Shown here: one piece after another, positions 1 to 64,000 of the stretch
Layout of the letters: each line of letters begins with the position of its first letter
Position numbering within the stretch: the stretch's first letter is position 1
Origin: Burkholderiaceae bacterium
GTDB lineage: Bacteria > Pseudomonadota > Gammaproteobacteria > Burkholderiales > Burkholderiaceae_C
NCBI GenBank assembly: GCA_016790575.1
Contig: JAEUOU010000028.1
Location: forward strand, 1-64,000
Direction of reading: 5' to 3'
Length of the DNA: 64,000 nucleotides
Program-made: the position numbers and the translations under genes
Notes under the pieces: generated by a model
Database searches by the model: none
Seen by the model: only the letters and a program-made list of their open reading frames with translations
Told to the model about the DNA's origin: nothing

Positions 1-184
<184 letters not shown>

Positions 185-871
185 TCAGGCCGGGGCCTCG
201 GCGGCCAGCAGGGCGGAGAAGTCGGCGATGACGCGGTCAGGGGCGCAGGCTTCGACCGGCTGGCCCATGTTGTAGCCATACGGCAGCAGCCACACCGGCA
301 CACCGGCGTTTCGGGCGGTGGCGGCGTCGATGGACGAATCGCCCACGAACAGCGCGCGGCCGGCTGGCACCTGGAACTGCTCCAGGCAAGCCAGCACACC
401 GGCCGGGTCCGGCTTTTTCACCGGCAACGTGTCGCCGCTGATGACCCGGTCAAACAGCGGCCCCAGCTGGTGCGCCGCAAGCACCGTCTCGGTGTAGCGC
501 CCTTCCTTGTTGGTCACCACGGCAAGTTTGACGCCCTCGGTGCGCAGCGCCGCCAGCACCTCACGCACTCGGGGATACAGGTGACTGCGCGTGCCGCAAC
601 GCGCCTGATAGAAGCGGCCAAACTCGATTTCGATCCGTTGGAAACTTTCGGAATGGCGGACCGTTTCGGCGGAAACACCGCCCGCCCAGGCCAGCGCCTG
701 GATCAGCAGCTCGCGGGTGCCGTGGCCAATCCAGTCGTTCACCTGCTGCTGCGTCACTTCCGACAGGTCAAAGCGGCGCAGCGTGTCGTTCACCGCGTCG
801 GCAATCTCCGGCGCCGTTTCGATCAGCGTGCCGTCCAGGTCGAACAGGATCAGGTCAAAAGCGCGGTTCAT
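185..871 (-). CDS. gph: Phosphoglycolate phosphatase (CbbZ/Gph, HAD family)
   Basis: A 228-residue HAD-superfamily phosphatase. Motif I is DLDGTLIET near residues 10-18; motif III is KKPDP and motif IV is GDSSIDAATARNAG in the C-terminal half. The family hydrolyses 2-phosphoglycolate, the product of RuBisCO oxygenation, which fits its place in a Calvin-cycle operon. The open frame runs upstream to 1168, but that stretch lies inside tkt. The ATG at 871 opens directly onto the family N-terminus (MNRAFDLILFDLDG) and sits 13 bp after the tkt stop, so it was chosen. Translation is probably coupled to tkt. Confidence 0.92.
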   Translation of the reverse strand: MNRAFDLILFDLDGTLIETAPEIADAVNDTLRRFDLSEVTQQQVNDWIGHGTRELLIQALAWAGGVSAETVRHSESFQRIEIEFGRFYQARCGTRSHLYPRVREVLAALRTEGVKLAVVTNKEGRYTETVLAAHQLGPLFDRVISGDTLPVKKPDPAGVLACLEQFQVPAGRALFVGDSSIDAATARNAGVPVWLLPYGYNMGQPVEACAPDRVIADFSALLAAEAPA

Positions 872-884
872 GGCAGGCACCGGT

Positions 885-2954
885 TCAGTTGCTGGACGGC
901 ACGATGTGGGCCGGCAGCGGCTGTTCGCGCCGGTGCGCGGCGCGGTGCACCAGCGTGCGGGCGGCGTCCACCACCCGGGCCGAGGTGATGCCGAAGTGCT
1001 CGTACAGCACGCTGGCAGGCGCCGATTCGCCGAAGGTGGCAATGCCCACCACCACGCCGGTGCGGCCCACGTATTTGCGCCAGAAGTCCGGGTGCGCCGC
1101 TTCGACCGCCACGGTGGGCAGGCCCAGCGGCAGCACCATGTCCTGGTAGGCCTCGCTCTGGCGGTCAAACAGGTTGGTGCAGGGCATGGACACCACGCGG
1201 GTGCGGACTCCTTCCGCCGCCAGCGCCGCCTGGGCCCGCAGCGCGATTTCCACCTCGGAACCCGTGGCCACCAGCACAGCCTGTGGCTCGTCCATGTCGG
1301 TCAGGATATAGCCGCCTTTGCGAATGTGGCCGGCCAGCACCGTGCCGGTGACCTTGGGCAGGTTCTGGCGCGACAGGCACAGCGCCGAGGGTCCGTCGCG
1401 GCGCTCCAGCGCGTGGGCCCACGCCACGGCAGTTTCCAGCGCGTCGGCCGGGCGCCAGACATCCAGATTCGGGATCAGGCGCAGGCTGGGCACGTGCTCC
1501 ACGCTCTGGTGCGTCGGGCCGTCTTCGCCCAGGCCAATGGAGTCGTGGGTGAAGACGTGGATGACCCGCTGCTTCATCAGCGCCGCCATGCGGATGGCGT
1601 TGCGGCTGTAGTCGCTGAAGGTCAGGAAGGTGCCGCCGTAGGGGATGAACCCGCCGTGCAACGCGATGCCATTCATGATCGCAGCCATGCCGAACTCGCG
1701 CACACCGTAGCTCAGGTGGTTGCCCCTGGCATCGCGCCCGGCCTTCACGCAGCCCTTGAAGTTGGTCAGGTTGGAGCCGGTCAGGTCGGCGCTGCCACCG
1801 AAGAACTCGGGCACCAGCGGCGCCAGCAGGTCGAGTGCGTTCTGGCTCGCCTTGCGGGTGGCCACGGTGTCCGGCCGGGCGGCGATGGTGGCCAGCAGCT
1901 CGGGCAACCGGGCCTCATAGTCGGGCAGCAGGTCGCCCGCCATGCGCCGCTCGAATTCGGCTGCCTCCAGCGGGTACGCGGCGCGATAGGCGTCAAAGCG
2001 CTGTTGCCAGGCGGTTTCGGCCGCGGCGCCGGCGGCGCGGGCGTCCCAGGCGGCGGTGAGGTCGGCCGGCATCTCGAACGGCGCGGCCGTCCAGCCCAGC
2101 GCTTCCCGGGTGGCCGACACTTCAGCGGCGCCCAGCGCGGCGCCGTGGACGTCGTGGGTGCCAGCCTTGTTCGGCGATCCCATGCCGATCACCGTCTTGC
2201 AGCAGATCAGCGTGGGCTTGCCGTCCGGGCGATGCGCCTGCGCGCGGGCAGCGGCCACGGCGGCGTCCACCGCGGCGGGGTCATGGCCATCCACGCCGGC
2301 GATCACGTTCCAGCCGTAGGCGCGGAAGCGTGCCGGTGTGTCGTCGGTGAACCAGCCTTCGACATGCCCGTCGATGGAAATGCCGTTGTCGTCCCAGAAC
2401 GCCACCAGCTTGGACAGGCGCAGCGTGCCGGCCAGGGAACAGGCCTCATGACTGATGCCTTCCATCAGGCAACCGTCGCCCATGAACACCCAGGTGGCAT
2501 GGTCGACGATGGTGTGGCCGTCGCGGTTGAATTCCACCGCCAGCAGCTTCTCGGCCAGCGCCATGCCCACCGCGTTGGTGATGCCCTGGCCCAGCGGCCC
2601 GGTGGTGGTTTCCACACCCGGGGTGATCCCCACCTCGGGGTGGCCGGCGGTTTTGCTGTGCAGCTGGCGGAAGTTTTTCAGCTCGTCCATCGGAAGGTCG
2701 TAGCCGGTCAGGTGCAGCAGCGCGTAGATCAGCATCGAGCCGTGGCCGTTGGACAGCACAAAGCGGTCCCGGTCGGGCCAGTGCGGGTTGGCCGGGTTGT
2801 GTTTCAGGTGCCGGTTCCACAACACCTCGGCGATGTCGGCCATGCCCATCGGGGCACCGGGGTGGCCGGATTTGGCTTTTTCCACGGCGTCCACCGCAAG
2901 CATGCGGATGGCGTTGGCCATGCGGCGGGCGAGTTCGGGCGAAGGATTGCGCAT
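885..2954 (-). CDS. cbbT: Transketolase
   Basis: A full-length (689 residues) thiamine-diphosphate enzyme that moves two-carbon ketol units between sugar phosphates in ribulose-bisphosphate regeneration. Visible signatures are the N-terminal [18 protein letters not shown], the ThDP/Mg motif GDGCLMEG with a downstream N (DDNGISIDG), and the pyrimidine-domain segment [19 protein letters not shown]. It sits 22 bp after prk and 13 bp before gph in the cbb operon, so the Calvin-cycle name is preferred to tktA. A long open frame on the other strand over the same bases is a shadow. Confidence 0.96.
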
Positions 2955-2976
2955 CGTCGTGTCTCCTTGCCGCCGC

Positions 2977-3861
2977 TCAGGCCAGTCCCATGGCGCGCTT
3001 CTTGCGCTCCATCATGCGCCAGATGAAGGGCGTGAAGATCAGCTGCATCGCCAGTTCCATCTTGCCGCCGGGCACCACGATGGTGTTGGCACGGCTCATC
3101 CAGGAGCCGTTGATCATCGTCAGCAGGTACTGGAAGTCGATGCCCTTGGGCTGGGCGAAACGGATCACCACCATGCTCTCGTCGGCGCTGGGAATGTCCC
3201 GCGCGATGAAGGGGTTGGAGGTGTCCACCACCGGCACGCGCTGGAAGTTCACATGCGTCAGGCCGAACTGCGGCACGATGTAGTTCACATAGTCGGGCAT
3301 GCGGCGCAGGATGGTGTCCACCACCGCTTCCTGGCTGTAGCCGCGTTGCGTCTTGTCGCGGATGAGCTTCTGGATCCATTCCAGGTTGATGGACGGCACC
3401 ACGCCGATCAGCAGGTCCGGGTAGCGGGCGATGTCGACCGTGTCGGTTTTCACCGCGCCGTGCAGGCCTTCGTAGAACAGCAGGTCGGTTCCGGCGGGAA
3501 TGTCTTCCCACGGGGTGAAGGTTCCGGGCTCCTGCTGGTAGGGCGCCGCTTCTTCGGCGTTGTGCAGGTATTTGCGGCACTGGCCGGTGCCGTCGGTGGC
3601 GTACTGGCGGAACAAGCCCTCGATTTCGGGGAACAGGTTGCCTTCCTCGCCGAAGTGGCTGAAGTGGCGGTTGCCTTTGGCCTCTTCCTCGGCCATGCGC
3701 TGTTTCATGGCTTTGCGGTCCAGCCGGTGGAAGCTGTCACCTTCAATGACGGCGGCCTTGAGGTTCTCGCGGCGGAAGATGTTCTGGAAGGTGCGCGTCA
3801 CCGTGGACGTGCCGGCGCCGCTGGAGCCGGTGATGGCGATGATGGGATGGCGTTCGGACAT
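2977..3861 (-). CDS. cbbP: Phosphoribulokinase
   Basis: A 294-residue kinase that phosphorylates ribulose 5-phosphate with ATP to give the RuBisCO substrate. The P-loop is GSSGAGTST at residues 12-20, followed by [13 protein letters not shown] and the family segment FYEGLHGA. Length and motifs match the octameric proteobacterial class rather than the plant/cyanobacterial class. The enzyme is essentially diagnostic of the Calvin cycle. The gene starts 89 bp after the fbp stop, and that gap contains one copy of the dispersed repeat described separately. Confidence 0.96.
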
Positions 3862-3903
3862 GGGGATATCTCCGGAGAGTGAAATTCAGGTCAAATCTGG
3901 CAA

Positions 3904-3934
3904 TACCCAGCGTAAAAAGGTCACTGTTTGCTAT
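3904..3934. repeat. Dispersed intergenic repeat, copy A
   Basis: The copy reads TACCCAGCGTAAAAAGGTC, a short variable step, then TTTGCTAT. It lies between the 3' end of fbp and the start of prk. Read from the fbp stop outward, the GCTAT part comes first and the CTGGGTA end last, the same order as most other copies in this window. Confidence 0.75.
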
Positions 3935-3950
3935 TCTTTTCGGAACTTTC

Positions 3951-5048
3951 TCAATCCCGAAACAGGCTGCGCTCGGAAAACAGCGGGTTGTCGTCCTTGT
4001 AGGCAACCGGCTCCCGGTGGTAGCGCTCGATGCGTTCCACCTCGTTTTTGCTGCCGAACACCAGGCCAATGCGCTGGTGCAGGGCCGTCGGCTGTACGCC
4101 GAGCACCGGCTCCCGACCGGTGCTGGCCCGGCCACCGGCCTGCTCGATGATGAAGCCCACCGGATTGGCCTCGTACAACAGGCGCAGGCGCCCGGGCTTG
4201 CTGGGGTCCTTGGTGTCGCGCGGATACATGAACACGCCGCCGCGCATGAGGATGCGATGCGCCTCGGCCACCATCGAGGCGATCCAGCGCATGTTGAAGT
4301 CCTTGCCGCGCGGGCCGGTCTTGCCCGCCAGGCATTCATCCACATAGCGCTTGACCGGCGGCTCCCAGAAGCGGCTGTTCGACGCATTGATGGCGAACTC
4401 CTGGGTGTCCGGCGGAACCTGGATGTTCGGATGCGTCAGCATGAACTGGCCCAGATTGGGGTCCAGGGTGAAACCGGCCACCCCGTTGCCCACGGTCAGC
4501 ACCAGCATGGTCGAAGGTCCGTACAGCGCGTAACCTGCTGCCATCTGCTGCGCGCCTGGCTGGAAGAAATCCGACTCGACCACGTCGCGGCCACTGTCAA
4601 TGACGTCCTGCGGTGCGCGCAGGATGCTGAAGATGCTGCCTACCGTGACGTTCACGTCCAGATTGCTGGAGCCGTCCAGCGGGTCGAACACCAGCAGGTA
4701 GTTTCCGCGCGGGTGCGGCGCCGGGATCTGGTAGGGGTGATCCATCTCTTCGGAGGCCATGCCGGCGAGATTGCCGCTCCACTCGGTCATTTCGGTGAAA
4801 TAGGCGTTGCTGATGACATCCAGCCGCTTTTGTTCCTCGCCCTGAATGTTGACGGCCGTGCTCACCTCGTCCTCGCCAAAGTGGCTGAGCACGTTGCCCA
4901 GTTCACCCAACGCAACCGAGCGGGCAATCGCTTTGCAGGCCAGCGCGACCTCAAGGACCAGCGAGTTGAAATCGCCGCTGGCGCCAGGAAAGCGTCGCCG
5001 TTGCTCGATGAGGTACTGCGTGAGGGTAAATCGGCGTCTTGTGGTCAT
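3951..5048 (-). CDS. fbp: Fructose-1,6-bisphosphatase class I
   Basis: A 365-residue type I FBPase hydrolysing fructose 1,6-bisphosphate (and possibly sedoheptulose bisphosphate) in the Calvin cycle. The metal and substrate site [11 protein letters not shown] lies at residues 121-131, preceded by the metal-binding SEEMDHP at 99-105. The C-terminal [19 protein letters not shown] block is typical of the family. The start [13 protein letters not shown] at 5048 fits homologues. The gene lies between rpe and prk in the cbb operon (cbbF by context). Confidence 0.95.
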
Positions 5049-5095
5049 CGTGGTCTTTCGACAGAAGAGGGGAAATCAGTGCAATCGGGTCGGGA

Positions 5096-5785
5096 TCAGG
5101 GGCGGGCGCTGGAACGCAGGGTTTTCATGACACCGCGGTAGCCACCATCCGGGTCCGGTGCGCCAAACACCGCGCTGCCGGCCACGCAGGTATCGGCACC
5201 CGCCGCGACGATGGCACCAATGTTGTCCGACTTCACGCCTCCGTCGACCTCCAGCCAGATAGCCCGGCCGGTCTCGCCGGTGTACGCGTCAATCCGCCGG
5301 CGCGCCTCGCGCAGTTTGGGCAGGGTGGCGTCGATGAACCTCTGGCCGCCGAAGCCGGGGTTGACGCTCATCAGCAGCACGATGTCCAGCCTGTCCATCA
5401 CATGGTCCATCCAGTCCAGCGGGGTGGCCGGGTTCAGCACGATGCCCGCCTTGCAGCCGTGGTCGCGGATCAGCTGCAGCGTCCGGTCCACATGGCGGCT
5501 GGCCTCGGGGTGGAAGGTGATGAGATTGGCGCCGGCCTTGGCAAACAAGGGAATCAGCGCATCGACCGGCTCCACCATCAGGTGCACGTCAATGGGGATC
5601 GACACATGCGGACGGATCGCCTCGCACACCAGCGGGCCGATGGTGAGGTTAGGCACGTAGTGGTTGTCCATCACGTCGAAGTGCACCAGATCGGCGCCAG
5701 CGGCTTCAATAGCGCGCACCTCCTCGCCCAGGCGGGCGAAATCGGCGGAAAGAATGGAAGGAGCAAGGCGCAAAGCGGTGGTCAT
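5096..5785 (-). CDS. rpe: Ribulose-phosphate 3-epimerase
   Basis: A 229-residue TIM-barrel epimerase interconverting ribulose and xylulose 5-phosphate. The start [19 protein letters not shown] is the family N-terminus; [15 protein letters not shown] carries the metal-binding H..D pair, and [14 protein letters not shown] and EVDGG follow. The ATG at 5785 was preferred to an upstream one at 5833, which lies in cbbY coding sequence. The gene starts 11 bp after cbbY and lies 47 bp upstream of fbp (cbbE by context). Confidence 0.95.
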
Positions 5786-5796
5786 GGCAGGGTCTT

Positions 5797-6534
5797 TCAA
5801 GCGACACGGCGCTGCAGGGCATCCGAATGCCACGAGCGCAGGTGGGCAACGGTGGTGCCTTGCAGATCAGGAAGGACACGCAACGCGCCCCGGAAGTCCT
5901 GGTGGGCGGTATAGGCGTTCGGGGTAATGAGGGTGGCCAGGCCGGCCGATGTCGCCGCGCGCAGCCCGTTGGCGGAGTCTTCGAAGGCCAGGCATTCGGA
6001 CCCGGTCAAACCCAAGCGGCGGAGTGACTGCAGGTAGACCTGCGGGTTGGGCTTTTTTTCGGGCGCGGTCGAGGCGTCTTCCACCACCTGAAAAAAATGC
6101 GGCCAGTCCGGCCCGATGGCGGCGCGCAACAGCGCAGCGATGTTAACCGGTGAGGTCGTCGTGGCAATGGCCAGGCGCAAACCTGCCGCCCAGGCCGATT
6201 CGATCAGGCGCAGTACGCCGGGGCGCAACTGCACCGCACCCTCCTGGACGGCACGCTCGTAGGCGGCAGTCTTGATCTCATGGATACGGGCGACGGTGTC
6301 ACGCACCCCGGCGCCCCCTATGTCCTTCAGATCGGGCTGAATGCTGCGCCAGTAATGCAGGATGCGCTCTTTGCCGCCCGATACCTCCAGCAATCGGGTG
6401 TACAGGGCCTCGTCCCACACCCAGTCGCGCCCCACTTCGGCAAACGCCGCATTGAACGCAGCGCGGTGTGCGTTTTCCGTATCGGCCAGCGTGCCGTCGA
6501 CATCGAAAATGAGCGCCTTGAGCATGGTCTGCAT
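5797..6534 (-). CDS. cbbY: CbbY-type HAD phosphatase (xylulose-1,5-bisphosphatase family)
   Basis: A HAD-superfamily hydrolase of about 245 residues, with motif [11 protein letters not shown] near the N-terminus, [10 protein letters not shown] in the cap and [10 protein letters not shown] as motif IV. The sequence closely follows proteobacterial CbbY. Plant and bacterial relatives remove xylulose 1,5-bisphosphate, a misfire product that inhibits RuBisCO; assigning that activity here is family inference. It is the first gene of the cbb operon, facing away from cbbR. Starts at 6534 (MQTML) or 6525 (MLKAL) both fit; a GTG at 6558 adds residues not seen in the family. Confidence 0.9.
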
Positions 6535-6582
6535 GGGTTGGAAAAAATCGGAGGGCACCCCTGTTGGGGCATGACGGGCTCA

Positions 6583-6640
6583 CTATAAGCAAAAGCTTAA
6601 GTAAGTTATATTCAAGTTTTATTCTGTTTATATTCAGCTA
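6583..6640. promoter_or_regulatory. Divergent cbbY/cbbR control region with direct repeats
   Basis: The gap between cbbY and cbbR is strikingly A+T-rich. It contains two copies of TTATATTCA at 6606-6614 and 6628-6636, spaced 22 bp, about two helical turns. Elements of LysR-type T-N11-A form can be read in it. LysR-type regulators normally bind such intergenic regions and activate the divergent operon, so this is the expected CbbR operator. The exact site is inference. Confidence 0.6.
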
Positions 6641-6647
6641 AACCTGA

Positions 6648-7601
6648 ATGAAAAACGCTACGTTCCGCCAGCTTAGGGTTTTCACGGAGGTCGCCCGCCA
6701 CCTCAGCTTCGCTCGTGCCGCCGAAGCCTTGCATCTGACACCGCCGGCGGTGACCATGCAGGTCAAGGAACTTGAAGGGCATGTGGGCCTGCCTTTGTTT
6801 GAGCGTACCGGTCGCCAGGTCGCGCTGACCACCGCGGGCGAGTACATGCTGGTCTACGCCCGCAGAATGCTCTCGACACTCAAGGACGCGGAAGATGCCG
6901 CCGCGCGGTTGCAGCGACTGGAGGTCGGACAGCTGACGATCGGGATGGTCAGCACCGCCAAGTATTTCTTGCCACGGCTGCTTGCGGAATTCAAGCAGGA
7001 GCACGCGGGCATCGAAATCCGCCTTGCGGTCGGCAATCGCGAGCAGTTGGTCAAGATGCTGCAGGGCAACGAAGTGGATATCGCGGTGATGGGACGGGCA
7101 CCGAACGAGCTGGCCACCCGCGCCGAACCCTTTGCCGCACACCCCCATGTTTTTGTTGCGCCCACCGACCACCCTCTGCTCAAAGTGGGCCACCCAAGTG
7201 TGGAGTCGCTGCGGCCCTACGGATTCATCCTTCGCGAGCGGGGCTCAGGTACACGCGCCGCCATGGAGAAATTTTTGTCCCGCTCGCGCCTGGAGCCGCG
7301 TGTGGTGATGGAAATGACCAGCAACGAAACCATCAAACAGGCGGTCATGGCCGGCATGGGGATCAGCTTCCTTTCGCTGCATACCATTGGATTGGAACTG
7401 GAGCATCAGCTGATTGCCACGCTGGATGTGGAAGGGACGCCCGTTTGGCGCGGCTGGAATCTGGTGCACAACCTTTCCAAGCTGCTGTCGCCGGCGGCCG
7501 AGGCATTCCGCTACTTCATGCTGGAGCGCGCTGAGAGTTACCTGGCCGGCAAGTACGGCGCCCTGGTCCCGCTTCCGTCGGGCAGCCACAGCGGCGCCTG
7601 A
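6648..7601 (+). CDS. cbbR: LysR-type regulator CbbR (copy 1)
   Basis: A 317-residue LysR-family activator. The N-terminal winged HTH (residues about 4-64) reads RQLRVFTEVARHLSFARAAEALHLTPPAV; the C-terminal part is the periplasmic-binding-protein-like effector domain, with TSNETIKQAVMAGMGISFLS as the conserved interface. It is transcribed away from the seven-gene cbb operon and presumably controls it. A second CbbR (13117-14052) is divergent from the RuBisCO genes; the two are clearly diverged. Its stop codon directly abuts the stop of the convergent small gene at 7602. Confidence 0.9.
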   Translation: MKNATFRQLRVFTEVARHLSFARAAEALHLTPPAVTMQVKELEGHVGLPLFERTGRQVALTTAGEYMLVYARRMLSTLKDAEDAAARLQRLEVGQLTIGMVSTAKYFLPRLLAEFKQEHAGIEIRLAVGNREQLVKMLQGNEVDIAVMGRAPNELATRAEPFAAHPHVFVAPTDHPLLKVGHPSVESLRPYGFILRERGSGTRAAMEKFLSRSRLEPRVVMEMTSNETIKQAVMAGMGISFLSLHTIGLELEHQLIATLDVEGTPVWRGWNLVHNLSKLLSPAAEAFRYFMLERAESYLAGKYGALVPLPSGSHSGA

Positions 7602-7919
7602 TCAGTCATCGTCGGCCAGCTCCGCGTCCCAGCCCAGGCTCTTGGCCCGCTCCACCGCCTCGGCGTGGATGCGCGCATGGCGCTGGACCAGTTCGGCAGG
7701 CAGGCGACTGGGCAACTGGCCGTAGGGCTCCCAGGCCTTGTGCACGGCCTCGAACAGATTCTGCAGGTCACCCGCGCTTTTGCCGGCAAAACCTTCGCCC
7801 TCCGGCAAAAGACCAAACACCCAGGCATCGCGGATGATGCGCCCGGTCATGGTCATGCCATGGTGTTCTTCGTGGGCGATGCCAGCGTAGGTCTGCTGAC
7901 GGCTGTGAATCGTGCTCAT
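7602..7919 (-). CDS. Small conserved protein linked to cbbO, function unknown
   Basis: A 105-residue soluble protein with no recognised domain. It has no signal peptide or membrane segment and ends in an acidic tail (ELADDD). A central GRIIRDAWVFGLLPEGE stretch and a C-terminal WEPYGQLPSRLPAELVQRHARIHAEAVERAKSLGW-like helical half are rich in aromatic residues and Arg/His, which suggests a structured helical protein. It starts 14 bp after the cbbO stop and is the last gene of the cbbLSQO operon. I recall similar proteins beside cbbO in other autotrophs but cannot name a family. A role in RuBisCO assembly or activation is inference from position only. Confidence 0.65.
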   Translation of the reverse strand: MSTIHSRQQTYAGIAHEEHHGMTMTGRIIRDAWVFGLLPEGEGFAGKSAGDLQNLFEAVHKAWEPYGQLPSRLPAELVQRHARIHAEAVERAKSLGWDAELADDD

Positions 7920-7933
7920 GGTGGATTTCCAGG

Positions 7934-10291
7934 TTATCGGGTCAGACCAGCATAGAGCACCGGCAGCTTCTCAGGAAGTCTTTCCACTTTGTCCACCACC
8001 AGATAGTGGCGTTCACCGAAGATGCGGCGCACGTACTGGTCGGCGCGCGGGTCCAGGCTCATGCAGTAGGTCACCACGCCGCTGCGGCCGGCCTCCTCCA
8101 CCGCTTTCCGGGCGTCCTGGCGAAGGTACTGCGGGTCGCGCACATCCACATCCGCCGGTTCACCGTCGGTGATGACGAGCAGCAGCTTTTTGGTGCTGCG
8201 TTGCGCCTTGAGCGACGCCGCGGCGTGGCGGATGGCCGCGCCCATGCGGGTGGAGAGCTGACCTTCCATGCCCGCCAGGCGGGCTTTCGCCACGCCGTCG
8301 TAGGGCTGACCAAAGTCCTTGAAGCGCCAGTAGTTCACGTCGTGCCGGCCGTCGGAACAGAAGCCGTGGATGGCAAACGGGTCGCCCACTTTCTCGATTG
8401 CGTCAGCAAGCAACGCGCAGGCCGAGCGGGTGAGGTCAAGCACGGTGTGTTCCTGGCCCGGGACCTTTTCGTTGGTGGACTGTGAGAGGTCCAGCAGGAC
8501 AAGAACCGAAATGTCGCGCGTCTTGCGCACACTGCGCATCATGATGCGGGGATCCGGTTGCCGCCCCATGCGCAGGTCGGTGAGTGAGGCCAGCGCCGCG
8601 TTGAGGTCGATTTCGTCGCCGTCTTCCAGCTTGCGGATCCGCTGCACGCCCTGGGGCTGCATGGCGTCCAGGAGGTACTTCATCCTCCCGGTCAGGCGGC
8701 GATGTTCAACCAGAATGTCATCAATGACTGCCGGGTCACCGGCCCTGGGCCGTCGCTCCTGTACGGTGGCCCAGGCCGGTCGTTCGAGCTGGATCATGTG
8801 GTCCCACTCACCGTAGTGCACTGCCGGCAGCACCGGCTCGCGACCTTCACTCTGGTTGAACGACACGCCCAAGTCTTCGTAGGGGAAAAGTTCAGTGCCC
8901 AGGACCCAGATTTCCTGCGCGTCATCACCCGCCCCTTCCACCTCCAGCTCGTTGACGAACTCCATCAGGTTGACCTGCTTTCGCACCTGCTGCGGCGGTT
9001 CGTACCCGGCGGCGATGGAACGCTCAACGTCAAAGCCGTCGAAAGCCCAGAAGTAGCGGTTGTCGTCGCGGTAGGCCGCGGTTTGCAGGTCGGTGCGCGG
9101 CTGGAAGGCCGGACCCTGCGTGAGCTCCCGGTAACGGTGTGCAAGCTGCACGCCCATCTCCCAAGACACCGTGTTGTGGTGTGGATCAGCGATGATTTGC
9201 GGAAGCGCCGCAGCCAGGAGCGCACGGCCCTGGGCGATCCAGGTGTGTGGGTCGACGAAGTCCGGGTCGAGCAACGCACGCGCCAGTCGCCCCAGCCAGT
9301 CGCCCGCTGACCGCTGCTGCGAGGCCTGCGCCGTGTGCAGGCTCGCCCAGAGCGATCGCAGCCCGGGAAAGCGCGCCATCGCCAGTGCCTCGACCCGTGC
9401 GTCTTCCATCAGACCGATCACCGCCATTTGCCACGGGCTGAGCGACTCGGCCGAGATTGGCTGGCGTGTGAAGACCACGTGCGCAGCGGCATGCGCGGCT
9501 GCGGCGCGGTACAGCTGTATCGCGTCCACCGGGCCGGCGTTGCCGTCGACCGCGTCGTAGGCGTCGGGCAGGTGGATGAAGTAGTCCTCAATGAAGGGCC
9601 GGTAGCCATCGCGGCTTTCGTAGTCTCCCGCCGTGGGGCGCATGAAAAAGTCGCGGCCCCAGAGCGCGCGAAGGTACATGTTGATGCGCCGTTGCACATC
9701 CACCAGCAGCGTGCCCTTGCGCTCCTTCTGCAGCATGGCCAGCGACTCTTTCGACTGCAAGCCGAAATAGGCGATCTGTTCTTCGTAGTTCGTGCGGTGC
9801 GCCTGCGCTCCCCAGGTCGCCCAGCGCCGCAGGCCGCCGAGTGTGAGCTGCCCGAACAGTGCATCCAGCTGTCCCAGCAGGGGACGCAGGCCGCGTGGCG
9901 CCTGCGCCACCAGGGTATTGAGAAACTGCAGGTATTGCAGGAACAGCGCGCCATCGGCCAGGCGGCGCGCGGCGGTGGGCGCGGTGGCCAGCACCAGTTC
10001 GATCACCGCGCCCGAGGTCTTGGACGCAAGCAGGAGCGCGGTGGTGGCAAGCTCGCCCACCACGTCCTCGCCGATTTCCCGGGCCACCTGCGGTGCACCG
10101 TCGAGCCAGGCATTGACCAGCTCATCGCCCCGGCCCAGACCCTGCAGCGCAGCGGCGCCTTTGACATAGTTGTCCAGCCCGCGTGCGGAGAACACTTTGG
10201 TGGCATCGGACCAGGTGTGCTCCAGCAGCGCGCGCGAGGCGGGTGCGAGCTGCTGGGTCCACTCGGTGTGGTCGTGCAGGTGGACGCTCAT
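7934..10291 (-). CDS. cbbO: CbbO, von Willebrand factor A-domain RuBisCO activase subunit
   Basis: A 785-residue protein. The C-terminal 200 residues form a VWA domain with MIDAS motif DLSQS (Asp601, Ser603, Ser605) and a later ITDGEPAD. The N-terminal part is the helical CbbO region. In characterised systems CbbO bridges inhibited RuBisCO and the CbbQ hexamer, which remodels the active site to release inhibitory sugar phosphates. The ATG at 10291 (MSVHLHDHTEW) was chosen; an upstream candidate at 10387 lies inside cbbQ. It follows cbbQ by 16 bp. Confidence 0.93.
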   Translation of the reverse strand: MSVHLHDHTEWTQQLAPASRALLEHTWSDATKVFSARGLDNYVKGAAALQGLGRGDELVNAWLDGAPQVAREIGEDVVGELATTALLLASKTSGAVIELVLATAPTAARRLADGALFLQYLQFLNTLVAQAPRGLRPLLGQLDALFGQLTLGGLRRWATWGAQAHRTNYEEQIAYFGLQSKESLAMLQKERKGTLLVDVQRRINMYLRALWGRDFFMRPTAGDYESRDGYRPFIEDYFIHLPDAYDAVDGNAGPVDAIQLYRAAAAHAAAHVVFTRQPISAESLSPWQMAVIGLMEDARVEALAMARFPGLRSLWASLHTAQASQQRSAGDWLGRLARALLDPDFVDPHTWIAQGRALLAAALPQIIADPHHNTVSWEMGVQLAHRYRELTQGPAFQPRTDLQTAAYRDDNRYFWAFDGFDVERSIAAGYEPPQQVRKQVNLMEFVNELEVEGAGDDAQEIWVLGTELFPYEDLGVSFNQSEGREPVLPAVHYGEWDHMIQLERPAWATVQERRPRAGDPAVIDDILVEHRRLTGRMKYLLDAMQPQGVQRIRKLEDGDEIDLNAALASLTDLRMGRQPDPRIMMRSVRKTRDISVLVLLDLSQSTNEKVPGQEHTVLDLTRSACALLADAIEKVGDPFAIHGFCSDGRHDVNYWRFKDFGQPYDGVAKARLAGMEGQLSTRMGAAIRHAAASLKAQRSTKKLLLVITDGEPADVDVRDPQYLRQDARKAVEEAGRSGVVTYCMSLDPRADQYVRRIFGERHYLVVDKVERLPEKLPVLYAGLTR

Positions 10292-10307
10292 GGCGGAACG
10301 TCGGGAG

Positions 10308-11111
10308 TCAGAAGAATGTAGCCACTGCGGCGTCGAGCGCGTCGCGCATGTCCGGGTCGTCGGTGATGGGGCGCACCAGGGCCACACGGCAGGCGGCCTG
10401 GGCCGGCACGCCCTGGGCGATCAGGCTGCCCGCGTAGATCAGCATGCGGGTGGAGATGCCTTCGTCCAGGCCGTGGCCCTTGAGGTTGCGCGCCCGCTCG
10501 GCGATACCAACCAGCTTGTCTGCCACCTCGGCGCCGACGCCGGTTTCGTGCGCCACGATCTCGGCCTCGATCGCGTGTTCGGGGTAGTTGAAATCCAGCG
10601 CGCCAAAGCGCTGCTTGGTGGACTGCTTGAGGTCCTTCATCAGGCTCTGGTAGCCCGGGTTGTAGGAGATGACGATCTGGAAGTCCGGGTGGGCCTTGAC
10701 CAGTTCGCCCTTTTTCTCCAGCGGGAGCACACGGCGGTTGTCGGTCAAGGGGTGGATAACCACGGTGGTGTCCTGCCGGGCTTCGACGACTTCGTCGAGG
10801 TAACAGATCGCGCCGTAGCGTGCGGCCATGGCCAGCGGGCCGTCCTGCCAGCGGGTGCCCTGGGCATCCAGCAGGAAACGGCCCACCAGATCGCTGGCAG
10901 TCATGTCTTCGTTGCAGGCCACAGTGATCAGCGGCCTGTTGAGCCTCCACGCCATGTATTCGACGAAACGTGTCTTGCCACAGCCGGTGGGGCCCTTGAG
11001 CATCATGGGCATGCGCACCGAGTACGCAGCCTCATACAACTCGACCTCGTCGGCGACGGGGCGGTAGTAGGGTTGTGTGGCGACGCGGTACGCGTCCAGA
11101 GTATCGCTCAT
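10308..11111 (-). CDS. cbbQ: CbbQ, MoxR-type AAA+ RuBisCO activase
   Basis: A 267-residue AAA+ ATPase of the MoxR class. Walker A is GPTGCGKT at residues 40-47; Walker B is AICYLDEV with the DE pair at 106-107; arginine-finger candidates follow in the STKQRFGAL region. CbbQ hexamers work with CbbO to reactivate form I RuBisCO. The start MSDTLDAYRV at 11111 lies 14 bp after cbbS; a longer frame upstream runs into cbbS and was rejected. Presence of cbbQ next to cbbLS is the hallmark of the form IAq operon type. Confidence 0.95.
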   Translation of the reverse strand: MSDTLDAYRVATQPYYRPVADEVELYEAAYSVRMPMMLKGPTGCGKTRFVEYMAWRLNRPLITVACNEDMTASDLVGRFLLDAQGTRWQDGPLAMAARYGAICYLDEVVEARQDTTVVIHPLTDNRRVLPLEKKGELVKAHPDFQIVISYNPGYQSLMKDLKQSTKQRFGALDFNYPEHAIEAEIVAHETGVGAEVADKLVGIAERARNLKGHGLDEGISTRMLIYAGSLIAQGVPAQAACRVALVRPITDDPDMRDALDAAVATFF

Positions 11112-11125
11112 GGGCCCCACCCCTT

Positions 11126-11479
11126 TCAGACGGTCTTTCCGCGGTAGATCACCATCGACGCGCCTTGCGACTGCTTGAAGTTGTCGTAGCCGATCAGGCG
11201 TACATGGTTGTCCGGATTGGCCTGGCGGCAGGCTTCGCACTCGGCCAGCACCTTGTCCACATCGGTCTCACCGAACATGGGCAGTTTCCACATGTACCAG
11301 TACGAGTCCATCAGGTACTGCGGCTCGGTGTGCTCGATCGCGGGATTCAGGCCCTTCTTGACCAGGTACTCGACCTGTTTGCGGATCTCATCCTTGGTCA
11401 TGGCGGGCAAGTAAGAGAAAGTCTCGAACTTGCGGCTGGAGGGGTCGGAGAGGCGGCTGTGATAGTCCTGCATGCTCAT
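11126..11479 (-). CDS. cbbS: RuBisCO small subunit (form I)
   Basis: A 117-residue small subunit with the family motifs [10 protein letters not shown], a [13 protein letters not shown] segment, and [12 protein letters not shown]. It completes the L8S8 holoenzyme with CbbL. The N-terminal extension begins [10 protein letters not shown], as in form IA enzymes linked to cbbQ rather than to carboxysome genes. An internal ATG at 11473 is also possible; the ATG at 11479 has AGAAG upstream. It starts 35 bp after cbbL. Confidence 0.96.
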
Positions 11480-11514
11480 GATGTGCTTCTTTCAGAGGGT
11501 TCGATGGAGCGGGT

Positions 11515-12936
11515 TCACTTGTGGGCGATGTCGAGTTTGTCCACCGTGTCGAACTCGAACTTGATCTCTTTCCAGGTCTCCATGGCGATCTTGAGTTCGG
11601 GCGAGTGTTTGGCGGCTTCGCTCAGTACGGCCTTGCCCTCTTTCTCCACCGCGACGCCTTCGTTGCGCGCCTTGACGCAGGCTTCCAGCGCGACACGGTT
11701 GGCGGCTGCGCCAGCGGCGTTGCCCCAGGGGTGACCGAGCGTGCCGCCGCCGAACTGCAGCACCGAATCGTCGCCGAAGATGTTGACCAGGGCCGGCATG
11801 TGCCAGACGTGGATACCGCCGGAGGCCACGGGCATGACGCCGGGCATGGAGCCGAAGTCCTGGTCGAAGAAGATGCCGCGGCTGCGGTCTTCCTTGATGA
11901 ACTCGTCACGCATGATGTCAATCCAGCCCAGGGTGGAAGCGCGGTCGCCTTCGAGCTTGCCCACCACGGTTCCGGAGTGCAGGTGGTCGCCGCCGGACAG
12001 GCGCAGGCACTTGGTCAACACTCGGAAATGGATGCCGTGGTGCGGATTGCGGTCGATCACGGCGTGCATCGCCCGGTGGATGTGCAGCAACATGCCGTTG
12101 TCGCGGCACCAGTTGGCCAGACCGGTATTGGCACAGAAGCCGCCGGTCAGGTAGTCGTGCATGATGATCGGCGAGCCGATTTCCTTGGCGTACTCGGCGC
12201 GCTTGTACATCTCTTCAGGCGTGGGGGCGGTCACGTTCAGGTAGTGGCCTTTGCGCTCGCCGGTCTCGCGCTCGGCCTTCTCGATGGCTTCCTGCACGAA
12301 GTCGAATCGCTGGCGCCAGCGCATGAAGGGCTGGCTGTTGACGTTCTCGTCGTCCTTGGTGAAGTCCAGCCCCCCACGCAGGCATTCGTACACGGCACGC
12401 CCATAGTTCTTGCCTGACAGACCGAGCTTGGGTTTGATGGTGCAGCCCAGCAACGGACGGCCGTACTTGTTCATCATGTCCCGCTCGACCTGGATGCCAT
12501 GGGGCGGGCCACCACAGGTCTTCACGTAAGCGATCGGGAAACGGATGTCTTCGAGCCGCAAGGCCCGCAATGCCTTGAAACCGAAGACGTTGCCCACCAG
12601 GGAGGTCAGCACGTTGACCACCGAACCTTCCTCGAAGAGGTCGATCGGATAGGCTACAAAAGCGTAGAAGCAGGTGTCGTCACCGGGCACGTCTTCAATG
12701 CGGTAGGCGCGGCCCTTGTAGTAATCCAGGTCGGTCAGCAGGTCGGTCCAGACCGTGGTCCAGGTACCCGTGGACGACTCGGCGGCCACGGCGGCGGCCA
12801 CTTCCTCCCGATCGACCCCGGGCTGGGGCGTGATCTTGAACACCGCCAGAATGTCGGTGTCCTTGACGGTGTACTGGGGCTCCCAGTAGGTGCTGCGGTA
12901 TTCCTTGACACCGGCGTTGTAGGTCTTGACGGCCAT
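11515..12936 (-). CDS. cbbL: RuBisCO large subunit (form I)
   Basis: A 473-residue form I large subunit, the usual length. The active-site motif [10 protein letters not shown] carries the carbamylated Lys194 with Asp196 and Glu197. KPKLGLS supplies Lys168 and Lys170, and the loop and C-terminal parts follow ([18 protein letters not shown]). It carboxylates ribulose 1,5-bisphosphate. The ATG at 12936 ([14 protein letters not shown]) is the family start; an in-frame extension upstream crosses the promoter and is not real. It is first in cbbLSQO plus one small gene and divergent from a second cbbR. Confidence 0.97.
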
Positions 12937-13049
12937 GCGTATTGCTCCAATTCGGGTAATGAACGACTCACTGAGGTGCCCAAAGCGGTCCGCACTGTGC
13001 TGCGATGGGGCGCTCCTGCTCTGAACTGGTGCGGATTCTGTCGGCCCTG

Positions 13050-13105
13050 AACAATAAATAAAAGTAAAATGTTTAGACGATAATGTTTTATAAAAATAAA
13101 TCGTT
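13050..13105. promoter_or_regulatory. cbbL/cbbR divergent operator region
   Basis: The 180-bp gap contains a very A+T-rich block around 13052-13102, with TTAGACGATAA (TTA-N5-TAA) and repeated ATGTTT elements in an otherwise G+C-rich background. A LysR regulator is divergent from cbbL, so this is the expected CbbR binding region. It does not visibly share the TTATATTCA repeats of the first cbb operator. Confidence 0.5.
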
Positions 13106-13116
13106 CCGACACGCCC

Positions 13117-14052
13117 ATGAACCTGCGTCACGTCACGTTGAACCAGTTGCGCATCTTTCTCGCGGTCGCGCGCAACAAAAGTTTTGCCCGTGCGGCCGAG
13201 GAACTGCATCTCTCGCCGCCCACACTGTCCTTGCAGGTCAAACAGTTGTCAGAAACCGTGGGCCAGCCGCTGTTCGAGCAACTGGGCAAGAAGATCTACC
13301 TGACCGCTTCCGGAACGACGCTGGCCGAAGCAAGCGAGGACATCGAAGCGCGCTTGCAGCGGCTGGCCGAGGACCTTGCCGCGCTGCAAGGTGTGGAGCG
13401 CGGCAGCCTCAAACTCGCCATCCTGACCACGGTGAAGTACACCGTGCCCAAGTTGCTGGGCGGCTTTTGCGCCGCGCACCCGGGTATCGAGGTAGCGATG
13501 GTGGTGGGCAACCGGGAGAAGCTGCTGCAACGCCTGGCCGGCAACGAGGACGACCTCTACATCATGGGTCAGCCCCCCGAGCAGATGAACGTGATCAGCG
13601 AGGAACTTGCCGACAACCCCCTGGTGCTGGTAGCGCCACCCGAGCATCCGCTGGTGGGGCAGAGGGGCATCGCGCCGAAAAAACTCGCGCACGAGCCGTT
13701 CATCCTGCGCGAACCCGGCTCGGGAACCCGACTGACCGCAGAGAAATTCTTCGCCAGTCAGGGCCTCGTGCTCAGAAATCGACTGGAGGTCGGCAGCAAT
13801 GAGGCCATCAAACAAACCGTGGCCGGGGGCCTGGGACTGGCGGTGCTGTCAATTCACACCGTCGCGGCGGAACTGGCTCTTGGCGAACTGGCACAACTCG
13901 ATGTGCAGGGCTTCCCGCTGATCCGCCGCTGGCATGTGGTCTATCCGCGCGGCAAGCGCCTTTCGGCAGCTGCCACCGCGTTCAAGGACTGGCTCTTCAC
14001 CCACAGCACCCAAACGGGCAGTTCGCCCATGGCCAACCCGCGGCCCGCCTGA
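13117..14052 (+). CDS. cbbR: LysR-type regulator CbbR (copy 2)
   Basis: A 311-residue LysR-family regulator. The HTH region reads [36 protein letters not shown]-like at residues 8-43, followed by an effector domain with [20 protein letters not shown]. It is divergent from cbbL by 180 bp and so is the likely activator of RuBisCO expression. The copy at 6648 shares the same architecture but is only moderately similar, suggesting an old duplication or separate acquisition. Confidence 0.9.
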
Positions 14053-14086
14053 TCGCCACACCTGCCAGGGCAAGGGTCCGACAAGC

Positions 14087-15190
14087 TTATTGCGCCAGGC
14101 CCAGGAACTCAACCATGTCCAGCCCCAAGGGACGATCGGGCATCGTCACGAGCGCGCGTCGCCCGGTACGGACACTCCCACGCAGGAGCACATTGGTCTG
14201 GGTGGTAGCTGCGATCGCCCAGTCGGGCGCGTTCGGATTGCTGAAGAACTTCAGGACCGTGCTTACCGGCTCGCCAACCGGGGTCGACTGGGTCGCCATG
14301 GCGAAAAGTCCATCCAGCGGCGTGAACATCACTGGCCCGGTGTGCATGACCACGTTCAAACGAAACGGGGGAAGCCCCCGATCAGCGAACTTCTGCTGAA
14401 TGAAGGAATCAATTCGCCGGCAGCCGTCTTGCAGGCCCAGCGCAGCCTTTGCCGCCCGCAGCGCATGGTTGACCGAATGGGTGTCTGCAGAGTTGACAAA
14501 AACGCACAACATGCCGTCACCGACGAACTGCATGTGCCGTGCCCCGAACAGATGAACCGTGTCGCCGACGCTGGAGTAGAACTTGGTCACCAGATCACCC
14601 AGTTCATGGGGCGCGAGCCGCTGCGTCCACTTTGCATAATCACGCATGTCCGCGAACAGTGCGGTCGCGCTCGGATGTCGCTCATGGGCATCGGTCTGCC
14701 CCGCCTCCGGCCACTGCATCGACAGCTCTTTGGCCATGCGCTTTTCGTAAAGCTGCGTAATCTTTTCCTGCTGTACCGCTAGCGCCTTGTCGACCGCCTG
14801 AGCCCGCACCGCCTCGACCCGCCCCCGCTTGTTCAACTGGGCAACGGCCGCCTCTCTCAGCTCCTGCGCCTTGAATGGCTTGGTGAGGTAGTCGTCCGCA
14901 CCAGCTGTCATGCCGTGGCGCATGTTGGCTCGATCCTGCAAGGACGTGAGCAGAATGATGGGGGTGGTGGCCGTCGCCTCGGAGGCGCGAACGGCCTCCA
15001 GGACGCCGAATCCGTCCATCACCGGCATACGAACATCACTGATGATCAGATCAGGAAGGTGCTCGCGGATCAGTGCCAGGCCCTGGGCACCGTCTTCGGC
15101 CACCACGACCTGGTAGCCCTCCTTGCGCATCACGGCGGAAACCAGCACGCGCGTGCTGGCATCGTCTTCGATCACCACAACCAACGGCAT
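14087..15190 (-). CDS. Response regulator with a degenerate class III cyclase-like output domain
   Basis: A 367-residue protein. Residues 3-120 form a CheY-like receiver with phosphoacceptor Asp52 (LIISDVRMPVMDG). A helical linker (about 121-165) leads to a class III nucleotidyl cyclase fold. Both metal aspartates are present (Asp181 in LFADMRDY, Asp225 in FVGDGMLCVF). The usual base-selecting Lys is Gln221, and the catalytic Asn/Arg pair appears as Ser310 and Lys314. Cyclase activity is therefore doubtful. The ATG at 15190 has GGAG seven bases upstream. It is divergent from the hybrid kinase at 15600, a likely partner. It may be a nucleotide-binding or protein-interaction output. Confidence 0.82.
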   Translation of the reverse strand: MPLVVVIEDDASTRVLVSAVMRKEGYQVVVAEDGAQGLALIREHLPDLIISDVRMPVMDGFGVLEAVRASEATATTPIILLTSLQDRANMRHGMTAGADDYLTKPFKAQELREAAVAQLNKRGRVEAVRAQAVDKALAVQQEKITQLYEKRMAKELSMQWPEAGQTDAHERHPSATALFADMRDYAKWTQRLAPHELGDLVTKFYSSVGDTVHLFGARHMQFVGDGMLCVFVNSADTHSVNHALRAAKAALGLQDGCRRIDSFIQQKFADRGLPPFRLNVVMHTGPVMFTPLDGLFAMATQSTPVGEPVSTVLKFFSNPNAPDWAIAATTQTNVLLRGSVRTGRRALVTMPDRPLGLDMVEFLGLAQ

Positions 15191-15599
15191 CACATTACTC
15201 CAACAACCGGCAGCACTTTCCTGTTCGCGTCCTCACGGTTCCGGGTCACTCCTGGGACACCAAGTGACTGCCCGAACTGAACTCGTGGCCGAAGAGCCCG
15301 TATTGTGACCAGTGAAGCGCGCCCTTTGCGACAAATTGGCGAGTGAATTACCCCGGCTTTCCCCAAGGCCAACCCCTGACCGGCGGGCTGGTCAGACAGG
15401 AAATACTCCATTGGTACGCGTTTTTGTGTCACTGGCGACCGAGTTTCCGCCGACGTACTCGAAGCGTTCGCTCGCAGTGGCAACCGCCCCACACGCCGCT
15501 AGAGTTTCCGGTGCGATTCCTCCATACTGCGACATCCCCGGTTGAAGTTCCGATACGTCCCACGAGACTCCTCCCCGCCCGCCTCGTGCCGATCCGCAC
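15191..15599. other. Long divergent intergenic region (409 bp)
   Basis: This is the gap between the receiver/cyclase-like gene and the hybrid histidine kinase. Short open frames here lack coding character. Apart from the GGAG site of the left gene I saw no clear operator, RNA structure or terminator. The length would allow two divergent promoters and control sites. Confidence 0.5.
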
Positions 15600-18500
15600 A
15601 TGAAACAGTTCTCGATTCGCAGCCTGCTCGGCCTCAGTTTGCTGCTTCTTGTTCTGCTTCCGGCCATCGGTCTGGGGTATCTGCTGATCCAGCGTGATCT
15701 GGCCTCGGTTGACGAATTGGCCTCGCGGACCCTCAGGGAGGCGGCCTTGCGCGGGCAAACAGCCGTTCAGGCCCATCTGCGCCACGCAACCCGCGCTCTT
15801 GACGGGATGGCGCCGGAAGGCGCGACAAGCCCGCAGAGGACCCGCACATCGGAATGGGTGAGTGATCCCGCCCTTTTTGCGCCGATGGCCATCGCGCTGG
15901 CCCGTTCTTCGCCGGACCTGCGTTTCATCTACTTCACCGGTGCCGACGGTCGTACACATGGCGTCGAGAACGCGGCCGATGGGCTACGTTTCGGCGGGCG
16001 CGGAGCTCTGGACAACGGGGCCCGCGTTTTTTCGTCGAGCACGGCCAAGTCGCCGCTCAGGCTTGCCGAAACGGCTGGCCAGAGCGCGGCACCGGGCAAC
16101 CGCCCCTGGACCGACGCCGCATTGCAGGCCAAGGCCCGGGTGTTTTCACCGGTCACGCTGTCGACAATCAACAAACAGCTGTTGCTCACGGTTTCTCAGC
16201 CGGTCTATGACGGTGAAGGCGCAGCTGCCGGTGTGCTGGGGGTCGATCTGCGCCTTGAGGCCTTGTCCAGCCTGTTGCGCTCCCAACCGGTCTCACCCAA
16301 TGGCGTGGCGTATGTAGTGGATGAAAACGGCTTTCTGCTGGCCAGCAGCACCGATACGCTGACAACGCACCTCAAGGACGGGCAGCCGGCCTTGCGCACG
16401 CCGCACAGCAGTTCCAACGGACTTGTGCGGGCCAGCTATGCAGCGGTGGAACAGCAATGGGCGGCGGCGCCCGGTCTTCGCGAGAATCCTGCCGACCACA
16501 GTGTTCGCCTGGCGAACGGGGATGAACCCCTCTTCAGCCGTGTGGCCCGCGTCGGTAGCGCCGATGGCCTGCAATGGAGACTGGTGGTGGCGGCCCCTGA
16601 GGGCGACTTTCGCGTCATGAGCCAATCGGGGTTGATCGCGTTGCTGATGGGCATCGGCGCGCTGATGCTCGCCGGTGGGCTGATTGGCGTCTACAGCGCA
16701 AACCACATGGCCAACTACCTGCTTTATCTGAGGCGTGGGGTGGAAAGTCTGCATGATGGATTCGCGCTAGATCGGGTTCCACCGACGCCTGTACAAGAGC
16801 TGGCCGCTTTGACGCAGGCCATGGTTGATTGCAACCTGCAGCGACAGGACCGGAACTTCGACTCGCTTGCCGGCCCGGTCACGTATCCCCCCTCCATGCC
16901 CCTGCTGCCCGACGGGCAGGTGCAAGCGCTGCAAGACGAACTGTTCGCGCGAACGACCGAACTGGCGGCGGCTCGCGACCTCGCGATGAGCGCAACACGC
17001 AGCAAATCGGCTTTTCTTGCCGTCATCAGTCACGAGCTGCGCACACCGTTGAACGGGGTGGTCGGCATGGGCTCACTTCTGGCCCACACGACCCTCAACG
17101 AAGAGCAGCGCAACTACCTGCGGATTCTGAGCCTGTCCAGCCAGCAGTTGCAATCGGTATTTGACGAAATCCTGGAGTTCTCCCGGACCCATTCCGGCGA
17201 ATTGTTCCTGCGGACGGAGCCCCTGAACGTGCGCGATGTGGTCGTGCAAGCCTGCGAATCCGCCGTCGAACCCGCGCAGGCCAAGGGCCTGCAATTGCTG
17301 GTGGACGTACCGGGCGAGGTTTTCCGCCCTGGCCGAGGCCGCGTGCCCTGGGTTACCCAGGGCGACCCCACCCGACTGGCACAGGTTGTCAGTCACCTGT
17401 TGCTGAACGCCGTCAAGTTCACCGAAGCCGGAAGCATTTCCGTCAAGGTACGACCATTCGTCCAAGCGAATCCCGCAGCGCTGCCGATGCTTGAAGTTCG
17501 GGTCCAGGACACCGGCCAGGGGATTGCGTCCGACCAGTTGGGCAACATTTTTCTGCCGTTCACCCAGCTGGACTCTTCCACCAGCCGCAAGCACTCCGGC
17601 ACCGGCCTGGGTCTGGCGACCTGCAAACGCCTGGTGGAGTTGATGGGCGGCGAGATCAATGTCGAAAGCAAGCCCGGCAAAGGTTCCCTGTTCTGGTTTA
17701 CTGCTCTGGCTCCGTGGGCCGACACCGATGCGGTAGCCGAGGACGCCCCGGAGGTCGAAATGCTGACCCGGCCGGTTGCAACCGATCAGGAAACGAGTAC
17801 ACCGGCCGTTTTGGTTGTCGATGACAACCCGATCAATCTGGAAGTTGCCTGCGCGATGCTGCTGAAGCTAGGGTACAAAGTCCTCAAGGCAAAGGGCGGG
17901 CAGGAAGCCATCGACAGCGTTGCCGCAGCACTGGAACGGGGCGAGTGGCTGGGCGCCGTGTTGATGGACGTGCACATGCCCGAGGTCGACGGCATCGAGG
18001 CGACCCGGGCCATTGTCTCGGCCCATGGCAAGTTCGCGCCGCCGATCATCGCCCTGACGGCGGGTGATTCGCGCGAAGACATGCAACGATGCATGGATGC
18101 CGGGATGGTCGAATACCTGACCAAACCGCTGCAACTGCGTGCACTGGTGAAGGCCCTCGACCACTGGGTCAAGGGCGAGACCACGCAGCCCAGGAACGGC
18201 GACGACGCGAACGAGGAAGCCCCGCCATCGCGGTCAACGGATGCCGACATGGCTGCCGAAGCGCCGACACCGATGCGGTTCAGCGATACGGAAGCGGCCA
18301 TGCCCATGGGTCTGGTGGATTTCGACCGGTTGAACGAGTTCCGGGAGTTTGACGATCCCGAACTGACGATGACCCGGGAAGTCATCGGCCTGCTCATTCA
18401 TGAGGCACCTGTCCACCTGGCATCCATCGAGCAGGCAATCATGAACGGCGATGCCGAGCGGTTGAGCCTGGCCGCCCACTCCTTGCGCGGGACTGCCAGC

Positions 18501-18653
18501 AACGTAGGCGCCCTGACCTTGCAACACCTGTGCGGAGTGCTCGAACGGGCAACCGACGAAGCCAAGGCGGTCCCGGACGATGCAACCAGTTACCTGGTCG
18601 CCTTGCGCTTTGCCTGGCGCCGCACCCGACCGCTACTCGAAAACTGGCACTGA
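15600..18653 (+). CDS. Hybrid sensor histidine kinase with extracytoplasmic sensor, receiver and HPt domains
   Basis: A 1017-residue membrane kinase. It has an N-terminal membrane helix (residues 9-28), a large periplasmic Cache-like sensor, and a second helix near 341-362. A HisKA domain carries phospho-His478 (VISHELRTPLNG). The ATPase domain has DTGQGIA and GTGLGLATC. A receiver carries Asp790 (LMDVHMPEVDG), and a C-terminal HPt carries His960 (AAHSLRGTASNVGA). It forms a complete His-Asp-His phosphorelay in one chain, so the final acceptor should be a separate receiver; the divergent receiver-cyclase-like protein is the obvious candidate. The ligand is unknown. Confidence 0.92.
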   Translation: MKQFSIRSLLGLSLLLLVLLPAIGLGYLLIQRDLASVDELASRTLREAALRGQTAVQAHLRHATRALDGMAPEGATSPQRTRTSEWVSDPALFAPMAIALARSSPDLRFIYFTGADGRTHGVENAADGLRFGGRGALDNGARVFSSSTAKSPLRLAETAGQSAAPGNRPWTDAALQAKARVFSPVTLSTINKQLLLTVSQPVYDGEGAAAGVLGVDLRLEALSSLLRSQPVSPNGVAYVVDENGFLLASSTDTLTTHLKDGQPALRTPHSSSNGLVRASYAAVEQQWAAAPGLRENPADHSVRLANGDEPLFSRVARVGSADGLQWRLVVAAPEGDFRVMSQSGLIALLMGIGALMLAGGLIGVYSANHMANYLLYLRRGVESLHDGFALDRVPPTPVQELAALTQAMVDCNLQRQDRNFDSLAGPVTYPPSMPLLPDGQVQALQDELFARTTELAAARDLAMSATRSKSAFLAVISHELRTPLNGVVGMGSLLAHTTLNEEQRNYLRILSLSSQQLQSVFDEILEFSRTHSGELFLRTEPLNVRDVVVQACESAVEPAQAKGLQLLVDVPGEVFRPGRGRVPWVTQGDPTRLAQVVSHLLLNAVKFTEAGSISVKVRPFVQANPAALPMLEVRVQDTGQGIASDQLGNIFLPFTQLDSSTSRKHSGTGLGLATCKRLVELMGGEINVESKPGKGSLFWFTALAPWADTDAVAEDAPEVEMLTRPVATDQETSTPAVLVVDDNPINLEVACAMLLKLGYKVLKAKGGQEAIDSVAAALERGEWLGAVLMDVHMPEVDGIEATRAIVSAHGKFAPPIIALTAGDSREDMQRCMDAGMVEYLTKPLQLRALVKALDHWVKGETTQPRNGDDANEEAPPSRSTDADMAAEAPTPMRFSDTEAAMPMGLVDFDRLNEFREFDDPELTMTREVIGLLIHEAPVHLASIEQAIMNGDAERLSLAAHSLRGTASNVGALTLQHLCGVLERATDEAKAVPDDATSYLVALRFAWRRTRPLLENWH

Positions 18654-18742
18654 ACGGCAGGCAAGCGGCCTGCGGCACAGTCCCGGCGCACAAGCCACGG
18701 TTTTTGATTCGCGCTGCGCGGCCCCTTGGAGTGAATGCCGAT

Positions 18743-19207
18743 TCAGTGCCGCGCGGGAGTGTTCGTCCGCGCGGCTGCGTCGAAGCCCCCTTTGGCCTTC
18801 CATTCCTCCATTCCGCCCTGGAGGATGCGGACGTTCTCCCACCCGGCGACCCGTAGCGCAAAGCCCGCCTGCGCCGACAAGGATCCCGTGTTGCAGTAGA
18901 CCAGTACCGACCGGTTCTTCGGAATCTCGTTTCGCCGGGCCAGCACCTGACGCCAGTCCATGTTGATCGCGCCAGGAATATGCCCTTTGGCAAACTGGCC
19001 GGCATCACGGGCGTCGATCACGAAGATGCGCGGCCACTCGTCTCGCGGAATCTGCTCAGGAAAAATCACGCCCCCGCCGTAGTCCACAAACTCCAGATAG
19101 CCGGCCATCTCGTCAATGGCAATGGCCTTGCTGTCGGCCCGGGCCAAAGGTGCGCAGAACATGCTGACCGCCAGCACCGCCAGGGAGAGCCGAGTTGTCA
19201 AATGCAT
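18743..19207 (-). CDS. Periplasmic rhodanese-like protein
   Basis: A 154-residue protein with a Sec signal peptide (MHLTTRLSLAVLAVSMFCAPLARA) and one rhodanese domain. The active-site Cys105 lies in YCNTGSLS, and DARDAGQFAKGHIPGAINMDW is the CH2A motif. It is likely a sulfur carrier or sulfurtransferase in the periplasm. A textbook AGGAGG lies upstream of the ATG at 19207, deciding the start against an upstream candidate at 19246. TTATATT occurs twice just upstream (19231-19237 and 19247-19253). It stands alone between the hybrid kinase and parA. Confidence 0.86.
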   Translation of the reverse strand: MHLTTRLSLAVLAVSMFCAPLARADSKAIAIDEMAGYLEFVDYGGGVIFPEQIPRDEWPRIFVIDARDAGQFAKGHIPGAINMDWRQVLARRNEIPKNRSVLVYCNTGSLSAQAGFALRVAGWENVRILQGGMEEWKAKGGFDAAARTNTPARH

Positions 19208-19562
19208 GTTGCCTCCTGAAACACCGTTCTTTATATTGCCAGTCACTTATATTTTATCGTGGCCACCGAATCCTTGCTCGAACCGTTGCGGCTGGCGCCG
19301 CTGCGCAGGCGAAACCCGCTGACCGCTTCGGGCTTTCGGTCGTACCCCCGCTCCAAGGTCCCGGCCGCCCGCGCAGCAGCCAGCCAACGACACCGGGGCC
19401 TGCAGGCGAGACAGCCCGAAAGCCTGACAACACAGGCCAGCCCGCGTGCATCCACCGCCGAGGATTGGTGGGCCTTCCGCCTTGTACCCAGCGCGAAAAG
19501 GTCAATAATTGCTATCGAAAGATGACTTCCGCTGCCCCCAAGGGGCCCGCGATCGTTCGCCC
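19208..19562. other. Intergenic region (355 bp) with promoter repeats and one dispersed repeat
   Basis: It holds the promoter side of the rhodanese gene (two TTATATT boxes spaced 16 bp), a G+C-rich non-coding stretch, repeat copy B at 19485-19515 and the palindrome-like CCCCAAGGGG near 19536-19545. No convincing gene was found in any frame. Confidence 0.55.
19485..19515. repeat. Dispersed intergenic repeat, copy B
   Basis: The copy reads TACCCAGCGCGAAAAGGTC then AATAATTGCTAT. It lies 47 bp beyond the 3' end of parA. Read outward from parA, the GATAGC end comes first and CTGGGTA last. Confidence 0.72.
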
Positions 19563-20342
19563 TCAGACCGCCCGGGCCGCCTCGACCGCCTCGTGCAGCG
19601 CCAGCAGCGCCTGGGTGAGTTTGTGGCCGGGGTCGAGGTAGACCATGGGGGTGGATTGCTCGTGCGATTCCCGCACCTTCACCGATGAGGGCAGGTAAGG
19701 CTGCAGCACCGGCAGGCCGTCGTCGATCAGGTCCTGCACCAGGCGGCGCGGCAGGTTGGCGCGAGGCTGGAACTGGTTGACCACAATGCCGTCCACCGAC
19801 AAGTCCGGGTTGTGGTCGGCGCGGATTTCCTGCACGTTGTTCATCAGCGTGTACAGCGCCTGGCGGGAAAACTCGTCGCAGTCGAACGGAATCAGGCAGC
19901 CGCGCGCGGCGATCAGCGCCGAGCGGGTGTAGAAATTCAGCGCAGGCGGAGTGTCGATGTAGATGCGGTCATAGCGTTCAGACAGCTTCTGCAGCGCTTC
20001 GCGCAGCTTGTAGAGCTTGTGGCGCGATTCGAGTTTGCCCTGCAGTTCGTCCAGCGCCGGGCTGCTGGGCATGAGGTGCAGATTCTCGAACGGGGTTTCG
20101 ACGATGTAGTCGGCCGGGTCGAGCGGACGCAGGCTGAAGCTCAACGTATGTTCAAACAGACCGGCCACGTTGGCATGGTCGCCCTGCGCGGCCTCGCCCA
20201 GCAGGTAGCTGCTGGAGTTGCCCTGCTGGTCCAGGTCAATCACCAGGGTGCTCAGGCCCTGGCTGGCGCTGATGGCGGCGAGGTTGCAGGTGATGGTCGA
20301 CTTGCCCACCCCCCCTTTCTGGTTGAAGACGACGAGCGGCAT
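19563..20342 (-). CDS. Orphan ParA/MinD-type ATPase
   Basis: A 259-residue deviant Walker ATPase with N-terminal MPLVVFNQKGGVGKST (Walker A residues 9-16), DLDQQGNSS as the switch, and YDRIYIDTPP as Walker B. Such proteins dimerise on DNA or membranes to position plasmids, chromosomes or protein machines. No parB, partner gene or centromere-like repeats adjoin it, so it is probably a cargo-positioning or uncharacterised ParA. The ATG at 20342 opens the family N-terminus; the 43-codon upstream extension was rejected. It follows the FNR-like regulator by 128 bp on the same strand. Confidence 0.85.
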   Translation of the reverse strand: MPLVVFNQKGGVGKSTITCNLAAISASQGLSTLVIDLDQQGNSSSYLLGEAAQGDHANVAGLFEHTLSFSLRPLDPADYIVETPFENLHLMPSSPALDELQGKLESRHKLYKLREALQKLSERYDRIYIDTPPALNFYTRSALIAARGCLIPFDCDEFSRQALYTLMNNVQEIRADHNPDLSVDGIVVNQFQPRANLPRRLVQDLIDDGLPVLQPYLPSSVKVRESHEQSTPMVYLDPGHKLTQALLALHEAVEAARAV

Positions 20343-20470
20343 GGCAGTTTTCCTTGGGTATCGATTGGAGGGTGCAGCAAAGGCCAAGCAGGGATTGTGC
20401 CGTTTCCGCCGCCCCGTCGGCCGCGACCGATGGCTGGCTACATACGGAGCAAGGCCTCGAACCGCTCCCA

Positions 20471-21175
20471 TCAGGCGGCAAGCAGTTGTTCTGGCGCCAG
20501 AATGCGGTAGACCCTTCCCTGTTTGTCCAGCGGCTCGATCATCCCCTCCCGAACCAGGGCGCTGACCTCGCGGCTGACGGTTTCCAGCTTGAGGTCGAGC
20601 ATGGCCCCCATGTCTTCGCGGGCAAAGAGGGTGGCGATGCCAGCATCGGCCGGACTGCGCATCTTGAGCACAAAGTGTGAGACCCGCTGCCGGGCCGTGC
20701 CGAAATTCAGATCGGCCAACCAGTCATCGGCCTCCTTGAGTGCGCGGTGCCACTTCTCCATCAGGCGCTTGTGCAGGCGCGGCGACTGCGCCGCCAGAGT
20801 CTGTATCACCGCCAGCGGTATGCGGCAGACGCTGATATCGGTGAGCGCGACTGCGTCGCTGTCGTAGTGCGCGGTGGCCAGGGCTTCCAGCCCCGCCACA
20901 TCCCCGGGGCGCAACACCCGCACGATACGCTGGCGCCCATCGGGTGTCACCCGCACCAACTTGATCAGTCCGGTGCGCAAAGTGAACACCCCCAGCGCGT
21001 TCGAGGCTTCGGTGAACAGCGCGCTACCGGCGCGGAGTTCCAGATCGTCGATGGGCGCGTGGATGAGGCCGAAATCCTGCTCGTTCAGGTCGGCAAACAG
21101 CACCATGTCACGAATGCCGCAGTTGCGGCAGTCGGACGTACCTTTCCAGGCCGATTCGGTCTTGATGGGGATCAT
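20471..21175 (-). CDS. FNR/CRP-family regulator with an incomplete iron-sulfur cysteine set
   Basis: A 234-residue CRP/FNR protein: an N-terminal cysteine region, a cyclic-nucleotide-like beta-roll (about 35-125), a dimer helix and a winged HTH. The recognition helix LETVSREV keeps Glu198, Ser201 and Arg202, the pattern that reads TTGAT-N4-ATCAA in FNR. E. coli FNR uses four cysteines (20, 23, 29, 122). Here Cys16, Cys19 and Cys117 are present, but the position matching Cys29 is not cysteine. A standard 4Fe-4S cluster is therefore uncertain. A near-consensus box overlaps its own start, and another precedes the cytochrome c4 gene at 22076. Confidence 0.87.
   Translation of the reverse strand: MIPIKTESAWKGTSDCRNCGIRDMVLFADLNEQDFGLIHAPIDDLELRAGSALFTEASNALGVFTLRTGLIKLVRVTPDGRQRIVRVLRPGDVAGLEALATAHYDSDAVALTDISVCRIPLAVIQTLAAQSPRLHKRLMEKWHRALKEADDWLADLNFGTARQRVSHFVLKMRSPADAGIATLFAREDMGAMLDLKLETVSREVSALVREGMIEPLDKQGRVYRILAPEQLLAA
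21162..21175. promoter_or_regulatory. FNR-type box overlapping the start of the FNR-like gene
   Basis: TTGATGGGGATCAT matches TTGAT-N4-ATCAA at nine of ten positions. It includes the ATG of the FNR-like gene itself, so it also encodes Met-Ile-Pro-Ile and could be coincidental. If real it would support repression of its own gene. Confidence 0.35.
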
Positions 21176-21254
21176 GCAGCACTCCGGTAGGCGGCTGCCA
21201 TTGTGTCATGGTCCCGATACTGCGGCTTGCTGCGGCCGAGATCTGGGAGTAATA

Positions 21255-21293
21255 CTATTTCAATAGCAAAAAAGTACCGTTTTACGCTGGGTA
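21255..21293. repeat. Dispersed intergenic repeat, copy C
   Basis: An inverted copy: CTATTTCAATAG hairpin (21255-21266), then GCAAAAAAGTACCG and TTTTACGCTGGGTA. It lies between the FNR-like and thioredoxin-like genes. Unlike most copies it is oriented with its CTGGGTA end towards the nearest gene 3' end. Confidence 0.72.
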
Positions 21294-21325
21294 CAGTCGA
21301 AAAACATGCGAAAACAGGTGCGCCA

Positions 21326-21859
21326 TCAGGCCTTGAGCGTCCGGCGAGCCTGCTCAAGGCGCTGTTCAAGGTAAGCACCATAGAACTCGGCCAGGTAACC
21401 ACCGACAAGGCGCTCCGCCAGCTCAACACCGTCACGCCCGAGGAACAACACGGTCGGCGCGATTCGCACCTTCCAGCCTCGCGCCAGCTCCTCGTGTGAG
21501 GTGCGGCCCCCTTTGGCATCGGTACTGGCGACGGCACTGCGCATGTCCACCTGTACCACGGGCAGGCCAATCTCGCGTCGTAGCGGCGCCAGATAGCTGT
21601 CACGCACCACGTTGCAGAAGGGGCAGCCGCTCAAACTGACCATGACCACCAGGGGCGAGCCCCCATCTACCGCGCGACGGATTTCAGCCGCCAGATTTGC
21701 GGAAGCCGGCAAACGCGCAGACACCGGCTCCGCCGCCCTCGCAGGGGGAACACCCACGATCGGCACCACCGGACAAAGCGCGCCTGCCATCAGAAGGCGG
21801 CGGCGCAATGGGCTGCCCGGCAACGATGTCGGTTGGGGAGGAATCGGCGTTGAGGACAT
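21326..21859 (-). CDS. Exported thioredoxin-fold protein (CPFC), SoxW-like
   Basis: A 177-residue protein with an arginine-led export signal (SPLRRRLLMAGA, ending at PARAAE around residue 43; Tat or Sec). A thioredoxin-like domain has the redox pair Cys79-Cys82 in SGCPFC and the cis-proline segment RIAPTVLFLG. It probably reduces periplasmic disulfides or persulfides. Its place between an FNR-like regulator and sulfide-oxidation genes suggests a SoxW-type role, but no soxYZ genes are present. The start at 21859 precedes the signal; no strong ribosome site was seen. Confidence 0.8.
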   Translation of the reverse strand: MSSTPIPPQPTSLPGSPLRRRLLMAGALCPVVPIVGVPPARAAEPVSARLPASANLAAEIRRAVDGGSPLVVMVSLSGCPFCNVVRDSYLAPLRREIGLPVVQVDMRSAVASTDAKGGRTSHEELARGWKVRIAPTVLFLGRDGVELAERLVGGYLAEFYGAYLEQRLEQARRTLKA

Positions 21860-22012
21860 GGCGATGCGGCGCGGCGAACGTGACCTGACAGTCGGCCTTT
21901 ATATCAGTGAATGCGCAATTATCGGCGAACCCGTCCAGCGTGACAACTGGGCAGACCGCTCACGGACCTGAGTGAGCCATTCCCACCAGACCCGCTCATG
22001 CCGGGACGAACG

Positions 22013-22026
22013 TTGACTTCAATCAA
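22013..22026. promoter_or_regulatory. FNR/ANR-type box of the cytochrome c4-rhodanese operon
   Basis: TTGACTTCAATCAA matches TTGAT-N4-ATCAA at nine of ten positions. A -10-like CATAAA lies at 22047-22052. A start point near 22060 would place the box centre close to -41.5, the classic activating position. The downstream gene is a cytochrome. Confidence 0.65.
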
Positions 22027-22075
22027 TACATTCTTTCATAAGGATTCATAAAGTGCTGCCATGGAGACTATGAGC

Positions 22076-22732
22076 ATGGCACATCACCAAAACAGTAGAC
22101 CGCAACGACTCGCCCGATGGGTGGCACTGGGGGTTCTCGTGGCCGCGGCAGGCTTGGCCCATGCACAGGGCAACAACGTCGCGTCGGTGATCGCCCGAAA
22201 CCAGTGTGCGGTTTGCCATGGCGAACAGGGAGAGAGCACCAATGCGCAGTTTCCTCAGCTGGCCGGGCAGAACGCGCAGTACTTGCGCAAGCAGCTGGAG
22301 GATTTCCGCGCCGGCACGCGCAAATACGACGCGATGAATGCCATTGCCCGCGAGCTGACCGACGCGCAGATTCAGGCGCTTGGTGCGTACTACGAAGTCC
22401 AGAAACCGGCCCAGCATCCGTCGGACGACGCCTTGCTGGTCGGCGTGGGCCGTTACATCTACGAGCGGGGAAACATCTACACCAAAGTCCCCGCCTGCGT
22501 TTCCTGCCACAGCGCCAGTGGTCAGGGCAGCGCCCGATTGCCGCGACTCGCGGGACAGCATCCGCAGTATGTCGAGAACCAGTTGCGGCGCTTTCATGCG
22601 AAAGAGCGACGGAATGATTCCGGTGCCATGGCCTTCGTGACCGAAGGGCTCAGTGAGCTGGAACTGCGCGCAGTCGCAGCCTATGTCGGTGGCATGGGCG
22701 CTTCGGCAGCCAACCCGAGAGGCCGTCCATGA
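22076..22732 (+). CDS. Dihaem cytochrome c4-type protein
   Basis: A protein of about 218 residues with a signal peptide (…WVALGVLVAAAGLAHA) and two haem c sites, CAVCH (Cys44, Cys47) and CVSCH, in two homologous cytochrome c4 halves, each followed by LAGQ. It carries electrons in the periplasm towards a terminal oxidase. Three ATGs (22061, 22070, 22076) are possible. GGAG at 22063-22066 best serves 22076 or 22070, and the first would overlap the proposed transcription start. The stop overlaps the next start by four bases, so it is co-translated with a rhodanese. Confidence 0.86.
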   Translation: MAHHQNSRPQRLARWVALGVLVAAAGLAHAQGNNVASVIARNQCAVCHGEQGESTNAQFPQLAGQNAQYLRKQLEDFRAGTRKYDAMNAIARELTDAQIQALGAYYEVQKPAQHPSDDALLVGVGRYIYERGNIYTKVPACVSCHSASGQGSARLPRLAGQHPQYVENQLRRFHAKERRNDSGAMAFVTEGLSELELRAVAAYVGGMGASAANPRGRP

Positions 22733-23352
22733 AATTCCCCGCACTCCCCTTGCTGCGCAGACGTCCCCGTCTGACCATGTTGGCTACATTGCTCGTGTTG
22801 TCGGCCGTCCCAGCCGCCTGGGCAATCGAGGCCGACAAGGTGCCCGAAGCCAAAAAAACCCCTCTGGGACTGTATCTGACGGCCAAAGAGGCGGCGGCCA
22901 TGAAAGCCGAGGGTGGAGCGGCGGTGGCATTTGTCGACGTCCGCTCGCGCGCCGAAGCGACTTTCCTTGGCATGGCCACGGCGGCCGATGCGCTGATTCC
23001 GTACCAGGATTTCAGCGGTGACTCCGCCGGTTGGGATGAAAAGAACAGCACCTTCTCCATGGAGGGCAATCTGGATTTCGTCAAGCAGATGGAAGCGCTG
23101 TTGAAATCACGCCAATTGGGCAAGGACAGCCCGGTCATCGTGATGTGCCGCTCGGGCGCCCGTAGCGCGACCAGCGTGACGCTGTTGGCCAAGTACGGCT
23201 TCACGAAGGTGTACAACGTGGTGGACGGGTACGAAGGTGATGTTGCCCGCAGCGGTCCGCAGGCAGGTCAGCGGGTCGTCAACGGCTGGCGGGTCGAAGG
23301 CTTGCCGTGGTCCTACAAGCTCGATCCGAAGAAGGTCAAGCTCCTGGAATAA
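22729..23352 (+). CDS. Exported rhodanese-domain protein
   Basis: A 207-residue protein with a signal peptide (cleavage near WAIEA, residue 32) and a rhodanese domain carrying Cys140 in MCRSGARS, with VDVRSRAEATF as the substrate-side motif. It probably handles sulfane sulfur or thiosulfate in the periplasm. The ATGA overlap with the cytochrome c4 gene implies coupled translation and a shared task, such as passing electrons from sulfur chemistry. A second, different rhodanese lies at 18743. Confidence 0.88.
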   Translation: MKFPALPLLRRRPRLTMLATLLVLSAVPAAWAIEADKVPEAKKTPLGLYLTAKEAAAMKAEGGAAVAFVDVRSRAEATFLGMATAADALIPYQDFSGDSAGWDEKNSTFSMEGNLDFVKQMEALLKSRQLGKDSPVIVMCRSGARSATSVTLLAKYGFTKVYNVVDGYEGDVARSGPQAGQRVVNGWRVEGLPWSYKLDPKKVKLLE

Positions 23353-23419
23353 CGCGCGACGACGCAAGCAGTCCAGACGGGAACCGATTCACCGGCACGT
23401 CTGTCATGCCGACGTCGGT

Positions 23420-24052
23420 TTACTTGCCACTCAGATATTCGGCCACGGCAGCCATCTCCAGCGGCGTCATCTTGCTGGCAATGGAGTGCATCACCGCGTT
23501 GTCGTTGGTCCGCTCGCGCTGGTTGAACAGCTTGAGCTGGCTTTCGGTGTAAGACGCAAACTGTCCGGCCAGCATGGGCAGACTGGCCGTGCCCTTGCCA
23601 TCGGGACCATGGCAGCTTGCGCAGGCTGCGACGCCGCTGAACTTGTTACCACTGTGGTAGATGTAGCGACCCACTGCGGCGAGTGACGGGTCCTTGGGTG
23701 GTTCCGCCTGATGGGACTTTTTCTCGAAATACTTGCCCAACGCGATCATTTCGTCGGGAGTCAGTTTGGCCACCATGTCTGCCATGGCAGTGCTCTTGCG
23801 CTTGCCACTCTTGAAGTTTTCCAACTGCTTGGCCGTGTATTCGGCATGCTGGCCAGCCAGACGCGGAAAGACCTCGCTGGCCGATTCCCCCTCAGCACCG
23901 TGACAGACGAAGCAGACGCCAGAGACAATTTTCTTGGCCCGTGCCTCGTCGGCCTGGGCGAACACGGCGCTGGCGGCGAAAGCCGTCAAACCCGCAAGAA
24001 TGCAGCGGGCCAGAAATTGGGGGGGAGTCAATGCCAACACGGTAGGGGCCAT
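23420..24052 (-). CDS. Dihaem cytochrome c4-type protein (fcc operon)
   Basis: A 210-residue exported cytochrome with two haem motifs, CFVCH and CASCH, each in a c4-type half with LAGQ and a following methionine-rich segment. The ATG at 24052 gives a normal signal peptide (…LAGLTAFAASAVFAQA); a TTG at 24079 is possible but less likely. It follows fccB by 71 bp on the same strand and is a plausible electron acceptor for flavocytochrome c. It is only moderately similar to the c4 gene at 22076, which faces it convergently. Confidence 0.87.
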   Translation of the reverse strand: MAPTVLALTPPQFLARCILAGLTAFAASAVFAQADEARAKKIVSGVCFVCHGAEGESASEVFPRLAGQHAEYTAKQLENFKSGKRKSTAMADMVAKLTPDEMIALGKYFEKKSHQAEPPKDPSLAAVGRYIYHSGNKFSGVAACASCHGPDGKGTASLPMLAGQFASYTESQLKLFNQRERTNDNAVMHSIASKMTPLEMAAVAEYLSGK

Positions 24053-24123
24053 CCAAAATAGAGTCAACGGGACGAACAAAAAAATGGCCGCCGGCTTGTG
24101 ACCGACGGCAATTTATCGGCGCA

Positions 24124-25407
24124 TCAGGCGAGGACGTCGGCCCAGATGTTGCGCGCCCAAGCCATCGCGTAGCGGCCTTCCAGCTCGCTGGCGGCACTGG
24201 AGACACCACCCGAACCTGGCACGGTCAACATGGTTTTCTGGGCCGCGTCATACCGGTGCACGCTGGCGACGTGAACCACATCTTCTTCGGTGACGAAGCT
24301 GTAGCAGGTGTTGTTGTAGATGGGCAGCTGGGCCGGCTGTTTGCCCGTGAGCAGCGCCACCACGGCAGCCGCGCAGGTCTTGCCGTGCTGGTTGGCCATG
24401 TGGCCCGACTTGGGCATGGCCGGCGCGATCTGCAGGGCATCACCCAGCACATGTACGTTCTTGACAGCCTTGGATTCGAACGTAAGCCAGTCCACTTCGC
24501 ACCACCGCTTGTTGGCGGTAGCCAGGCCGGTCTTGACAGCGATATCACCGGCACGCATGGCAGGAACAACGTTGGCCACGGCTGGCTTGAAGTCATCGTT
24601 GAACTCGAACTTCAGGGTGTTGGTGGCAGCATCGACATCGGTCACCGCGTGCTTCGGGCGGTATTCGATCATGCCGTCGTAGTGCTCTTTCCAGGCCTTG
24701 AGGAACAGCCCCTTCTTGGACTGGATGTCTTCGTTCGCATCAAAAATGATGACCTTGCTGCGTGGCTTGGCCTTCTTGAAGTAGCTGGCCACCATGCAGG
24801 CACGCTCGTACGGCCCCGGGGGGCACCGATAGGGTGCCAGGGGAATGGTCAACGCATAGACACCCCCGTTGGGCATGGCTTCGAGCTGTTTGCGCAGTGC
24901 AACCGTTTGCGGGCCGGCTTTCCAGGCATGAAGCACCCTGTCCTGCGCACCCGCCTTGGACATTCCGGGCAAGGTCTCCCACATGAAGTCGATGCCAGGC
25001 GACACAATCAGCCTGTCGTAGCCCAATTCCTGGCCAGAGGCGAGCTTGACCACGCGCTTGTCAGGGTCGATGGCTGCAGCCATGTCGCGCACCAGTTGCA
25101 CACCGTGGCGCTTGACCAGATTGTCGTAAGGCGTGGTGACGTCGGCCATGGTCTTGTGACCACCCAGCACCAGGTTGGAGATCGGGCAGGAGACGAAGCT
25201 GGCGTTGGGCTCCACCAAAGTGACATTGACCGTGCCCTCGGACCACATACGGATGTATTTGGCAGCTGTGGCGCCACCGTAACCACCGCCGATGATCACC
25301 ACACGGGGGCCGCCACTGCCACCGGTTGTGGCACATCCGGCAATCAGGGTCGAGGCACCCAGAACTGAACCGGCACCCAGAGTCTGAACAAACTGACGAC
25401 GTTTCAT
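24124..25407 (-). CDS. fccB: Flavocytochrome c sulfide dehydrogenase, flavoprotein subunit
   Basis: A 427-residue FAD protein with a twin-arginine signal (MKRRQFVQTLGAGSVLGAS). A possible lipobox (LIAGC, Cys25) precedes the dinucleotide motif VVIIGGGYGGATAA (37-50). Family comparison suggests covalent FAD at Cys74 (FVSCPISN) and a redox-active pair at Cys195 (YRCPPGPYE) and Cys368 (NNTCYSFV). The enzyme oxidises sulfide to sulfur or polysulfide in the periplasm. It lies 15 bp after the monohaem gene, its usual partner. soxF is an alternative name, but no other sox genes are present. Confidence 0.92.
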   Translation of the reverse strand: MKRRQFVQTLGAGSVLGASTLIAGCATTGGSGGPRVVIIGGGYGGATAAKYIRMWSEGTVNVTLVEPNASFVSCPISNLVLGGHKTMADVTTPYDNLVKRHGVQLVRDMAAAIDPDKRVVKLASGQELGYDRLIVSPGIDFMWETLPGMSKAGAQDRVLHAWKAGPQTVALRKQLEAMPNGGVYALTIPLAPYRCPPGPYERACMVASYFKKAKPRSKVIIFDANEDIQSKKGLFLKAWKEHYDGMIEYRPKHAVTDVDAATNTLKFEFNDDFKPAVANVVPAMRAGDIAVKTGLATANKRWCEVDWLTFESKAVKNVHVLGDALQIAPAMPKSGHMANQHGKTCAAAVVALLTGKQPAQLPIYNNTCYSFVTEEDVVHVASVHRYDAAQKTMLTVPGSGGVSSAASELEGRYAMAWARNIWADVLA

Positions 25408-25422
25408 GGTAGTTCCTCCGGT

Positions 25423-25734
25423 TTACTTCTTCAGTGCCGCGAAATAGGCGGAAATCTGCTGGATTTGCTCGTCGCTGTAGCCTTTGGCCAGCTGGTGCAT
25501 GACCGTCGCTGGCTTGCGGCCATTCTTGAAATCAAGCATCTTTTTGGCCAGGTCTTCCTGTTTCTGACCCGCCAGCGATTCCATGCCCGGCTGCGCCACG
25601 CCATTGGTACCGTGGCAGTTGGCGCAAGCGGCGGCCCAGTTACGCACCTGCAAGGCATCAGCCGCCTGGGCCGACGCATATGGCGCTGCAACCGTGAGCG
25701 CTGCAAGTACCAGTCCATGTCTCCAGCTTTTCAT
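25423..25734 (-). CDS. fccA: Monohaem cytochrome c, likely FccA subunit
   Basis: A 103-residue exported cytochrome with a signal peptide (…LVLAALTVAAPYASAQA), one haem motif CANCHG and the following GMESLAGQ and KNGRKPATVMHQ with a ligand methionine. It precedes fccB directly, so it should be its cytochrome subunit. It is monohaem, like green sulfur bacterial forms, not dihaem as in Allochromatium. The ATG at 25734 has AGGAGA upstream; an in-frame start at 25770 was rejected. Confidence 0.85.
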   Translation of the reverse strand: MKSWRHGLVLAALTVAAPYASAQAADALQVRNWAAACANCHGTNGVAQPGMESLAGQKQEDLAKKMLDFKNGRKPATVMHQLAKGYSDEQIQQISAYFAALKK

Positions 25735-25797
25735 TGCATCTCCTATGTCAAAAGAACGATTCCAGTCCACAACCCGACCGCATCCAGCTTAATATGC

Positions 25798-25815
25798 CTG
25801 AATGGTTATATTCAG
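25798..25815. promoter_or_regulatory. Palindrome upstream of fccAB, candidate ArsR-family operator
   Basis: CTGAATGGTTATATTCAG has perfect 6-bp arms (CTGAAT/ATTCAG) in an A+T-rich spacer between arsR and fccA, about 65-80 bp before fccA. It contains TTATATTCA, the same 9-mer found twice in the cbb operon control region. Confidence 0.55.
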
Positions 25816-25877
25816 ATTGACAATACTATCAGAGGCTTTCCCGCCTTGAAACCGGGGAAACCCCCAGCTACCGGGGT

Positions 25878-26237
25878 TCAGCGCGACGTGACGTCGTTTT
25901 CAATGGCAATCTGCGTGCACACCGCTCGGCACAGTGTCACCACCCGATCATTGATGATTCGATAGTAGATTTGCACGCCTTCACGACGCTTACCAAGCAC
26001 TCCCGCCTGATACAGGGTGTTGAGATGCTGTGACATGTTGGGTTGGGTGGTGTTGATCTCGCTGAGCAACTCACCGACGTTCTTTTCACCGTTGCACAGG
26101 CTGCTGATGATTTTCAGCCGCATGGGCGCCGACATGACACGAAACACCTCGGCCGCGAGCTCGAAAACCTCATCGGTCTCGGCCAATGAGTCGTCGGAAG
26201 CGGAGCGCGCGGGTGGCGGCGAAATGGTTTTTCCCAT
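25878..26237 (-). CDS. ArsR-family repressor, candidate persulfide sensor (SqrR/BigR-like)
   Basis: A 119-residue winged-helix repressor with the ArsR HTH (INTTQPNMSQHLNTLYQAG, about 61-79). It lacks the metal motif ELCVCDL of ArsR/SmtB. Instead Cys48 sits early in the domain (IISSLCNGEKNVGEL) and Cys103 and Cys107 in the last helix. In SqrR and BigR a pair in these two places forms a polysulfide bridge and releases DNA. Its position just upstream of fccAB on the same strand supports control of sulfide oxidation. Sensing is inference from the cysteines and context. Confidence 0.82.
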   Translation of the reverse strand: MGKTISPPPARSASDDSLAETDEVFELAAEVFRVMSAPMRLKIISSLCNGEKNVGELLSEINTTQPNMSQHLNTLYQAGVLGKRREGVQIYYRIINDRVVTLCRAVCTQIAIENDVTSR

Positions 26238-26280
26238 GAGGTTCCCCTGCCTGGACGGTCGACCGCCCGGCGAGCGTTCA

Positions 26281-26297
26281 ATTCGATAGTTGCGAAT
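26281..26297. promoter_or_regulatory. Small inverted repeat before arsR
   Basis: ATTCG-ATAGTTG-CGAAT lies 44-60 bp before the arsR start, where autoregulation by the repressor would be expected. The arms are short, so this is tentative. Confidence 0.35.
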
Positions 26298-26343
26298 ATA
26301 CGCTTGTTATGGCCCCGAAATCCGGAAAGCGGCCACCGCCGAT

Positions 26344-27960
26344 TCAGTGCGTTGCGCTGCGCAGGGTGCGACTGAGCAAAATGACCGGGATCAGGCCAAC
26401 CAGTACCAGCGCCAGCGAAGGCAGGGCCGCCTCGCCCAGCCGCTCATCGCGCGCGAGCTGGAACGCCACGACCGCCAAGGTATCGGAATTGAACGGGCGC
26501 AGCACCATGGTCGCGGGCAGTTCCTTCATCACGTCGACAAAAACCAGCAGCGCCGCCGCAACGAGGGAGCGGCGCAGCAGCGGCACATGGACCCGTCCGA
26601 GCACCGCCGCGGCGCCCGAGCCAAGCATGCGGGCCGAGTCATCCAGACTGACCGGGATGCGGGCGTAGCCACTTTGTACCGACTGCAGGGCCACCGCACA
26701 AAAGCGCACGAGATAGGCCCAGACCAGACCCAGGGATGTCGCCGTGAGAAGCAAGCCGACGCCGGACTGGGGCGCCACCTGCTGCAGCCAGCCAACCGGC
26801 AGCAAAAGTCCCACCACAATGACAGCGCCGGGCACCGCATAACCCAGGCCCGCCAACCCGACGACCGCCCGCGTGAGTCGGTCGGGGCTGCGGCGCTGGC
26901 CAAACGCCAGCACCAGCGCCACGGCAACCGCCAGAACGGCGGTCAGCGCCGCCAGACGCACGCTGTTGAACGACCAGTCGACAAACCGATCCCAGGGCAA
27001 CACCGACCAGTCGGCGGCCAGCGGGCGAACCATGAAGGCGACCGGCAGCACAAAACCGAACAGGATGGGCAGTGCGCACAGGACCCAGGCCACCGGCCAG
27101 CCGCGCCTGGACAGACGGACGGGCTGCGCATCAGCGGTGCCGCCGCGCCCGCCCCGACCGGTTGCAAACCGCATCTTCCGCTGCGCCCGTTGTTCCAGAT
27201 GCAGCAAGATCACCACCACCACCAGCAGCCCCGTGGCCAACTGCGAGGCCGCGACGCGGTTGTCCATCGACAACCACGCCTTGTAGATGCCCGTCGTGAA
27301 GGTCTGGATGCCGAAATAGCTGGAGACGCCGTAGTCGGCCAGGGTCTCCATCAACGCGAGCGCCACCCCTGCCGCAAGGGCAGGCCGGGACATAGGCAAC
27401 GCGACCTCCCGGATACGCCGCGACAGCGGAGCACCCAACAGCCGCGCGGCTTCCATCAGCTGCGCGGCGCGTTCGCTCAGGGCGGTTCGGGTGAGCAGAT
27501 AGACATACGGATACAGCGACACGGTGAAGACCCATGCAGCGCCACCGATGCTGCGAATTTCGGGCAGCAGGCGGCCCTCCCAGCCGAATTGCGCACGCAA
27601 GCCCGTCTGCAGCGGGCCGCTGAACTGCAAAAAGTCGGTGTACGCATAGGCGACCACATAGGCCGGCATGGCCAGCGGCAACAGCAGCGCCCATTCGAAA
27701 AAGCGCCGACCCGGGAAGTCGAACAGACTGACCGCTGCAGCCGTGGCCGCGCCCATCAGCGCCACGCCCAGGCCAACCCACAGCGAAAGCTGAACCGTGG
27801 TCCAGACATAGTCGGGCAGAACGGTAGCGGCCATACCTCGCAGGATGGCAAGTGTCTCGCCGTCCCATTGCAGCCAGGACAGCAACAAGGCCACCGCCGG
27901 CAGACACAGGAATGCCGCGATCAGCAGGAACAGGGCAGCGTGAAGCCGGCGCAGCGGCAT
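26344..27960 (-). CDS. fbpB: Iron(III)-type ABC transporter permease (FbpB family)
   Basis: A 538-residue inner-membrane permease made of two homologous halves of about six helices each. Each half carries an EAA-type loop (…EAARLLGAPLSRRIREVALPMSRPAL and …DDSARMLGSGAAAVLGRVHVPLLRRS). The SFN and KELPATMVLRPF segments are typical of ferric iron permeases. The ATG at 27960 (MPLRRLHAALFLL) opens on the first helix; a longer frame crosses the promoter. It is divergent from its ATPase gene with only 54 bp between. No periplasmic binding protein gene is nearby. Confidence 0.88.
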   Translation of the reverse strand: MPLRRLHAALFLLIAAFLCLPAVALLLSWLQWDGETLAILRGMAATVLPDYVWTTVQLSLWVGLGVALMGAATAAAVSLFDFPGRRFFEWALLLPLAMPAYVVAYAYTDFLQFSGPLQTGLRAQFGWEGRLLPEIRSIGGAAWVFTVSLYPYVYLLTRTALSERAAQLMEAARLLGAPLSRRIREVALPMSRPALAAGVALALMETLADYGVSSYFGIQTFTTGIYKAWLSMDNRVAASQLATGLLVVVVILLHLEQRAQRKMRFATGRGGRGGTADAQPVRLSRRGWPVAWVLCALPILFGFVLPVAFMVRPLAADWSVLPWDRFVDWSFNSVRLAALTAVLAVAVALVLAFGQRRSPDRLTRAVVGLAGLGYAVPGAVIVVGLLLPVGWLQQVAPQSGVGLLLTATSLGLVWAYLVRFCAVALQSVQSGYARIPVSLDDSARMLGSGAAAVLGRVHVPLLRRSLVAAALLVFVDVMKELPATMVLRPFNSDTLAVVAFQLARDERLGEAALPSLALVLVGLIPVILLSRTLRSATH

Positions 27961-27983
27961 GGGGAGGACCGGGGGATTGAATG

Positions 27984-27999
27984 AATGAGAATTGTAAGC
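27984..27999. promoter_or_regulatory. Possible Fur box between fbpB and fbpC
   Basis: AATGAGAATTGTAAGC resembles a Fur half-region (AATGAGAAT core) in the short divergent promoter of an iron transporter. The match to the 19-bp consensus is partial, about 11 of 16 compared positions. Confidence 0.4.
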
Positions 28000-28014
28000 A
28001 TCTACAATCGAGTC

Positions 28015-29208
28015 ATGTTTCTGCAGGTCTCCCAACTCGATGTGGTCTACCGCGGCCGGTCGCAACCGGCGGTGCAGCAGGTTTCGTTGGGCTTGCGCGC
28101 CGGGGATATCGGCGTGTTGATCGGGCCCTCGGGCTGCGGCAAGACAACCCTGCTGCGTGCCGTTGCCGGATTGGAGTCCGTCTCCGGTGGCGAAATCCGC
28201 CTTGACGGCCAGGTAGTCAGCCGGGTGGGTCAGGTGCTACCACCGGAGAACCGGCGCATTGGCATGGTGTTTCAGGACTACGCCTTGTTTCCCCATCTGG
28301 ATGTGGGCCAGAACGTGGCCTTCGGTTTGAACGCCCTGGCACGTGAACAGCGGGCCGCGCGGGTGGACGAGGTGTTGTCCCTGGTCGGCCTGGACGGTTC
28401 GGCGCGGCGCTTTCCGCACGAACTCTCGGGCGGTCAGCAACAGCGCGTGGCGCTGGCTCGGGCCCTCGCACCGCGGCCACGCCTGTTATTGCTGGATGAG
28501 CCGTTTTCGAACCTGGACGTTGATCTGCGCGAACGCCTGGCGCACGAGGTGCGCGGCATCCTCAAGCAGGCTCAGGCCACTGCCTTGTTCGTCACGCACG
28601 ACCAGCTGGAAGCATTTGCCATCGGCGACACGATCGGCGTGATGCACCAAGGCACCCTGCAGCAATGGGACGACGCCTACACCCTCTACCACCGGCCCGC
28701 GACCCGGTTCGTGGCGGAATTCATCGGCCACGGCGTATTCATGCCGGCGACGATCCGGGAACGCGGCCACGACGTAGTCGTGCAGACTGCGCTGGGTGAC
28801 CTGACCGACATGGCCGAGTGTCCACTGCCTTGCGCCTTTTCCGAGGGCCAGTGCGACCTGCTGTTACGGGCAGACGACATCCTGCATGACGACGATGCAC
28901 CGGTAAAGGCGGAGATCCTTCGAAAGTCTTTTCGTGGTTCCGAGTTCCTGTACACCTTGCGGCTGGCCAGTGGCGAGACCGTTCTCGCCCATGTTCCCAG
29001 CCACCATGACCATCGGATCGGCGAGTGGATCGGCATCCGTGCACAGGTCGACCACGTGGTGACCTTCAACCGCGCCTGCCCCGCAGAACATGGTGACATG
29101 TGTGCGCTTCCCTGCACCGCGCCGTGCACCCGGGACTGCCATCATGCGCAATCCGCCCGCAGCGAACTGCCGCCCGGTGCCATTCCCATCGCGGCGGCAA
29201 CGAACTGA
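28015..29208 (+). CDS. fbpC: Iron(III)-type ABC transporter ATPase with a cysteine-rich tail
   Basis: A 397-residue ATPase. Walker A is GPSGCGKTT (37-45), the signature LSGGQQQR starts at residue 137, and Walker B LLLLDEP follows near 155-161. The C-terminal third is the TOBE-like regulatory part seen in FbpC/PotA proteins. It ends in an unusual tail with five cysteines, Cys355, 363, 367, 371 and 375, followed by His-His. The ATG at 28015 (MFLQVSQLDVVYRG) matches the family; the in-frame ATG at 27985 overlaps the Fur-like site. It is divergent from fbpB. Confidence 0.9.
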   Translation: MFLQVSQLDVVYRGRSQPAVQQVSLGLRAGDIGVLIGPSGCGKTTLLRAVAGLESVSGGEIRLDGQVVSRVGQVLPPENRRIGMVFQDYALFPHLDVGQNVAFGLNALAREQRAARVDEVLSLVGLDGSARRFPHELSGGQQQRVALARALAPRPRLLLLDEPFSNLDVDLRERLAHEVRGILKQAQATALFVTHDQLEAFAIGDTIGVMHQGTLQQWDDAYTLYHRPATRFVAEFIGHGVFMPATIRERGHDVVVQTALGDLTDMAECPLPCAFSEGQCDLLLRADDILHDDDAPVKAEILRKSFRGSEFLYTLRLASGETVLAHVPSHHDHRIGEWIGIRAQVDHVVTFNRACPAEHGDMCALPCTAPCTRDCHHAQSARSELPPGAIPIAAATN

Positions 29209-29351
29209 ACCTGCGGGTTCGCCACCCCGGCGGCTGCCAGCCGCAAAGACATTTGTGCTGCTGTCCGTGGTATGCGAAACCATGCTCCGACGGCAACACC
29301 ATGGCGGCCCGAAAACGGCCTGGGCCGCATGATCATCAACCAAACAGCCCA

Positions 29352-29394
29352 TAGCCAGCGTAAAAAGGTACTTTTTAGCTATGTTTTATATAGC
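29352..29394. repeat. Dispersed intergenic repeat, copy D
   Basis: The copy reads TAGCCAGCGTAAAAAGGTAC, CTTTTTA, then the hairpin GCTAT-GTTTTAT-ATAGC (29378-29394). It overlaps the last codons of plsC. Read outward from that gene, the hairpin is followed by a run that could serve as a terminator. Confidence 0.75.
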
Positions 29395-30132
29395 GCCATC
29401 CGTTCGCAATGCGTCGACACTTGCCCGGAGATCCGCAGCCCAGCTTCGGCGGTCGCGTCCATCGGCGGTCTGCGGCGTGCCATAGGTAACCGTGGCCACA
29501 ATTTCGGGCGTGGTCAGTGTCCGCCAGACGGATCGCAGCAGGCTGTCGTCCCCGATGTAGCAGGGCGCCAGGCTGGTCAGGCCCGTGCGAGCATCAAGAA
29601 AGCGCAACGCAACCGGCTGTACCGGTGCCGGCGCCGAAATCGCCGCCTGGATCAGGTTGGCATGAAATGGCAACAGATGAAGTCCGTCGCTGGTGGTGCC
29701 CTCGGGAAAAACCGCCACGACTTCGCCCGCGCGCAGGGCATCAACCATGTGGTGTACCACCCGCATCGCGTCGCGGCGTGATTCGCGCTGCACGTACAGG
29801 GTCCCGGCCCCGGTGGCCAGCGCACCAACCACTGGCCAGTCCTTGACATCCGCTTTGGAGACAAAGCGGCAGTAACGCGCCGCGTGCATAACAACAATGT
29901 CCAGCCACGAGATATGGTTGGCCACGAGCAAGGCCGGCCCCGATGTGACCGGGTCGCCGCGTACCTCAATGCGGATGCGCCACAGGGCCAGCAACTGCTG
30001 GGACCAGATCTGAACATGCGCCTGCTGGTGGGCCGGGGACAGGCGGTGGAACCGGGTCTGAATGATCCACAAGCCCACCAGCAGGTGCCCCAACCCCCGC
30101 AACAGGCGCCAGACCGCCCCCATGGCCTTCAT
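29386..30132 (-). CDS. plsC: 1-acylglycerol-3-phosphate acyltransferase (PlsC family)
   Basis: A 248-residue acyltransferase with an N-terminal hydrophobic segment (residues 8-25). Catalytic motif I is NHISWLD (His73, Asp78), motif III is FPEGTT at 142-147, and PVALRFL is motif IV. It makes phosphatidate or acylates a related lysolipid at the inner membrane. It is the last gene of the algH-ruvX-pyrR-pyrB-pyrC' series, 36 bp after pyrC'. An alternative ATG lies at 30123. A close paralogue specificity, such as ornithine lipid OlsA, cannot be excluded. Confidence 0.85.
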   Translation of the reverse strand: MKAMGAVWRLLRGLGHLLVGLWIIQTRFHRLSPAHQQAHVQIWSQQLLALWRIRIEVRGDPVTSGPALLVANHISWLDIVVMHAARYCRFVSKADVKDWPVVGALATGAGTLYVQRESRRDAMRVVHHMVDALRAGEVVAVFPEGTTSDGLHLLPFHANLIQAAISAPAPVQPVALRFLDARTGLTSLAPCYIGDDSLLRSVWRTLTTPEIVATVTYGTPQTADGRDRRSWAADLRASVDALRTDGAI

Positions 30133-30168
30133 GCATGTCTCGATCGATCGCGCGGCATCAGCTTCGCA

Positions 30169-31464
30169 TCAGGGCGCCTCATAGGCCACATGGCCACCTA
30201 CCAGCGTGCATCGCACTACGCCTGGCAACTCCAAACCTTCAAACGGGGTGTGCTTGCCCTGGCTGCGCAGGCTGGCGGGCCCGACAGTCCAGTGCCGGCC
30301 GGGATCGAACAGGCACAGGTCCGCCACACCGCCCACGGCCAGCCGCCCGACACTGGCCTGCAGGGTTCCCAGCGCCGGACCAAGAACCCGTGCCGGCTCA
30401 CTCGTCACCCGCGCCAACGCAGCAGTCATATCGACGCCCTGCTCGGCAGCCCACTTGAGCGTGAGCGACAGCAACAACTCCAGCCCGGTGGCACCGGGCT
30501 CGGCCTCGGCAAATGGCAAGGTCTTGGCGTCCGCATCGACCGGGGTATGGTCCGAAACCAGCACGTCGATCAATCCCTCGGCCAAGGCAGCACGCAGGGC
30601 GTCCCGGTCCCGGCTCTGCCGCAGTGGCGGACTCAGGCGCGCGCGGGTGTCGTAGTACCCCAGATCGGTATCGGTCAGGTGTAGTGAGTGAATGCCAACA
30701 TCCGCCGTAACCGGCAAACCTTCCGACTTGGCTTTGCGTAACAGTTCAATGCCAGCGGCACTGCTCAGACGGCACAGGTGAACGCGGGCCCCCGTGGCTC
30801 GTACCAGTTCAAACACGACATGCAAGGCGATGGTTTCGGCAGCGACCGGAATACCCGCCAGGCCCATACGGGTAGCCAGCGGCCCACTGGCCGCAACGCC
30901 GCGCCCAAGATACAGCTCCTGAGGACGCAACCAGACGCCATACCCGAAACTGCTTGCGTACTGCAGTGCCCGCAGCAAAACCTGGGTGTTCGCAATCGGC
31001 ACATCGGCCTGACCGAAGGCCACACAGCCCGACTCGCTGAGTTCGACCATTTCGGTCAGCACTTCGCCCTGCAGCGCACGGGTCAGCGCGCCCACCGGAA
31101 AGACCCGCGACTGATGAAGCTTTTCTGCGCGCATGCGCAGCATCTCGACCAGTCCGGGCTCGTCCAGCACTGGATCGGTATCCGGCGGACAGGCCAACGC
31201 AGTCACCCCCCCGGCCACGGCTGCGGCCATCTCGCTTTCCAACATGCCTTCATGTTCATGACCGGGCTCGCGCAATCGCACCGCCAGGTCGACCAGGCCG
31301 GGCGCTACGACACAGCCGCGGGCATCAATCTCCCGGCTGGGAACAAAGCCATCGGGCGCTGCGCCGATCGCCAGTACACGCCCTGCGGCGATGGCCACGT
31401 CCGCCTTCTGGTCGCGTCCGCTTGCCGGATCAACCACGCGGCCGCCTCGGATCAGTATCTTCAT
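30169..31464 (-). CDS. Dihydroorotase-like protein without the HxH metal site (PyrC'/PyrX)
   Basis: A 431-residue amidohydrolase of the dihydroorotase family. The usual D-H-x-H-x-R metal motif reads GLVDLAVRLREPG, with both histidines lost, while SDHTP remains. Such inactive dihydroorotases bind aspartate transcarbamoylase in Pseudomonas-type pyrBC' operons and hold that enzyme's dodecamer together. Here it directly follows pyrB by 11 bp, so that role is likely and a true pyrC should exist elsewhere. GAGG precedes the ATG at 31464; a GTG at 31479 is less likely. Confidence 0.87.
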   Translation of the reverse strand: MKILIRGGRVVDPASGRDQKADVAIAAGRVLAIGAAPDGFVPSREIDARGCVVAPGLVDLAVRLREPGHEHEGMLESEMAAAVAGGVTALACPPDTDPVLDEPGLVEMLRMRAEKLHQSRVFPVGALTRALQGEVLTEMVELSESGCVAFGQADVPIANTQVLLRALQYASSFGYGVWLRPQELYLGRGVAASGPLATRMGLAGIPVAAETIALHVVFELVRATGARVHLCRLSSAAGIELLRKAKSEGLPVTADVGIHSLHLTDTDLGYYDTRARLSPPLRQSRDRDALRAALAEGLIDVLVSDHTPVDADAKTLPFAEAEPGATGLELLLSLTLKWAAEQGVDMTAALARVTSEPARVLGPALGTLQASVGRLAVGGVADLCLFDPGRHWTVGPASLRSQGKHTPFEGLELPGVVRCTLVGGHVAYEAP

Positions 31465-31475
31465 CGCTCTATTCC

Positions 31476-32438
31476 TCACGCTTCGTTGCCGGCCACAATC
31501 GACATCACGGCCATGCGGACCGCAATGCCGAAGGTCACCTGCGGCAAGATCACGCTCTGGCGGCCATCAACCACCGCCGAGTCGATTTCGACGCCACGAT
31601 TGATCGGCCCCGGGTGCATGACGATGGCGTCGGGTTTGGCCCGCTGCAACCGCTCGGGCGTCAGACCGTAGCTCTTGAAGTATTCCTGGCTCGACGGCAG
31701 CAAGGCACCACTCATCCGTTCGTTTTGCAGACGCAGCGCGATTACCACATCACAGTCGCGGATGCCCTCTTCCAGGCTGTGACACACCCGCACACCCATC
31801 TGGGCAAGATCGCCTGGCACCAGTGTTTTCGGCCCGACTACGCGCACTTCCGGCACCCCCAGAGTGGTCAGCGCGTGAACGTCCGAGCGCGCGACCCGGG
31901 AGTGCAAGACGTCACCGACGATCGCCACGGTCAGGTTGGTAAAGTCTTTCTTGAAATGCCGGATGGTGTACATGTCCAGCAGACCCTGGGTGGGATGGGC
32001 ATGTCGACCATCACCGGCGTTGATGACATGGACATGCGGTGCGACATGCCGGGCAATCAGGTACGGTGCACCGGACTCGCTATGCCGGACCACAAAGATG
32101 TCGGCCGCCATCGCACTGAGATTGGCGATCGTGTCCAGCAGCGACTCGCCCTTGCTGGCGGACGAGCGTGCGATATCGAGATTGATCACGTCCGCGCTCA
32201 GACGGGTGGCAGCGATCTCGAAGGTGGTTCGGGTTCGGGTGGAATTCTCGAAGAAAAGGTTGAACACGCTCTTGCCCCGCAACAGCGGCACCTTCTTGAC
32301 TTCGCGATCACTGACGCTCACAAAGTTGGCGGCCGTATCGAGGATGTGGGTCAGGATGTCACGCGACAGACCTTCTGTGGACAAGAGGTGAATCAGCTCA
32401 CCGTTGCGGTTGAGTTGGGGGTTGCGTTTATGCAGCAT
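31476..32438 (-). CDS. pyrB: Aspartate carbamoyltransferase catalytic subunit
   Basis: A 320-residue transcarbamoylase with the carbamoyl phosphate motif [19 protein letters not shown], and [17 protein letters not shown] for substrate binding. It condenses carbamoyl phosphate and aspartate in UMP synthesis. The ATG at 32438 nearly overlaps the pyrR stop, implying coupling; a TTG at 32444 is possible. It is encoded with PyrR and the degenerate dihydroorotase. Confidence 0.94.
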
Positions 32439-32440
32439 GG

Positions 32441-32938
32441 TCAACAGTCCTCGACCTTGAAACTGAATCGGTCGCCCTCTTCCCGAGCCAAGGCAAGCGA
32501 CTGGGATGACGGCAAACTGACCCGGGCCGCGGCAAAGTCGGCCTGAATCGGTAACTCCCGCCCTCCGCGGTCCACAAGGACTGCCAGGCGGACGCGGGCC
32601 GGACGACCATAGTCAAACAACTCGTTCAGCACAGCGCGGATCGTGCGCCCCGTATAGAGCACATCGTCCAGGACCATGATGTCGGCCCCATTGACGTCAA
32701 ACCCGAGTACCGTTTGACCACCCGCCGAAAGTCCCCGGCTCGCAAAGTCGTCCCGGTGCATGGCCGACGAGATCGCCCCCGCCGAGCCGGTCAATGACAA
32801 ATCATGGTGCAGGCGATCAGCCAGCCACGCTCCGCCGGAGCGGATTCCCACCAGTCGGGTATCAGGGAGGCACAGGGCTCGTACACCACGCAGCAACTCG
32901 GCATACAGTGCCTCGGCATCGAGGGCCAACAGGCTCAT
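32441..32938 (-). CDS. pyrR: PyrR-type bifunctional uracil phosphoribosyltransferase/regulator
   Basis: A 165-residue phosphoribosyltransferase with PRPP-binding motif [14 protein letters not shown] and the PyrR-typical RDDF.. segment. In Gram-positive bacteria PyrR binds pyr mRNA; in proteobacteria it may act only as an enzyme. No attenuator hairpin with a T tract was seen in front of pyrB, which starts immediately after. It overlaps ruvX by four bases. Confidence 0.91.
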
Positions 32939-33351
32939 GGCAGATTCCTCAGGAATTGTTCAAGAATGATGCAGGCGGCGCCGGCATCGTCGTCGGCCCC
33001 TCCCGCCATGCGGGCCTCGGTCGTGCTGTAGCGTTCATCCACTTCGAACACCGGAAGGCCAAACCGCCCGGCCAGCTGCCGCGCAAAGCGTTGCGCCCGC
33101 GCCGTGTTCTCGTTGGGTTGCCCATCCGGATATCGCGGCACACCAACCACCAGTGCGTCGGGCTGCCATTGACGTAGGCGTGCGGCCACCTGGACAAACC
33201 GCGCGTCGCCTTCTGCACGCACAGTGGCCTGTGGCGTGGCGGTTCTCAGGAGGCGGTTGCCCACGGCAACACCCGTTCTCTTGAGTCCGAAATCCAGAGC
33301 CAGGAAGGTGTGCAGGTGGGCAGGGACGTCCGCAACCACAACGTGGGTCAT
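32935..33351 (-). CDS. ruvX: YqgF/RuvX putative Holliday junction resolvase-like nuclease
   Basis: A 138-residue RNase H-fold protein with LALDFGLKRTGVAVGN as the first acidic motif, VVGVPRYPDGQPNENT in the middle and the metal-binding DERYSTTEA and DDDAGAACIILEQFL at the end. The family has been linked to pre-16S rRNA maturation and to Holliday junctions. It overlaps algH by four bases and pyrR by four, so translation is chained. The start at 33351 was chosen by that overlap and by family length. Confidence 0.92.
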   Translation of the reverse strand: MTHVVVADVPAHLHTFLALDFGLKRTGVAVGNRLLRTATPQATVRAEGDARFVQVAARLRQWQPDALVVGVPRYPDGQPNENTARAQRFARQLAGRFGLPVFEVDERYSTTEARMAGGADDDAGAACIILEQFLRNLP

Positions 33352-33947
33352 GCGTGCCCTGCTACGGGTGAGAGCATCCACGGTGCCAGACCAAGCAGGC
33401 CGAGCGCCCGATCGTAGCGCTCGGCAACCGGGGTCTCGAAAATGAGTGCCGGGTCGGCAGCAACCGTGAGCCAGCTGTTCTCGGCCAGCTCGGACTCCAG
33501 TTGGCCCTGTGCCCAAGACGAATAACCGAGCGACATCAGGACCCGTCGCGGGCCGGCACCGGAAGAAAACGCCTCCAGAACATCGCGGGATGTGGTCATC
33601 TCCAAGCCGCCTGGAATAGCCAACGAAGAGGCATAGATGCTGCCGGTTTCGTCTGTGTCGTCCGCAGCCACTCGCTCATGCAGAACAAATCCCCGCTCCG
33701 TCTGTACCGGACCGCCCACAAAAACCGGCTCGCTCACCAGGTCCGATCGTCGCAGGGGCAACTCCACCTTGTCGAAGAGTTCCGCCAGATTGATCGATCC
33801 GGGTTTGTTGATGATCAAACCCAAAGCACCCTGGTCATTGTGCTGGCACAGATACACCACACTCCTGCCGAATAGCTCATCCCGGAGGCCGGGCATCGCA
33901 ATAAGGAAATGGTTGGTCAGATCGATCGGGGCAGAATCGGCGGCCAT
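33348..33947 (-). CDS. algH: YqgE/AlgH family protein
   Basis: A 199-residue protein of the YqgE/AlgH (DUF179) family, recognisable by LTNHFLIAMPGLRDELFGRSVVYLC-type N-terminus, GALGLIINKP, VFVGGPVQ and LGYSSWAQGQLESELAENSWL. Biochemical function is unresolved; it often pairs with yqgF, as here. It is the first gene of the pyr operon, only 21 bp from the divergent photolyase start codon. Confidence 0.92.
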   Translation of the reverse strand: MAADSAPIDLTNHFLIAMPGLRDELFGRSVVYLCQHNDQGALGLIINKPGSINLAELFDKVELPLRRSDLVSEPVFVGGPVQTERGFVLHERVAADDTDETGSIYASSLAIPGGLEMTTSRDVLEAFSSGAGPRRVLMSLGYSSWAQGQLESELAENSWLTVAADPALIFETPVAERYDRALGLLGLAPWMLSPVAGHA

Positions 33948-33968
33948 CCGACGATTTTAACGGCGCCC

Positions 33969-35435
33969 ATGACAAAAACTTTCCATGACGGGCTGATGTG
34001 GTTTCGCCGCGATCTGCGGACTGATGACAACGCAGCGCTTTTTCACGCCCTCAAGGCTTGCCGACGGGTTTTCTGCGTCTTCGTGTTCGACCGGGAAATT
34101 CTGGATCCCTTGCCCCGCTCAGACCGCCGGGTTCATTTCATACGCGATTCGCTGGTTGAACTCGACCACCTGTTGCGCACTCTTGCCGGTAACGACGCAG
34201 CAGGACTGATTGTTCGCCACGCCGCAAGCCGCACCGAAATTCCTCGTCTGGCAAGTGAGCTGGGGGTTCAGGCGGTTTTCGCCAGCCATGATGACGAACC
34301 GCAGTCCCTGGCCCGGGATGCGCAGGTGCGCGGCGAGCTGGCGGCACGAGGCATCGCGCTGCACACGGTCAAAGACCATGTGGTGTTCGAACGGGATGAA
34401 TTGCTGACACAAGCCGGCCGGCCCTACACGGTGTTCACGCCATACAAAAACGCCTGGATGGCCAAAGTGGACGACTTTTATCTCCGCCCCTATGCCGTCG
34501 AGCACCATTCGTCCGGGCTGGCATCAAGGCCGCCAGACCTGATTTCGCCCGTGCCTGTGCTGGCAGATATTGGTTTCAAAGAAACCAACCTGCACAACCT
34601 TCGGCTTCCCACCGGTGCAAGCGGAGGTCAAACCCTGTTTGCCGATTTCCTCGATCGGATCGATTCGTATCACGAAACCCGCGATTTCCCGGCCAACAAG
34701 GGCCCAAGTTATCTGAGCGTTCACCTGCGCTTCGGAACCGTTTCGATCCGTCGTTTGGCAGCGCACGCTCATCGACTGGCCCAAGACGGCAGCCAGGGCG
34801 CGGTCACGTGGTTGAGCGAGCTGATCTGGCGCGACTTCTATGCCCAGATCCTGTCGCATTTCCCGCATGTGGTCGGGCACAGCTTCAAGCGGGACTACGA
34901 CCGAATCCATTGGGCACACGGAAAACACGCCCAACAGGACTTTCTGGCGTGGTGCGAAGGGCAAACTGGCTACCCGTTGGTTGATGCGGCCATGCATCAG
35001 CTCAATTCGACCGGCTACATGCACAACCGCTTGCGCATGGTGGTAGCGAGTTTTCTGGTCAAAGACTTGGGAATCGACTGGCGACAAGGAGAAGCATACT
35101 TCGCCGAAAAACTCAACGACTTCGATCTCGCTTCAAACAACGGTGGCTGGCAATGGGCCAGCTCGTCCGGATGCGACGCACAGCCATTTTTCCGCATATT
35201 CAATCCGGTCAGCCAGAGTCGAAAGTTCGATCCGCAGGGGAAATTCATCCGTCGCTATCTGCCACAACTGCATGCCTTGCCGGATGAGGCAATTCACGCG
35301 CCATGGGAAGCGCCTACAGCAACATTGGCCCAAGCCAATGTCGTACTCGGGCAAGACTACCCTTTCCCCCGGGTCGCCCATGATGAGGCACGCCGTAAGA
35401 CCTTAGAACGCTACGAGGTCGTCCGAAACGGCTGA
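33969..35435 (+). CDS. phrB: Deoxyribodipyrimidine photolyase (class I)
   Basis: A 488-residue DNA repair flavoprotein. The N-terminal antenna domain begins LMWFRRDLRTDDN; the FAD domain has the conserved WLSELIWRDFY, HQLNSTGYMHNRLRM and LASNNGGWQWASSSGCDAQPFFRIFNP. It uses blue light to split cyclobutane pyrimidine dimers. The ATG at 33969 was chosen because the 20 codons upstream lie in algH. Only 21 bp separate its start from algH. It converges on chpA. Confidence 0.93.
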   Translation: MTKTFHDGLMWFRRDLRTDDNAALFHALKACRRVFCVFVFDREILDPLPRSDRRVHFIRDSLVELDHLLRTLAGNDAAGLIVRHAASRTEIPRLASELGVQAVFASHDDEPQSLARDAQVRGELAARGIALHTVKDHVVFERDELLTQAGRPYTVFTPYKNAWMAKVDDFYLRPYAVEHHSSGLASRPPDLISPVPVLADIGFKETNLHNLRLPTGASGGQTLFADFLDRIDSYHETRDFPANKGPSYLSVHLRFGTVSIRRLAAHAHRLAQDGSQGAVTWLSELIWRDFYAQILSHFPHVVGHSFKRDYDRIHWAHGKHAQQDFLAWCEGQTGYPLVDAAMHQLNSTGYMHNRLRMVVASFLVKDLGIDWRQGEAYFAEKLNDFDLASNNGGWQWASSSGCDAQPFFRIFNPVSQSRKFDPQGKFIRRYLPQLHALPDEAIHAPWEAPTATLAQANVVLGQDYPFPRVAHDEARRKTLERYEVVRNG

Positions 35436-35456
35436 AAACAACCGGAACGGGATGGT

Positions 35457-35484
35457 GACAGCCTGATAAACAGCTCAGGCTGTC
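35457..35484. other. Perfect 10-bp inverted repeat between phrB and chpA
   Basis: Arms GACAGCCTGA and TCAGGCTGTC are separated by eight bases. The right arm contains the chpA stop codon. A strong stem between convergent genes suggests a transcription or mRNA 3'-end signal, but there is no T run on either side. Confidence 0.7.
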
Positions 35485-38400
35485 GCGGCCACCGCCGTAT
35501 AGCGCTGTATCAGTGCCAGCAACTCGTCTTCGGCATACGGTTTGCCAAGGTAGTGGTCGACTCCGAGTTCCTTGGCATGTTCACGGTGCTTCTCTGCGAT
35601 CCGGGATGTGATCATGATCACCGGCAGATCGCGCAGGCGTTCGTCCGCGCGAATGTTTCGCACCAGATCGAATCCGTCCATACGGGGCATTTCAATGTCG
35701 GACAACACCACCGACGGACGCTCTTCCTGCAAACGCTCCAGAGCCTGCAATCCGTCGGCCGCCATTGAAACCCGATAACCTTCACGCTGCAACAGGCGTT
35801 GCGTTACGCGGCGGACCGTAATGGAATCGTCGACAACCAGAACCAGCGGAATCTGTGGCGCGATGGCTTCGAGCCGAGCGACGGCAGCGCCGGAAGTTGT
35901 CGCCGCGGACTGCTGGGCGCCCTCGCTGCGAGCCCGCACGGACCACTCGCGTGCCTGCGCTCCGTGAATGGCCGCCAGCGCAACCGGGTTGTAAATCAGA
36001 ACAACCGCGCCGGAGGCCAGCATGGTCATTCCAGTCAATCCCCCAATACGCGCCAACTGCGGCCCCAGGTTCTTGACCACCACTTCCTGGTTACCCAGTA
36101 CCTCGTCTACGTGAACTGCAACGCGTTGGTCGGCACTGCGAAACACTACAGTTGGCGTCGTCCGGCCGACAGGATCCGCACTGGCGCCGCTGGATTGAAG
36201 CAAAGCTCCAGACCAGAAGAAGGGCACAGGCTCGCCGCCAACTGCAATGGACCCATGCAAATAGGCCGATTCCAGTTCCGGCGCGGAAAGGCGCCGGACG
36301 ATTTCCACCAAGTTGGCTGGCACACCAAAGGTCAGCCCGCCCGAGCGGATCATCACAACCTGCGTAACGGCGGTCGTCAGTGGCATGATCAGCTTGAAAC
36401 TGGTGCCTTGACCACTGTTGGTCTGCGTCTCGATACGGCCACCGAGACCTTGCACTTCGGTACGAACCACATCCATACCGATACCACGTCCGGCCAGCTC
36501 TGTCACTTCGGTGGCCGTGGAAAAGCCTGCAGAAAAGATCAGATTCGCCGCGTCACTGTCACTGATTTCGCCCGTGAGCAGTCCTTTTTCCTGCGCCTTC
36601 CTGCGGATCTGAACGAGATCAAGCCCTGCACCATCATCGCGAAACTCCACCGACACATCATTGCCTGCCTGGTTGAGCTCGATCGTAATGACCCCAATCG
36701 GCTCTTTACCACTTCGGCTCCGCTGATCCGCATGTTCGATTCCATGGACAACACAATTGCGCAGCAAATGTTCAAAGGCGGCCGTCATCCGATCAAGAAT
36801 GCCGCGATCCATTTCGATCGACCCACCGACGATATCCAGCTTGACTTGTTTGCCGGTATCCTTGGCAGCCTGACGGACTACGCGGTAAAGCCGCTCCGAG
36901 ATGCTCTCGAATTCGACCATTCGGGTTCGAAGCAGATCGCGTTGAAGCTCGCGCGTCTGCCGGGACTGGGCCACCAGATCATCCTGCGTCGCATCAACGG
37001 CTTTCTGAATGGTCCGCTGCACCGTCGCCACGTCATTGACCGACTCAGCCATCATGCGAGTCAACTCTTGAACGCGGGTGAATCGATCGAATTCAAGCGG
37101 ATCAAAATTCAGTTGGGAGTCTTTTGCTTGCGCCAGTCGCGACTGCATCTGCGTTTCGGCCTGCAATTCGATGTCACGAAGTTGCTGGCGCAAACGGTCC
37201 AAGTTTCCGGTCAGGTCGAGCATCGCCGCGCGGAGCTGGCTGAGTTCGGACTCAACCCGCGAGCGGGAAATCATGACCTCACCAGCCTGGTTGACCAATC
37301 GATCCAGGACCTGGGCACGCACCCGTACAGCCTGCTGCGCACCCGCGCGCGTTCCGGCCAGAATCAAGGCCGCCGGCTGGGCCACGACGCCCCGCTGGAT
37401 CGGCTCGGCCGCCGGAGACGATGGGGGGATCGGCGCCTCACCGACAGCAATGGGTTCGACCAGGACAGCAGGTTCGTCCGACGCAGGCAGAACCGACTCG
37501 ACGACCGAAGGAGCGCCGGGGGCAGCAATCGCTGAAATCGGGAGCGCACCGTGATCCTGACTGGACTGGCGCAAACGTTCAAAGACCGCTTCAATTTCGT
37601 CAACCCGCCCCATCAAGGGCGCAATCTGCGCCGTATTCACCGGCTCAGACCCCAGGCTTTCGATTTCACTTTCCAGGCGATGGGTCAATTCACCCAGTCG
37701 CATGGCTCCCGCCAGGCGGGAACTTCCTTTGAGCGTATGCAGAACCCGCAATACCTGAGCCCGTGCCGAAAGGTTTTCCGGTCGCTCCACCCACTGTCGC
37801 ATGGCACCACCCAATTGGGGCAACAGTTCCAGCGCTTCGTCCTCGAACACCGGGAAAAGATCGGGGTCCAAGGTATCCGTTGAGTCCAGATCAGATTCGG
37901 CGGCCTCGTAAACGGTTGAAACGGAGGCAGCTGCGGCGAATGTCAGTGCAGCGGGTGCCTGCCAGGCGCTGTCGTCCAAAGAGGCTTGTGGTGGAGTCAC
38001 CTCCAATTCAGCCAACTCGGAGGAGCCCGATGATTCCGCCGCCAAATCCTCTGGCGAGAGCAGGAATTCATCCTTCGTCGGCGCTTCATCAGCGTCCACA
38101 GGCTCCAAGGCCTGCAGCAAGTCTTCCAGACCGGCGGGGGCCTCACGCAGGAAGCCGGCAGCAAACTGATGCAGGAGGCGACGGATCTCTTCAGCCGCAT
38201 GTCGTAAAACCGCGCCTTGTTGGGCGGTACCACGATCCTGCAGCCGCAGGCGCTGAATGGCGTGCTCCGTCGCCCTGGCCACAGCCGAGAGAGACAGAAA
38301 TCCGACAGTTCCGGAACTTCCTGCCAAGGAATGCGCCCACGCTTCAGCAGACTCCGGAATCGGGGCATCCGGCGCCAGAGCCCATTCGTTGAGCGCGTTC

Positions 38401-41400
38401 TCCAGACAACGCGACCATTCGTCCGCTTCATTCAGGAATACGTTGTACAGCGGAATGCTGACGCGCAGATCCCCGATAACCTTGACCGATTCCTCCACCG
38501 GTTCAAGACCGTCACCGGTAGCCGCATCGGCAAAGGCAAGCGCATCCCAGGAGTCGACCGCTTCCACCGGAGTGGGTGCCACCTGAGGCGAAGCTTGCTC
38601 AGAGTTCAACGCCAACGCGGGCGGGGCCACACCATCGAGCTGACCCTCAGGCCACTCCATCTCCATTGCTTCAATCTGGTCGACCGAAGAGGGCGCCGAC
38701 GATGATTCACTGACATCAACAAACTCGCCGGGAACGTAGTCTCCGCTGTCTGCCGGTACTTCAAACGTCTCGCCAACCGCGGGAACGTCACCGAAGACAT
38801 CGATCATCTCGGAGGCGCCCTCCGTCGCCGCCGCAACCTGCTCTTCCACCACAAACGTCACATCAACAGGGGGAACTTCAATTACCAGGCTACTGGCCGG
38901 TTCAACCGCCAAGTCGGCCCCGTAGTCCCTTGCGACAGCAGGCAACTCCTGACCTTCAGGTTCGGTGTAGCCGTCTCCCCCGGGCGTATCGCCAACCAAG
39001 AACGCTGGCGCAGCCACCGCTTCAGCCGCTTCGGCCTTGTGGATAGGCAACAACTGTCCAGACAAACGCATGGCGTCCGCCGCCACACGAACCGGCATCG
39101 GTGTCCATCCGGTCGGACGTGCCATTGCGATGTCGTCGGCCCACTCGGAAAAAACGTCAAACGCTTGCTCGCACAAGGTACCCAGTTCCCGCGTGACAGG
39201 CTTGTTCTCGGCCAACCACGCATTGAGAACCTGCTCCATGGACCATGCGGCCTCGCCGAATTCGGTAAGGCCAACCATCCGGGAGCTGCCCTTGAGGGTG
39301 TGGAATGCGCGCCGCAAGGTTGTCTGCATTTCCAGATCGGACGGCAGGTCACGCAAACCTGCCAGCGCATCACGCCCGCCTGAGATGACTTCACCCGCCT
39401 CTTCCAGGAAGATTTGAAGCAACTCGTCGTCCACCTCATCGCCGGAATCAACGGCCGAACTAACCGGCGCTGGTGGCTGGGGAACGGTGACCGCTACCGG
39501 CACAGACTCCAACACGTCGTCCACTCTCGCGGACAATGCCCCGCCATCGCCCTGCGAGGCGACGACGGATGCCGACTGATCGGCTGCAAATACATCGGAG
39601 AGATCGACTTCAGGCGCAGACTCCACAACCGGGGCGGGCACGACCGCTGTAGCGACCTCAGGCACCAGAAAATCAAGGTCAAGGCTCGCGGCAGGTGCTT
39701 GCTGCGCAGTTTCAGAAGTGGGTTCAGGCGCGGCGTCGCCCGCGAACTCCAGATCAAGTCCGCTGGACTGGACGCTACGCCCCATGACTGGCTTGAGCTC
39801 ACCGGCATCGGCGTCAAAAACAAACAGCTTGCGGGCCAGCGCCGGCTGGTAATTCAACATATCAATCAGGAACCCCAGCGCACCCAGGTTGTTGCCCAAA
39901 CGCTCAAAGTCACCTGTGTCGTCGCCACCGGCGATATCCACCTGAATGGCCTTTTCGACCGTATCTCGCATCCGCGCGACCGCTGTCACAGCCTGATCAA
40001 GGCCAAGAACCGACAACACGCCCCGCATCTGACCAAGGTAGGCCGGAACCTCCGCAATCGATTGGCGGTCTGCCGGATTGCGAAAGAATTGATCCATGGC
40101 CTTCTCGGCCAAAGACAAGGTGGTTCGCAACTCACCGACCACAGTACCCATGGTCTGCCGGTCATTGACACTGCGATAGAGATCCTCCATCCAGGATTCA
40201 AGAGGCTGCGACTCGCCACCACCGCCCACCCATTCCAGACGATACGCCAACGTATCGATACGGGCCGCCGTTTCTGCCCCCTCCAGCCGTCGCTCGGCGA
40301 GCGATGCCTCCAGGTAAAGAATGGCCGTTGCGACTTCCAAGGCCAGCGGAGCTGCAGGGGCAGCCCCTGAACGCACCGTTTGTTCCGCCATCTGGCGCAA
40401 CACGCCGGCCAGTCGGTCGCCCCCTTCAACAAGCCGTGCGATGGAGTCACCCATCAGGGAAAACTGATCACCGAGATTCTTCAGGCGGGTCAGATCTCCC
40501 CCGGAAACGGCGGACCACGCCTCCTTGACTGCCTCAATTCGCTTGCGCGCCTGCGTCAGCAGCGACGGGTCATAGCGCCCGTAGACCGGAACGTCGTAAT
40601 CGACCGGTTGATACGCCTCCAGGCCAAGACTCCTGCGCACCGCGATCAAAACAGGCGCTTCTCCTGGGAGGGCTGGCAATGCCTGTGAGCAAAAGAATGC
40701 AAGATCCTTTGCCAGACGCTCCGGGCTGCTGCGATCACCCTGGATGAAACTCGCAAACTGCAAAAGCATCCGAGAAGCCATCCGCTTGGTGTAGACATCC
40801 AAACGGACCAGGCCTTTACCCATTGCTTCAAAACAGCCAGCAGCGACCGTCCAGAGCACGGCAAGATGCCGGTCGCCGCCCTGCGCAGCCACCGCGAGGC
40901 ACGCACTGTGGAGGCGCAACGCGGAGTTCACATCGCCGGACTGGATCAGATTCAGGACCGCCTGATCAAGCTCCCGGCGAGCCGGCAGTTCCCGCTCACC
41001 CAGCGTGACGCCGTCAATCGAACGCCAACGCCATTCCACGGACCACAGGTCAGCGGGATGGATTCGGTCCGCGTGATTCTGGCTTTGCACATCACGATAT
41101 TGCGGAAACAAGCCCACAGACGAAGGCTGGCGCCCTGCCAGCAGCAGCTCCAGATATTCGACCAAGGCAAAGCCGGCGCGCTCGACAACGCCGACATTCG
41201 AATCTGTGCATTGTTCCGGACGCTGGATATAGCGTTGCACAGCCTGTTCCATCGCGCGAAGAAACTGCGCAGGAATTTCAAGACCCACCATCTCCAGCGC
41301 ACCCACCGCCTGATGCAACTGCTGACGGGCAATACGTAACTGCGAGGCATCAACCGACGCAAGGTCTGTCCCTCTTGCCGCATCGGAATCACGGACGAAC

Positions 41401-41525
41401 TTGCGCAGCGCCTTGTTTCCGACATCAAGCGACTTGCGAACTTCATCCAGAACCCAAGCGAGGGGACCCAGATCTACCGCGTCTGCCTGAACAGTCGCTG
41501 CACCATTCGGTTCATTGATTGGCAT
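35475..41525 (-). CDS. chpA: ChpA/PilL-type CheA hybrid kinase of the type IV pilus chemosensory system
   Basis: A protein of about 2016 residues. The N-terminal 700 residues are helical. Three HPt sites follow: His742 (HTLKGSSRMVG), His1065 (HSLAGSSGTVG) and His1263 (HTLKGSSRLAG), separated by acidic, low-complexity linkers. Then come the CheA dimerisation region, ATPase (NCVVHGIEH, DDGAGLD, GRGIGMDVV), a CheW-like domain and a C-terminal receiver with Asp1943 (VLSDIEMPRMDG). It phosphorylates PilG and PilH to control twitching. The ATG at 41525 was preferred to a GTG one codon earlier. It is the last gene of pilG-H-I-J-chpA. Confidence 0.93.
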   Translation of the reverse strand: MPINEPNGAATVQADAVDLGPLAWVLDEVRKSLDVGNKALRKFVRDSDAARGTDLASVDASQLRIARQQLHQAVGALEMVGLEIPAQFLRAMEQAVQRYIQRPEQCTDSNVGVVERAGFALVEYLELLLAGRQPSSVGLFPQYRDVQSQNHADRIHPADLWSVEWRWRSIDGVTLGERELPARRELDQAVLNLIQSGDVNSALRLHSACLAVAAQGGDRHLAVLWTVAAGCFEAMGKGLVRLDVYTKRMASRMLLQFASFIQGDRSSPERLAKDLAFFCSQALPALPGEAPVLIAVRRSLGLEAYQPVDYDVPVYGRYDPSLLTQARKRIEAVKEAWSAVSGGDLTRLKNLGDQFSLMGDSIARLVEGGDRLAGVLRQMAEQTVRSGAAPAAPLALEVATAILYLEASLAERRLEGAETAARIDTLAYRLEWVGGGGESQPLESWMEDLYRSVNDRQTMGTVVGELRTTLSLAEKAMDQFFRNPADRQSIAEVPAYLGQMRGVLSVLGLDQAVTAVARMRDTVEKAIQVDIAGGDDTGDFERLGNNLGALGFLIDMLNYQPALARKLFVFDADAGELKPVMGRSVQSSGLDLEFAGDAAPEPTSETAQQAPAASLDLDFLVPEVATAVVPAPVVESAPEVDLSDVFAADQSASVVASQGDGGALSARVDDVLESVPVAVTVPQPPAPVSSAVDSGDEVDDELLQIFLEEAGEVISGGRDALAGLRDLPSDLEMQTTLRRAFHTLKGSSRMVGLTEFGEAAWSMEQVLNAWLAENKPVTRELGTLCEQAFDVFSEWADDIAMARPTGWTPMPVRVAADAMRLSGQLLPIHKAEAAEAVAAPAFLVGDTPGGDGYTEPEGQELPAVARDYGADLAVEPASSLVIEVPPVDVTFVVEEQVAAATEGASEMIDVFGDVPAVGETFEVPADSGDYVPGEFVDVSESSSAPSSVDQIEAMEMEWPEGQLDGVAPPALALNSEQASPQVAPTPVEAVDSWDALAFADAATGDGLEPVEESVKVIGDLRVSIPLYNVFLNEADEWSRCLENALNEWALAPDAPIPESAEAWAHSLAGSSGTVGFLSLSAVARATEHAIQRLRLQDRGTAQQGAVLRHAAEEIRRLLHQFAAGFLREAPAGLEDLLQALEPVDADEAPTKDEFLLSPEDLAAESSGSSELAELEVTPPQASLDDSAWQAPAALTFAAAASVSTVYEAAESDLDSTDTLDPDLFPVFEDEALELLPQLGGAMRQWVERPENLSARAQVLRVLHTLKGSSRLAGAMRLGELTHRLESEIESLGSEPVNTAQIAPLMGRVDEIEAVFERLRQSSQDHGALPISAIAAPGAPSVVESVLPASDEPAVLVEPIAVGEAPIPPSSPAAEPIQRGVVAQPAALILAGTRAGAQQAVRVRAQVLDRLVNQAGEVMISRSRVESELSQLRAAMLDLTGNLDRLRQQLRDIELQAETQMQSRLAQAKDSQLNFDPLEFDRFTRVQELTRMMAESVNDVATVQRTIQKAVDATQDDLVAQSRQTRELQRDLLRTRMVEFESISERLYRVVRQAAKDTGKQVKLDIVGGSIEMDRGILDRMTAAFEHLLRNCVVHGIEHADQRSRSGKEPIGVITIELNQAGNDVSVEFRDDGAGLDLVQIRRKAQEKGLLTGEISDSDAANLIFSAGFSTATEVTELAGRGIGMDVVRTEVQGLGGRIETQTNSGQGTSFKLIMPLTTAVTQVVMIRSGGLTFGVPANLVEIVRRLSAPELESAYLHGSIAVGGEPVPFFWSGALLQSSGASADPVGRTTPTVVFRSADQRVAVHVDEVLGNQEVVVKNLGPQLARIGGLTGMTMLASGAVVLIYNPVALAAIHGAQAREWSVRARSEGAQQSAATTSGAAVARLEAIAPQIPLVLVVDDSITVRRVTQRLLQREGYRVSMAADGLQALERLQEERPSVVLSDIEMPRMDGFDLVRNIRADERLRDLPVIMITSRIAEKHREHAKELGVDHYLGKPYAEDELLALIQRYTAVAATA

Positions 41526-41570
41526 CACTCGTCAGGCTCCAAATTGACAGGCCGGTAAACGCGCGCTGCG

Positions 41571-43880
41571 TCACGCGATCTTGAACCGCGAAACCGACTG
41601 GCGCAACTCGTCTGCCATGCGGGAGAGTTCACGAACCTGGTCAGCTGTCGATCGGGTACCTTCTCCCGTCTGCTCGGTCACGGCAAAAATGTGCTGGATG
41701 TTTCCCGCCACCACGTTGGCCGATTCGGCTTCGCGAGATGCAGCCGTCGAAATCTGCTCGATCAGCTCGGCAAGTTGGCGCGAAACGCGGTCAATCTCCG
41801 ACAGCGCCGTCCCCGCGTTATCGGACAGTTTCGCGCCCTCGACCACACCCTGCGTCGAGCGTTCCATGGCGGCCACCGCGTCCTGCGTATCGGTCTGAAT
41901 CGCCTTCACCAGCGCAGAGATCTGCCGCGTTGCATCCGCCGACCGCTCGGCCAGTCGCTGCACTTCTTCAGCCACCACCGAGAAGCCCCGCCCGGCTTCA
42001 CCGGCGGAGGCCGCCTGAATGGCGGCGTTCAAGGCCAGCACGTTGGTCTGTTCGGTAATGTCCGAGATCAGTTCAGTAATTTCCCCGATCTCCTGGGACG
42101 ATTCGCCCAGTCGTTTGATCCGCTTCGAAGTCTCCTGAATCTGATCGCGAATCGAGTTCATGCCGCCGATGGCCGCCTGCACCGCCCCCAGTCCAGATTC
42201 CGCCGCCATAAGTGATTGACGCGCAACCGTGGCCGACTCTTGCGCCTGGCCCGACACCTCGTTGATTCGAGACGCCATGTCCAGCACCGACTGACCGGTT
42301 TCACGAATCTCGCGCAGCTGCTCCGTCGATGCGGCCAACAGCTCGGTGGACGTACTCTCCACCTGGCCGGTCGTCTGGGCCACACGGGTTGCTGTCGACT
42401 GTACGTTGCCCACAAGCAGCCGGAGTTCTTCCACGGTGTAGTTGACCGAATCGGCGATTGCGCCGGTAATGTCTTCGGTCACGGTGGCTTCCTGTGTCAG
42501 GTCACCTTCCGCAACGGTCTGAAGTTCGTTCATCAGCCTCAGAATGGCGGCCTGGTTGGCGTCGTTGATACGTTTTGCTTCCAGTTCGAGTTGTTCCGCT
42601 TCTTGCCGTTGCCGTTCCGCAACCAACTGGCGAGCCCGGCTATCTTGCAGCTGAACATAGGCAAAGCCCCCCGCACAACCCAGCGCGGCCAAGGCGCTCA
42701 GGGCCAGCATCAGCAACGGGCCCGTACCCAGACCCGTTTTGGCCGCGAGTTGCTCTTGAACCTCCTGCAGGCTGCGGCGAAGCGGTTCACTGTCGGCAAT
42801 GATCGCCGCCTGGGCTTCACGGGCAGATACCAAGCCCTGAAGGTTGCCCAGAATCGCACCGGCCTGCCCGCGGGTTTCTTCGTACAACTTGAGCAAAGCA
42901 TCGAGGCGCTCACGCGTCTGCGCATCTTTGGCCGGAGACAGTCGCAGTTCGGCGCTGCCGTCCAGAAGTCCCTGTGAAATCTCCTTGAAGGAGTTCAAGT
43001 CCTTGCCCAAGAGGAAAACCGCCTCGGGGCTGACGCCCTCCATGGTCAGAAACTCGTTGGCGGATTTACCGATACGCTGGGTCAACATCACCAACTGACC
43101 GGCCGCCGAGATCTCCGCGGCGGGTGCGTTTTGCTGGAGCTTCAGCGAAGAAACCGTCTCCGCGATCTCCAGCAAATCCGATGACTGGCGGTTGATGGTT
43201 CGAAGGGCTGAGCCGACTTGGGTCAGGATCTTCTGTTGCGCCATGACGGCCGCAGCGCTCTTTTCCGCACCATCAACCAACGGAAGGGATTTGTCGAGCG
43301 CTTCCGGATCAATGCCCGTGACCGCATCAAGGCGCAGTTCGGCGTCGCCGTTCTTCAGGCCTCGAACAGATTTGGCCAAAATCTCCGAGCTTTCTTTCAC
43401 CTCGGCAAAGGCCTGGGGGCTTCCCAGCAAAGCCTGTGAAACCGACTTCGCCAATCGCTGCGATTGGGTTAGCGCCTGTCCCGACGCGCCCACCTGCTGG
43501 GCCACCTTATCCGCCTGATTGAGCGCATAGAAGGTCACGCCGGCCAGTGCCACCAGCGAGACCGCCAGCGCAATCCCCAACGTCCGCTGGTGTTCGGCTG
43601 CGGTTCGAGAGCCCAGAATTGGCACCGTGACAAGATCCCCGACCGGCCTGCCCGCATCCTCGCCATCGGCACTTTGGGCCGATGCGTCGAATGGCGCCTG
43701 GGCAACCGGGGCCGCCATTGCCGCCGTTGCGTCGACGGCCAGCGACTGCGACGAATCCATTGCGATCGACCGGTCTTCCGACACCACGGAAAAGTCGACA
43801 CTGGCCCCCTCGCGTGCGTCCGACTGGGCAGACTTTCCTTTGCTGGAAAGCTTTTGGGCAATTTTCTGGATCAGGGACAT
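41571..43880 (-). CDS. pilJ: PilJ, methyl-accepting chemoreceptor for twitching motility
   Basis: A 769-residue transmembrane receptor. The first 85 residues are cytoplasmic and polar, with helices near 90-108 ([20 protein letters not shown]) and about 385-410. Between them is a periplasmic PilJ-type helical sensor with repeated GDAELRLD and SAELRLSP segments. HAMP and a methyl-accepting signalling domain follow, with hairpin tip [17 protein letters not shown]. It activates the ChpA kinase. It lies 21 bp after pilI. No CheR or CheB-type gene is in the cluster. Confidence 0.93.
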
Positions 43881-43901
43881 TTTTTGCCTTCCTCGAAACG
43901 T

Positions 43902-44432
43902 TCAGGCGCTGACTAAAAGAAATTCGGGTTGCTGGGAGAGGCTTTGCAGATTGATTTCCTGCCAATCCAGTCCTCTTTCATCGGTATACAGATGCCCGAA
44001 GAAGGCTGGAGAGCCCGCTGGGCTGGTACCGGAGCGAAGAAATGAATCGGTGTTGCGCAAACCCACCAGGCTGTCGACGAGCAATCCACAGTTGACACCG
44101 AACACCGGGTTGAAGACGACCACCCGAGACTGGGCCAATTGGGTCTCAGAACGTGGCGGCACCGGCTTGCCGCTGACATACCCACCGAAGTCAACAATCC
44201 CGAAAAGGTTGCCGCGCAAATTGCCGACGCCAAGAAACCAGTCGCGTGTGTACGGAACCCGCTGCAACGGCACCATGGGGAAAATCTCGCCCGAATGACT
44301 GAGCGGGAAGAGAAACCGGTGTCCGCCAGCGACCAGCGCCAACCAGGACGCCGACGCGCCGGACGCGCGGGCCTGCTTGAGCCTGTCTGCCAGACGGCCC
44401 TGAAAATCCCGGAGCGCTTCACGACTGGCCAT
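43902..44432 (-). CDS. pilI: PilI, CheW-like adaptor
   Basis: A 176-residue CheW-domain protein coupling PilJ to the ChpA kinase. The fold is visible in LVAGGHRFLFPLSHSGEI, VPYTRDWFLGVGNLRGNLFGIVDFGGYV and SRVVVFNPVFGVNCGLLVDSLVGLRN. It lies between pilH and pilJ with short gaps (7 and 21 bp), so all are co-transcribed. Confidence 0.92.
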   Translation of the reverse strand: MASREALRDFQGRLADRLKQARASGASASWLALVAGGHRFLFPLSHSGEIFPMVPLQRVPYTRDWFLGVGNLRGNLFGIVDFGGYVSGKPVPPRSETQLAQSRVVVFNPVFGVNCGLLVDSLVGLRNTDSFLRSGTSPAGSPAFFGHLYTDERGLDWQEINLQSLSQQPEFLLVSA

Positions 44433-44439
44433 GGGTCAT

Positions 44440-44805
44440 TCAACCCAGCGCGCGAATCTTGGACAGCAGTTCCTCGCTGTCAACCGGTTTTGTGACATAG
44501 TCCCGCGCTCCCTGGCGCATGCCCCATACCCGATCGGTTTCCTGATTCTTGCTGGTGCACATGATCACCGGCACATCGGAGTACAGCGGGTCGCGGGAGA
44601 TGGCCCGGGTTACCTGGAAGCCGTTTTGGCCCGGCATCACCACATCCATGAGGATCAGGTCCGGTTTGTCTTCAGCAAGCCGTTTCAGTGCCTCTTCGCC
44701 ATTCTCGGCAGTCCGTACCAGGAAGCCCTGCTTCTGCAACAAATCGGTCAGGAACATCAGTTCGGTCTTGGAATCGTCAACGATCAGTACTTTCTTGATT
44801 GGCAT
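44440..44805 (-). CDS. pilH: PilH, single-domain response regulator
   Basis: A 121-residue CheY-like receiver with acid pocket IVDDS, phosphoacceptor Asp54 (LILMDVVMPGQNG), switch residue in MCTSKN and Lys in VTKPVD. In Pseudomonas PilH opposes or tunes PilG output. AGGAGG lies upstream of the ATG at 44805; a GTG lies one codon earlier. It overlaps pilG by one base. Confidence 0.91.
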   Translation of the reverse strand: MPIKKVLIVDDSKTELMFLTDLLQKQGFLVRTAENGEEALKRLAEDKPDLILMDVVMPGQNGFQVTRAISRDPLYSDVPVIMCTSKNQETDRVWGMRQGARDYVTKPVDSEELLSKIRALG

Positions 44806-45203
44806 CACTGTCCTCCTGGGGCATGGTTTCCGTGCTGCTGCACGGCTTGCAGCAACTGGTCTTTGGTAAAGGGTTTGGTCAGGTACTCCTGTGACCCGAC
44901 CATGCGCCCGCGCGCTTTGTCGAAGACTCCGTCCTTGGACGAGAGCATCACCACCGGAACATGGGCGAAGCGGGCGTTGCGTTTGATGATGGCACAGGTC
45001 TGATAGCCATCCAGTCTGGGCATGAGGATGTCGCAGAAAATGATATCGGGCAGGTTGTCGCTGATCTTCGACAAGGCGTCAAAACCGTCTTCGGCCAACA
45101 GGACTTCGTGCCCGCCTTGCTTGAGGAAGATTTCGGCGCTTCGCCGGATCGTGTTGCTGTCGTCGATGACCAGCACCCTGATAGCGGTTCGCGGTGTACT
45201 CAA
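44805..45203 (-). CDS. pilG: PilG, single-domain response regulator
   Basis: A 132-residue CheY-like receiver with VIDDSNTIRR, phosphoacceptor Asp58 (IIFCDILMPRLDGY), MLSSKD and Lys in LTKPFTKD. In Pseudomonas it promotes pilus extension. It is the first gene of the chp cluster. The best start is an unusual TTG at 45203: AGGGG lies upstream and no ATG precedes the conserved beta strand RVLVIDDS. Confidence 0.9.
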   Translation of the reverse strand: MSTPRTAIRVLVIDDSNTIRRSAEIFLKQGGHEVLLAEDGFDALSKISDNLPDIIFCDILMPRLDGYQTCAIIKRNARFAHVPVVMLSSKDGVFDKARGRMVGSQEYLTKPFTKDQLLQAVQQHGNHAPGGQ

Positions 45204-45264
45204 GATTTGAACCCCTGTAGTCGGAATGGGGGCGCGTATTGCTCGAGCGCCCGCCTAAGGTCTG

Positions 45265-45447
45265 TCAGATTTCCACCATCTCGAAGTCTTCTTTGCGGGC
45301 TCCACATTCAGGACAGGTCCAGTTCATCGGAACATCACTCCAAGCCACTCCCGGTGCGATTCCATGGTCCGGTGCGCCGGTTGCCTCATCGTAGATCCAC
45401 CCGCAAATCAGACACATCCAAGTCTTGTTGTGCGTGTTACTGGTCAC
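45265..45447 (-). CDS. Rubredoxin
   Basis: A 60-residue iron protein with two CxxCG knuckles, MCLICGWIYDEATG and TCPECGARKEDFE, that bind one Fe. It is a small cytoplasmic electron carrier, partner unknown; rubredoxins serve alkane hydroxylases or oxygen and peroxide reductases. Translation seems to start with GTG at 45447. It is divergent from the ThiD-like gene and 61 bp upstream of pilG on the same strand. Confidence 0.93.
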   Translation of the reverse strand: MTSNTHNKTWMCLICGWIYDEATGAPDHGIAPGVAWSDVPMNWTCPECGARKEDFEMVEI

Positions 45448-45539
45448 AGCTTAAAAGTCCTTCACATAGAATGCAATCATTGTATCGAGCCCCTTGGGGC
45501 GATCCCTCTGCGGCTGACGCGTCGGCCGCGCTCCGCCGC

Positions 45540-46496
45540 ATGACTTTGCCCCCCCACCGGGTCCCGGACGCAGAAGACCCCTCTCACCAGACCGCTGAGG
45601 TCGCGGATCAGCCGGTCAGCGTCCTGACTTTCAACGCCGTAGACCCCAGCGGGGCATCGGGACTGGGCGCCGATGTCCAGGCCATCGGTTCGGTCGGCTG
45701 CCACCCTTTGCCCGTCGTAACTGGCGCCTACACAAGGGATTCCGCCGAAATCCACGGCTTTGCGGCCTTTGACGACGAGTCGGTTTCGGAGCAGGCGCGG
45801 GCCGTCCTCGAAGACATCCCGGTCGGGGTCATCAAGGTGGGCTTTGCCGGCTCCCCGGCCATCCTCGGGCAGATCGCCGAGTTGTCCTCCGACTATCCGG
45901 ACGTACCACTTATCGCTTACATGCCGGACCTGTCGTGGTGGGACGAGACCCACATTGATTCCTACCAGGAGGCGTTTACAGACCTTCTCTTACCGCAAGC
46001 TTCGCTGTTGGTAGGAAACCACAGCACATTGCGCCGCTGGTTGCTGCCGGACTGGGAGAGTGACCAGAACCCCGGGCCACGCGATATCGCGCGCGCAGCC
46101 TCGGAGCACGGCACACCCTACGTCCTGGTGACCGGACAGACGCCAGCAACCGGGTCAATCGAGAATACGCTGGCCACGCCACAGTCGGTTCTGTTCACCC
46201 GGAAATTCGAGCGCTTTGAGGCCCGCTTTGTCGGCGCCGGAGAAACCTTGTCCGCGGCACTTGCAGCCTTGCTGGCCACAGGCAGCGACCTGAACACGGC
46301 GGTCGCCGAGGCTCTGGAGTATCTTGACGAGGCCCTCAACGCCGGCTTCCGCCCTGGCATGGGACGGTTCGTCCCGGACCGCTTGTTCTGGGCGCAGGGC
46401 GACGGCACAGACCCCTCCGATCCTGAGGGCACCGACCCCTCGTCCCCTCAACCTGGCGACATCTTCGATGACCCCTTCAATGAAACCCGACACTGA
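45540..46496 (+). CDS. ThiD-like kinase-family protein with an altered active site
   Basis: A protein of about 318 residues in the ribokinase/ThiD family. It reads [22 protein letters not shown] where ThiD has a DSGGGAGIQADL-type segment. The anion-hole motif is GAGET (Glu235), not the usual GAGD or the GTGC of E. coli ThiD. Phosphomethylpyrimidine kinase activity is therefore unsure. The C-terminal 25 residues are a low-complexity, Asp/Pro-rich tail. Starts at 45471 or 45540 both fit; the upstream part looks like G+C-rich spacer. It overlaps hemL by 17 bases, so co-translation is likely. Confidence 0.72.
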
Positions 46497-47784
46497 CCGC
46501 AACATCGCCCTGTTCGACCGCGCCCGCCGCGTGATTCCCGGCGGCGTCAATTCACCCGTGCGCGCTTTCCGCGCCGTCGGCGGCACGCCGCGCTTTGTGC
46601 AGCGGGCCCAGGGTGCGTATTTCTGGGACGCCAACGGCCAACGCCACATCGACTACATCGGCTCCTGGGGCCCGATGATCTTGGGCCACGGCCATCCGGC
46701 GGTGCTGGAGGCGGTGCAGAAGGCCGCTGTCGACGGCTTTTCGTTTGGCGCGCCAACCGAGCGCGAGATCGAACTGGCCGAAGCCATCCTGGCGCTGGTG
46801 CCGTCGATGGACATGGTGCGGCTGGTCAGTTCGGGCACCGAAGCCGGCATGAGCGCGATCCGGCTGGCGCGTGGCGCCACCGGGCGCAGCAAGATCATCA
46901 AGTTCGAAGGCTGCTACCACGGCCATGCCGACGCCCTGCTGGTCAAGGCGGGCTCGGGCCTCGCCACCTTCGGCAACCCCACCAGCGCCGGGGTGCCGGC
47001 CGAGGTGGTGCAGCACACGCTGGTGCTCGAATACAACAACGTGGCCCAGCTCGAAGAGGCCTTCGCACTGCATGGCCAGGACCTGGCCTGCCTGATGATC
47101 GAGCCGATCGCCGGCAACATGAATTTCGTGCGCGCCAGCCTGCCGTTCATGCGCCGCTGCCGCGAGTTGTGCAGCCAGTACGGCGCGCTGCTGGTGTTCG
47201 ACGAGGTGATGACCGGCTGCCGGGTGGCGCTGGGTAGCGCGCAAAGCGTCTACGCCCGCGACATCCCCGGCTTCGAGCCCGACATGACGGTGCTGGGCAA
47301 GGTGATCGGCGGTGGCATGCCGCTGGCGGCTTTTGGCGGCAAACGCGCGGTGATGGAGCAGTTGGCGCCGCTGGGCCCGGTCTATCAGGCGGGCACCTTG
47401 TCGGGCAACCCGGTGGCCACGGCCTGCGGGCTGGCCACGCTGCGCGAGATCAGCCGCCCCGGTTTCTTCGAATCGCTCTCGGCCATGACGCGCCGCCTGG
47501 TCGACGGACTGGCTGGCGCAGCGCAGGAAACCGGCGTGCCGTTCTGCGCCGACAGCGAAGGCGGCATGTTCGGCTTTTTCCTGCTGCCCGAGTTGCCGCA
47601 GAACTACGCCCAGGTCATGAAGACCGATGGCACCCGCTTCAACACCCTGTTCCACGGCCTGCTGGACCGTGGCGTCTACATCGCTCCGGCCCTGTACGAA
47701 GCGGGCTTTGTGAGCGCGGCCCACACCGCAGCGGACATCGACGAGACGGTGTCGGCGGCACGTGATGTGTTCAGATTACTATAA
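46480..47784 (+). CDS. hemL: Glutamate-1-semialdehyde 2,1-aminomutase
   Basis: A 434-residue PLP enzyme making 5-aminolevulinate in the C5 haem pathway. The N-terminus [19 protein letters not shown] is diagnostic; [16 protein letters not shown] binds phosphate, and PLP Lys274 is in [17 protein letters not shown]. The ATG at 46480 lies inside the end of the ThiD-like gene. The stop is followed by dispersed repeat copy E and then a strong terminator. Confidence 0.95.
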
Positions 47785-47820
47785 TACCTATAGCAAACAA
47801 TGACCATTTGCCGATGGCTA
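47778..47820. repeat. Dispersed intergenic repeat, divergent copy E
   Basis: It begins inside the last hemL codons with the hairpin CTATA-ATACC-TATAG, then CAAACAATGACCATTTGCC. The second half is less like the consensus than other copies. Orientation relative to hemL is the common one. Confidence 0.6.
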
Positions 47821-47833
47821 TCGGCCGAAATCA

Positions 47834-47863
47834 TAAAAAAAGCGGCCGAGGCCGCTTTTTTTA
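47834..47863. terminator. Bidirectional rho-independent terminator
   Basis: A G+C-rich stem AGCGGCC-GA-GGCCGCT is flanked by A and T runs (AAAAAAAG…CTTTTTTT). It lies between convergent hemL and purH and can serve both. Confidence 0.92.
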
Positions 47864-47910
47864 TGCCCGGGCCGGCGTCGGCGGCCCCTGCCGGGTGGCA
47901 CGGCGCCGGA

Positions 47911-49527
47911 TCAGTGCCGGAAATGGCGCACGCCGCTGAACACCATCACCACGCCGCGCTCGTCGGCGGCGGCGATGACTTCCTGGTCGCGCATGGAGCC
48001 GCCGGGCTGGATCACACAGGTGGCGCCATGGTCGATCACCACGTCCAGGCCGTCCCGGAACGGGAAGAACGCGTCGCTCGCCACCGCCGTGCCCTGCAGC
48101 GACAGGTTCGCGTGGCCGGCCTTGATGCTGGCGATGCGGGCGGAATCGAGCCGGCTCATCTGCCCGGCGCCCACGCCCATGGTCATGCCGTCCTTGCAGA
48201 ACACGATGGCGTTGGACTTGACGTACTGCGCCACGGTCCAGGCGAACATCAGGTCGTCGAGCTGCTGCGCCGTGGGCTGCAGCTTCGTCACCACCTTCAG
48301 GTCAGCACGCTGCAGCACGTGGTTGTCGGCCGTCTGCAGCAGGATGCCGGAGCCGATGCGTTTCATGTCGATCGCGTTGCGGCCCTGGTCCCAGGCGGCC
48401 ACGCCCGAGCGGGAAGCGCCCAGCGGCGCGGGCAGGTCGATCTGCAGGATGCGCACATTGACCTTGCTCTTGAAGACTTCCAGCGCGCCGGCGGTGAAGC
48501 CCGGCGCCATCAGCACCTCCACGAACTGTTTTGAAATCTGCTGCGCCGCGGCCTCGTCCAGCTCGCAGTTCAGCGCGATGATGCCGCCGAAGGCGCTGGT
48601 CGGGTCGGTCTGGAAGGCCTTGCTGTACACCTCCAGCGCGTTGGCCCCGATGGCCACGCCACAGGGGTTGGCGTGCTTGACGATGACGCAGGCCGGCGTG
48701 TCGAAGCTCTTCACACACTCCCACGCCGCATCGGCGTCGGCGATGTTGTTGTAAGAGAGTTCCTTGCCCTGCAGCTGTTTCGCGGTGACCAGCGAGCCCG
48801 GCGCGGGATACAGATCCCGGTACAGCGCGGCACTCTGGTGGCTGTTTTCACCGTAGCGCAGGTCCTGCACCTTGACGAAGCGGCCGTTGCTCTGGCCGGG
48901 GAACAGGTCCAGCGTGGGCGCCTGGTCATCGGCCGGGGCGTCCTCGCCCACCTGCACGGCGGAGAGGTAGTCGCTGATGGCACCGTCGTACTGGCTGATG
49001 CGGTTGAACGCCGCCACCGACAGCGCAAACCGGGTCTTGCGGGACACCTGACCGTTGGCCTTGAGCTCCGCCATCACCGTGGCGTACTGCGACGCATCGG
49101 TCAGCACCGCCACGTCCTTCCAGTTCTTGGCGGCACTGCGCACCATGGCCGGGCCGCCGATGTCGATGTTCTCGATCGCGTCTTCCAGCGTGCAGCCGGG
49201 CTTGGCCACCGTGGCCTCGAACGGATACAGGTTCACCACCAGGAAGTCGATGGTGCCGATGCCGTGTTCGGCCAGCGCGGCCATGTGCGCCGGCACGTCC
49301 CGGCGCGCCAGCAGGCCGCCGTGCACGCGCGGATGCAGGGTCTTGACGCGGCCGTCGAGCATTTCGGGAAAGCCCGTCATCTCGGCCACCTCGGTCACCG
49401 GCAGGCCGTTGTCGGCCAGCAGTTTGGCGGTGCCGCCGGTGGACAGCAGCCGGATGCCCTGGGCATGCAGGGCCCGGGCGAGGTCGACGATGCCGGTCTT
49501 GTCGGATACGGAAAGGAGTGCGTTCAT
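47911..49527 (-). CDS. purH: Bifunctional AICAR formyltransferase/IMP cyclohydrolase
   Basis: A 538-residue enzyme for the last two purine steps. The N-terminal IMP cyclohydrolase part reads [17 protein letters not shown] and [11 protein letters not shown]. The C-terminal transformylase part has [16 protein letters not shown] and DAFFPFRDG. It lies 13 bp after fis in the dusB-fis-purH operon. Confidence 0.96.
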
Positions 49528-49540
49528 GGCGAAGGCCCGT

Positions 49541-49780
49541 TCAGGGCTTGAGGAGTTGGTGTTCGACGAGTTTCTTGCGCAGGGTGTTGCGGTTCAGGCC
49601 CAGCCACTCGGCCGCGCGCGACTGGTTCTGCTGCGCCTGCGCCATCACCACTTCCAGCAGCGGCTTTTCCACCAGACGCACCAGCATGTCGTACATGTCG
49701 CTCGGCGGCGTGCCGTCGAGATCTCGAAAGTAGGTTTCCAGGTTCGCACGAACGCATTCTTCAATGCCAGGCTGGGTCAT
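49541..49780 (-). CDS. fis: DNA-binding protein Fis
   Basis: A 79-residue Fis homologue, close to the betaproteobacterial length and shorter than the 98 residues of E. coli. The HTH is in [21 protein letters not shown] at the C-terminus. Fis bends DNA and controls growth-phase genes. Its start overlaps the dusB stop, the usual dusB-fis coupling. Confidence 0.94.
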
Positions 49781-50853
49781 GACGCATGTTCCACAGAGTT
49801 GTCAGCGGCCGCATCGGCAAGCCCGTCCGGACCCGGGGCCGGAAGGCGATCGAACCGGTCAGCCAGCTGATCGAAATAATCGGATACCGCCTGCCATTGG
49901 GCAGGCGCTTCGTCCACGGTGTTGATGTGTTGGCGAAGGACGTCGCCGCCGGGCCACTGCCGCACATACCAGCCGATATGCTTGCGGGCCGAGCGCACCC
50001 CGCTGTATTCGCCGTACAGACCGTAATGAGCCTGCAGGTGTGCCAGCAAAGCGCGGCGCACTTCCGCCACCAGGGGTGGTGCCAAGGTTTCACCGGTGTC
50101 CAGGTAATGGGCGATTTCCCGAAAAATCCAGGGCGCGCCCTGCGCCGCACGGCCAATCATCAGCGCATCAGCGCCAGTCGCGGCCAAAACCGCACGCGCC
50201 TTGGCCGGGCTGGTAATGTCCCCGTTGGCTACCACCGGTACCGTCACTGCCGCCTTGACGGCCGCGATGGTCTCGTATTCCGCCGCGCCACGGTAGCCTT
50301 GCTCGCGCGTGCGGCCGTGAACGGTGATCATGGCTACGCCGGCCGACTCAGCCGCGCGGGCCAGCGTGACCGCATTGCGGCTCGCGTCGCACCAGCCGGT
50401 GCGCATCTTCAGCGTTACCGGCACCTTGCGGGGCGCACACACAGCGACCACCGCGTCGACAATGGACAAGGCCAGCGCCTGGTCACGCATCAGCGCCGAG
50501 CCGGCCCATTTGTTGCAGACCTTCTTGGCCGGGCAGCCCATGTTGATGTCGATGATCTGGGCGCCACGGTCGATGTTATAGGCAGCAGCCTCGGCCATCA
50601 TCGGCGGGTCCGTGCCGGCAATCTGCACGGCAATCGGCCCGGGCTCGCCGGTGTGGTCCGCCCGACGCGAGGTTTTGAGGGTGTGCCAGAGATCCGGCCG
50701 TGAGGTCACCATTTCACTGACCGCATAGCCCGCCCCGAACTGTCGACACAATTGCCGGAACGGCCGGTCGGTCACTCCCGCCATCGGGGCGACAAACAGG
50801 CGATTGGGCACGGCGTATTGACCAATCGAGAGGCAAGCGGGATTGTGCGGCAT
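49777..50853 (-). CDS. dusB: tRNA-dihydrouridine synthase B
   Basis: A 358-residue FMN enzyme reducing uridine to dihydrouridine in the tRNA D-loop. It has APMAGVTDRPFRQL at the N-terminus, the catalytic cysteine in NMGCPAKKVCNK, KMRTGW, TVHGRTREQGY and VVANGDI. The last 25 residues are an Ala/Pro-rich extension. It is the first gene of dusB-fis-purH. Confidence 0.95.
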   Translation of the reverse strand: MPHNPACLSIGQYAVPNRLFVAPMAGVTDRPFRQLCRQFGAGYAVSEMVTSRPDLWHTLKTSRRADHTGEPGPIAVQIAGTDPPMMAEAAAYNIDRGAQIIDINMGCPAKKVCNKWAGSALMRDQALALSIVDAVVAVCAPRKVPVTLKMRTGWCDASRNAVTLARAAESAGVAMITVHGRTREQGYRGAAEYETIAAVKAAVTVPVVANGDITSPAKARAVLAATGADALMIGRAAQGAPWIFREIAHYLDTGETLAPPLVAEVRRALLAHLQAHYGLYGEYSGVRSARKHIGWYVRQWPGGDVLRQHINTVDEAPAQWQAVSDYFDQLADRFDRLPAPGPDGLADAAADNSVEHAS

Positions 50854-50907
50854 GGGGTCCGGAGGCGGGGAGCGGGATTGTACCTGCCTAAAATTTCAGC
50901 AGGCGCA

Positions 50908-51423
50908 ATGACCACCGGGCTGACTACACTCGCGGCTGTTATGGAAGCCTGGATCAGTTCCCTGCTCGCTGCGCTGGCGCTGCCCGAATTCGGGCTGAGC
51001 ACCGTTTTTGTGATCGCCTTCGTCTCCGCCACGCTGTTGCCCATGGGTTCCGAGCCCGCCGTTTTTGGCCTGGTGAAGCTCAATCCCGATCTGTTCTGGC
51101 CGGCCATTGCGGTCGCCACCATCGGCAACACGCTGGGCGGCGCAGTGAGCTGGTGGATGGGCTGGGGAACACACCGGATGGTCGATCGATACCGCCACTC
51201 CAGCACGCATGTGCGGGCGCTGGGATGGCTGGAGAAACTTGGCCCGAAAGCCTGCCTGCTGTCGTGGTTGCCCGCTGTCGGCGACCCATTGTGTGCCGTC
51301 GCCGGCTGGCTGCGCCTGCCGTTCTGGCCCTGCGTTCTCTACATGGCGATCGGCAAGTTCGGCCGCTACCTGGTCATGACGGCCGCGTTGCTGTGGCTCA
51401 TACCCGGCCAATGGACTGGCTGA
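50908..51423 (+). CDS. yqaA: YqaA-family inner-membrane protein (VTT/DedA-like)
   Basis: A membrane protein of about 171 residues with three to four hydrophobic segments. The signature GNTLGGAVSWWMGWG and LGPKACLLSWLPAVGDPLCAVAGWLRL are typical of the YqaA/DedA-like VTT fold, implicated in lipid scrambling or membrane homeostasis. The start may be 50908 (AGCAGG upstream) or 50941 (MEAWISS). It is divergent from dusB and followed by repeat F. Confidence 0.85.
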   Translation: MTTGLTTLAAVMEAWISSLLAALALPEFGLSTVFVIAFVSATLLPMGSEPAVFGLVKLNPDLFWPAIAVATIGNTLGGAVSWWMGWGTHRMVDRYRHSSTHVRALGWLEKLGPKACLLSWLPAVGDPLCAVAGWLRLPFWPCVLYMAIGKFGRYLVMTAALLWLIPGQWTG

Positions 51424-51425
51424 TC

Positions 51426-51466
51426 GCTATTTTTATTATAGCTAAAAACGACCTTTTCACGCTGGG
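51426..51466. repeat. Dispersed intergenic repeat, copy F
   Basis: The hairpin GCTAT-TTTTATT-ATAGC (51426-51442) follows the yqaA stop by two bases, then TAAAAACGACCTTTTC and ACGCTGGGA. It lies between convergent yqaA and ychF. Its A+T-rich stem could act as a terminator. Confidence 0.75.
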
Positions 51467-51508
51467 AATAGGTCAAAAAGCCGCCAAATCCGTCGCCGCG
51501 CTGCCGTG

Positions 51509-52603
51509 TCAGACGTTGAACAGGAAATTCATCACGTCGCCGTCCTTGACGACGTATTCTTTCCCCTCGCTGCGCATCTTCCCTGCATCCTTGGCCGCTT
51601 GCTCGCCGCCACAGGCAACATAGTCGTCATAGGCGATGGTCTGCGCGCGGATGAAGCCGCGCTCGAAATCGCCGTGGATCACGCCTGCGGCCTGCGGCGC
51701 GGTGTCGCCGATGTGGATGGTCCAGGCGCGCACTTCCTTGACGCCGGCAGTGAAGTAGGTCTGCAATCCCAGCAGCTTGAAGCCGGCGCGGATCAGGCGG
51801 TTCAGGCCCGGCTCGGTCTGGCCCATCTCTTCGAGGAACAGAGCGCGGTCTTCGTCGCTCATGTCGGCCATGTCGGCTTCCATCTTGGCGCAGATGGCCA
51901 CCACCGGGGCGTTCTGCGATGCGGCGTATTCCTTCAGCCGGTCCAGATAAGGATTGTTTTCAAAACCCGTCTCACTGACGTTGCCGACGAACATGGCGGA
52001 CTTGGCGGTAATCAGGCACAACGGCTTGAGCAACAGTTGCTCTTCCTTGCTCAGTGCCAGTGTGCGTGCCGGTTTTCCCTGGTCCAGCACGGCCTGCACT
52101 TTGGTCAGCACCTGCACCAGCTTGGCCGCCTCCTTGTCATTGCCCGACCTGGCCGCCTTGGTGTAGCGATGCAGGCTCTTTTCCACGGTGCCCAGGTCAG
52201 CCAGGCACAGTTCGGTCTGAATCACTTCAATGTCGGCAATGGGGTCTACGCGGCCGGCGACATGGATCACGTTGTCATCTTCAAAGCAACGCACCACATT
52301 GACGATGGCATCGGTCTCCCGAATGTGGGCCAGGAACTGGTTGCCCAGGCCTTCACCCTGACTGGCTCCGGCCACAAGGCCGGCAATGTCGACAAACTCG
52401 ACGATGGCCGGGACCACCCGCTCGGGTTTGACAATCTTTGCCAGCTCGGTCAGGCGGGGATCGGGCACCTCCACCACACCGACATTGGGCTCAATGGTGC
52501 AAAACGGGTAGTTTTCAGCCGCAATACCGGCTTTGGTCAGGGCATTGAACAGGGTGGACTTGCCCACGTTGGGCAGTCCCACGATGCCACATTTGAGGCT
52601 CAT
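51509..52603 (-). CDS. ychF: YchF, ribosome-associated Obg-like GTPase/ATPase
   Basis: A 364-residue P-loop protein, G1 motif GLPNVGKST (residues 9-17), [17 protein letters not shown] as G3 and a C-terminal TGS-like domain ending in VMNFLFNV. In E. coli YchF prefers ATP and affects translation and oxidative stress. It stands alone between yqaA and the MOSC gene. Confidence 0.96.
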
Positions 52604-52651
52604 GAAGGCGCTTTCGGACGGTCTGCAAAGCCTGCGATTCTACGAGCGGCC

Positions 52652-53548
52652 TCAATCGAAGCGCCAGGTCGCACTGCCGGGCAGCCCCTTTTGCAGTCGC
52701 ACCCCGTCGCCCTCCAGCACGATGGCGTTCATGCCAAACGTCAGCGCCCCATCCAGCCGCGGGTCGGCGCGATAGGTGGCCAGCGTGTCGCCCACGGCGG
52801 TCGAACGCTCGGCCGTAGACGGGTCAATATCCGGAATCGGGCACCGCGCGCACGGTTTCACCAACCGGAGGGTGACGGGTCCGTCAGCGCCAGACAGGCG
52901 TACATCGCGGATGAAGTCCTCCTCGTGAGCCTGCACACCCGACAGCACCAGATTGGGTCGAAACCGCTCCAGGCCAACCGCGGCATGCCCGCGTGCGGTC
53001 AGCCGCATGTTGAGTGAATCGAGCGAGGCCTGCGAGACAACCAGCAGCGGATATCCGTCCGAGAACTGGTTGGGCGCTTCCAGGCCAGCCGTCCACCGGA
53101 ACTGCGACAGCCGCCGGTGCTCAGGATCGAAGCGAACCAGCCGCAGGCGGTGCCCGAGGAAGTCCGAAAACCATTGCGCCGCGACATTGCCCATGTCAAA
53201 AGCGGGCACGCTGTCGTCCCAGACTTGAACCCGCACCGGTTTTTCGACCGCGTTGATGGCCAGATGCAAAGCGAGCATGCCCGGAGCACGCAAGACCAGT
53301 TCCTCGCTGCGAATCTGGCACCGGATCAGCGCCATCCGCGGCAACTGACGCTGCGAAACAAAGTCGCCCCGCTGGTCGACCGCCATCCAGGCCCGGTCCA
53401 GGTCCAACCCGGCTTCCGTCAGTTCCACCGCATCCAGTTCAACGCCGGCGCATGATTTGACCGGGTAAGCAAACAGCCGTGCCAGCGTGACGGCGGTGCC
53501 GGGCTCCTGACGGGCTTCGTCCGGGGTATGGGGTGGGGTTTCCTGCAT
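52652..53548 (-). CDS. MOSC-domain protein (YcbX-like, no ferredoxin domain)
   Basis: A 298-residue protein: an N-terminal beta-barrel domain (LFAYPVKSCAGVELD…GLDLDRAWMAVD) and a C-terminal MOSC domain with the molybdenum-ligand cysteine in LVKPCARCPIPDID. YcbX proteins bind molybdenum cofactor and reduce N-hydroxylated bases; the E. coli form also has a ferredoxin domain, absent here. Its electron donor is therefore a separate protein. Confidence 0.85.
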   Translation of the reverse strand: MQETPPHTPDEARQEPGTAVTLARLFAYPVKSCAGVELDAVELTEAGLDLDRAWMAVDQRGDFVSQRQLPRMALIRCQIRSEELVLRAPGMLALHLAINAVEKPVRVQVWDDSVPAFDMGNVAAQWFSDFLGHRLRLVRFDPEHRRLSQFRWTAGLEAPNQFSDGYPLLVVSQASLDSLNMRLTARGHAAVGLERFRPNLVLSGVQAHEEDFIRDVRLSGADGPVTLRLVKPCARCPIPDIDPSTAERSTAVGDTLATYRADPRLDGALTFGMNAIVLEGDGVRLQKGLPGSATWRFD

Positions 53549-53622
53549 CGTCGCTTGTCCAGTCTGGTGGGGGCTTGCCCCGACAAAAACCTCATTTTGA
53601 CCGCCCTTCTAGAATCGGCAGC

Positions 53623-54747
53623 ATGAAATCCACCGACATCTGTATTCGCGGGGCGGGCATCGTTGGCCGCGCCCTCGCGCTGCTGCTGTCGCGCGAGCGC
53701 CTGCGGGTGGCGCTGGTGGAGCGCCCTGTTTCACCAGCCGGCGAGGCAACAGCCCGTGCCGATGTCCGGGCGTACGCCCTCAACGGCACGTCACGCGCGC
53801 TGCTCGAGTCGCTGCGCTGCTGGCCGGACCTGGCGGCAGCCACGCCGGTGCTCCGCATGGAGGTGCAAGGAGACCGGGGCGGCGCACTGGCGTTCGGCGC
53901 CGCCGAACAACAGGTGGAGGCGCTGGGCTGGATCGTCGACGTGCCAGCCCTGGAACGCCGCCTGGATGACGCGATTGACTACCAGCCCCTCATCGAGCGG
54001 GTCACCACATCGACGCCCGCCCGGCTGAGTGTGGTCTGCGAAGGCCGGGCCAGTGAGACCCGACTGGCCCTGGGGGTGGACTACGTGACCACGGCCTATC
54101 CGCACACCGCCATTGCCACGCGGCTGCATGGATCGGTTCCCCATGGCGGCGTGGCCCGGCAATGGTTTTCCTGTGGCGAAATACTGGCTTTTTTGCCGCT
54201 GGACGGGCCGCAGGGGAACTCTGTCGCCGTTGTCTGGTCTGTCGAGCATGCGCGAGTGCCCAGGCTTGTGGCGCTGTCGCCTGAGGAATTCGCAAAGGAA
54301 CTGGAAATTGCCAGCCACCAATCCATGGGGAGCCTGACATTAAGCGCCGATCGTGTGGCCTGGCCTTTGCAACGGTCGATGGCGTCGCGGTGGATCGGGC
54401 AGACCGACGGCCGCAGTTGGGCACTGGCGGGCGATGCCGCGCACGCAATGCATCCCCTGGCTGGTCAGGGCCTGAATGTCGGGCTGGCCGACGCGGCGGA
54501 GTTGGCCCGAGTGCTTGGTGGTCGCGAATACTGGCGCGAACCGGGCGACCTACGCCTGTTGCGCCGCTACGAGCGGGCGCGCCAAGGCGCGGTCATGACG
54601 ATGACAACAACCACCGATATCTTGCAACAACTCTTCGCCCGCGAGGGTGCCGTCTGGGAGGGTCTGCGCAACTGGGGCCTGACCGGCGTCGATCAGTTGG
54701 CACCGCTCAAAGGCTGGCTGGCCCGGCAGGCCATGGGGCCACGCTGA
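53623..54747 (+). CDS. UbiH/UbiF-family FAD monooxygenase (ubiquinone synthesis)
   Basis: A 374-residue flavin hydroxylase with the dinucleotide motif IRGAGIVGRALALLL (about 8-22) and the second FAD motif GDAAHAMHPLAGQGLNVGLADAAEL. The family hydroxylates the ring of ubiquinone precursors. Which position is modified cannot be read from sequence. The ATG at 53623 was chosen as the fold starts there. It is divergent from the MOSC gene and followed by dsbC. Confidence 0.85.
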   Translation: MKSTDICIRGAGIVGRALALLLSRERLRVALVERPVSPAGEATARADVRAYALNGTSRALLESLRCWPDLAAATPVLRMEVQGDRGGALAFGAAEQQVEALGWIVDVPALERRLDDAIDYQPLIERVTTSTPARLSVVCEGRASETRLALGVDYVTTAYPHTAIATRLHGSVPHGGVARQWFSCGEILAFLPLDGPQGNSVAVVWSVEHARVPRLVALSPEEFAKELEIASHQSMGSLTLSADRVAWPLQRSMASRWIGQTDGRSWALAGDAAHAMHPLAGQGLNVGLADAAELARVLGGREYWREPGDLRLLRRYERARQGAVMTMTTTTDILQQLFAREGAVWEGLRNWGLTGVDQLAPLKGWLARQAMGPR

Positions 54748-54817
54748 CACACATCTGCGGCGCGGCATTGCGCCCTCAATCCTCACACCCTTCCTTCTGA
54801 CACCGAGAAAGTCTGCC

Positions 54818-55522
54818 GTGAAATCGTTCCTCACCTTTGTCGCTGCCGCTGTCGTGGCGCTTTCGGCCCAAGCCTTCGACATGGCGATCCGAAAGAACCT
54901 TGCCGAGCGGCTTCCCAACCTGCCCAAGATTGATGAAGTGAACAGGACCGCCATGCCGGGTCTGTTTGAAGTCCGCGTCAACGGCACCGAAATTCTCTAC
55001 ACCGACGCCGAGGCCAACTTCCTGATCCAGGGCAGCCTGATCGATACCAAGGCCAAGCGCAACCTGACTGAAGAGCGCATCGACAAGCTCACGGCCATCG
55101 ATTTCGCCTCGTTGCCGGTCAAAGACGCTTTTACTGTCGTGCGGGGCAACGGCAAGCGGAAACTGGCTGTTTTCGAAGACCCCAACTGCGGCTACTGCAA
55201 ACGCTTCGAACGGGACCTGCAAAAAGTCGACAACGTGACCATCCACATGTTTCTGTATCCCATTCTCGGAGCCGGCTCGACCGAGCGATCACGCAACATC
55301 TGGTGCGCAAAGGACCGGGCCAAGGCCTGGAACGACTGGATGCTCAAGGACGTGGATCCCGCAAGCGCCACCTGTGACACCGCCGCCCTGACGCGTAACG
55401 TCGAACTCGGTCGCAAGTACAAGATTACCGGCACGCCCACCCTGATCTTTGCCGATGGATCACGCGTTCCGGGCGCCATCAACGCGCAGCAGATCGAAAA
55501 ATTCCTCAGCGACGGCAAATAG
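54818..55522 (+). CDS. dsbC: DsbC-type thiol:disulfide interchange protein
   Basis: A 234-residue periplasmic protein with a short signal peptide (…FVAAAVVALSAQA), an N-terminal dimerisation domain and a thioredoxin-fold catalytic domain with CGYC and cis-Pro TGTPTLIF. It isomerises wrong disulfides. A second cysteine pair (IWCAK, ATCDT) matches DsbC. Translation begins with GTG at 54818; no ATG precedes the signal peptide. Confidence 0.9.
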   Translation: MKSFLTFVAAAVVALSAQAFDMAIRKNLAERLPNLPKIDEVNRTAMPGLFEVRVNGTEILYTDAEANFLIQGSLIDTKAKRNLTEERIDKLTAIDFASLPVKDAFTVVRGNGKRKLAVFEDPNCGYCKRFERDLQKVDNVTIHMFLYPILGAGSTERSRNIWCAKDRAKAWNDWMLKDVDPASATCDTAALTRNVELGRKYKITGTPTLIFADGSRVPGAINAQQIEKFLSDGK

Positions 55523-55545
55523 GCGCCGCCAAGGTTTTCTGCCCC

Positions 55546-55989
55546 GTGGACCACAGCGGCATCCATCGCCTGATCAACGCCCTGGGTTACGCAGGGCTGG
55601 TGCCTTTTGTGGTCTTGGCCGCCCTGCTGTGGCTGGTCACACCGGATTTGCACCCCTTTGTTGCGTTGGCACTTGCGACCTATGGCGCCGTGGTGCTGTC
55701 GTTTCTGGGCGGTATCCATTGGGGCATCGGGCTGCGCTACGCCGCCTTGCAGGAGTCCGGATACCGGCTGCATCTGGTGTGGGGGGCTGTGATCGCGCCC
55801 CTGGCGTGGCTAACCATCCTGATGCCGGCTTTCGCGGGGCTGCCGCTGCTGGGCCTGCTGGCACTTGCCTGCTATGGCGTTGACCGTTGGACATGGCCGC
55901 AAGCCGGGCTGGCACACTGGTTGCCGCTTCGATTTCGGTTGACCCTGGTTGCGACCCTCAGTTGTCTGATCGGCGCAGCCGGAACCTGA
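55546..55989 (+). CDS. Small membrane protein, DUF3429 family
   Basis: A 147-residue protein with four hydrophobic segments. The stretch GGIHWGIGLRY is what I associate with DUF3429 proteins. No function is known. It starts with GTG 24 bp after dsbC and ends 22 bp before the M61 peptidase gene, so it is probably co-transcribed with them. Confidence 0.7.
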   Translation: MDHSGIHRLINALGYAGLVPFVVLAALLWLVTPDLHPFVALALATYGAVVLSFLGGIHWGIGLRYAALQESGYRLHLVWGAVIAPLAWLTILMPAFAGLPLLGLLALACYGVDRWTWPQAGLAHWLPLRFRLTLVATLSCLIGAAGT

Positions 55990-56011
55990 CACCACGGGCC
56001 AGGGCCCGAAC

Positions 56012-57790
56012 ATGATGACTCACCAATACAAGCCCGTCTCGGGCATTCATTGCGAAGTGCATTGCGACGATGTGCACCAGCACCGCTTTACCGTCGAAAT
56101 CCGGGTTCCCAGTCCGCAGGCGCAACAGCGAGTCGCGCTCCCGGTCTGGATTCCCGGCAGCTATCTTGTGCGGGAATTCTCACGGCACCTGAACGGGCTG
56201 CAGGCCTTCCAGGGCGCCGATGAGCGGCCCGTTCAGCAAGTGGACAAATGTTGCTGGCAGATCGAATGCACGCCGCAGCAAGCGCTGGTTCTGCGCTACC
56301 AGGTGCAGGCGGTCGACCAGTCGGTACGATCCGCCTGGCTGGATGCGGACCGGGGGTTTTTCAACGGCACCAGCCTGTTCCTGCGGGTTGATGGCTACGC
56401 GGATCGACCCCACACGCTGCACGTTCATCCACCCAGATCCGCTCCTGCCTGGTCGCTGGCCACCGGGCTGACCGCCGTGCGCACCAGGGCGAACGGCTTC
56501 GGGCGCTACCGCGCGGCGGACTATGACGAATTGGTTGATTGCCCGGTCGAAATGGGGCCGTTCTGGAGCGGCGAGTTCACCGCTGGCGGTGTTACGCACC
56601 GCCTGGTGGTTGCCGGCGCCGCGCCCGGTTTTGACAGCGCGAGGCTGCTGGACGAGACCCGACGTATCTGCGAGACGGTCATCCGGTTCTGGCACGGTCG
56701 GGGCAAGCCGCCATTTGACCGCTACATCTTTTTCATCAACGCGGTCCACAGTGGCTACGGCGGTCTGGAGCATCGCAATTCAACCGCCCTGATCTGCAAC
56801 CGCGCCGATCTGCCGCGCCGGGGTGAAAAAGCTCGGACCGAAGGTCACACGACTCTGCTGGGTCTGATCTGCCACGAATACTTTCATACCTGGTGCGTCA
56901 AACGGCTCCGCCCGCAGGAGTTCACTCGCTACGACTACTCGCAAGAAAACTACACCCGGTTGCTGTGGTTTTTCGAGGGCTTCACGAGCTACTACGACGA
57001 TCTCCTGCTGCTGCGCGCCGGCCTGGTCGACCTGCCGGACTACCTGGCGCTGCTGACCAAGACTGTGCAGCAGGTTTTGCAGACCCCGGGACGGCGCGTT
57101 CAATCCGTTGCCCAGGCCAGTTTTGACGCCTGGATCCGCTACTACCGTCCCGACGCCGACACACCCAACACCAGCGTCAGTTACTACACCAAAGGGGCGT
57201 TGGTCGCGTTGTGTTTCGACCTGAGCCTGCGCCAAAGCGGAAAGGGCACGCTGGACAGCGTGATGCGGGGTCTGTGGCGTCGCTGCAAAGGCGGCCCGAT
57301 GCAGGAAGCAGACTTCGTCGCCGAACTTGAACGCTGCGGTGGTCGAAGCTTTTCGGCCGAAGTCGCCGCATGGATTCATGGTACGGACGAGTTGCCCCTG
57401 CGTACCTTGCTGACCGAAACCGGCATGGTCTGGAAGGAAATCGATCCGGCCATGGCGCAATGGCTTGGGCTGAAAGTGAGCGAGTCGACCTCCGGCGTGG
57501 TGATCGACACTGTCCTGCGCGGCGGCGCAGGGGAACAGGCGGGTCTGGCCCCCGGGGACGAATGGCTGGCGGTCGAGTCCGGACCGCCGGGCAAACGCCA
57601 GGTCTGGCGGATACTGAAACTGGACGAGTTGCGGCTCTACGGCTTCACACCCCCGGAGCCCCTGGATATCTGGGTCAGTCGCGACCGCAGAGTGCTGAAA
57701 CTGCGGTTGAAGGTTTCCGACCCGGCCCGAAAAATCGCGCTCGCCGCGCCGGAGAAACCTGACGCGGCAACCACCTGGCCGCAAGCCTGA
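56012..57790 (+). CDS. M61-family glycyl aminopeptidase-like protease with PDZ domain
   Basis: A 592-residue zinc peptidase: an N-terminal beta domain, catalytic domain with HEYFH (288-292) and a downstream glutamate in LLWFFEGF (Glu322), and a C-terminal PDZ-like part (about 485-570, SGVVIDTVLRGGAGEQAGLAPGD). Family members act on Gly/Ala N-termini. No signal peptide was seen, so it is probably cytoplasmic. It overlaps nothing and lies 22 bp after the DUF3429 gene. Confidence 0.87.
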   Translation: MMTHQYKPVSGIHCEVHCDDVHQHRFTVEIRVPSPQAQQRVALPVWIPGSYLVREFSRHLNGLQAFQGADERPVQQVDKCCWQIECTPQQALVLRYQVQAVDQSVRSAWLDADRGFFNGTSLFLRVDGYADRPHTLHVHPPRSAPAWSLATGLTAVRTRANGFGRYRAADYDELVDCPVEMGPFWSGEFTAGGVTHRLVVAGAAPGFDSARLLDETRRICETVIRFWHGRGKPPFDRYIFFINAVHSGYGGLEHRNSTALICNRADLPRRGEKARTEGHTTLLGLICHEYFHTWCVKRLRPQEFTRYDYSQENYTRLLWFFEGFTSYYDDLLLLRAGLVDLPDYLALLTKTVQQVLQTPGRRVQSVAQASFDAWIRYYRPDADTPNTSVSYYTKGALVALCFDLSLRQSGKGTLDSVMRGLWRRCKGGPMQEADFVAELERCGGRSFSAEVAAWIHGTDELPLRTLLTETGMVWKEIDPAMAQWLGLKVSESTSGVVIDTVLRGGAGEQAGLAPGDEWLAVESGPPGKRQVWRILKLDELRLYGFTPPEPLDIWVSRDRRVLKLRLKVSDPARKIALAAPEKPDAATTWPQA

Positions 57791-57830
57791 CAACAGGGAA
57801 GAACGGCGGTGCGGGGCTACGCCGCTGCAA

Positions 57831-58376
57831 TCAAACCACGGGGAAACGCGCTTCGATCTCCTGCCCGAAGCGCGCAGCTGCCTCCCCGCCCCGCACATTG
57901 CGGATAAAGGCATAGGCCTTTTTGACGGCGGCGGTGTACTGCTCGATGTCCTTGGAGGACTCCACGGCAATGCAGGTGTCGTCGGCCAGGGGCCCCAATG
58001 CGTCCTTGAGCAATCGAATGGCCAGCCGCTTTGCCTCGGCAAGGCTGGGACCAGGCTGTGTTGCGGGACCGAAGCCGGAGGCCGGTGCGGCAGCCACCGG
58101 AGACCCGCCAGCCGCCACCGGTGCTGCAACCGGCGCTGCGGCCGCACCGCCCCCACTTGCAGCAACCGGCTCGATCAGTTCCCCGGCAACCAACTCCGCC
58201 AGCAAAGCCTGAGCATCACCCAGCATGGTGCAGACCTTGAAAAGGTCTTCGCCAGTCTTCTTGCCATCCACCATGATCAGCACGGACCGCAGTTTCGGCG
58301 CGAGCCCAGACTGCCGGTTGGCAATGGCTTCAGCCCCTTTGGCCGACTTTCGATAAACCAGACTGCGATTGATCAT
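57831..58376 (-). CDS. Uncharacterised protein with Ala/Pro/Gly-rich linker
   Basis: A 181-residue protein that I do not recognise. The N-terminal 70 residues (SLVYRKSAKGAEAIANRQSG, LRSVLIMVDGKKTGEDLF) look like a small folded domain. A linker from 72 to about 108 is almost only Ala, Gly, Pro and Ser. A C-terminal helical domain (AKRLAIRLLKDALGPLADDTC…) follows. The N-terminus has the look of a small winged-helix domain. It converges on the M61 gene and follows paaK by 106 bp on the same strand. Confidence 0.65.
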   Translation of the reverse strand: MINRSLVYRKSAKGAEAIANRQSGLAPKLRSVLIMVDGKKTGEDLFKVCTMLGDAQALLAELVAGELIEPVAASGGGAAAAPVAAPVAAGGSPVAAAPASGFGPATQPGPSLAEAKRLAIRLLKDALGPLADDTCIAVESSKDIEQYTAAVKKAYAFIRNVRGGEAAARFGQEIEARFPVV

Positions 58377-58482
58377 GTCGTGAAACCACTATTGCGAAAC
58401 TGTCGTGTCTGAGTCTAATCTTGCCCCAGCCAACCTGTCGATGCCAGAAACCCTGATGCCTCGCGTAGGGCAAAAGTTCGTA

Positions 58483-59778
58483 TCAGCGGCTGCGCAAGTC
58501 CAGTACACGCTTGGCTTTGCCCTGGCTGCGCTCTACGCCGCCTTCCGCACGCAGGTCAATTTCAACACTGCTGCCCACATAGACCTTGATTTCATGCTGC
58601 AGTAGCTTGGCCGCCGCACGGGCCTCGATCGCGTCCGGTGACAGACCGGGGCGGGTTTCGACCAGCACCCTGAGGTTGTCCATCGGCCCATCGCGGGTAA
58701 GCACACACTGGTAGTGCGGCGCCAGCTCGGCGCGCTTGAGGATCAGCTCCTCGATCTGGGACGGGAACACGTTCACACCACGGATGATCATCATGTCGTC
58801 GCTGCGGCCGGTGATCTTTTCGATGCGGCGCATGGTGCGTGCGGTGCCCGGCAGCAGCCGGGTCAGGTCGCGCGTGCGGTAGCGGATGATGGGCAGCGCC
58901 TCCTTGGTCAGGCTGGTGAAGACCAGTTCGCCCATCTCGCCGTCGGCCACGGGCTCACCGGTGTCCGGATTGATGATTTCGGGGTAGAAATGGTCTTCCC
59001 AGATGGTCGGGCCGTCCTTGGTCTCGACGCATTCGCTGGCCACGCCCGGGCCCATCACCTCGGACAGGCCGTAGATGTCCACCGCGTCGATGCCGGCTCG
59101 TTTTTCGATCGCCACCCGCATGTCGTTGGTCCAGGGCTCGGCGCCGAAGATGCCGATGCGCAGCGAGGCGTCCGCCGGGTTCAGCCCCTGGCGCTCGAAC
59201 TCGTCGGCAATCGCCAGCATGTAGCTGGGCGTGACCATGATGATGTCGGGGCGGAAGTCCTGGATCAGCTGTACCTGGCGTTCCGTCTGGCCACCGCCGA
59301 AGGGCACCACCGTCAGGCCCAGTTTTTCGGCGCCATAGTGGGCCCCGAGCCCGCCGGTGAACAGGCCGTAGCCGTAGCTCACATGCACCATGTCGCCCGG
59401 GCGGGCCCCGGCAGCGCGAATGCTGCGCGCCACCACACCGGCCCAGGTGTCGATGTCCCTGAGCGTGTAGCCCACCACCGTGGGCTTGCCGGTGGTGCCG
59501 CTGGAGGCATGGATGCGCGCGCATTGCTCCCGTGGCACTGCAAACATGCCAAAGGGATAGCTGTCGCGCAGGTCTTTCTTGGTCGTAAAGGGGAATTTCG
59601 CGAGGTCGGCCAGGGTGTGGAGATCGGTCGGATGCACGCCGGCCGCGTCGAATTTGGCGCGGTAGACCGGCGAATTCGCGTACGCATGGGCCAGGGTCGA
59701 TTTCAGGCGCTTGAGCTGCAGGGTACGCAGCTCGTCAATACTGGATTTTTCGATCGGCTCCAGGGAAAAGGCGCTCAT
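58483..59778 (-). CDS. paaK: Phenylacetate-CoA ligase
   Basis: A 431-residue adenylate-forming ligase with ATP motif SSGTTGKPTVVGYT, core DIYGLSEVMGPGVA and C-terminal GRSDDMMIIRGVNVFPSQIEE. It activates phenylacetate to its CoA thioester, the first step of aerobic phenylacetate breakdown. Translation overlaps paaI by four bases. The multicomponent epoxidase paaABCDE is not in the window. Confidence 0.93.
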   Translation of the reverse strand: MSAFSLEPIEKSSIDELRTLQLKRLKSTLAHAYANSPVYRAKFDAAGVHPTDLHTLADLAKFPFTTKKDLRDSYPFGMFAVPREQCARIHASSGTTGKPTVVGYTLRDIDTWAGVVARSIRAAGARPGDMVHVSYGYGLFTGGLGAHYGAEKLGLTVVPFGGGQTERQVQLIQDFRPDIIMVTPSYMLAIADEFERQGLNPADASLRIGIFGAEPWTNDMRVAIEKRAGIDAVDIYGLSEVMGPGVASECVETKDGPTIWEDHFYPEIINPDTGEPVADGEMGELVFTSLTKEALPIIRYRTRDLTRLLPGTARTMRRIEKITGRSDDMMIIRGVNVFPSQIEELILKRAELAPHYQCVLTRDGPMDNLRVLVETRPGLSPDAIEARAAAKLLQHEIKVYVGSSVEIDLRAEGGVERSQGKAKRVLDLRSR

Positions 59779-60260
59779 GCTTGATCTCCACTGTCGGGGG
59801 TCTCGGGAATGACGGTGCCCTGAATCTGGGCGCTCTTGCCACGAAACAAGGCCACGATCTGCCCCTTCTGATTGGTCACCTTCATGTCATAGATGCCGTG
59901 GCGACCGCTGAGGGTCTGCTCCAGACCTTCGCAGGTCAGCATGTCCCCAAGCTGGCCGGGTCGCAGGAACTCGATGCTGCAGCCGGCCGCCACGGTATTG
60001 CGGTTGTGGCTGTTGCAGGCAAACGCAAACGTGGAATCGGCCAGGGTGAAGATGAAGCCGCCATGGCAGATCTGGTGCCCGTTGAGGTGGCGCTCGCTCA
60101 CCACCATGCGCATCACGGCGCGGCCGGGTTCGCACAACACCAGCTCCATGCCCATGGTGGCCTTCGAAGCGGTGTCAACCGAAAACATCGCCTGACCCAC
60201 CCGGTGCGCGAGGTCGCGGGCCTGCTCGGGGGTATGGTGTGTGACAGGTTGATGACTCAT
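59775..60260 (-). CDS. paaI: PaaI-type acyl-CoA thioesterase (hotdog fold)
   Basis: A 161-residue hotdog-fold thioesterase; the active-site region is NGHQICHGGFIFTLADSTFAFACNS. It frees CoA from dead-end hydroxyphenylacetyl-CoA in the phenylacetate pathway. The start at 60260 lies just 4 bp after paaG; the 48 codons upstream are paaG sequence. It overlaps paaK by four bases. Confidence 0.92.
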   Translation of the reverse strand: MSHQPVTHHTPEQARDLAHRVGQAMFSVDTASKATMGMELVLCEPGRAVMRMVVSERHLNGHQICHGGFIFTLADSTFAFACNSHNRNTVAAGCSIEFLRPGQLGDMLTCEGLEQTLSGRHGIYDMKVTNQKGQIVALFRGKSAQIQGTVIPETPDSGDQA

Positions 60261-60264
60261 GGGT

Positions 60265-61059
60265 TCATTCGCCTTTGAACTGGGCCGGGCGCTTTTGCAG
60301 AAAAGCCAGCACCCCTTCGATGTAATCGTGCGTGCGACCAAGCGCCGACTGAGTATCCCGCTCTGCGTCCAGCTGTTCGTTGAGTGTGCGGGTGGAGGCG
60401 TCACGCAACAGGTGTCGTGTGGCCACCAGCGCCTTGGTCGGCATCACCGACAGCCGCTCGGCCAAGGCCAGGGCAGCAGCCATCGGCTCCTCGGCGATGT
60501 CCCAGATCACGCCCCAGTCACGTGCCTGCGTTGCAGAGAGTTTGTCCCCGGTCATCGCCAGGGCCGTGGCGCGCGCCAGCCCCAGCCGCTCGACCAGAAA
60601 CCAGCTGCCGCCGGCGTCCGGAATCAGCCCGATCTTGCTGAACGCCTGAATGAAGCTCGCCCCCGGTGCGGCAATGGCGATGTCACAGGTCATGACCAGG
60701 GAAGCCCCGGCACCGGCGGCCACGCCGTTGACGGCCGCGATGGTCGGCACACGCAGGGCCTGCAGCCGGCGTACGGTGGGGTTGAAGGCCTGGTCGATGA
60801 TCGGGCCTGGATCGGCGCGCGCCACCATGTCCGGGCCAGGTGTGAAATCGAACTCGGCCAGATCGGCACCGGCACAGAACCCCCGCCCGGCACCGGTGAT
60901 GACCAGCGCCCGAATGGCGGGGTTGTTTTCCACCCGGGCCATCGCGTCACCGAGGTCACGGTGCATCTGGCGAGTGAAGCTGTTCAGCGCCTGAGGGCGG
61001 TTGAGCGTGGCCACCGCTACGGCGCCCCGTTCTTCGTACAGTACGGTCGGTTCGGTCAT
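60265..61059 (-). CDS. paaG: PaaG, ring-1,2-epoxyphenylacetyl-CoA isomerase (crotonase family)
   Basis: A 264-residue crotonase-fold enzyme with oxyanion-hole segments GRGFCAGADLAEF and GVAAGAGASLVMTCD and the PaaG-typical AFSKIGLIPDAGGSWFLVERLG. It converts the ring epoxide of phenylacetyl-CoA to the oxepin. It is the first gene of paaG-paaI-paaK and divergent from another crotonase gene, sharing a palindromic operator. Confidence 0.9.
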   Translation of the reverse strand: MTEPTVLYEERGAVAVATLNRPQALNSFTRQMHRDLGDAMARVENNPAIRALVITGAGRGFCAGADLAEFDFTPGPDMVARADPGPIIDQAFNPTVRRLQALRVPTIAAVNGVAAGAGASLVMTCDIAIAAPGASFIQAFSKIGLIPDAGGSWFLVERLGLARATALAMTGDKLSATQARDWGVIWDIAEEPMAAALALAERLSVMPTKALVATRHLLRDASTRTLNEQLDAERDTQSALGRTHDYIEGVLAFLQKRPAQFKGE

Positions 61060-61091
61060 GAGGTCTCCTTGGGCGCGGAATGTACCATTCA

Positions 61092-61107
61092 CCGACCATT
61101 CGGTCGG
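61092..61107. promoter_or_regulatory. TetR-type palindrome between paaG and the divergent hydratase gene
   Basis: CCGACC-ATTC-GGTCGG lies between the two start codons, 33-48 bp before paaG. This form is typical of TetR-family repressors; PaaR is the expected binder by context, but no tetR gene is in the window. Confidence 0.65.
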
Positions 61108-61176
61108 CTAATGTTTTCCCTTGGTTATAGTCGAGGACGACATCCCGCCATTTCACCAGAAACCTAGGAAACCGCC

Positions 61177-61956
61177 ATGGCCTACAACACCATTGAAGTC
61201 CGTATCGAAGCCGAGAAAGTTGGCGTCATCACGCTCAATCGCCCCAAAGCTCTCAACGCCCTCAACAGCGAACTGATGGACGAACTGGGTTCAGCACTCA
61301 AGGCCTTTGATGCCGATGAGGCGATTGGTTGCATCATCATCACTGGCTCCGAGAAGGCATTCGCGGCTGGCGCCGATATTTCGGCGATGGCGAAATACGA
61401 GTTTGCCGAGGTCTACCGGAACGACTTCATCACCCGCAACTGGGAAACCATTCGCAGCGTGCGCAAGCCGGTGATTGCCGCCGTGGCCGGTTTTGCGCTG
61501 GGTGGCGGCTGCGAGCTGGCCATGATGTGTGACTTCATGATTGCGGCTGACAACGCGAAATTCGGCCAACCGGAGATCAAGATCGGCATCATCCCCGGTG
61601 CCGGCGGCACACAGCGCCTGCCGCGCGCGGTGGGCAAGTCCAAGGCCATGGACATGGTCCTTACCGGTCGCATGATGGACGCCCAGGAAGCCGAGCGCGC
61701 GGGGCTCGTCAGCCGGGTGGTGCCACTGGACAAGCTGATGGACGAGGCGCTGGGCGCGGCCCTGGTGATCTGCGGCTTCGGCCAGCTGGCCACGATGGCG
61801 GCCAAAGAAAGTGTGAACCGCGCTTTCGAAAGTGGTCTGAGCGACGGCGTGATGTTCGAGCGGCGGATTTTCCACAGCCTGTTTGCGACCGCCGACCAGA
61901 AAGAAGGTATGGACGCTTTCCTGAACAAGCGGCCACCCCACTTCACCAACCGTTGA
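61177..61956 (+). CDS. Enoyl-CoA hydratase (PaaF-like or short-chain)
   Basis: A 259-residue crotonase with both catalytic glutamates in place ([13 protein letters not shown] and [20 protein letters not shown]) and oxyanion motif [10 protein letters not shown]. It hydrates enoyl-CoA in beta-oxidation or the late phenylacetate path. TAGGAAA precedes the ATG. The shared palindrome with paaG supports a phenylacetate role, but a general EchA role is possible. Confidence 0.87.
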
Positions 61957-61993
61957 AAAACCGCCGCCGTTTTTTGCTAAAATCCGCGGCTTC

Positions 61994-62070
61994 GGTGGTA
62001 TAGCTCAGTTGGTTAGAGCGCAGCATTCATAATGCTGATGTCCCAGGTTCAAGTCCCGGTACCACCACCA
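61994..62070 (+). tRNA. tRNA-Met (anticodon CAU, CCA encoded)
   Basis: A complete 77-nt cloverleaf: acceptor GGTGGTA pairs with TACCACC, then A and encoded CCA. The D-arm is GCTC-AGTTGGTTA-GAGC, the anticodon stem CAGCA/TGCTG with loop TTCATAA, and the T-loop GGTTCAAGTCC. The acceptor is fully paired at 1-72, so it is an elongator-type tRNA rather than initiator. A lysidine-modified tRNA-Ile with CAU cannot be fully excluded by eye. Confidence 0.95.
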
Positions 62071-62076
62071 TACTGA

Positions 62077-62107
62077 AAACCCCAGCCCGATTAGGCTGGG
62101 GTTTTTT
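62077..62107 (+). terminator. Rho-independent terminator after tRNA-Met
   Basis: The stem CCCCAGCC-CGATTA-GGCTGGGG is followed by TTTTTT, 7 bp after the tRNA 3' end. Confidence 0.93.
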
Positions 62108-62154
62108 CTTCTGGCTGCTACACTGCGCCCGCCCACAGCTTCTGGACAGACACC

Positions 62155-62502
62155 ATGAACCGCTGCCTCAAACTCCTGCTGCCCTTCGCCTTGGCCGCTG
62201 CGACCTGCGCCTTGCAGGCACAGACCCTCAAGCGACCGTTTCCGCCCCATGCCTTGCGCGGCAACCTGATAGTGACCGCGCCACCGGAAGTCACGCTAGA
62301 CGGACGCGCGGACCGACTCTCCCCGGGCGCCCGTATCCGCAATACCCAGAACACGATTGCCCTGTCAGGCAGCCTGGTAGGTCAGGAGCTGGTTGTCAAC
62401 TACGCCCGGGATGCGGCGGGACTGCTGCACGAAGTCTGGATCCTGACCGAGACCGAGGCCGCCGAAAAGCGGCCCACTGCGGCCGACCTCGCCCGCCGCT
62501 GA
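62155..62502 (+). CDS. Small exported protein of unknown function
   Basis: A 115-residue protein with a clear signal peptide (…LLLPFALAAATCALQAQ). The mature part is about 90 residues of mainly beta-type sequence (GNLIVTAPPEVTLDGRADRLSPGARIRN, LVGQELVVNYARD) and a charged C-terminal helix. No cysteines or known motif remain in the mature part. It stands between a tRNA terminator and miaB. Family not recognised. Confidence 0.75.
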   Translation: MNRCLKLLLPFALAAATCALQAQTLKRPFPPHALRGNLIVTAPPEVTLDGRADRLSPGARIRNTQNTIALSGSLVGQELVVNYARDAAGLLHEVWILTETEAAEKRPTAADLARR

Positions 62503-62569
62503 ACCGGGCGGGGGGCGACATCCCGACGGCGACGGGCCTAAGGGGCAAACCAACCGCCTTTTGAGCCCA

Positions 62570-62600
62570 TACCCATGGCAAAACGGTCATGTTTTGCTAT
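62570..62600. repeat. Dispersed intergenic repeat, copy G
   Basis: The copy reads TACCCATGGCAAAACGGTC then ATGTTTTGCTAT, ending 24 bp before the miaB start. It lies in a promoter region rather than at a gene end, so it is one of two exceptions in orientation. Confidence 0.7.
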
Positions 62601-62624
62601 CCTTTTTCATACCATCAATTCGCC

Positions 62625-63977
62625 ATGTCCAAGAAAGTTTTCATCAAAACCTTCGGCTGCCAGATGAACGAGTACGACTCGGACAAGATGGCCGATGTGC
62701 TGGGCGCCGCCGAGGGCTACGAGCCCACGCAGGACGTCGAAGAAGCCGACCTGATCCTGTTCAACACCTGCTCGGTGCGCGAAAAGGCGCAGGAGAAGGT
62801 GTTTTCCGACCTGGGCCGGGTGCAGCACCTGAAACAAAAAGGCGTGCTGATCGGCGTGGGCGGTTGTGTGGCCAGCCAGGAAGGCGCCGAAATCATCAAA
62901 CGGGCGCCGTATGTGGACGTGGTGTTCGGCCCGCAGACCCTGCACCGTCTGCCCGAGATGCTCAAGGCCCGCGCGCGTCAGGCACGCCCGCAGGTGGACA
63001 TCAGCTTTCCCGAGATCGAGAAGTTCGACCACCTGCCCCCGGCACGCGTCGACGGCGCCTCGGCTTTTGTGTCGATCATGGAAGGCTGCAGCAAATACTG
63101 CAGCTACTGCGTCGTGCCCTACACCCGGGGCGAAGAGGTCAGCCGCCCGTTCGAGGACGTGCTGGTCGAGGTGGCCGGACTGGCCGATCAGGGGGTGAAA
63201 GAAGTCACGCTGCTGGGCCAGAACGTGAACGCCTACCGCGGCGCGATGGGCGACAGCGGCGAGATCGCCGACTTCGCCCTGCTGATCGAGTACGTGGCCG
63301 ACATCCCCGGCATCGAGCGCATCCGCTACACCACCAGCCACCCCAACGAGTTCACCCAGCGGCTGATCGACGTCTATGCCAAGGTGCCCAAACTCGTCAG
63401 CCACCTGCACCTGCCGGTGCAGCACGGCAGTGACCGCATCCTGATGGCCATGAAGCGCGGCTACACCGCCATGGAATACAAGAGCACGATCCGCAAGCTG
63501 CGCGCCGTGCGCCCGGACATGGCCATGAGCAGCGACTTCATCGTCGGCTTCCCCGGCGAGACCGAAGACGATTTCGGCAAGATGATGAAGCTGATCGAGG
63601 ACGTGGGCTACGACACCAGCTTCAGCTTCATCTTCAGCCCCCGGCCGGGCACACCCGCCGCCAACCTGCCCGACGACACCCCGCACGAGGTCAAGCTGCG
63701 GCGCCTGCAGCACCTGCAGGCCACCATCGAGGCCAACGTGCGCCGCATCAGCGACAGCCGCGTCGGCACGGTGCAGCGCATTCTGGTGGAGCGCCCCGCG
63801 CGCAAGGACCCGACCGAGCTGGCCGGCCGCACCGCCTGCAACCGCGTGGTGAACTTTCCCGGCGGCCCGAACGCGGCGCGCCTGATCGGCCAGATGGTGG
63901 ATGTGCGCATCACCCAGGCCTACCCGCACTCACTGCGGGGCGAAGTGCTGCTGGCCGAATCGGTGACGACCGCCTGA
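62625..63977 (+). CDS. miaB: tRNA-2-methylthio-N6-dimethylallyladenosine synthase
   Basis: A 450-residue radical SAM methylthiotransferase. The N-terminal UPF0004 domain carries the auxiliary cluster cysteines 12, 49 and 81. The radical SAM motif is Cys155-x3-Cys159-x2-Cys162 (GCSKYCSYC), and a TRAM domain ends the protein. It modifies A37 of tRNAs reading UNN codons. The ATG at 62625 begins the conserved [16 protein letters not shown]; the upstream in-frame ATG lies in a repeat. No strong ribosome site was seen. Confidence 0.96.
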
Positions 63978-63980
63978 AAT

Positions 63981-64000
63981 TGTTATCTTATTGATAGCAA
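63981..64000. repeat. Dispersed intergenic repeat, start of copy H (cut by window end)
   Basis: TGTTATCTTATTGATAGCAA directly follows the miaB stop. It has the hairpin-first arrangement (near GTTATC…GATAGC) seen after other genes; the rest lies beyond the window. Confidence 0.55.

Follow-up and report, generated by a model that had tools for sequence, protein, structure and literature searches.

Results

Gene content of the locus

Within the 64-kb stretch of DNA analysed here (the window), four genes follow one another on the minus strand: arsR (25878–26237), encoding an ArsR-family winged-helix regulator of 119 amino acids; fccA (25423–25734); fccB (24124–25407); and a gene for a dihaem c4-like cytochrome (23420–24052, with an assumed start codon in an open reading frame that spans 23420–24079). 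The list of open reading frames bears out this order, which the initial annotation had proposed. FccA is the cytochrome subunit of flavocytochrome c sulfide dehydrogenase (FCSD), and the single CxxCH (CANCH) in its reading frame confirms that it is monohaem; its matches include the cytochrome chain 5n1t_B (9.1e-15) and c4 chains, of which 6q2u_A is the best (1.7e-17). The flavoprotein subunit FccB, with a twin-Arg-like signal judged by eye, belongs to the FCSD family by its domains, scoring 151.5 bits against Pfam FCSD_central (cut-off 27) and 85.5 bits against FCSD-flav_bind (cut-off 26), and it matches the structure chains 5n1t_A (1.5e-105) and 1fcd_A (6.7e-104). The cysteines of its FVSCPISN, PYRCPPG and NTCYS segments align with cysteines of 1fcd_A, and we take these to be the flavin-linking cysteine and the redox-active cysteine pair.

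The c4-like reading frame has two CxxCH motifs and two Pfam Cytochrom_C stretches, the two-domain arrangement of a c4 cytochrome, and the family-model search returned no c4-specific model for it. That a c4-like gene lies 3' of fccB, as had been suggested, is correct, but its place in the operon is uncertain: between the two genes lies a terminator-like hairpin with a T run after it (24087–24109, minus strand), which may uncouple c4 from fccAB. This hairpin is one of four such sites in the scanned stretch, where shuffled sequences average 3.7, and the segment 24070–24125 has a folding energy of -23.4 kcal/mol (z -3.83). On the other side of the operon, 5' of arsR, lie an ABC permease gene on the same strand and then a divergent ABC ATPase gene; their best models, for aminoethylphosphonate, are far below cut-off, and molybdate and ferric-iron models are below cut-off too.

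Several sulfur genes flanking the operon had escaped the initial annotation. These are a SoxW-like thioredoxin gene (21326–21859, minus strand; Pfam Thioredoxin_2 29.2 bits, cut-off 27; the name SoxW is assigned here), a second dihaem c4-like cytochrome found by the family-model search (22061–22732, plus strand), and genes for two rhodanese-like proteins, one at 22729–23352 on the plus strand (Pfam Rhodanese 2e-9; export probable, judged by eye) and one at 18743–19207 on the minus strand (2.2e-20; probably exported; start assumed, with the reading frame listed to 19246). A CRP/FNR-type regulator gene (20471–21175, minus strand; best model FnrL, 77 bits against a cut-off of 300) adjoins the soxW-like gene here and, by synteny, in several Limnohabitans loci. 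The earlier statement that the window has no other sox genes holds for soxB, whose matches in this genome fall outside it, on contigs C24 and C32; for the remaining sox genes it holds within the stretches with listed open reading frames. A view of the operon as the only sulfur-related locus of the window was rejected, given the thioredoxin, the two rhodaneses and the second c4-like protein nearby and soxB elsewhere in the genome.

The ArsR protein and its cysteines

The regulator scores 77.8 bits against NCBIfam HTH_metalloreg (cut-off 55) and matches Pfam HTH_5, and its AF2 model (pLDDT 88.1), with helices at 38–49 and 97–118, has the winged-helix fold, so that family model and fold together place it in the ArsR/SmtB superfamily. 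It carries three cysteines, as had been read from its translation: Cys48 at the end of helix 2, and Cys103 and Cys107 in the last helix (helix 5 of the family). The helix-3 CxC motif described for ArsR/SmtB metal sensors (PMC10509353) was not found in it, in agreement with the earlier reading that the usual metal motif is missing. The further claim that the cysteines are placed like those of SqrR and BigR fails, since both sequence and structure alignments put Ser45 and Ala111 at the equivalent positions, from which Cys48 is offset by +3, Cys107 by -4 and Cys103 by -8; the equation of Cys48/Cys107 with the SqrR/BigR pair is therefore rejected. In this comparison we take the sensing cysteines to be C41/C107 in SqrR and C42/C108 in BigR.

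Among the 80 nearest relatives none has a cysteine at either of the SqrR/BigR-equivalent positions, whereas 30 BigR-type proteins have one at the first position in 30 cases and at the second in 29, the remaining one being a gap. The NCBIfam BigR model gives our ArsR 64.4 bits against a cut-off of 155, and a tree built on few alignment columns, with alphaproteobacterial SoxR absent, splits 43 triad-clade rows from the 30 same-order BigR-type rows at 100/100. The closest matches in a fold search were SqrR, M. smegmatis SmtB, HlyU and BigR, tied at Z 14.6–14.9; because these are ArsR proteins of several kinds, the search does not single out a sulfur sensor. The Cys48/Cys103/Cys107 triad itself is invariant in 80 of 80 nearest relatives, and in the 43-row clade alignment the three positions are conserved in 43, 43 and 41 rows. 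Two fcc-linked members (L074 and L075) have serine in place of Cys107, so a 48/107 bridge cannot be general, and 48/103 is the more constant pair.

Gene linkage in relatives

Across 398 genomes, strong matches to this ArsR are confined to its own order. The gene context that recurs beside the triad protein consists of sox, fcc, dsrE and soxW genes: codirectional fccAB lies downstream within 1.5 kb in 35 of the 80 nearest relatives, and sox genes are in view in 30. The genome studied here has a second, paralogous arsR, missed by the initial annotation, which precedes soxC (SoxC model above cut-off) on contig C24, the same contig that carries soxB.

A 22-bp dyad at sulfur genes

From the relatives' sites we learned a 22-bp dyad motif, whose AT-rich arms, for example TATATTCG or TAAATAAG, flank six bases. 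The first version included the window in training, and all counts quoted here come from motifs retrained without it; the first retraining left out ten loci at which the site overlaps the ribosome-binding site and kept six, which a stricter training drops as well. Scanning the relatives gave 86 sites away from arsR, 56 of them at sulfur genes, compared with means of 5.05 and 2.0 (maxima 31 and 14) for 40 column-permuted motifs; under the stricter training the counts are 77 and 44 (permuted means 4.2 and 1.15, maxima 14 and 10). The dyad is shared by fcc, sox, soxW and dsrE genes, SoxW-like genes alone accounting for 16 of the relatives' sites, and it also occurs around arsR in relatives. At 29 loci outside the training set, the region upstream of fccA scores 19.9–20.3 in G049, G218 and G111, the genomes with the best ArsR matches (E 4e-22 or better; arsR is not adjacent in G049), and 14.1 at best in the other 26.

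Motif discovery leaned on loci with ribosome-binding-site overlap: of 35 fcc-linked relatives, 23 have a best site that runs into the Shine-Dalgarno sequence or start codon, and 7 of the other 12 have a site of at least 12 bits. When such loci were removed, an unseeded search from 40 starts ranked a different palindrome first (160.5), probably stemming from coding sequence, with the seeded dyad at 135.9 and three shuffles at 73.5–82.8, and under the stricter motif a weak site before the paralogous arsR (L069 2274) fell from 10.1 bits to 1.2. A model built on sequence alone from 34 sites (67 rows including reverse complements) gave no genome-wide match at E<=10; in the window its only three matches (E 0.58 to 6) lay away from arsR and fccA. 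Exact-dyad counts and earlier upstream-region motifs, the latter from a search with 150 starts on the real data against 60 on shuffles, were set aside, since conserved coding sequence falls within the regions used.

In the window, seven positions reach at least 10.5 bits, where 20 shuffled versions yield 0 to 2, and the dyad placements comprise the region upstream of arsR, the arsR–fccA gap, two other sulfur promoters and three other places. Scores and ranks among about 64,000 positions are given for three motif versions, all trained without the window. The two candidate operators of the fcc operon are weak: the one upstream of arsR (26279–26300, minus strand TATATTCGCAACTATCGAATTG) scores 10.6–11.2 and ranks 6th, 7th and 6th, and the one in the arsR–fccA gap (25791–25812, minus strand AATATAACCATTCAGGCATATT) scores 7.5–10.7 and ranks 9th, 6th and 7th. 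Higher scores are found for a candidate between the thioredoxin-like gene and the c4–rhodanese pair (21900–21921; 11.8–15.1, rank 3–5) and for one upstream of the minus-strand rhodanese-like gene (19232–19253; 17.1–19.2, rank 1–2). The palindrome CTGAAT-N6-ATTCAG that had been reported between arsR and fccA is real (25798–25815) and overlaps the candidate in that gap, but lies off-centre to the conserved dyad; the dyad 5' of arsR itself had not been noticed.

A separate element, a GGGTTTnnMC box to which we assign no function, lies just past the arsR stop codon (25854–25863, minus strand). Among fcc-linked relatives, 29 of 35 have it within 70 nt of that stop, compared with 1 of 27 that are sox-linked and 4 of the remaining 18 (shuffles 3/1620); the window holds 8 copies, counting both strands.

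Discussion

Conserved linkage, together with an operator-like dyad shared by fcc, sox, soxW and dsrE genes, supports the earlier proposal that ArsR controls the sulfide dehydrogenase genes. On balance we favour a reading in which ArsR represses both its own gene and an fcc/sox regulon that includes this sulfide-oxidation operon, and in which sulfane sulfur, acting at a relocated cysteine site, probably frees it from the DNA. Gene content, clade, cysteine conservation, linkage and dyad recurrence are the observed foundation of this reading, from which we infer ArsR–dyad binding, repression, a sulfur inducer, bridge chemistry, helix packing and an electron route. FccAB would oxidise sulfide in the periplasm and pass electrons to c-type cytochromes, the neighbouring c4-like protein being the likely acceptor. 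Without reduced sulfur, an ArsR dimer would occupy the dyad upstream of arsR, in the arsR–fccA gap and before other sulfur genes. Cytoplasmic sulfane sulfur, a plausible though putative signal, would persulfidate Cys48 in helix 2 or bridge it with Cys103 and/or Cys107 in helix 5, and ArsR so modified would leave the DNA. If helices 2 and 5 are antiparallel, the shifts of +3 and -4 would keep the thiols facing, one turn from the SqrR pair. It is an evenly balanced question whether the triad proteins form a second class of ArsR reactive-sulfur sensor in the Burkholderiales, defined by a 48/103/107 triad one helical turn from the SqrR pair, with one conserved 22-bp operator and a regulon of fccAB, soxC, soxY, soxW, dsrE and rhodanese genes.

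The three conserved thiols on two helices could also bind a soft metal, and ArsR might then be a metal or metalloid sensor with a three-thiolate site, its control of sulfur genes reflecting metal or arsenic stress. The metalloregulator subfamily model above cut-off, the antimony sensor AntR among the fold matches (Z 14.0), the ABC permease and divergent ATPase genes upstream of arsR, and one relative (L061) whose triad ArsR adjoins an RND efflux adaptor (above cut-off, with a sub-threshold match to a CzcB-type metal-efflux model as well) are in keeping with such a role. We nevertheless consider it unlikely, given the recurrent sox, fcc, dsrE and soxW context, a relative (L055) with C103/C107 but no C48, whose gene has a TauE sulfite-exporter family gene on one side and an MBL-fold gene on the other, and the absence of the CxC motif as described in PMC10509353. 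A somewhat lower probability goes to a general thiol redox switch, in which a disulfide formed via peroxide or oxygen would tune periplasmic sulfur oxidation to redox state. The thiols are conserved, the peroxide-sensing ArsR protein RexT is described as having vicinal cysteines (PMC8960804), and oxidised H. denitrificans SoxR is reported to lose DNA binding as well (PMC10451225), but in RexT the cysteines sit side by side on helix 3, an arrangement not seen here, and the dyad sites cluster at sulfur genes.

Equally improbable, in our judgement, is that the dyad belongs to another regulator and ArsR is simply encoded beside it. The motif evidence names no protein, additional inputs are suggested by the GGGTTT box and by the linked FNR-type regulator, and three genomes whose triad ArsR is only 30–33% identical (G288, G163 and G198) reach no more than 2.9 in front of fccA. 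Against this, the dyad surrounds arsR in relatives, and of the 29 fcc loci tested, strong scores are limited to those in the three genomes whose ArsR matches rank best.

Sulfane-sulfur sensors of the ArsR family characterised so far are recognised by one cysteine pair in the reports consulted (PMC10451225; PMC12423496), and a screen filtering on that pair would miss the sox- and fcc-linked regulators of the triad clade; our search of an open-access collection turned up no work on this clade, nor any on an ArsR–fccAB operon. The recurrent dyad offers directly testable targets, the shifted cysteine site, set beside that of SqrR, would show how far persulfide specificity hangs on exact position, and two paralogous regulators in one genome, one at fcc and one at sox, provide a natural comparison.

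Comparison with known systems

FccAB resembles the FccAB/SoxEF flavocytochrome c sulfide dehydrogenases in both FCSD Pfam domains and in its aligned conserved cysteines. Its FccA is monohaem, with the 102-residue chain 5n1t_B among the best matches, whereas the Allochromatium-type chain 1fcd_C has 174 residues; for both chains we rely on presumed haem counts. The soxRCDYZAXB cluster of Thiomonas sp. 3As has the same gene order, a regulator gene heading soxCDYZAXB, its soxR being named by annotation (PMC2829063). SoxR and sHdrR of Hyphomicrobium denitrificans are likewise ArsR repressors whose genes accompany sox or shdr genes, and these two characterised regulators are reported to respond to sulfane sulfur and to carry the SqrR-type pair C50, C116 (PMC10451225; PMC12423496), which the present clade lacks. 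SqrR of Rhodobacter capsulatus and BigR of Xylella and Acinetobacter resemble the present regulator in their ArsR fold (Z 14.9 for SqrR and 14.6 for BigR, at about 30% identity) and in their sulfide-related targets. Their AT-rich inverted-repeat site may have a counterpart in the 22-bp dyad, which resembles, with variable arms, the ATTC-N8-GAAT given for SqrR (PMC9774250). Their sensing pair falls on Ser45/Ala111 of the present ArsR, which has its three conserved cysteines elsewhere and belongs to a clade separate from the 30 BigR-type proteins of the same order.

Gene content and genomic setting of the operon

The gene set proposed in the initial annotation is borne out: the ORF listing shows arsR (25878–26237), fccA, fccB and a cytochrome c4-like gene in this order between 26237 and 23420, all on the minus strand, a domain profile search finds both FCSD domains above cut-off in FccB, and sulfide dehydrogenases 5n1t and 1fcd align across nearly the entire protein. 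FccA has a single CxxCH, in agreement with the monohaem cytochrome expected earlier, and among solved structures it best matches a chain of cytochrome c4 and 5n1t_B, a small cytochrome chain. The c4 placed after fccB does exist as a c4-like gene whose product carries two haem motifs, but a 9-pair hairpin followed by a T run separates the two genes and leaves their shared transcription uncertain. This hairpin is one of four terminator-like sites in the scanned stretch (shuffle average 3.7), but its stretch has a folding energy of -23.4 kcal/mol (z -3.83), so transcription of c4 may be weaker than that of fccAB or may start elsewhere.

The operon is surrounded by genes for a SoxW-like thioredoxin, two rhodanese-like proteins, a second c4-like cytochrome and a CRP/FNR-type regulator, and on its other flank by a codirectional ABC permease gene 5' of arsR and, farther out, an ABC ATPase gene. 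The end of the permease gene (26344–28065) seems, by eye, to be conserved 5' of arsR in some relatives' loci (L085, L096, L124, L139). The SoxW-like gene followed by the FNR-type regulator gene (20471–21859) is syntenic with arsR-fccAB in several relatives (L094, L102, L110, L112; mostly Limnohabitans). The whole genome holds one FCSD-flav_bind match; its soxB lies on another contig, C24, as does a second arsR of the same kind, immediately 5' of soxC.

Cysteine positions and distribution of the regulator

The cysteines of ArsR (C48, C103 and C107) had been likened in placement to those of SqrR and BigR, a likeness that sequence and structure alignments contradict, the equivalent positions being Ser45 and Ala111. 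P0001 is a BigR-type protein of the window's order; its C40 and C106 line up with the SqrR, BigR and HlyU cysteines in ungapped alignments, and its C40 corresponds to Ser45 in an alignment stopping short of the second cysteine. In a joint alignment 29 of 30 BigR-type proteins carry Cys at position 111. The predicted ArsR structure (pLDDT 88.1) aligns without gaps to SqrR 6o8l (22..113 to 18..109) and BigR 3pqj (16..113 to 13..110), and by this alignment C41 and C107 of SqrR and C42 and C108 of BigR fall on positions 45 and 111. Thus C48, on helix 38–49, lies three residues past the first position, and C107 and C103, on helix 97–118, lie four and eight residues before the second.

Among the nearest relatives (the best 80 of 537 candidates, so that invariance holds for the near clade only) all three cysteines are present in 80 of 80, with position 45 Ser in 74 and Ala in 6, and position 111 Ala in 79 and Glu in 1. 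In 29 order-wide matches C48 is found in 25, C103 in 29 and C107 in 27, with Cys at 45 in none. A tree separates 43 proteins of this ArsR type (17 order-wide, the window's included, and 26 of the 80 relatives) from 30 BigR-type proteins at 100/100. Of 398 genomes sampled from the phylum, 9 contain a match scoring more than 140 bits, all in the window's order, the next match reaching 98.5 bits. The nearest named relatives are from Ramlibacter, Hylemonella, Rhodoferax, Limnohabitans and other Comamonadaceae, which makes a Comamonadaceae-like member of Burkholderiales the probable source of the window. Within the order, 44 of the 150 genomes searched have a BigR-type match at E<=1e-18, whereas in the window's genome a BigR-type query gives only weak matches, to the two arsR genes named above.

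Codirectional fccAB lies within 1.5 kb of arsR in 35 of these best 80 of 537, and sox genes are in view in 30, both counts being lower bounds because many contigs are short. In L074 and L075, from another family, arsR and fccAB are divergent, and a soxC-like gene follows arsR in L074. Triad proteins of only 30–36% identity still adjoin soxC-like genes (L052, called above cut-off, and L053, L054, L057 and L058, called by eye). There are exceptions to this linkage: no sox or fcc gene was recognised near arsR in L064 and L065, and the Cys-triad ArsR of L061 (1447–1857) adjoins an RND efflux adaptor gene. An ArsR with C103/C107 and Asn at 48 (L055, 1185–1535) is flanked by TauE family and MBL-fold genes; the MBL protein, for which no profile model reached cut-off, could be a persulfide dioxygenase. 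In Ramlibacter terrae (L128, 5784–8769) soxC- and soxD-like reading frames seem to be broken up.

A candidate operator at sulfur genes

A palindrome search downstream of arsR in 65 non-redundant regions (64 relatives and the window) returned a 22-bp dyad scoring 260, compared with 56–60 for four dinucleotide-preserving shuffles (60 starts, versus 150 for the real data). Some training sites overlap the ribosome-binding site; the motif was retrained without the window and ten such loci, and a strict motif was made with all sixteen removed. In the 48 regions left, an unseeded search placed another palindrome first (160.5), and the seeded dyad scored 135.9, with three shuffles at 73.5–82.8. Among ~64,000 window positions the retrained motif ranks candidate operators at 19232 (rhodanese) first, 21900 (thioredoxin and c4-rhodanese gap) third, 25791 (arsR-fccA) sixth and 26279 (arsR) seventh, and the strict motif ranks them 1, 5, 7 and 6; the fcc sites score below the rhodanese site, and some sulfur-gene labels were given once matches were known. 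Seven positions reach at least 10.5 bits, as do 0 to 2 in 20 window shuffles. The other three are at 28720 within the ABC ATPase frame, at 29371 in the gap after it, and at 6582–6603 (14.1–18.9) between a HAD-hydrolase gene and a CbbR-like LysR gene (303.7 bits, cut-off 450), where the dyad could serve a LysR protein or connect sulfur control with carbon fixation. When a sequence model was built from the sites, it had no hit at E<=10 across the genome, and within the window just three places (E 0.58 to 6). Directly 3' of the arsR stop, a GGGTTTnnMC box (25854–25863; L082–L161) is present in 29 of 35 fcc-linked versus 1 of 27 sox-linked relatives; an activator of the fcc promoter may bind there.

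Away from arsR, the loci of the 80 relatives contain 86 sites of at least 14 bits, 56 of them at starts of soxC, soxW, soxY, dsrE, fccA, soxA or soxD, counts of non-independent events given that the loci are related. Because these loci are rich in sulfur genes the proper yardstick is permuted motifs, and 40 column-permuted palindromes gave means of 5.05 (all) and 2.0 (sulfur), with maxima of 31 and 14; the strict motif gave 77 and 44 sites (permuted means 4.2 and 1.15, maxima 14 and 10). The motif was also scored on the fccA upstream regions of 29 loci from across the order: the three genomes with the best ArsR matches (G049, G111, G218) score 19.9–20.3 and the other 26 at best 14.1, including at most 2.9 in G288, G163 and G198, whose triad ArsR is 30–33% identical; triad status was checked in six of the 29. 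The match cannot be put down to adjacency alone, since the arsR of G049 is located away from fccA. The best site overlaps the Shine-Dalgarno sequence and start codon in 23 of 35 fcc-linked relatives, and 7 of the remaining 12 have a site of at least 12 bits.

Proposed regulation and comparison with known sensors

ArsR probably acts at the dyads to repress itself, fccAB and further sulfur genes. The inducer would be sulfane sulfur, as gene context and the ArsR sensors of sox/shdr genes characterised in PMC10451225 and PMC12423496 suggest, acting through C48 with C103 and/or C107. As partner of C48, C103 appears better supported on sequence grounds than C107, since C107 is replaced by Ser in L074 and L075. 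In the literature searched, neither DNA binding nor an inducer nor redox behaviour is reported for this ArsR.

Because it lacks the cysteine placement that defines SqrR, BigR and SoxR, we do not class the protein as a member of that group, although it may work in their manner. The SqrR site, given in PMC9774250 as ATTC-N8-GAAT, resembles the variable-armed dyad found here.
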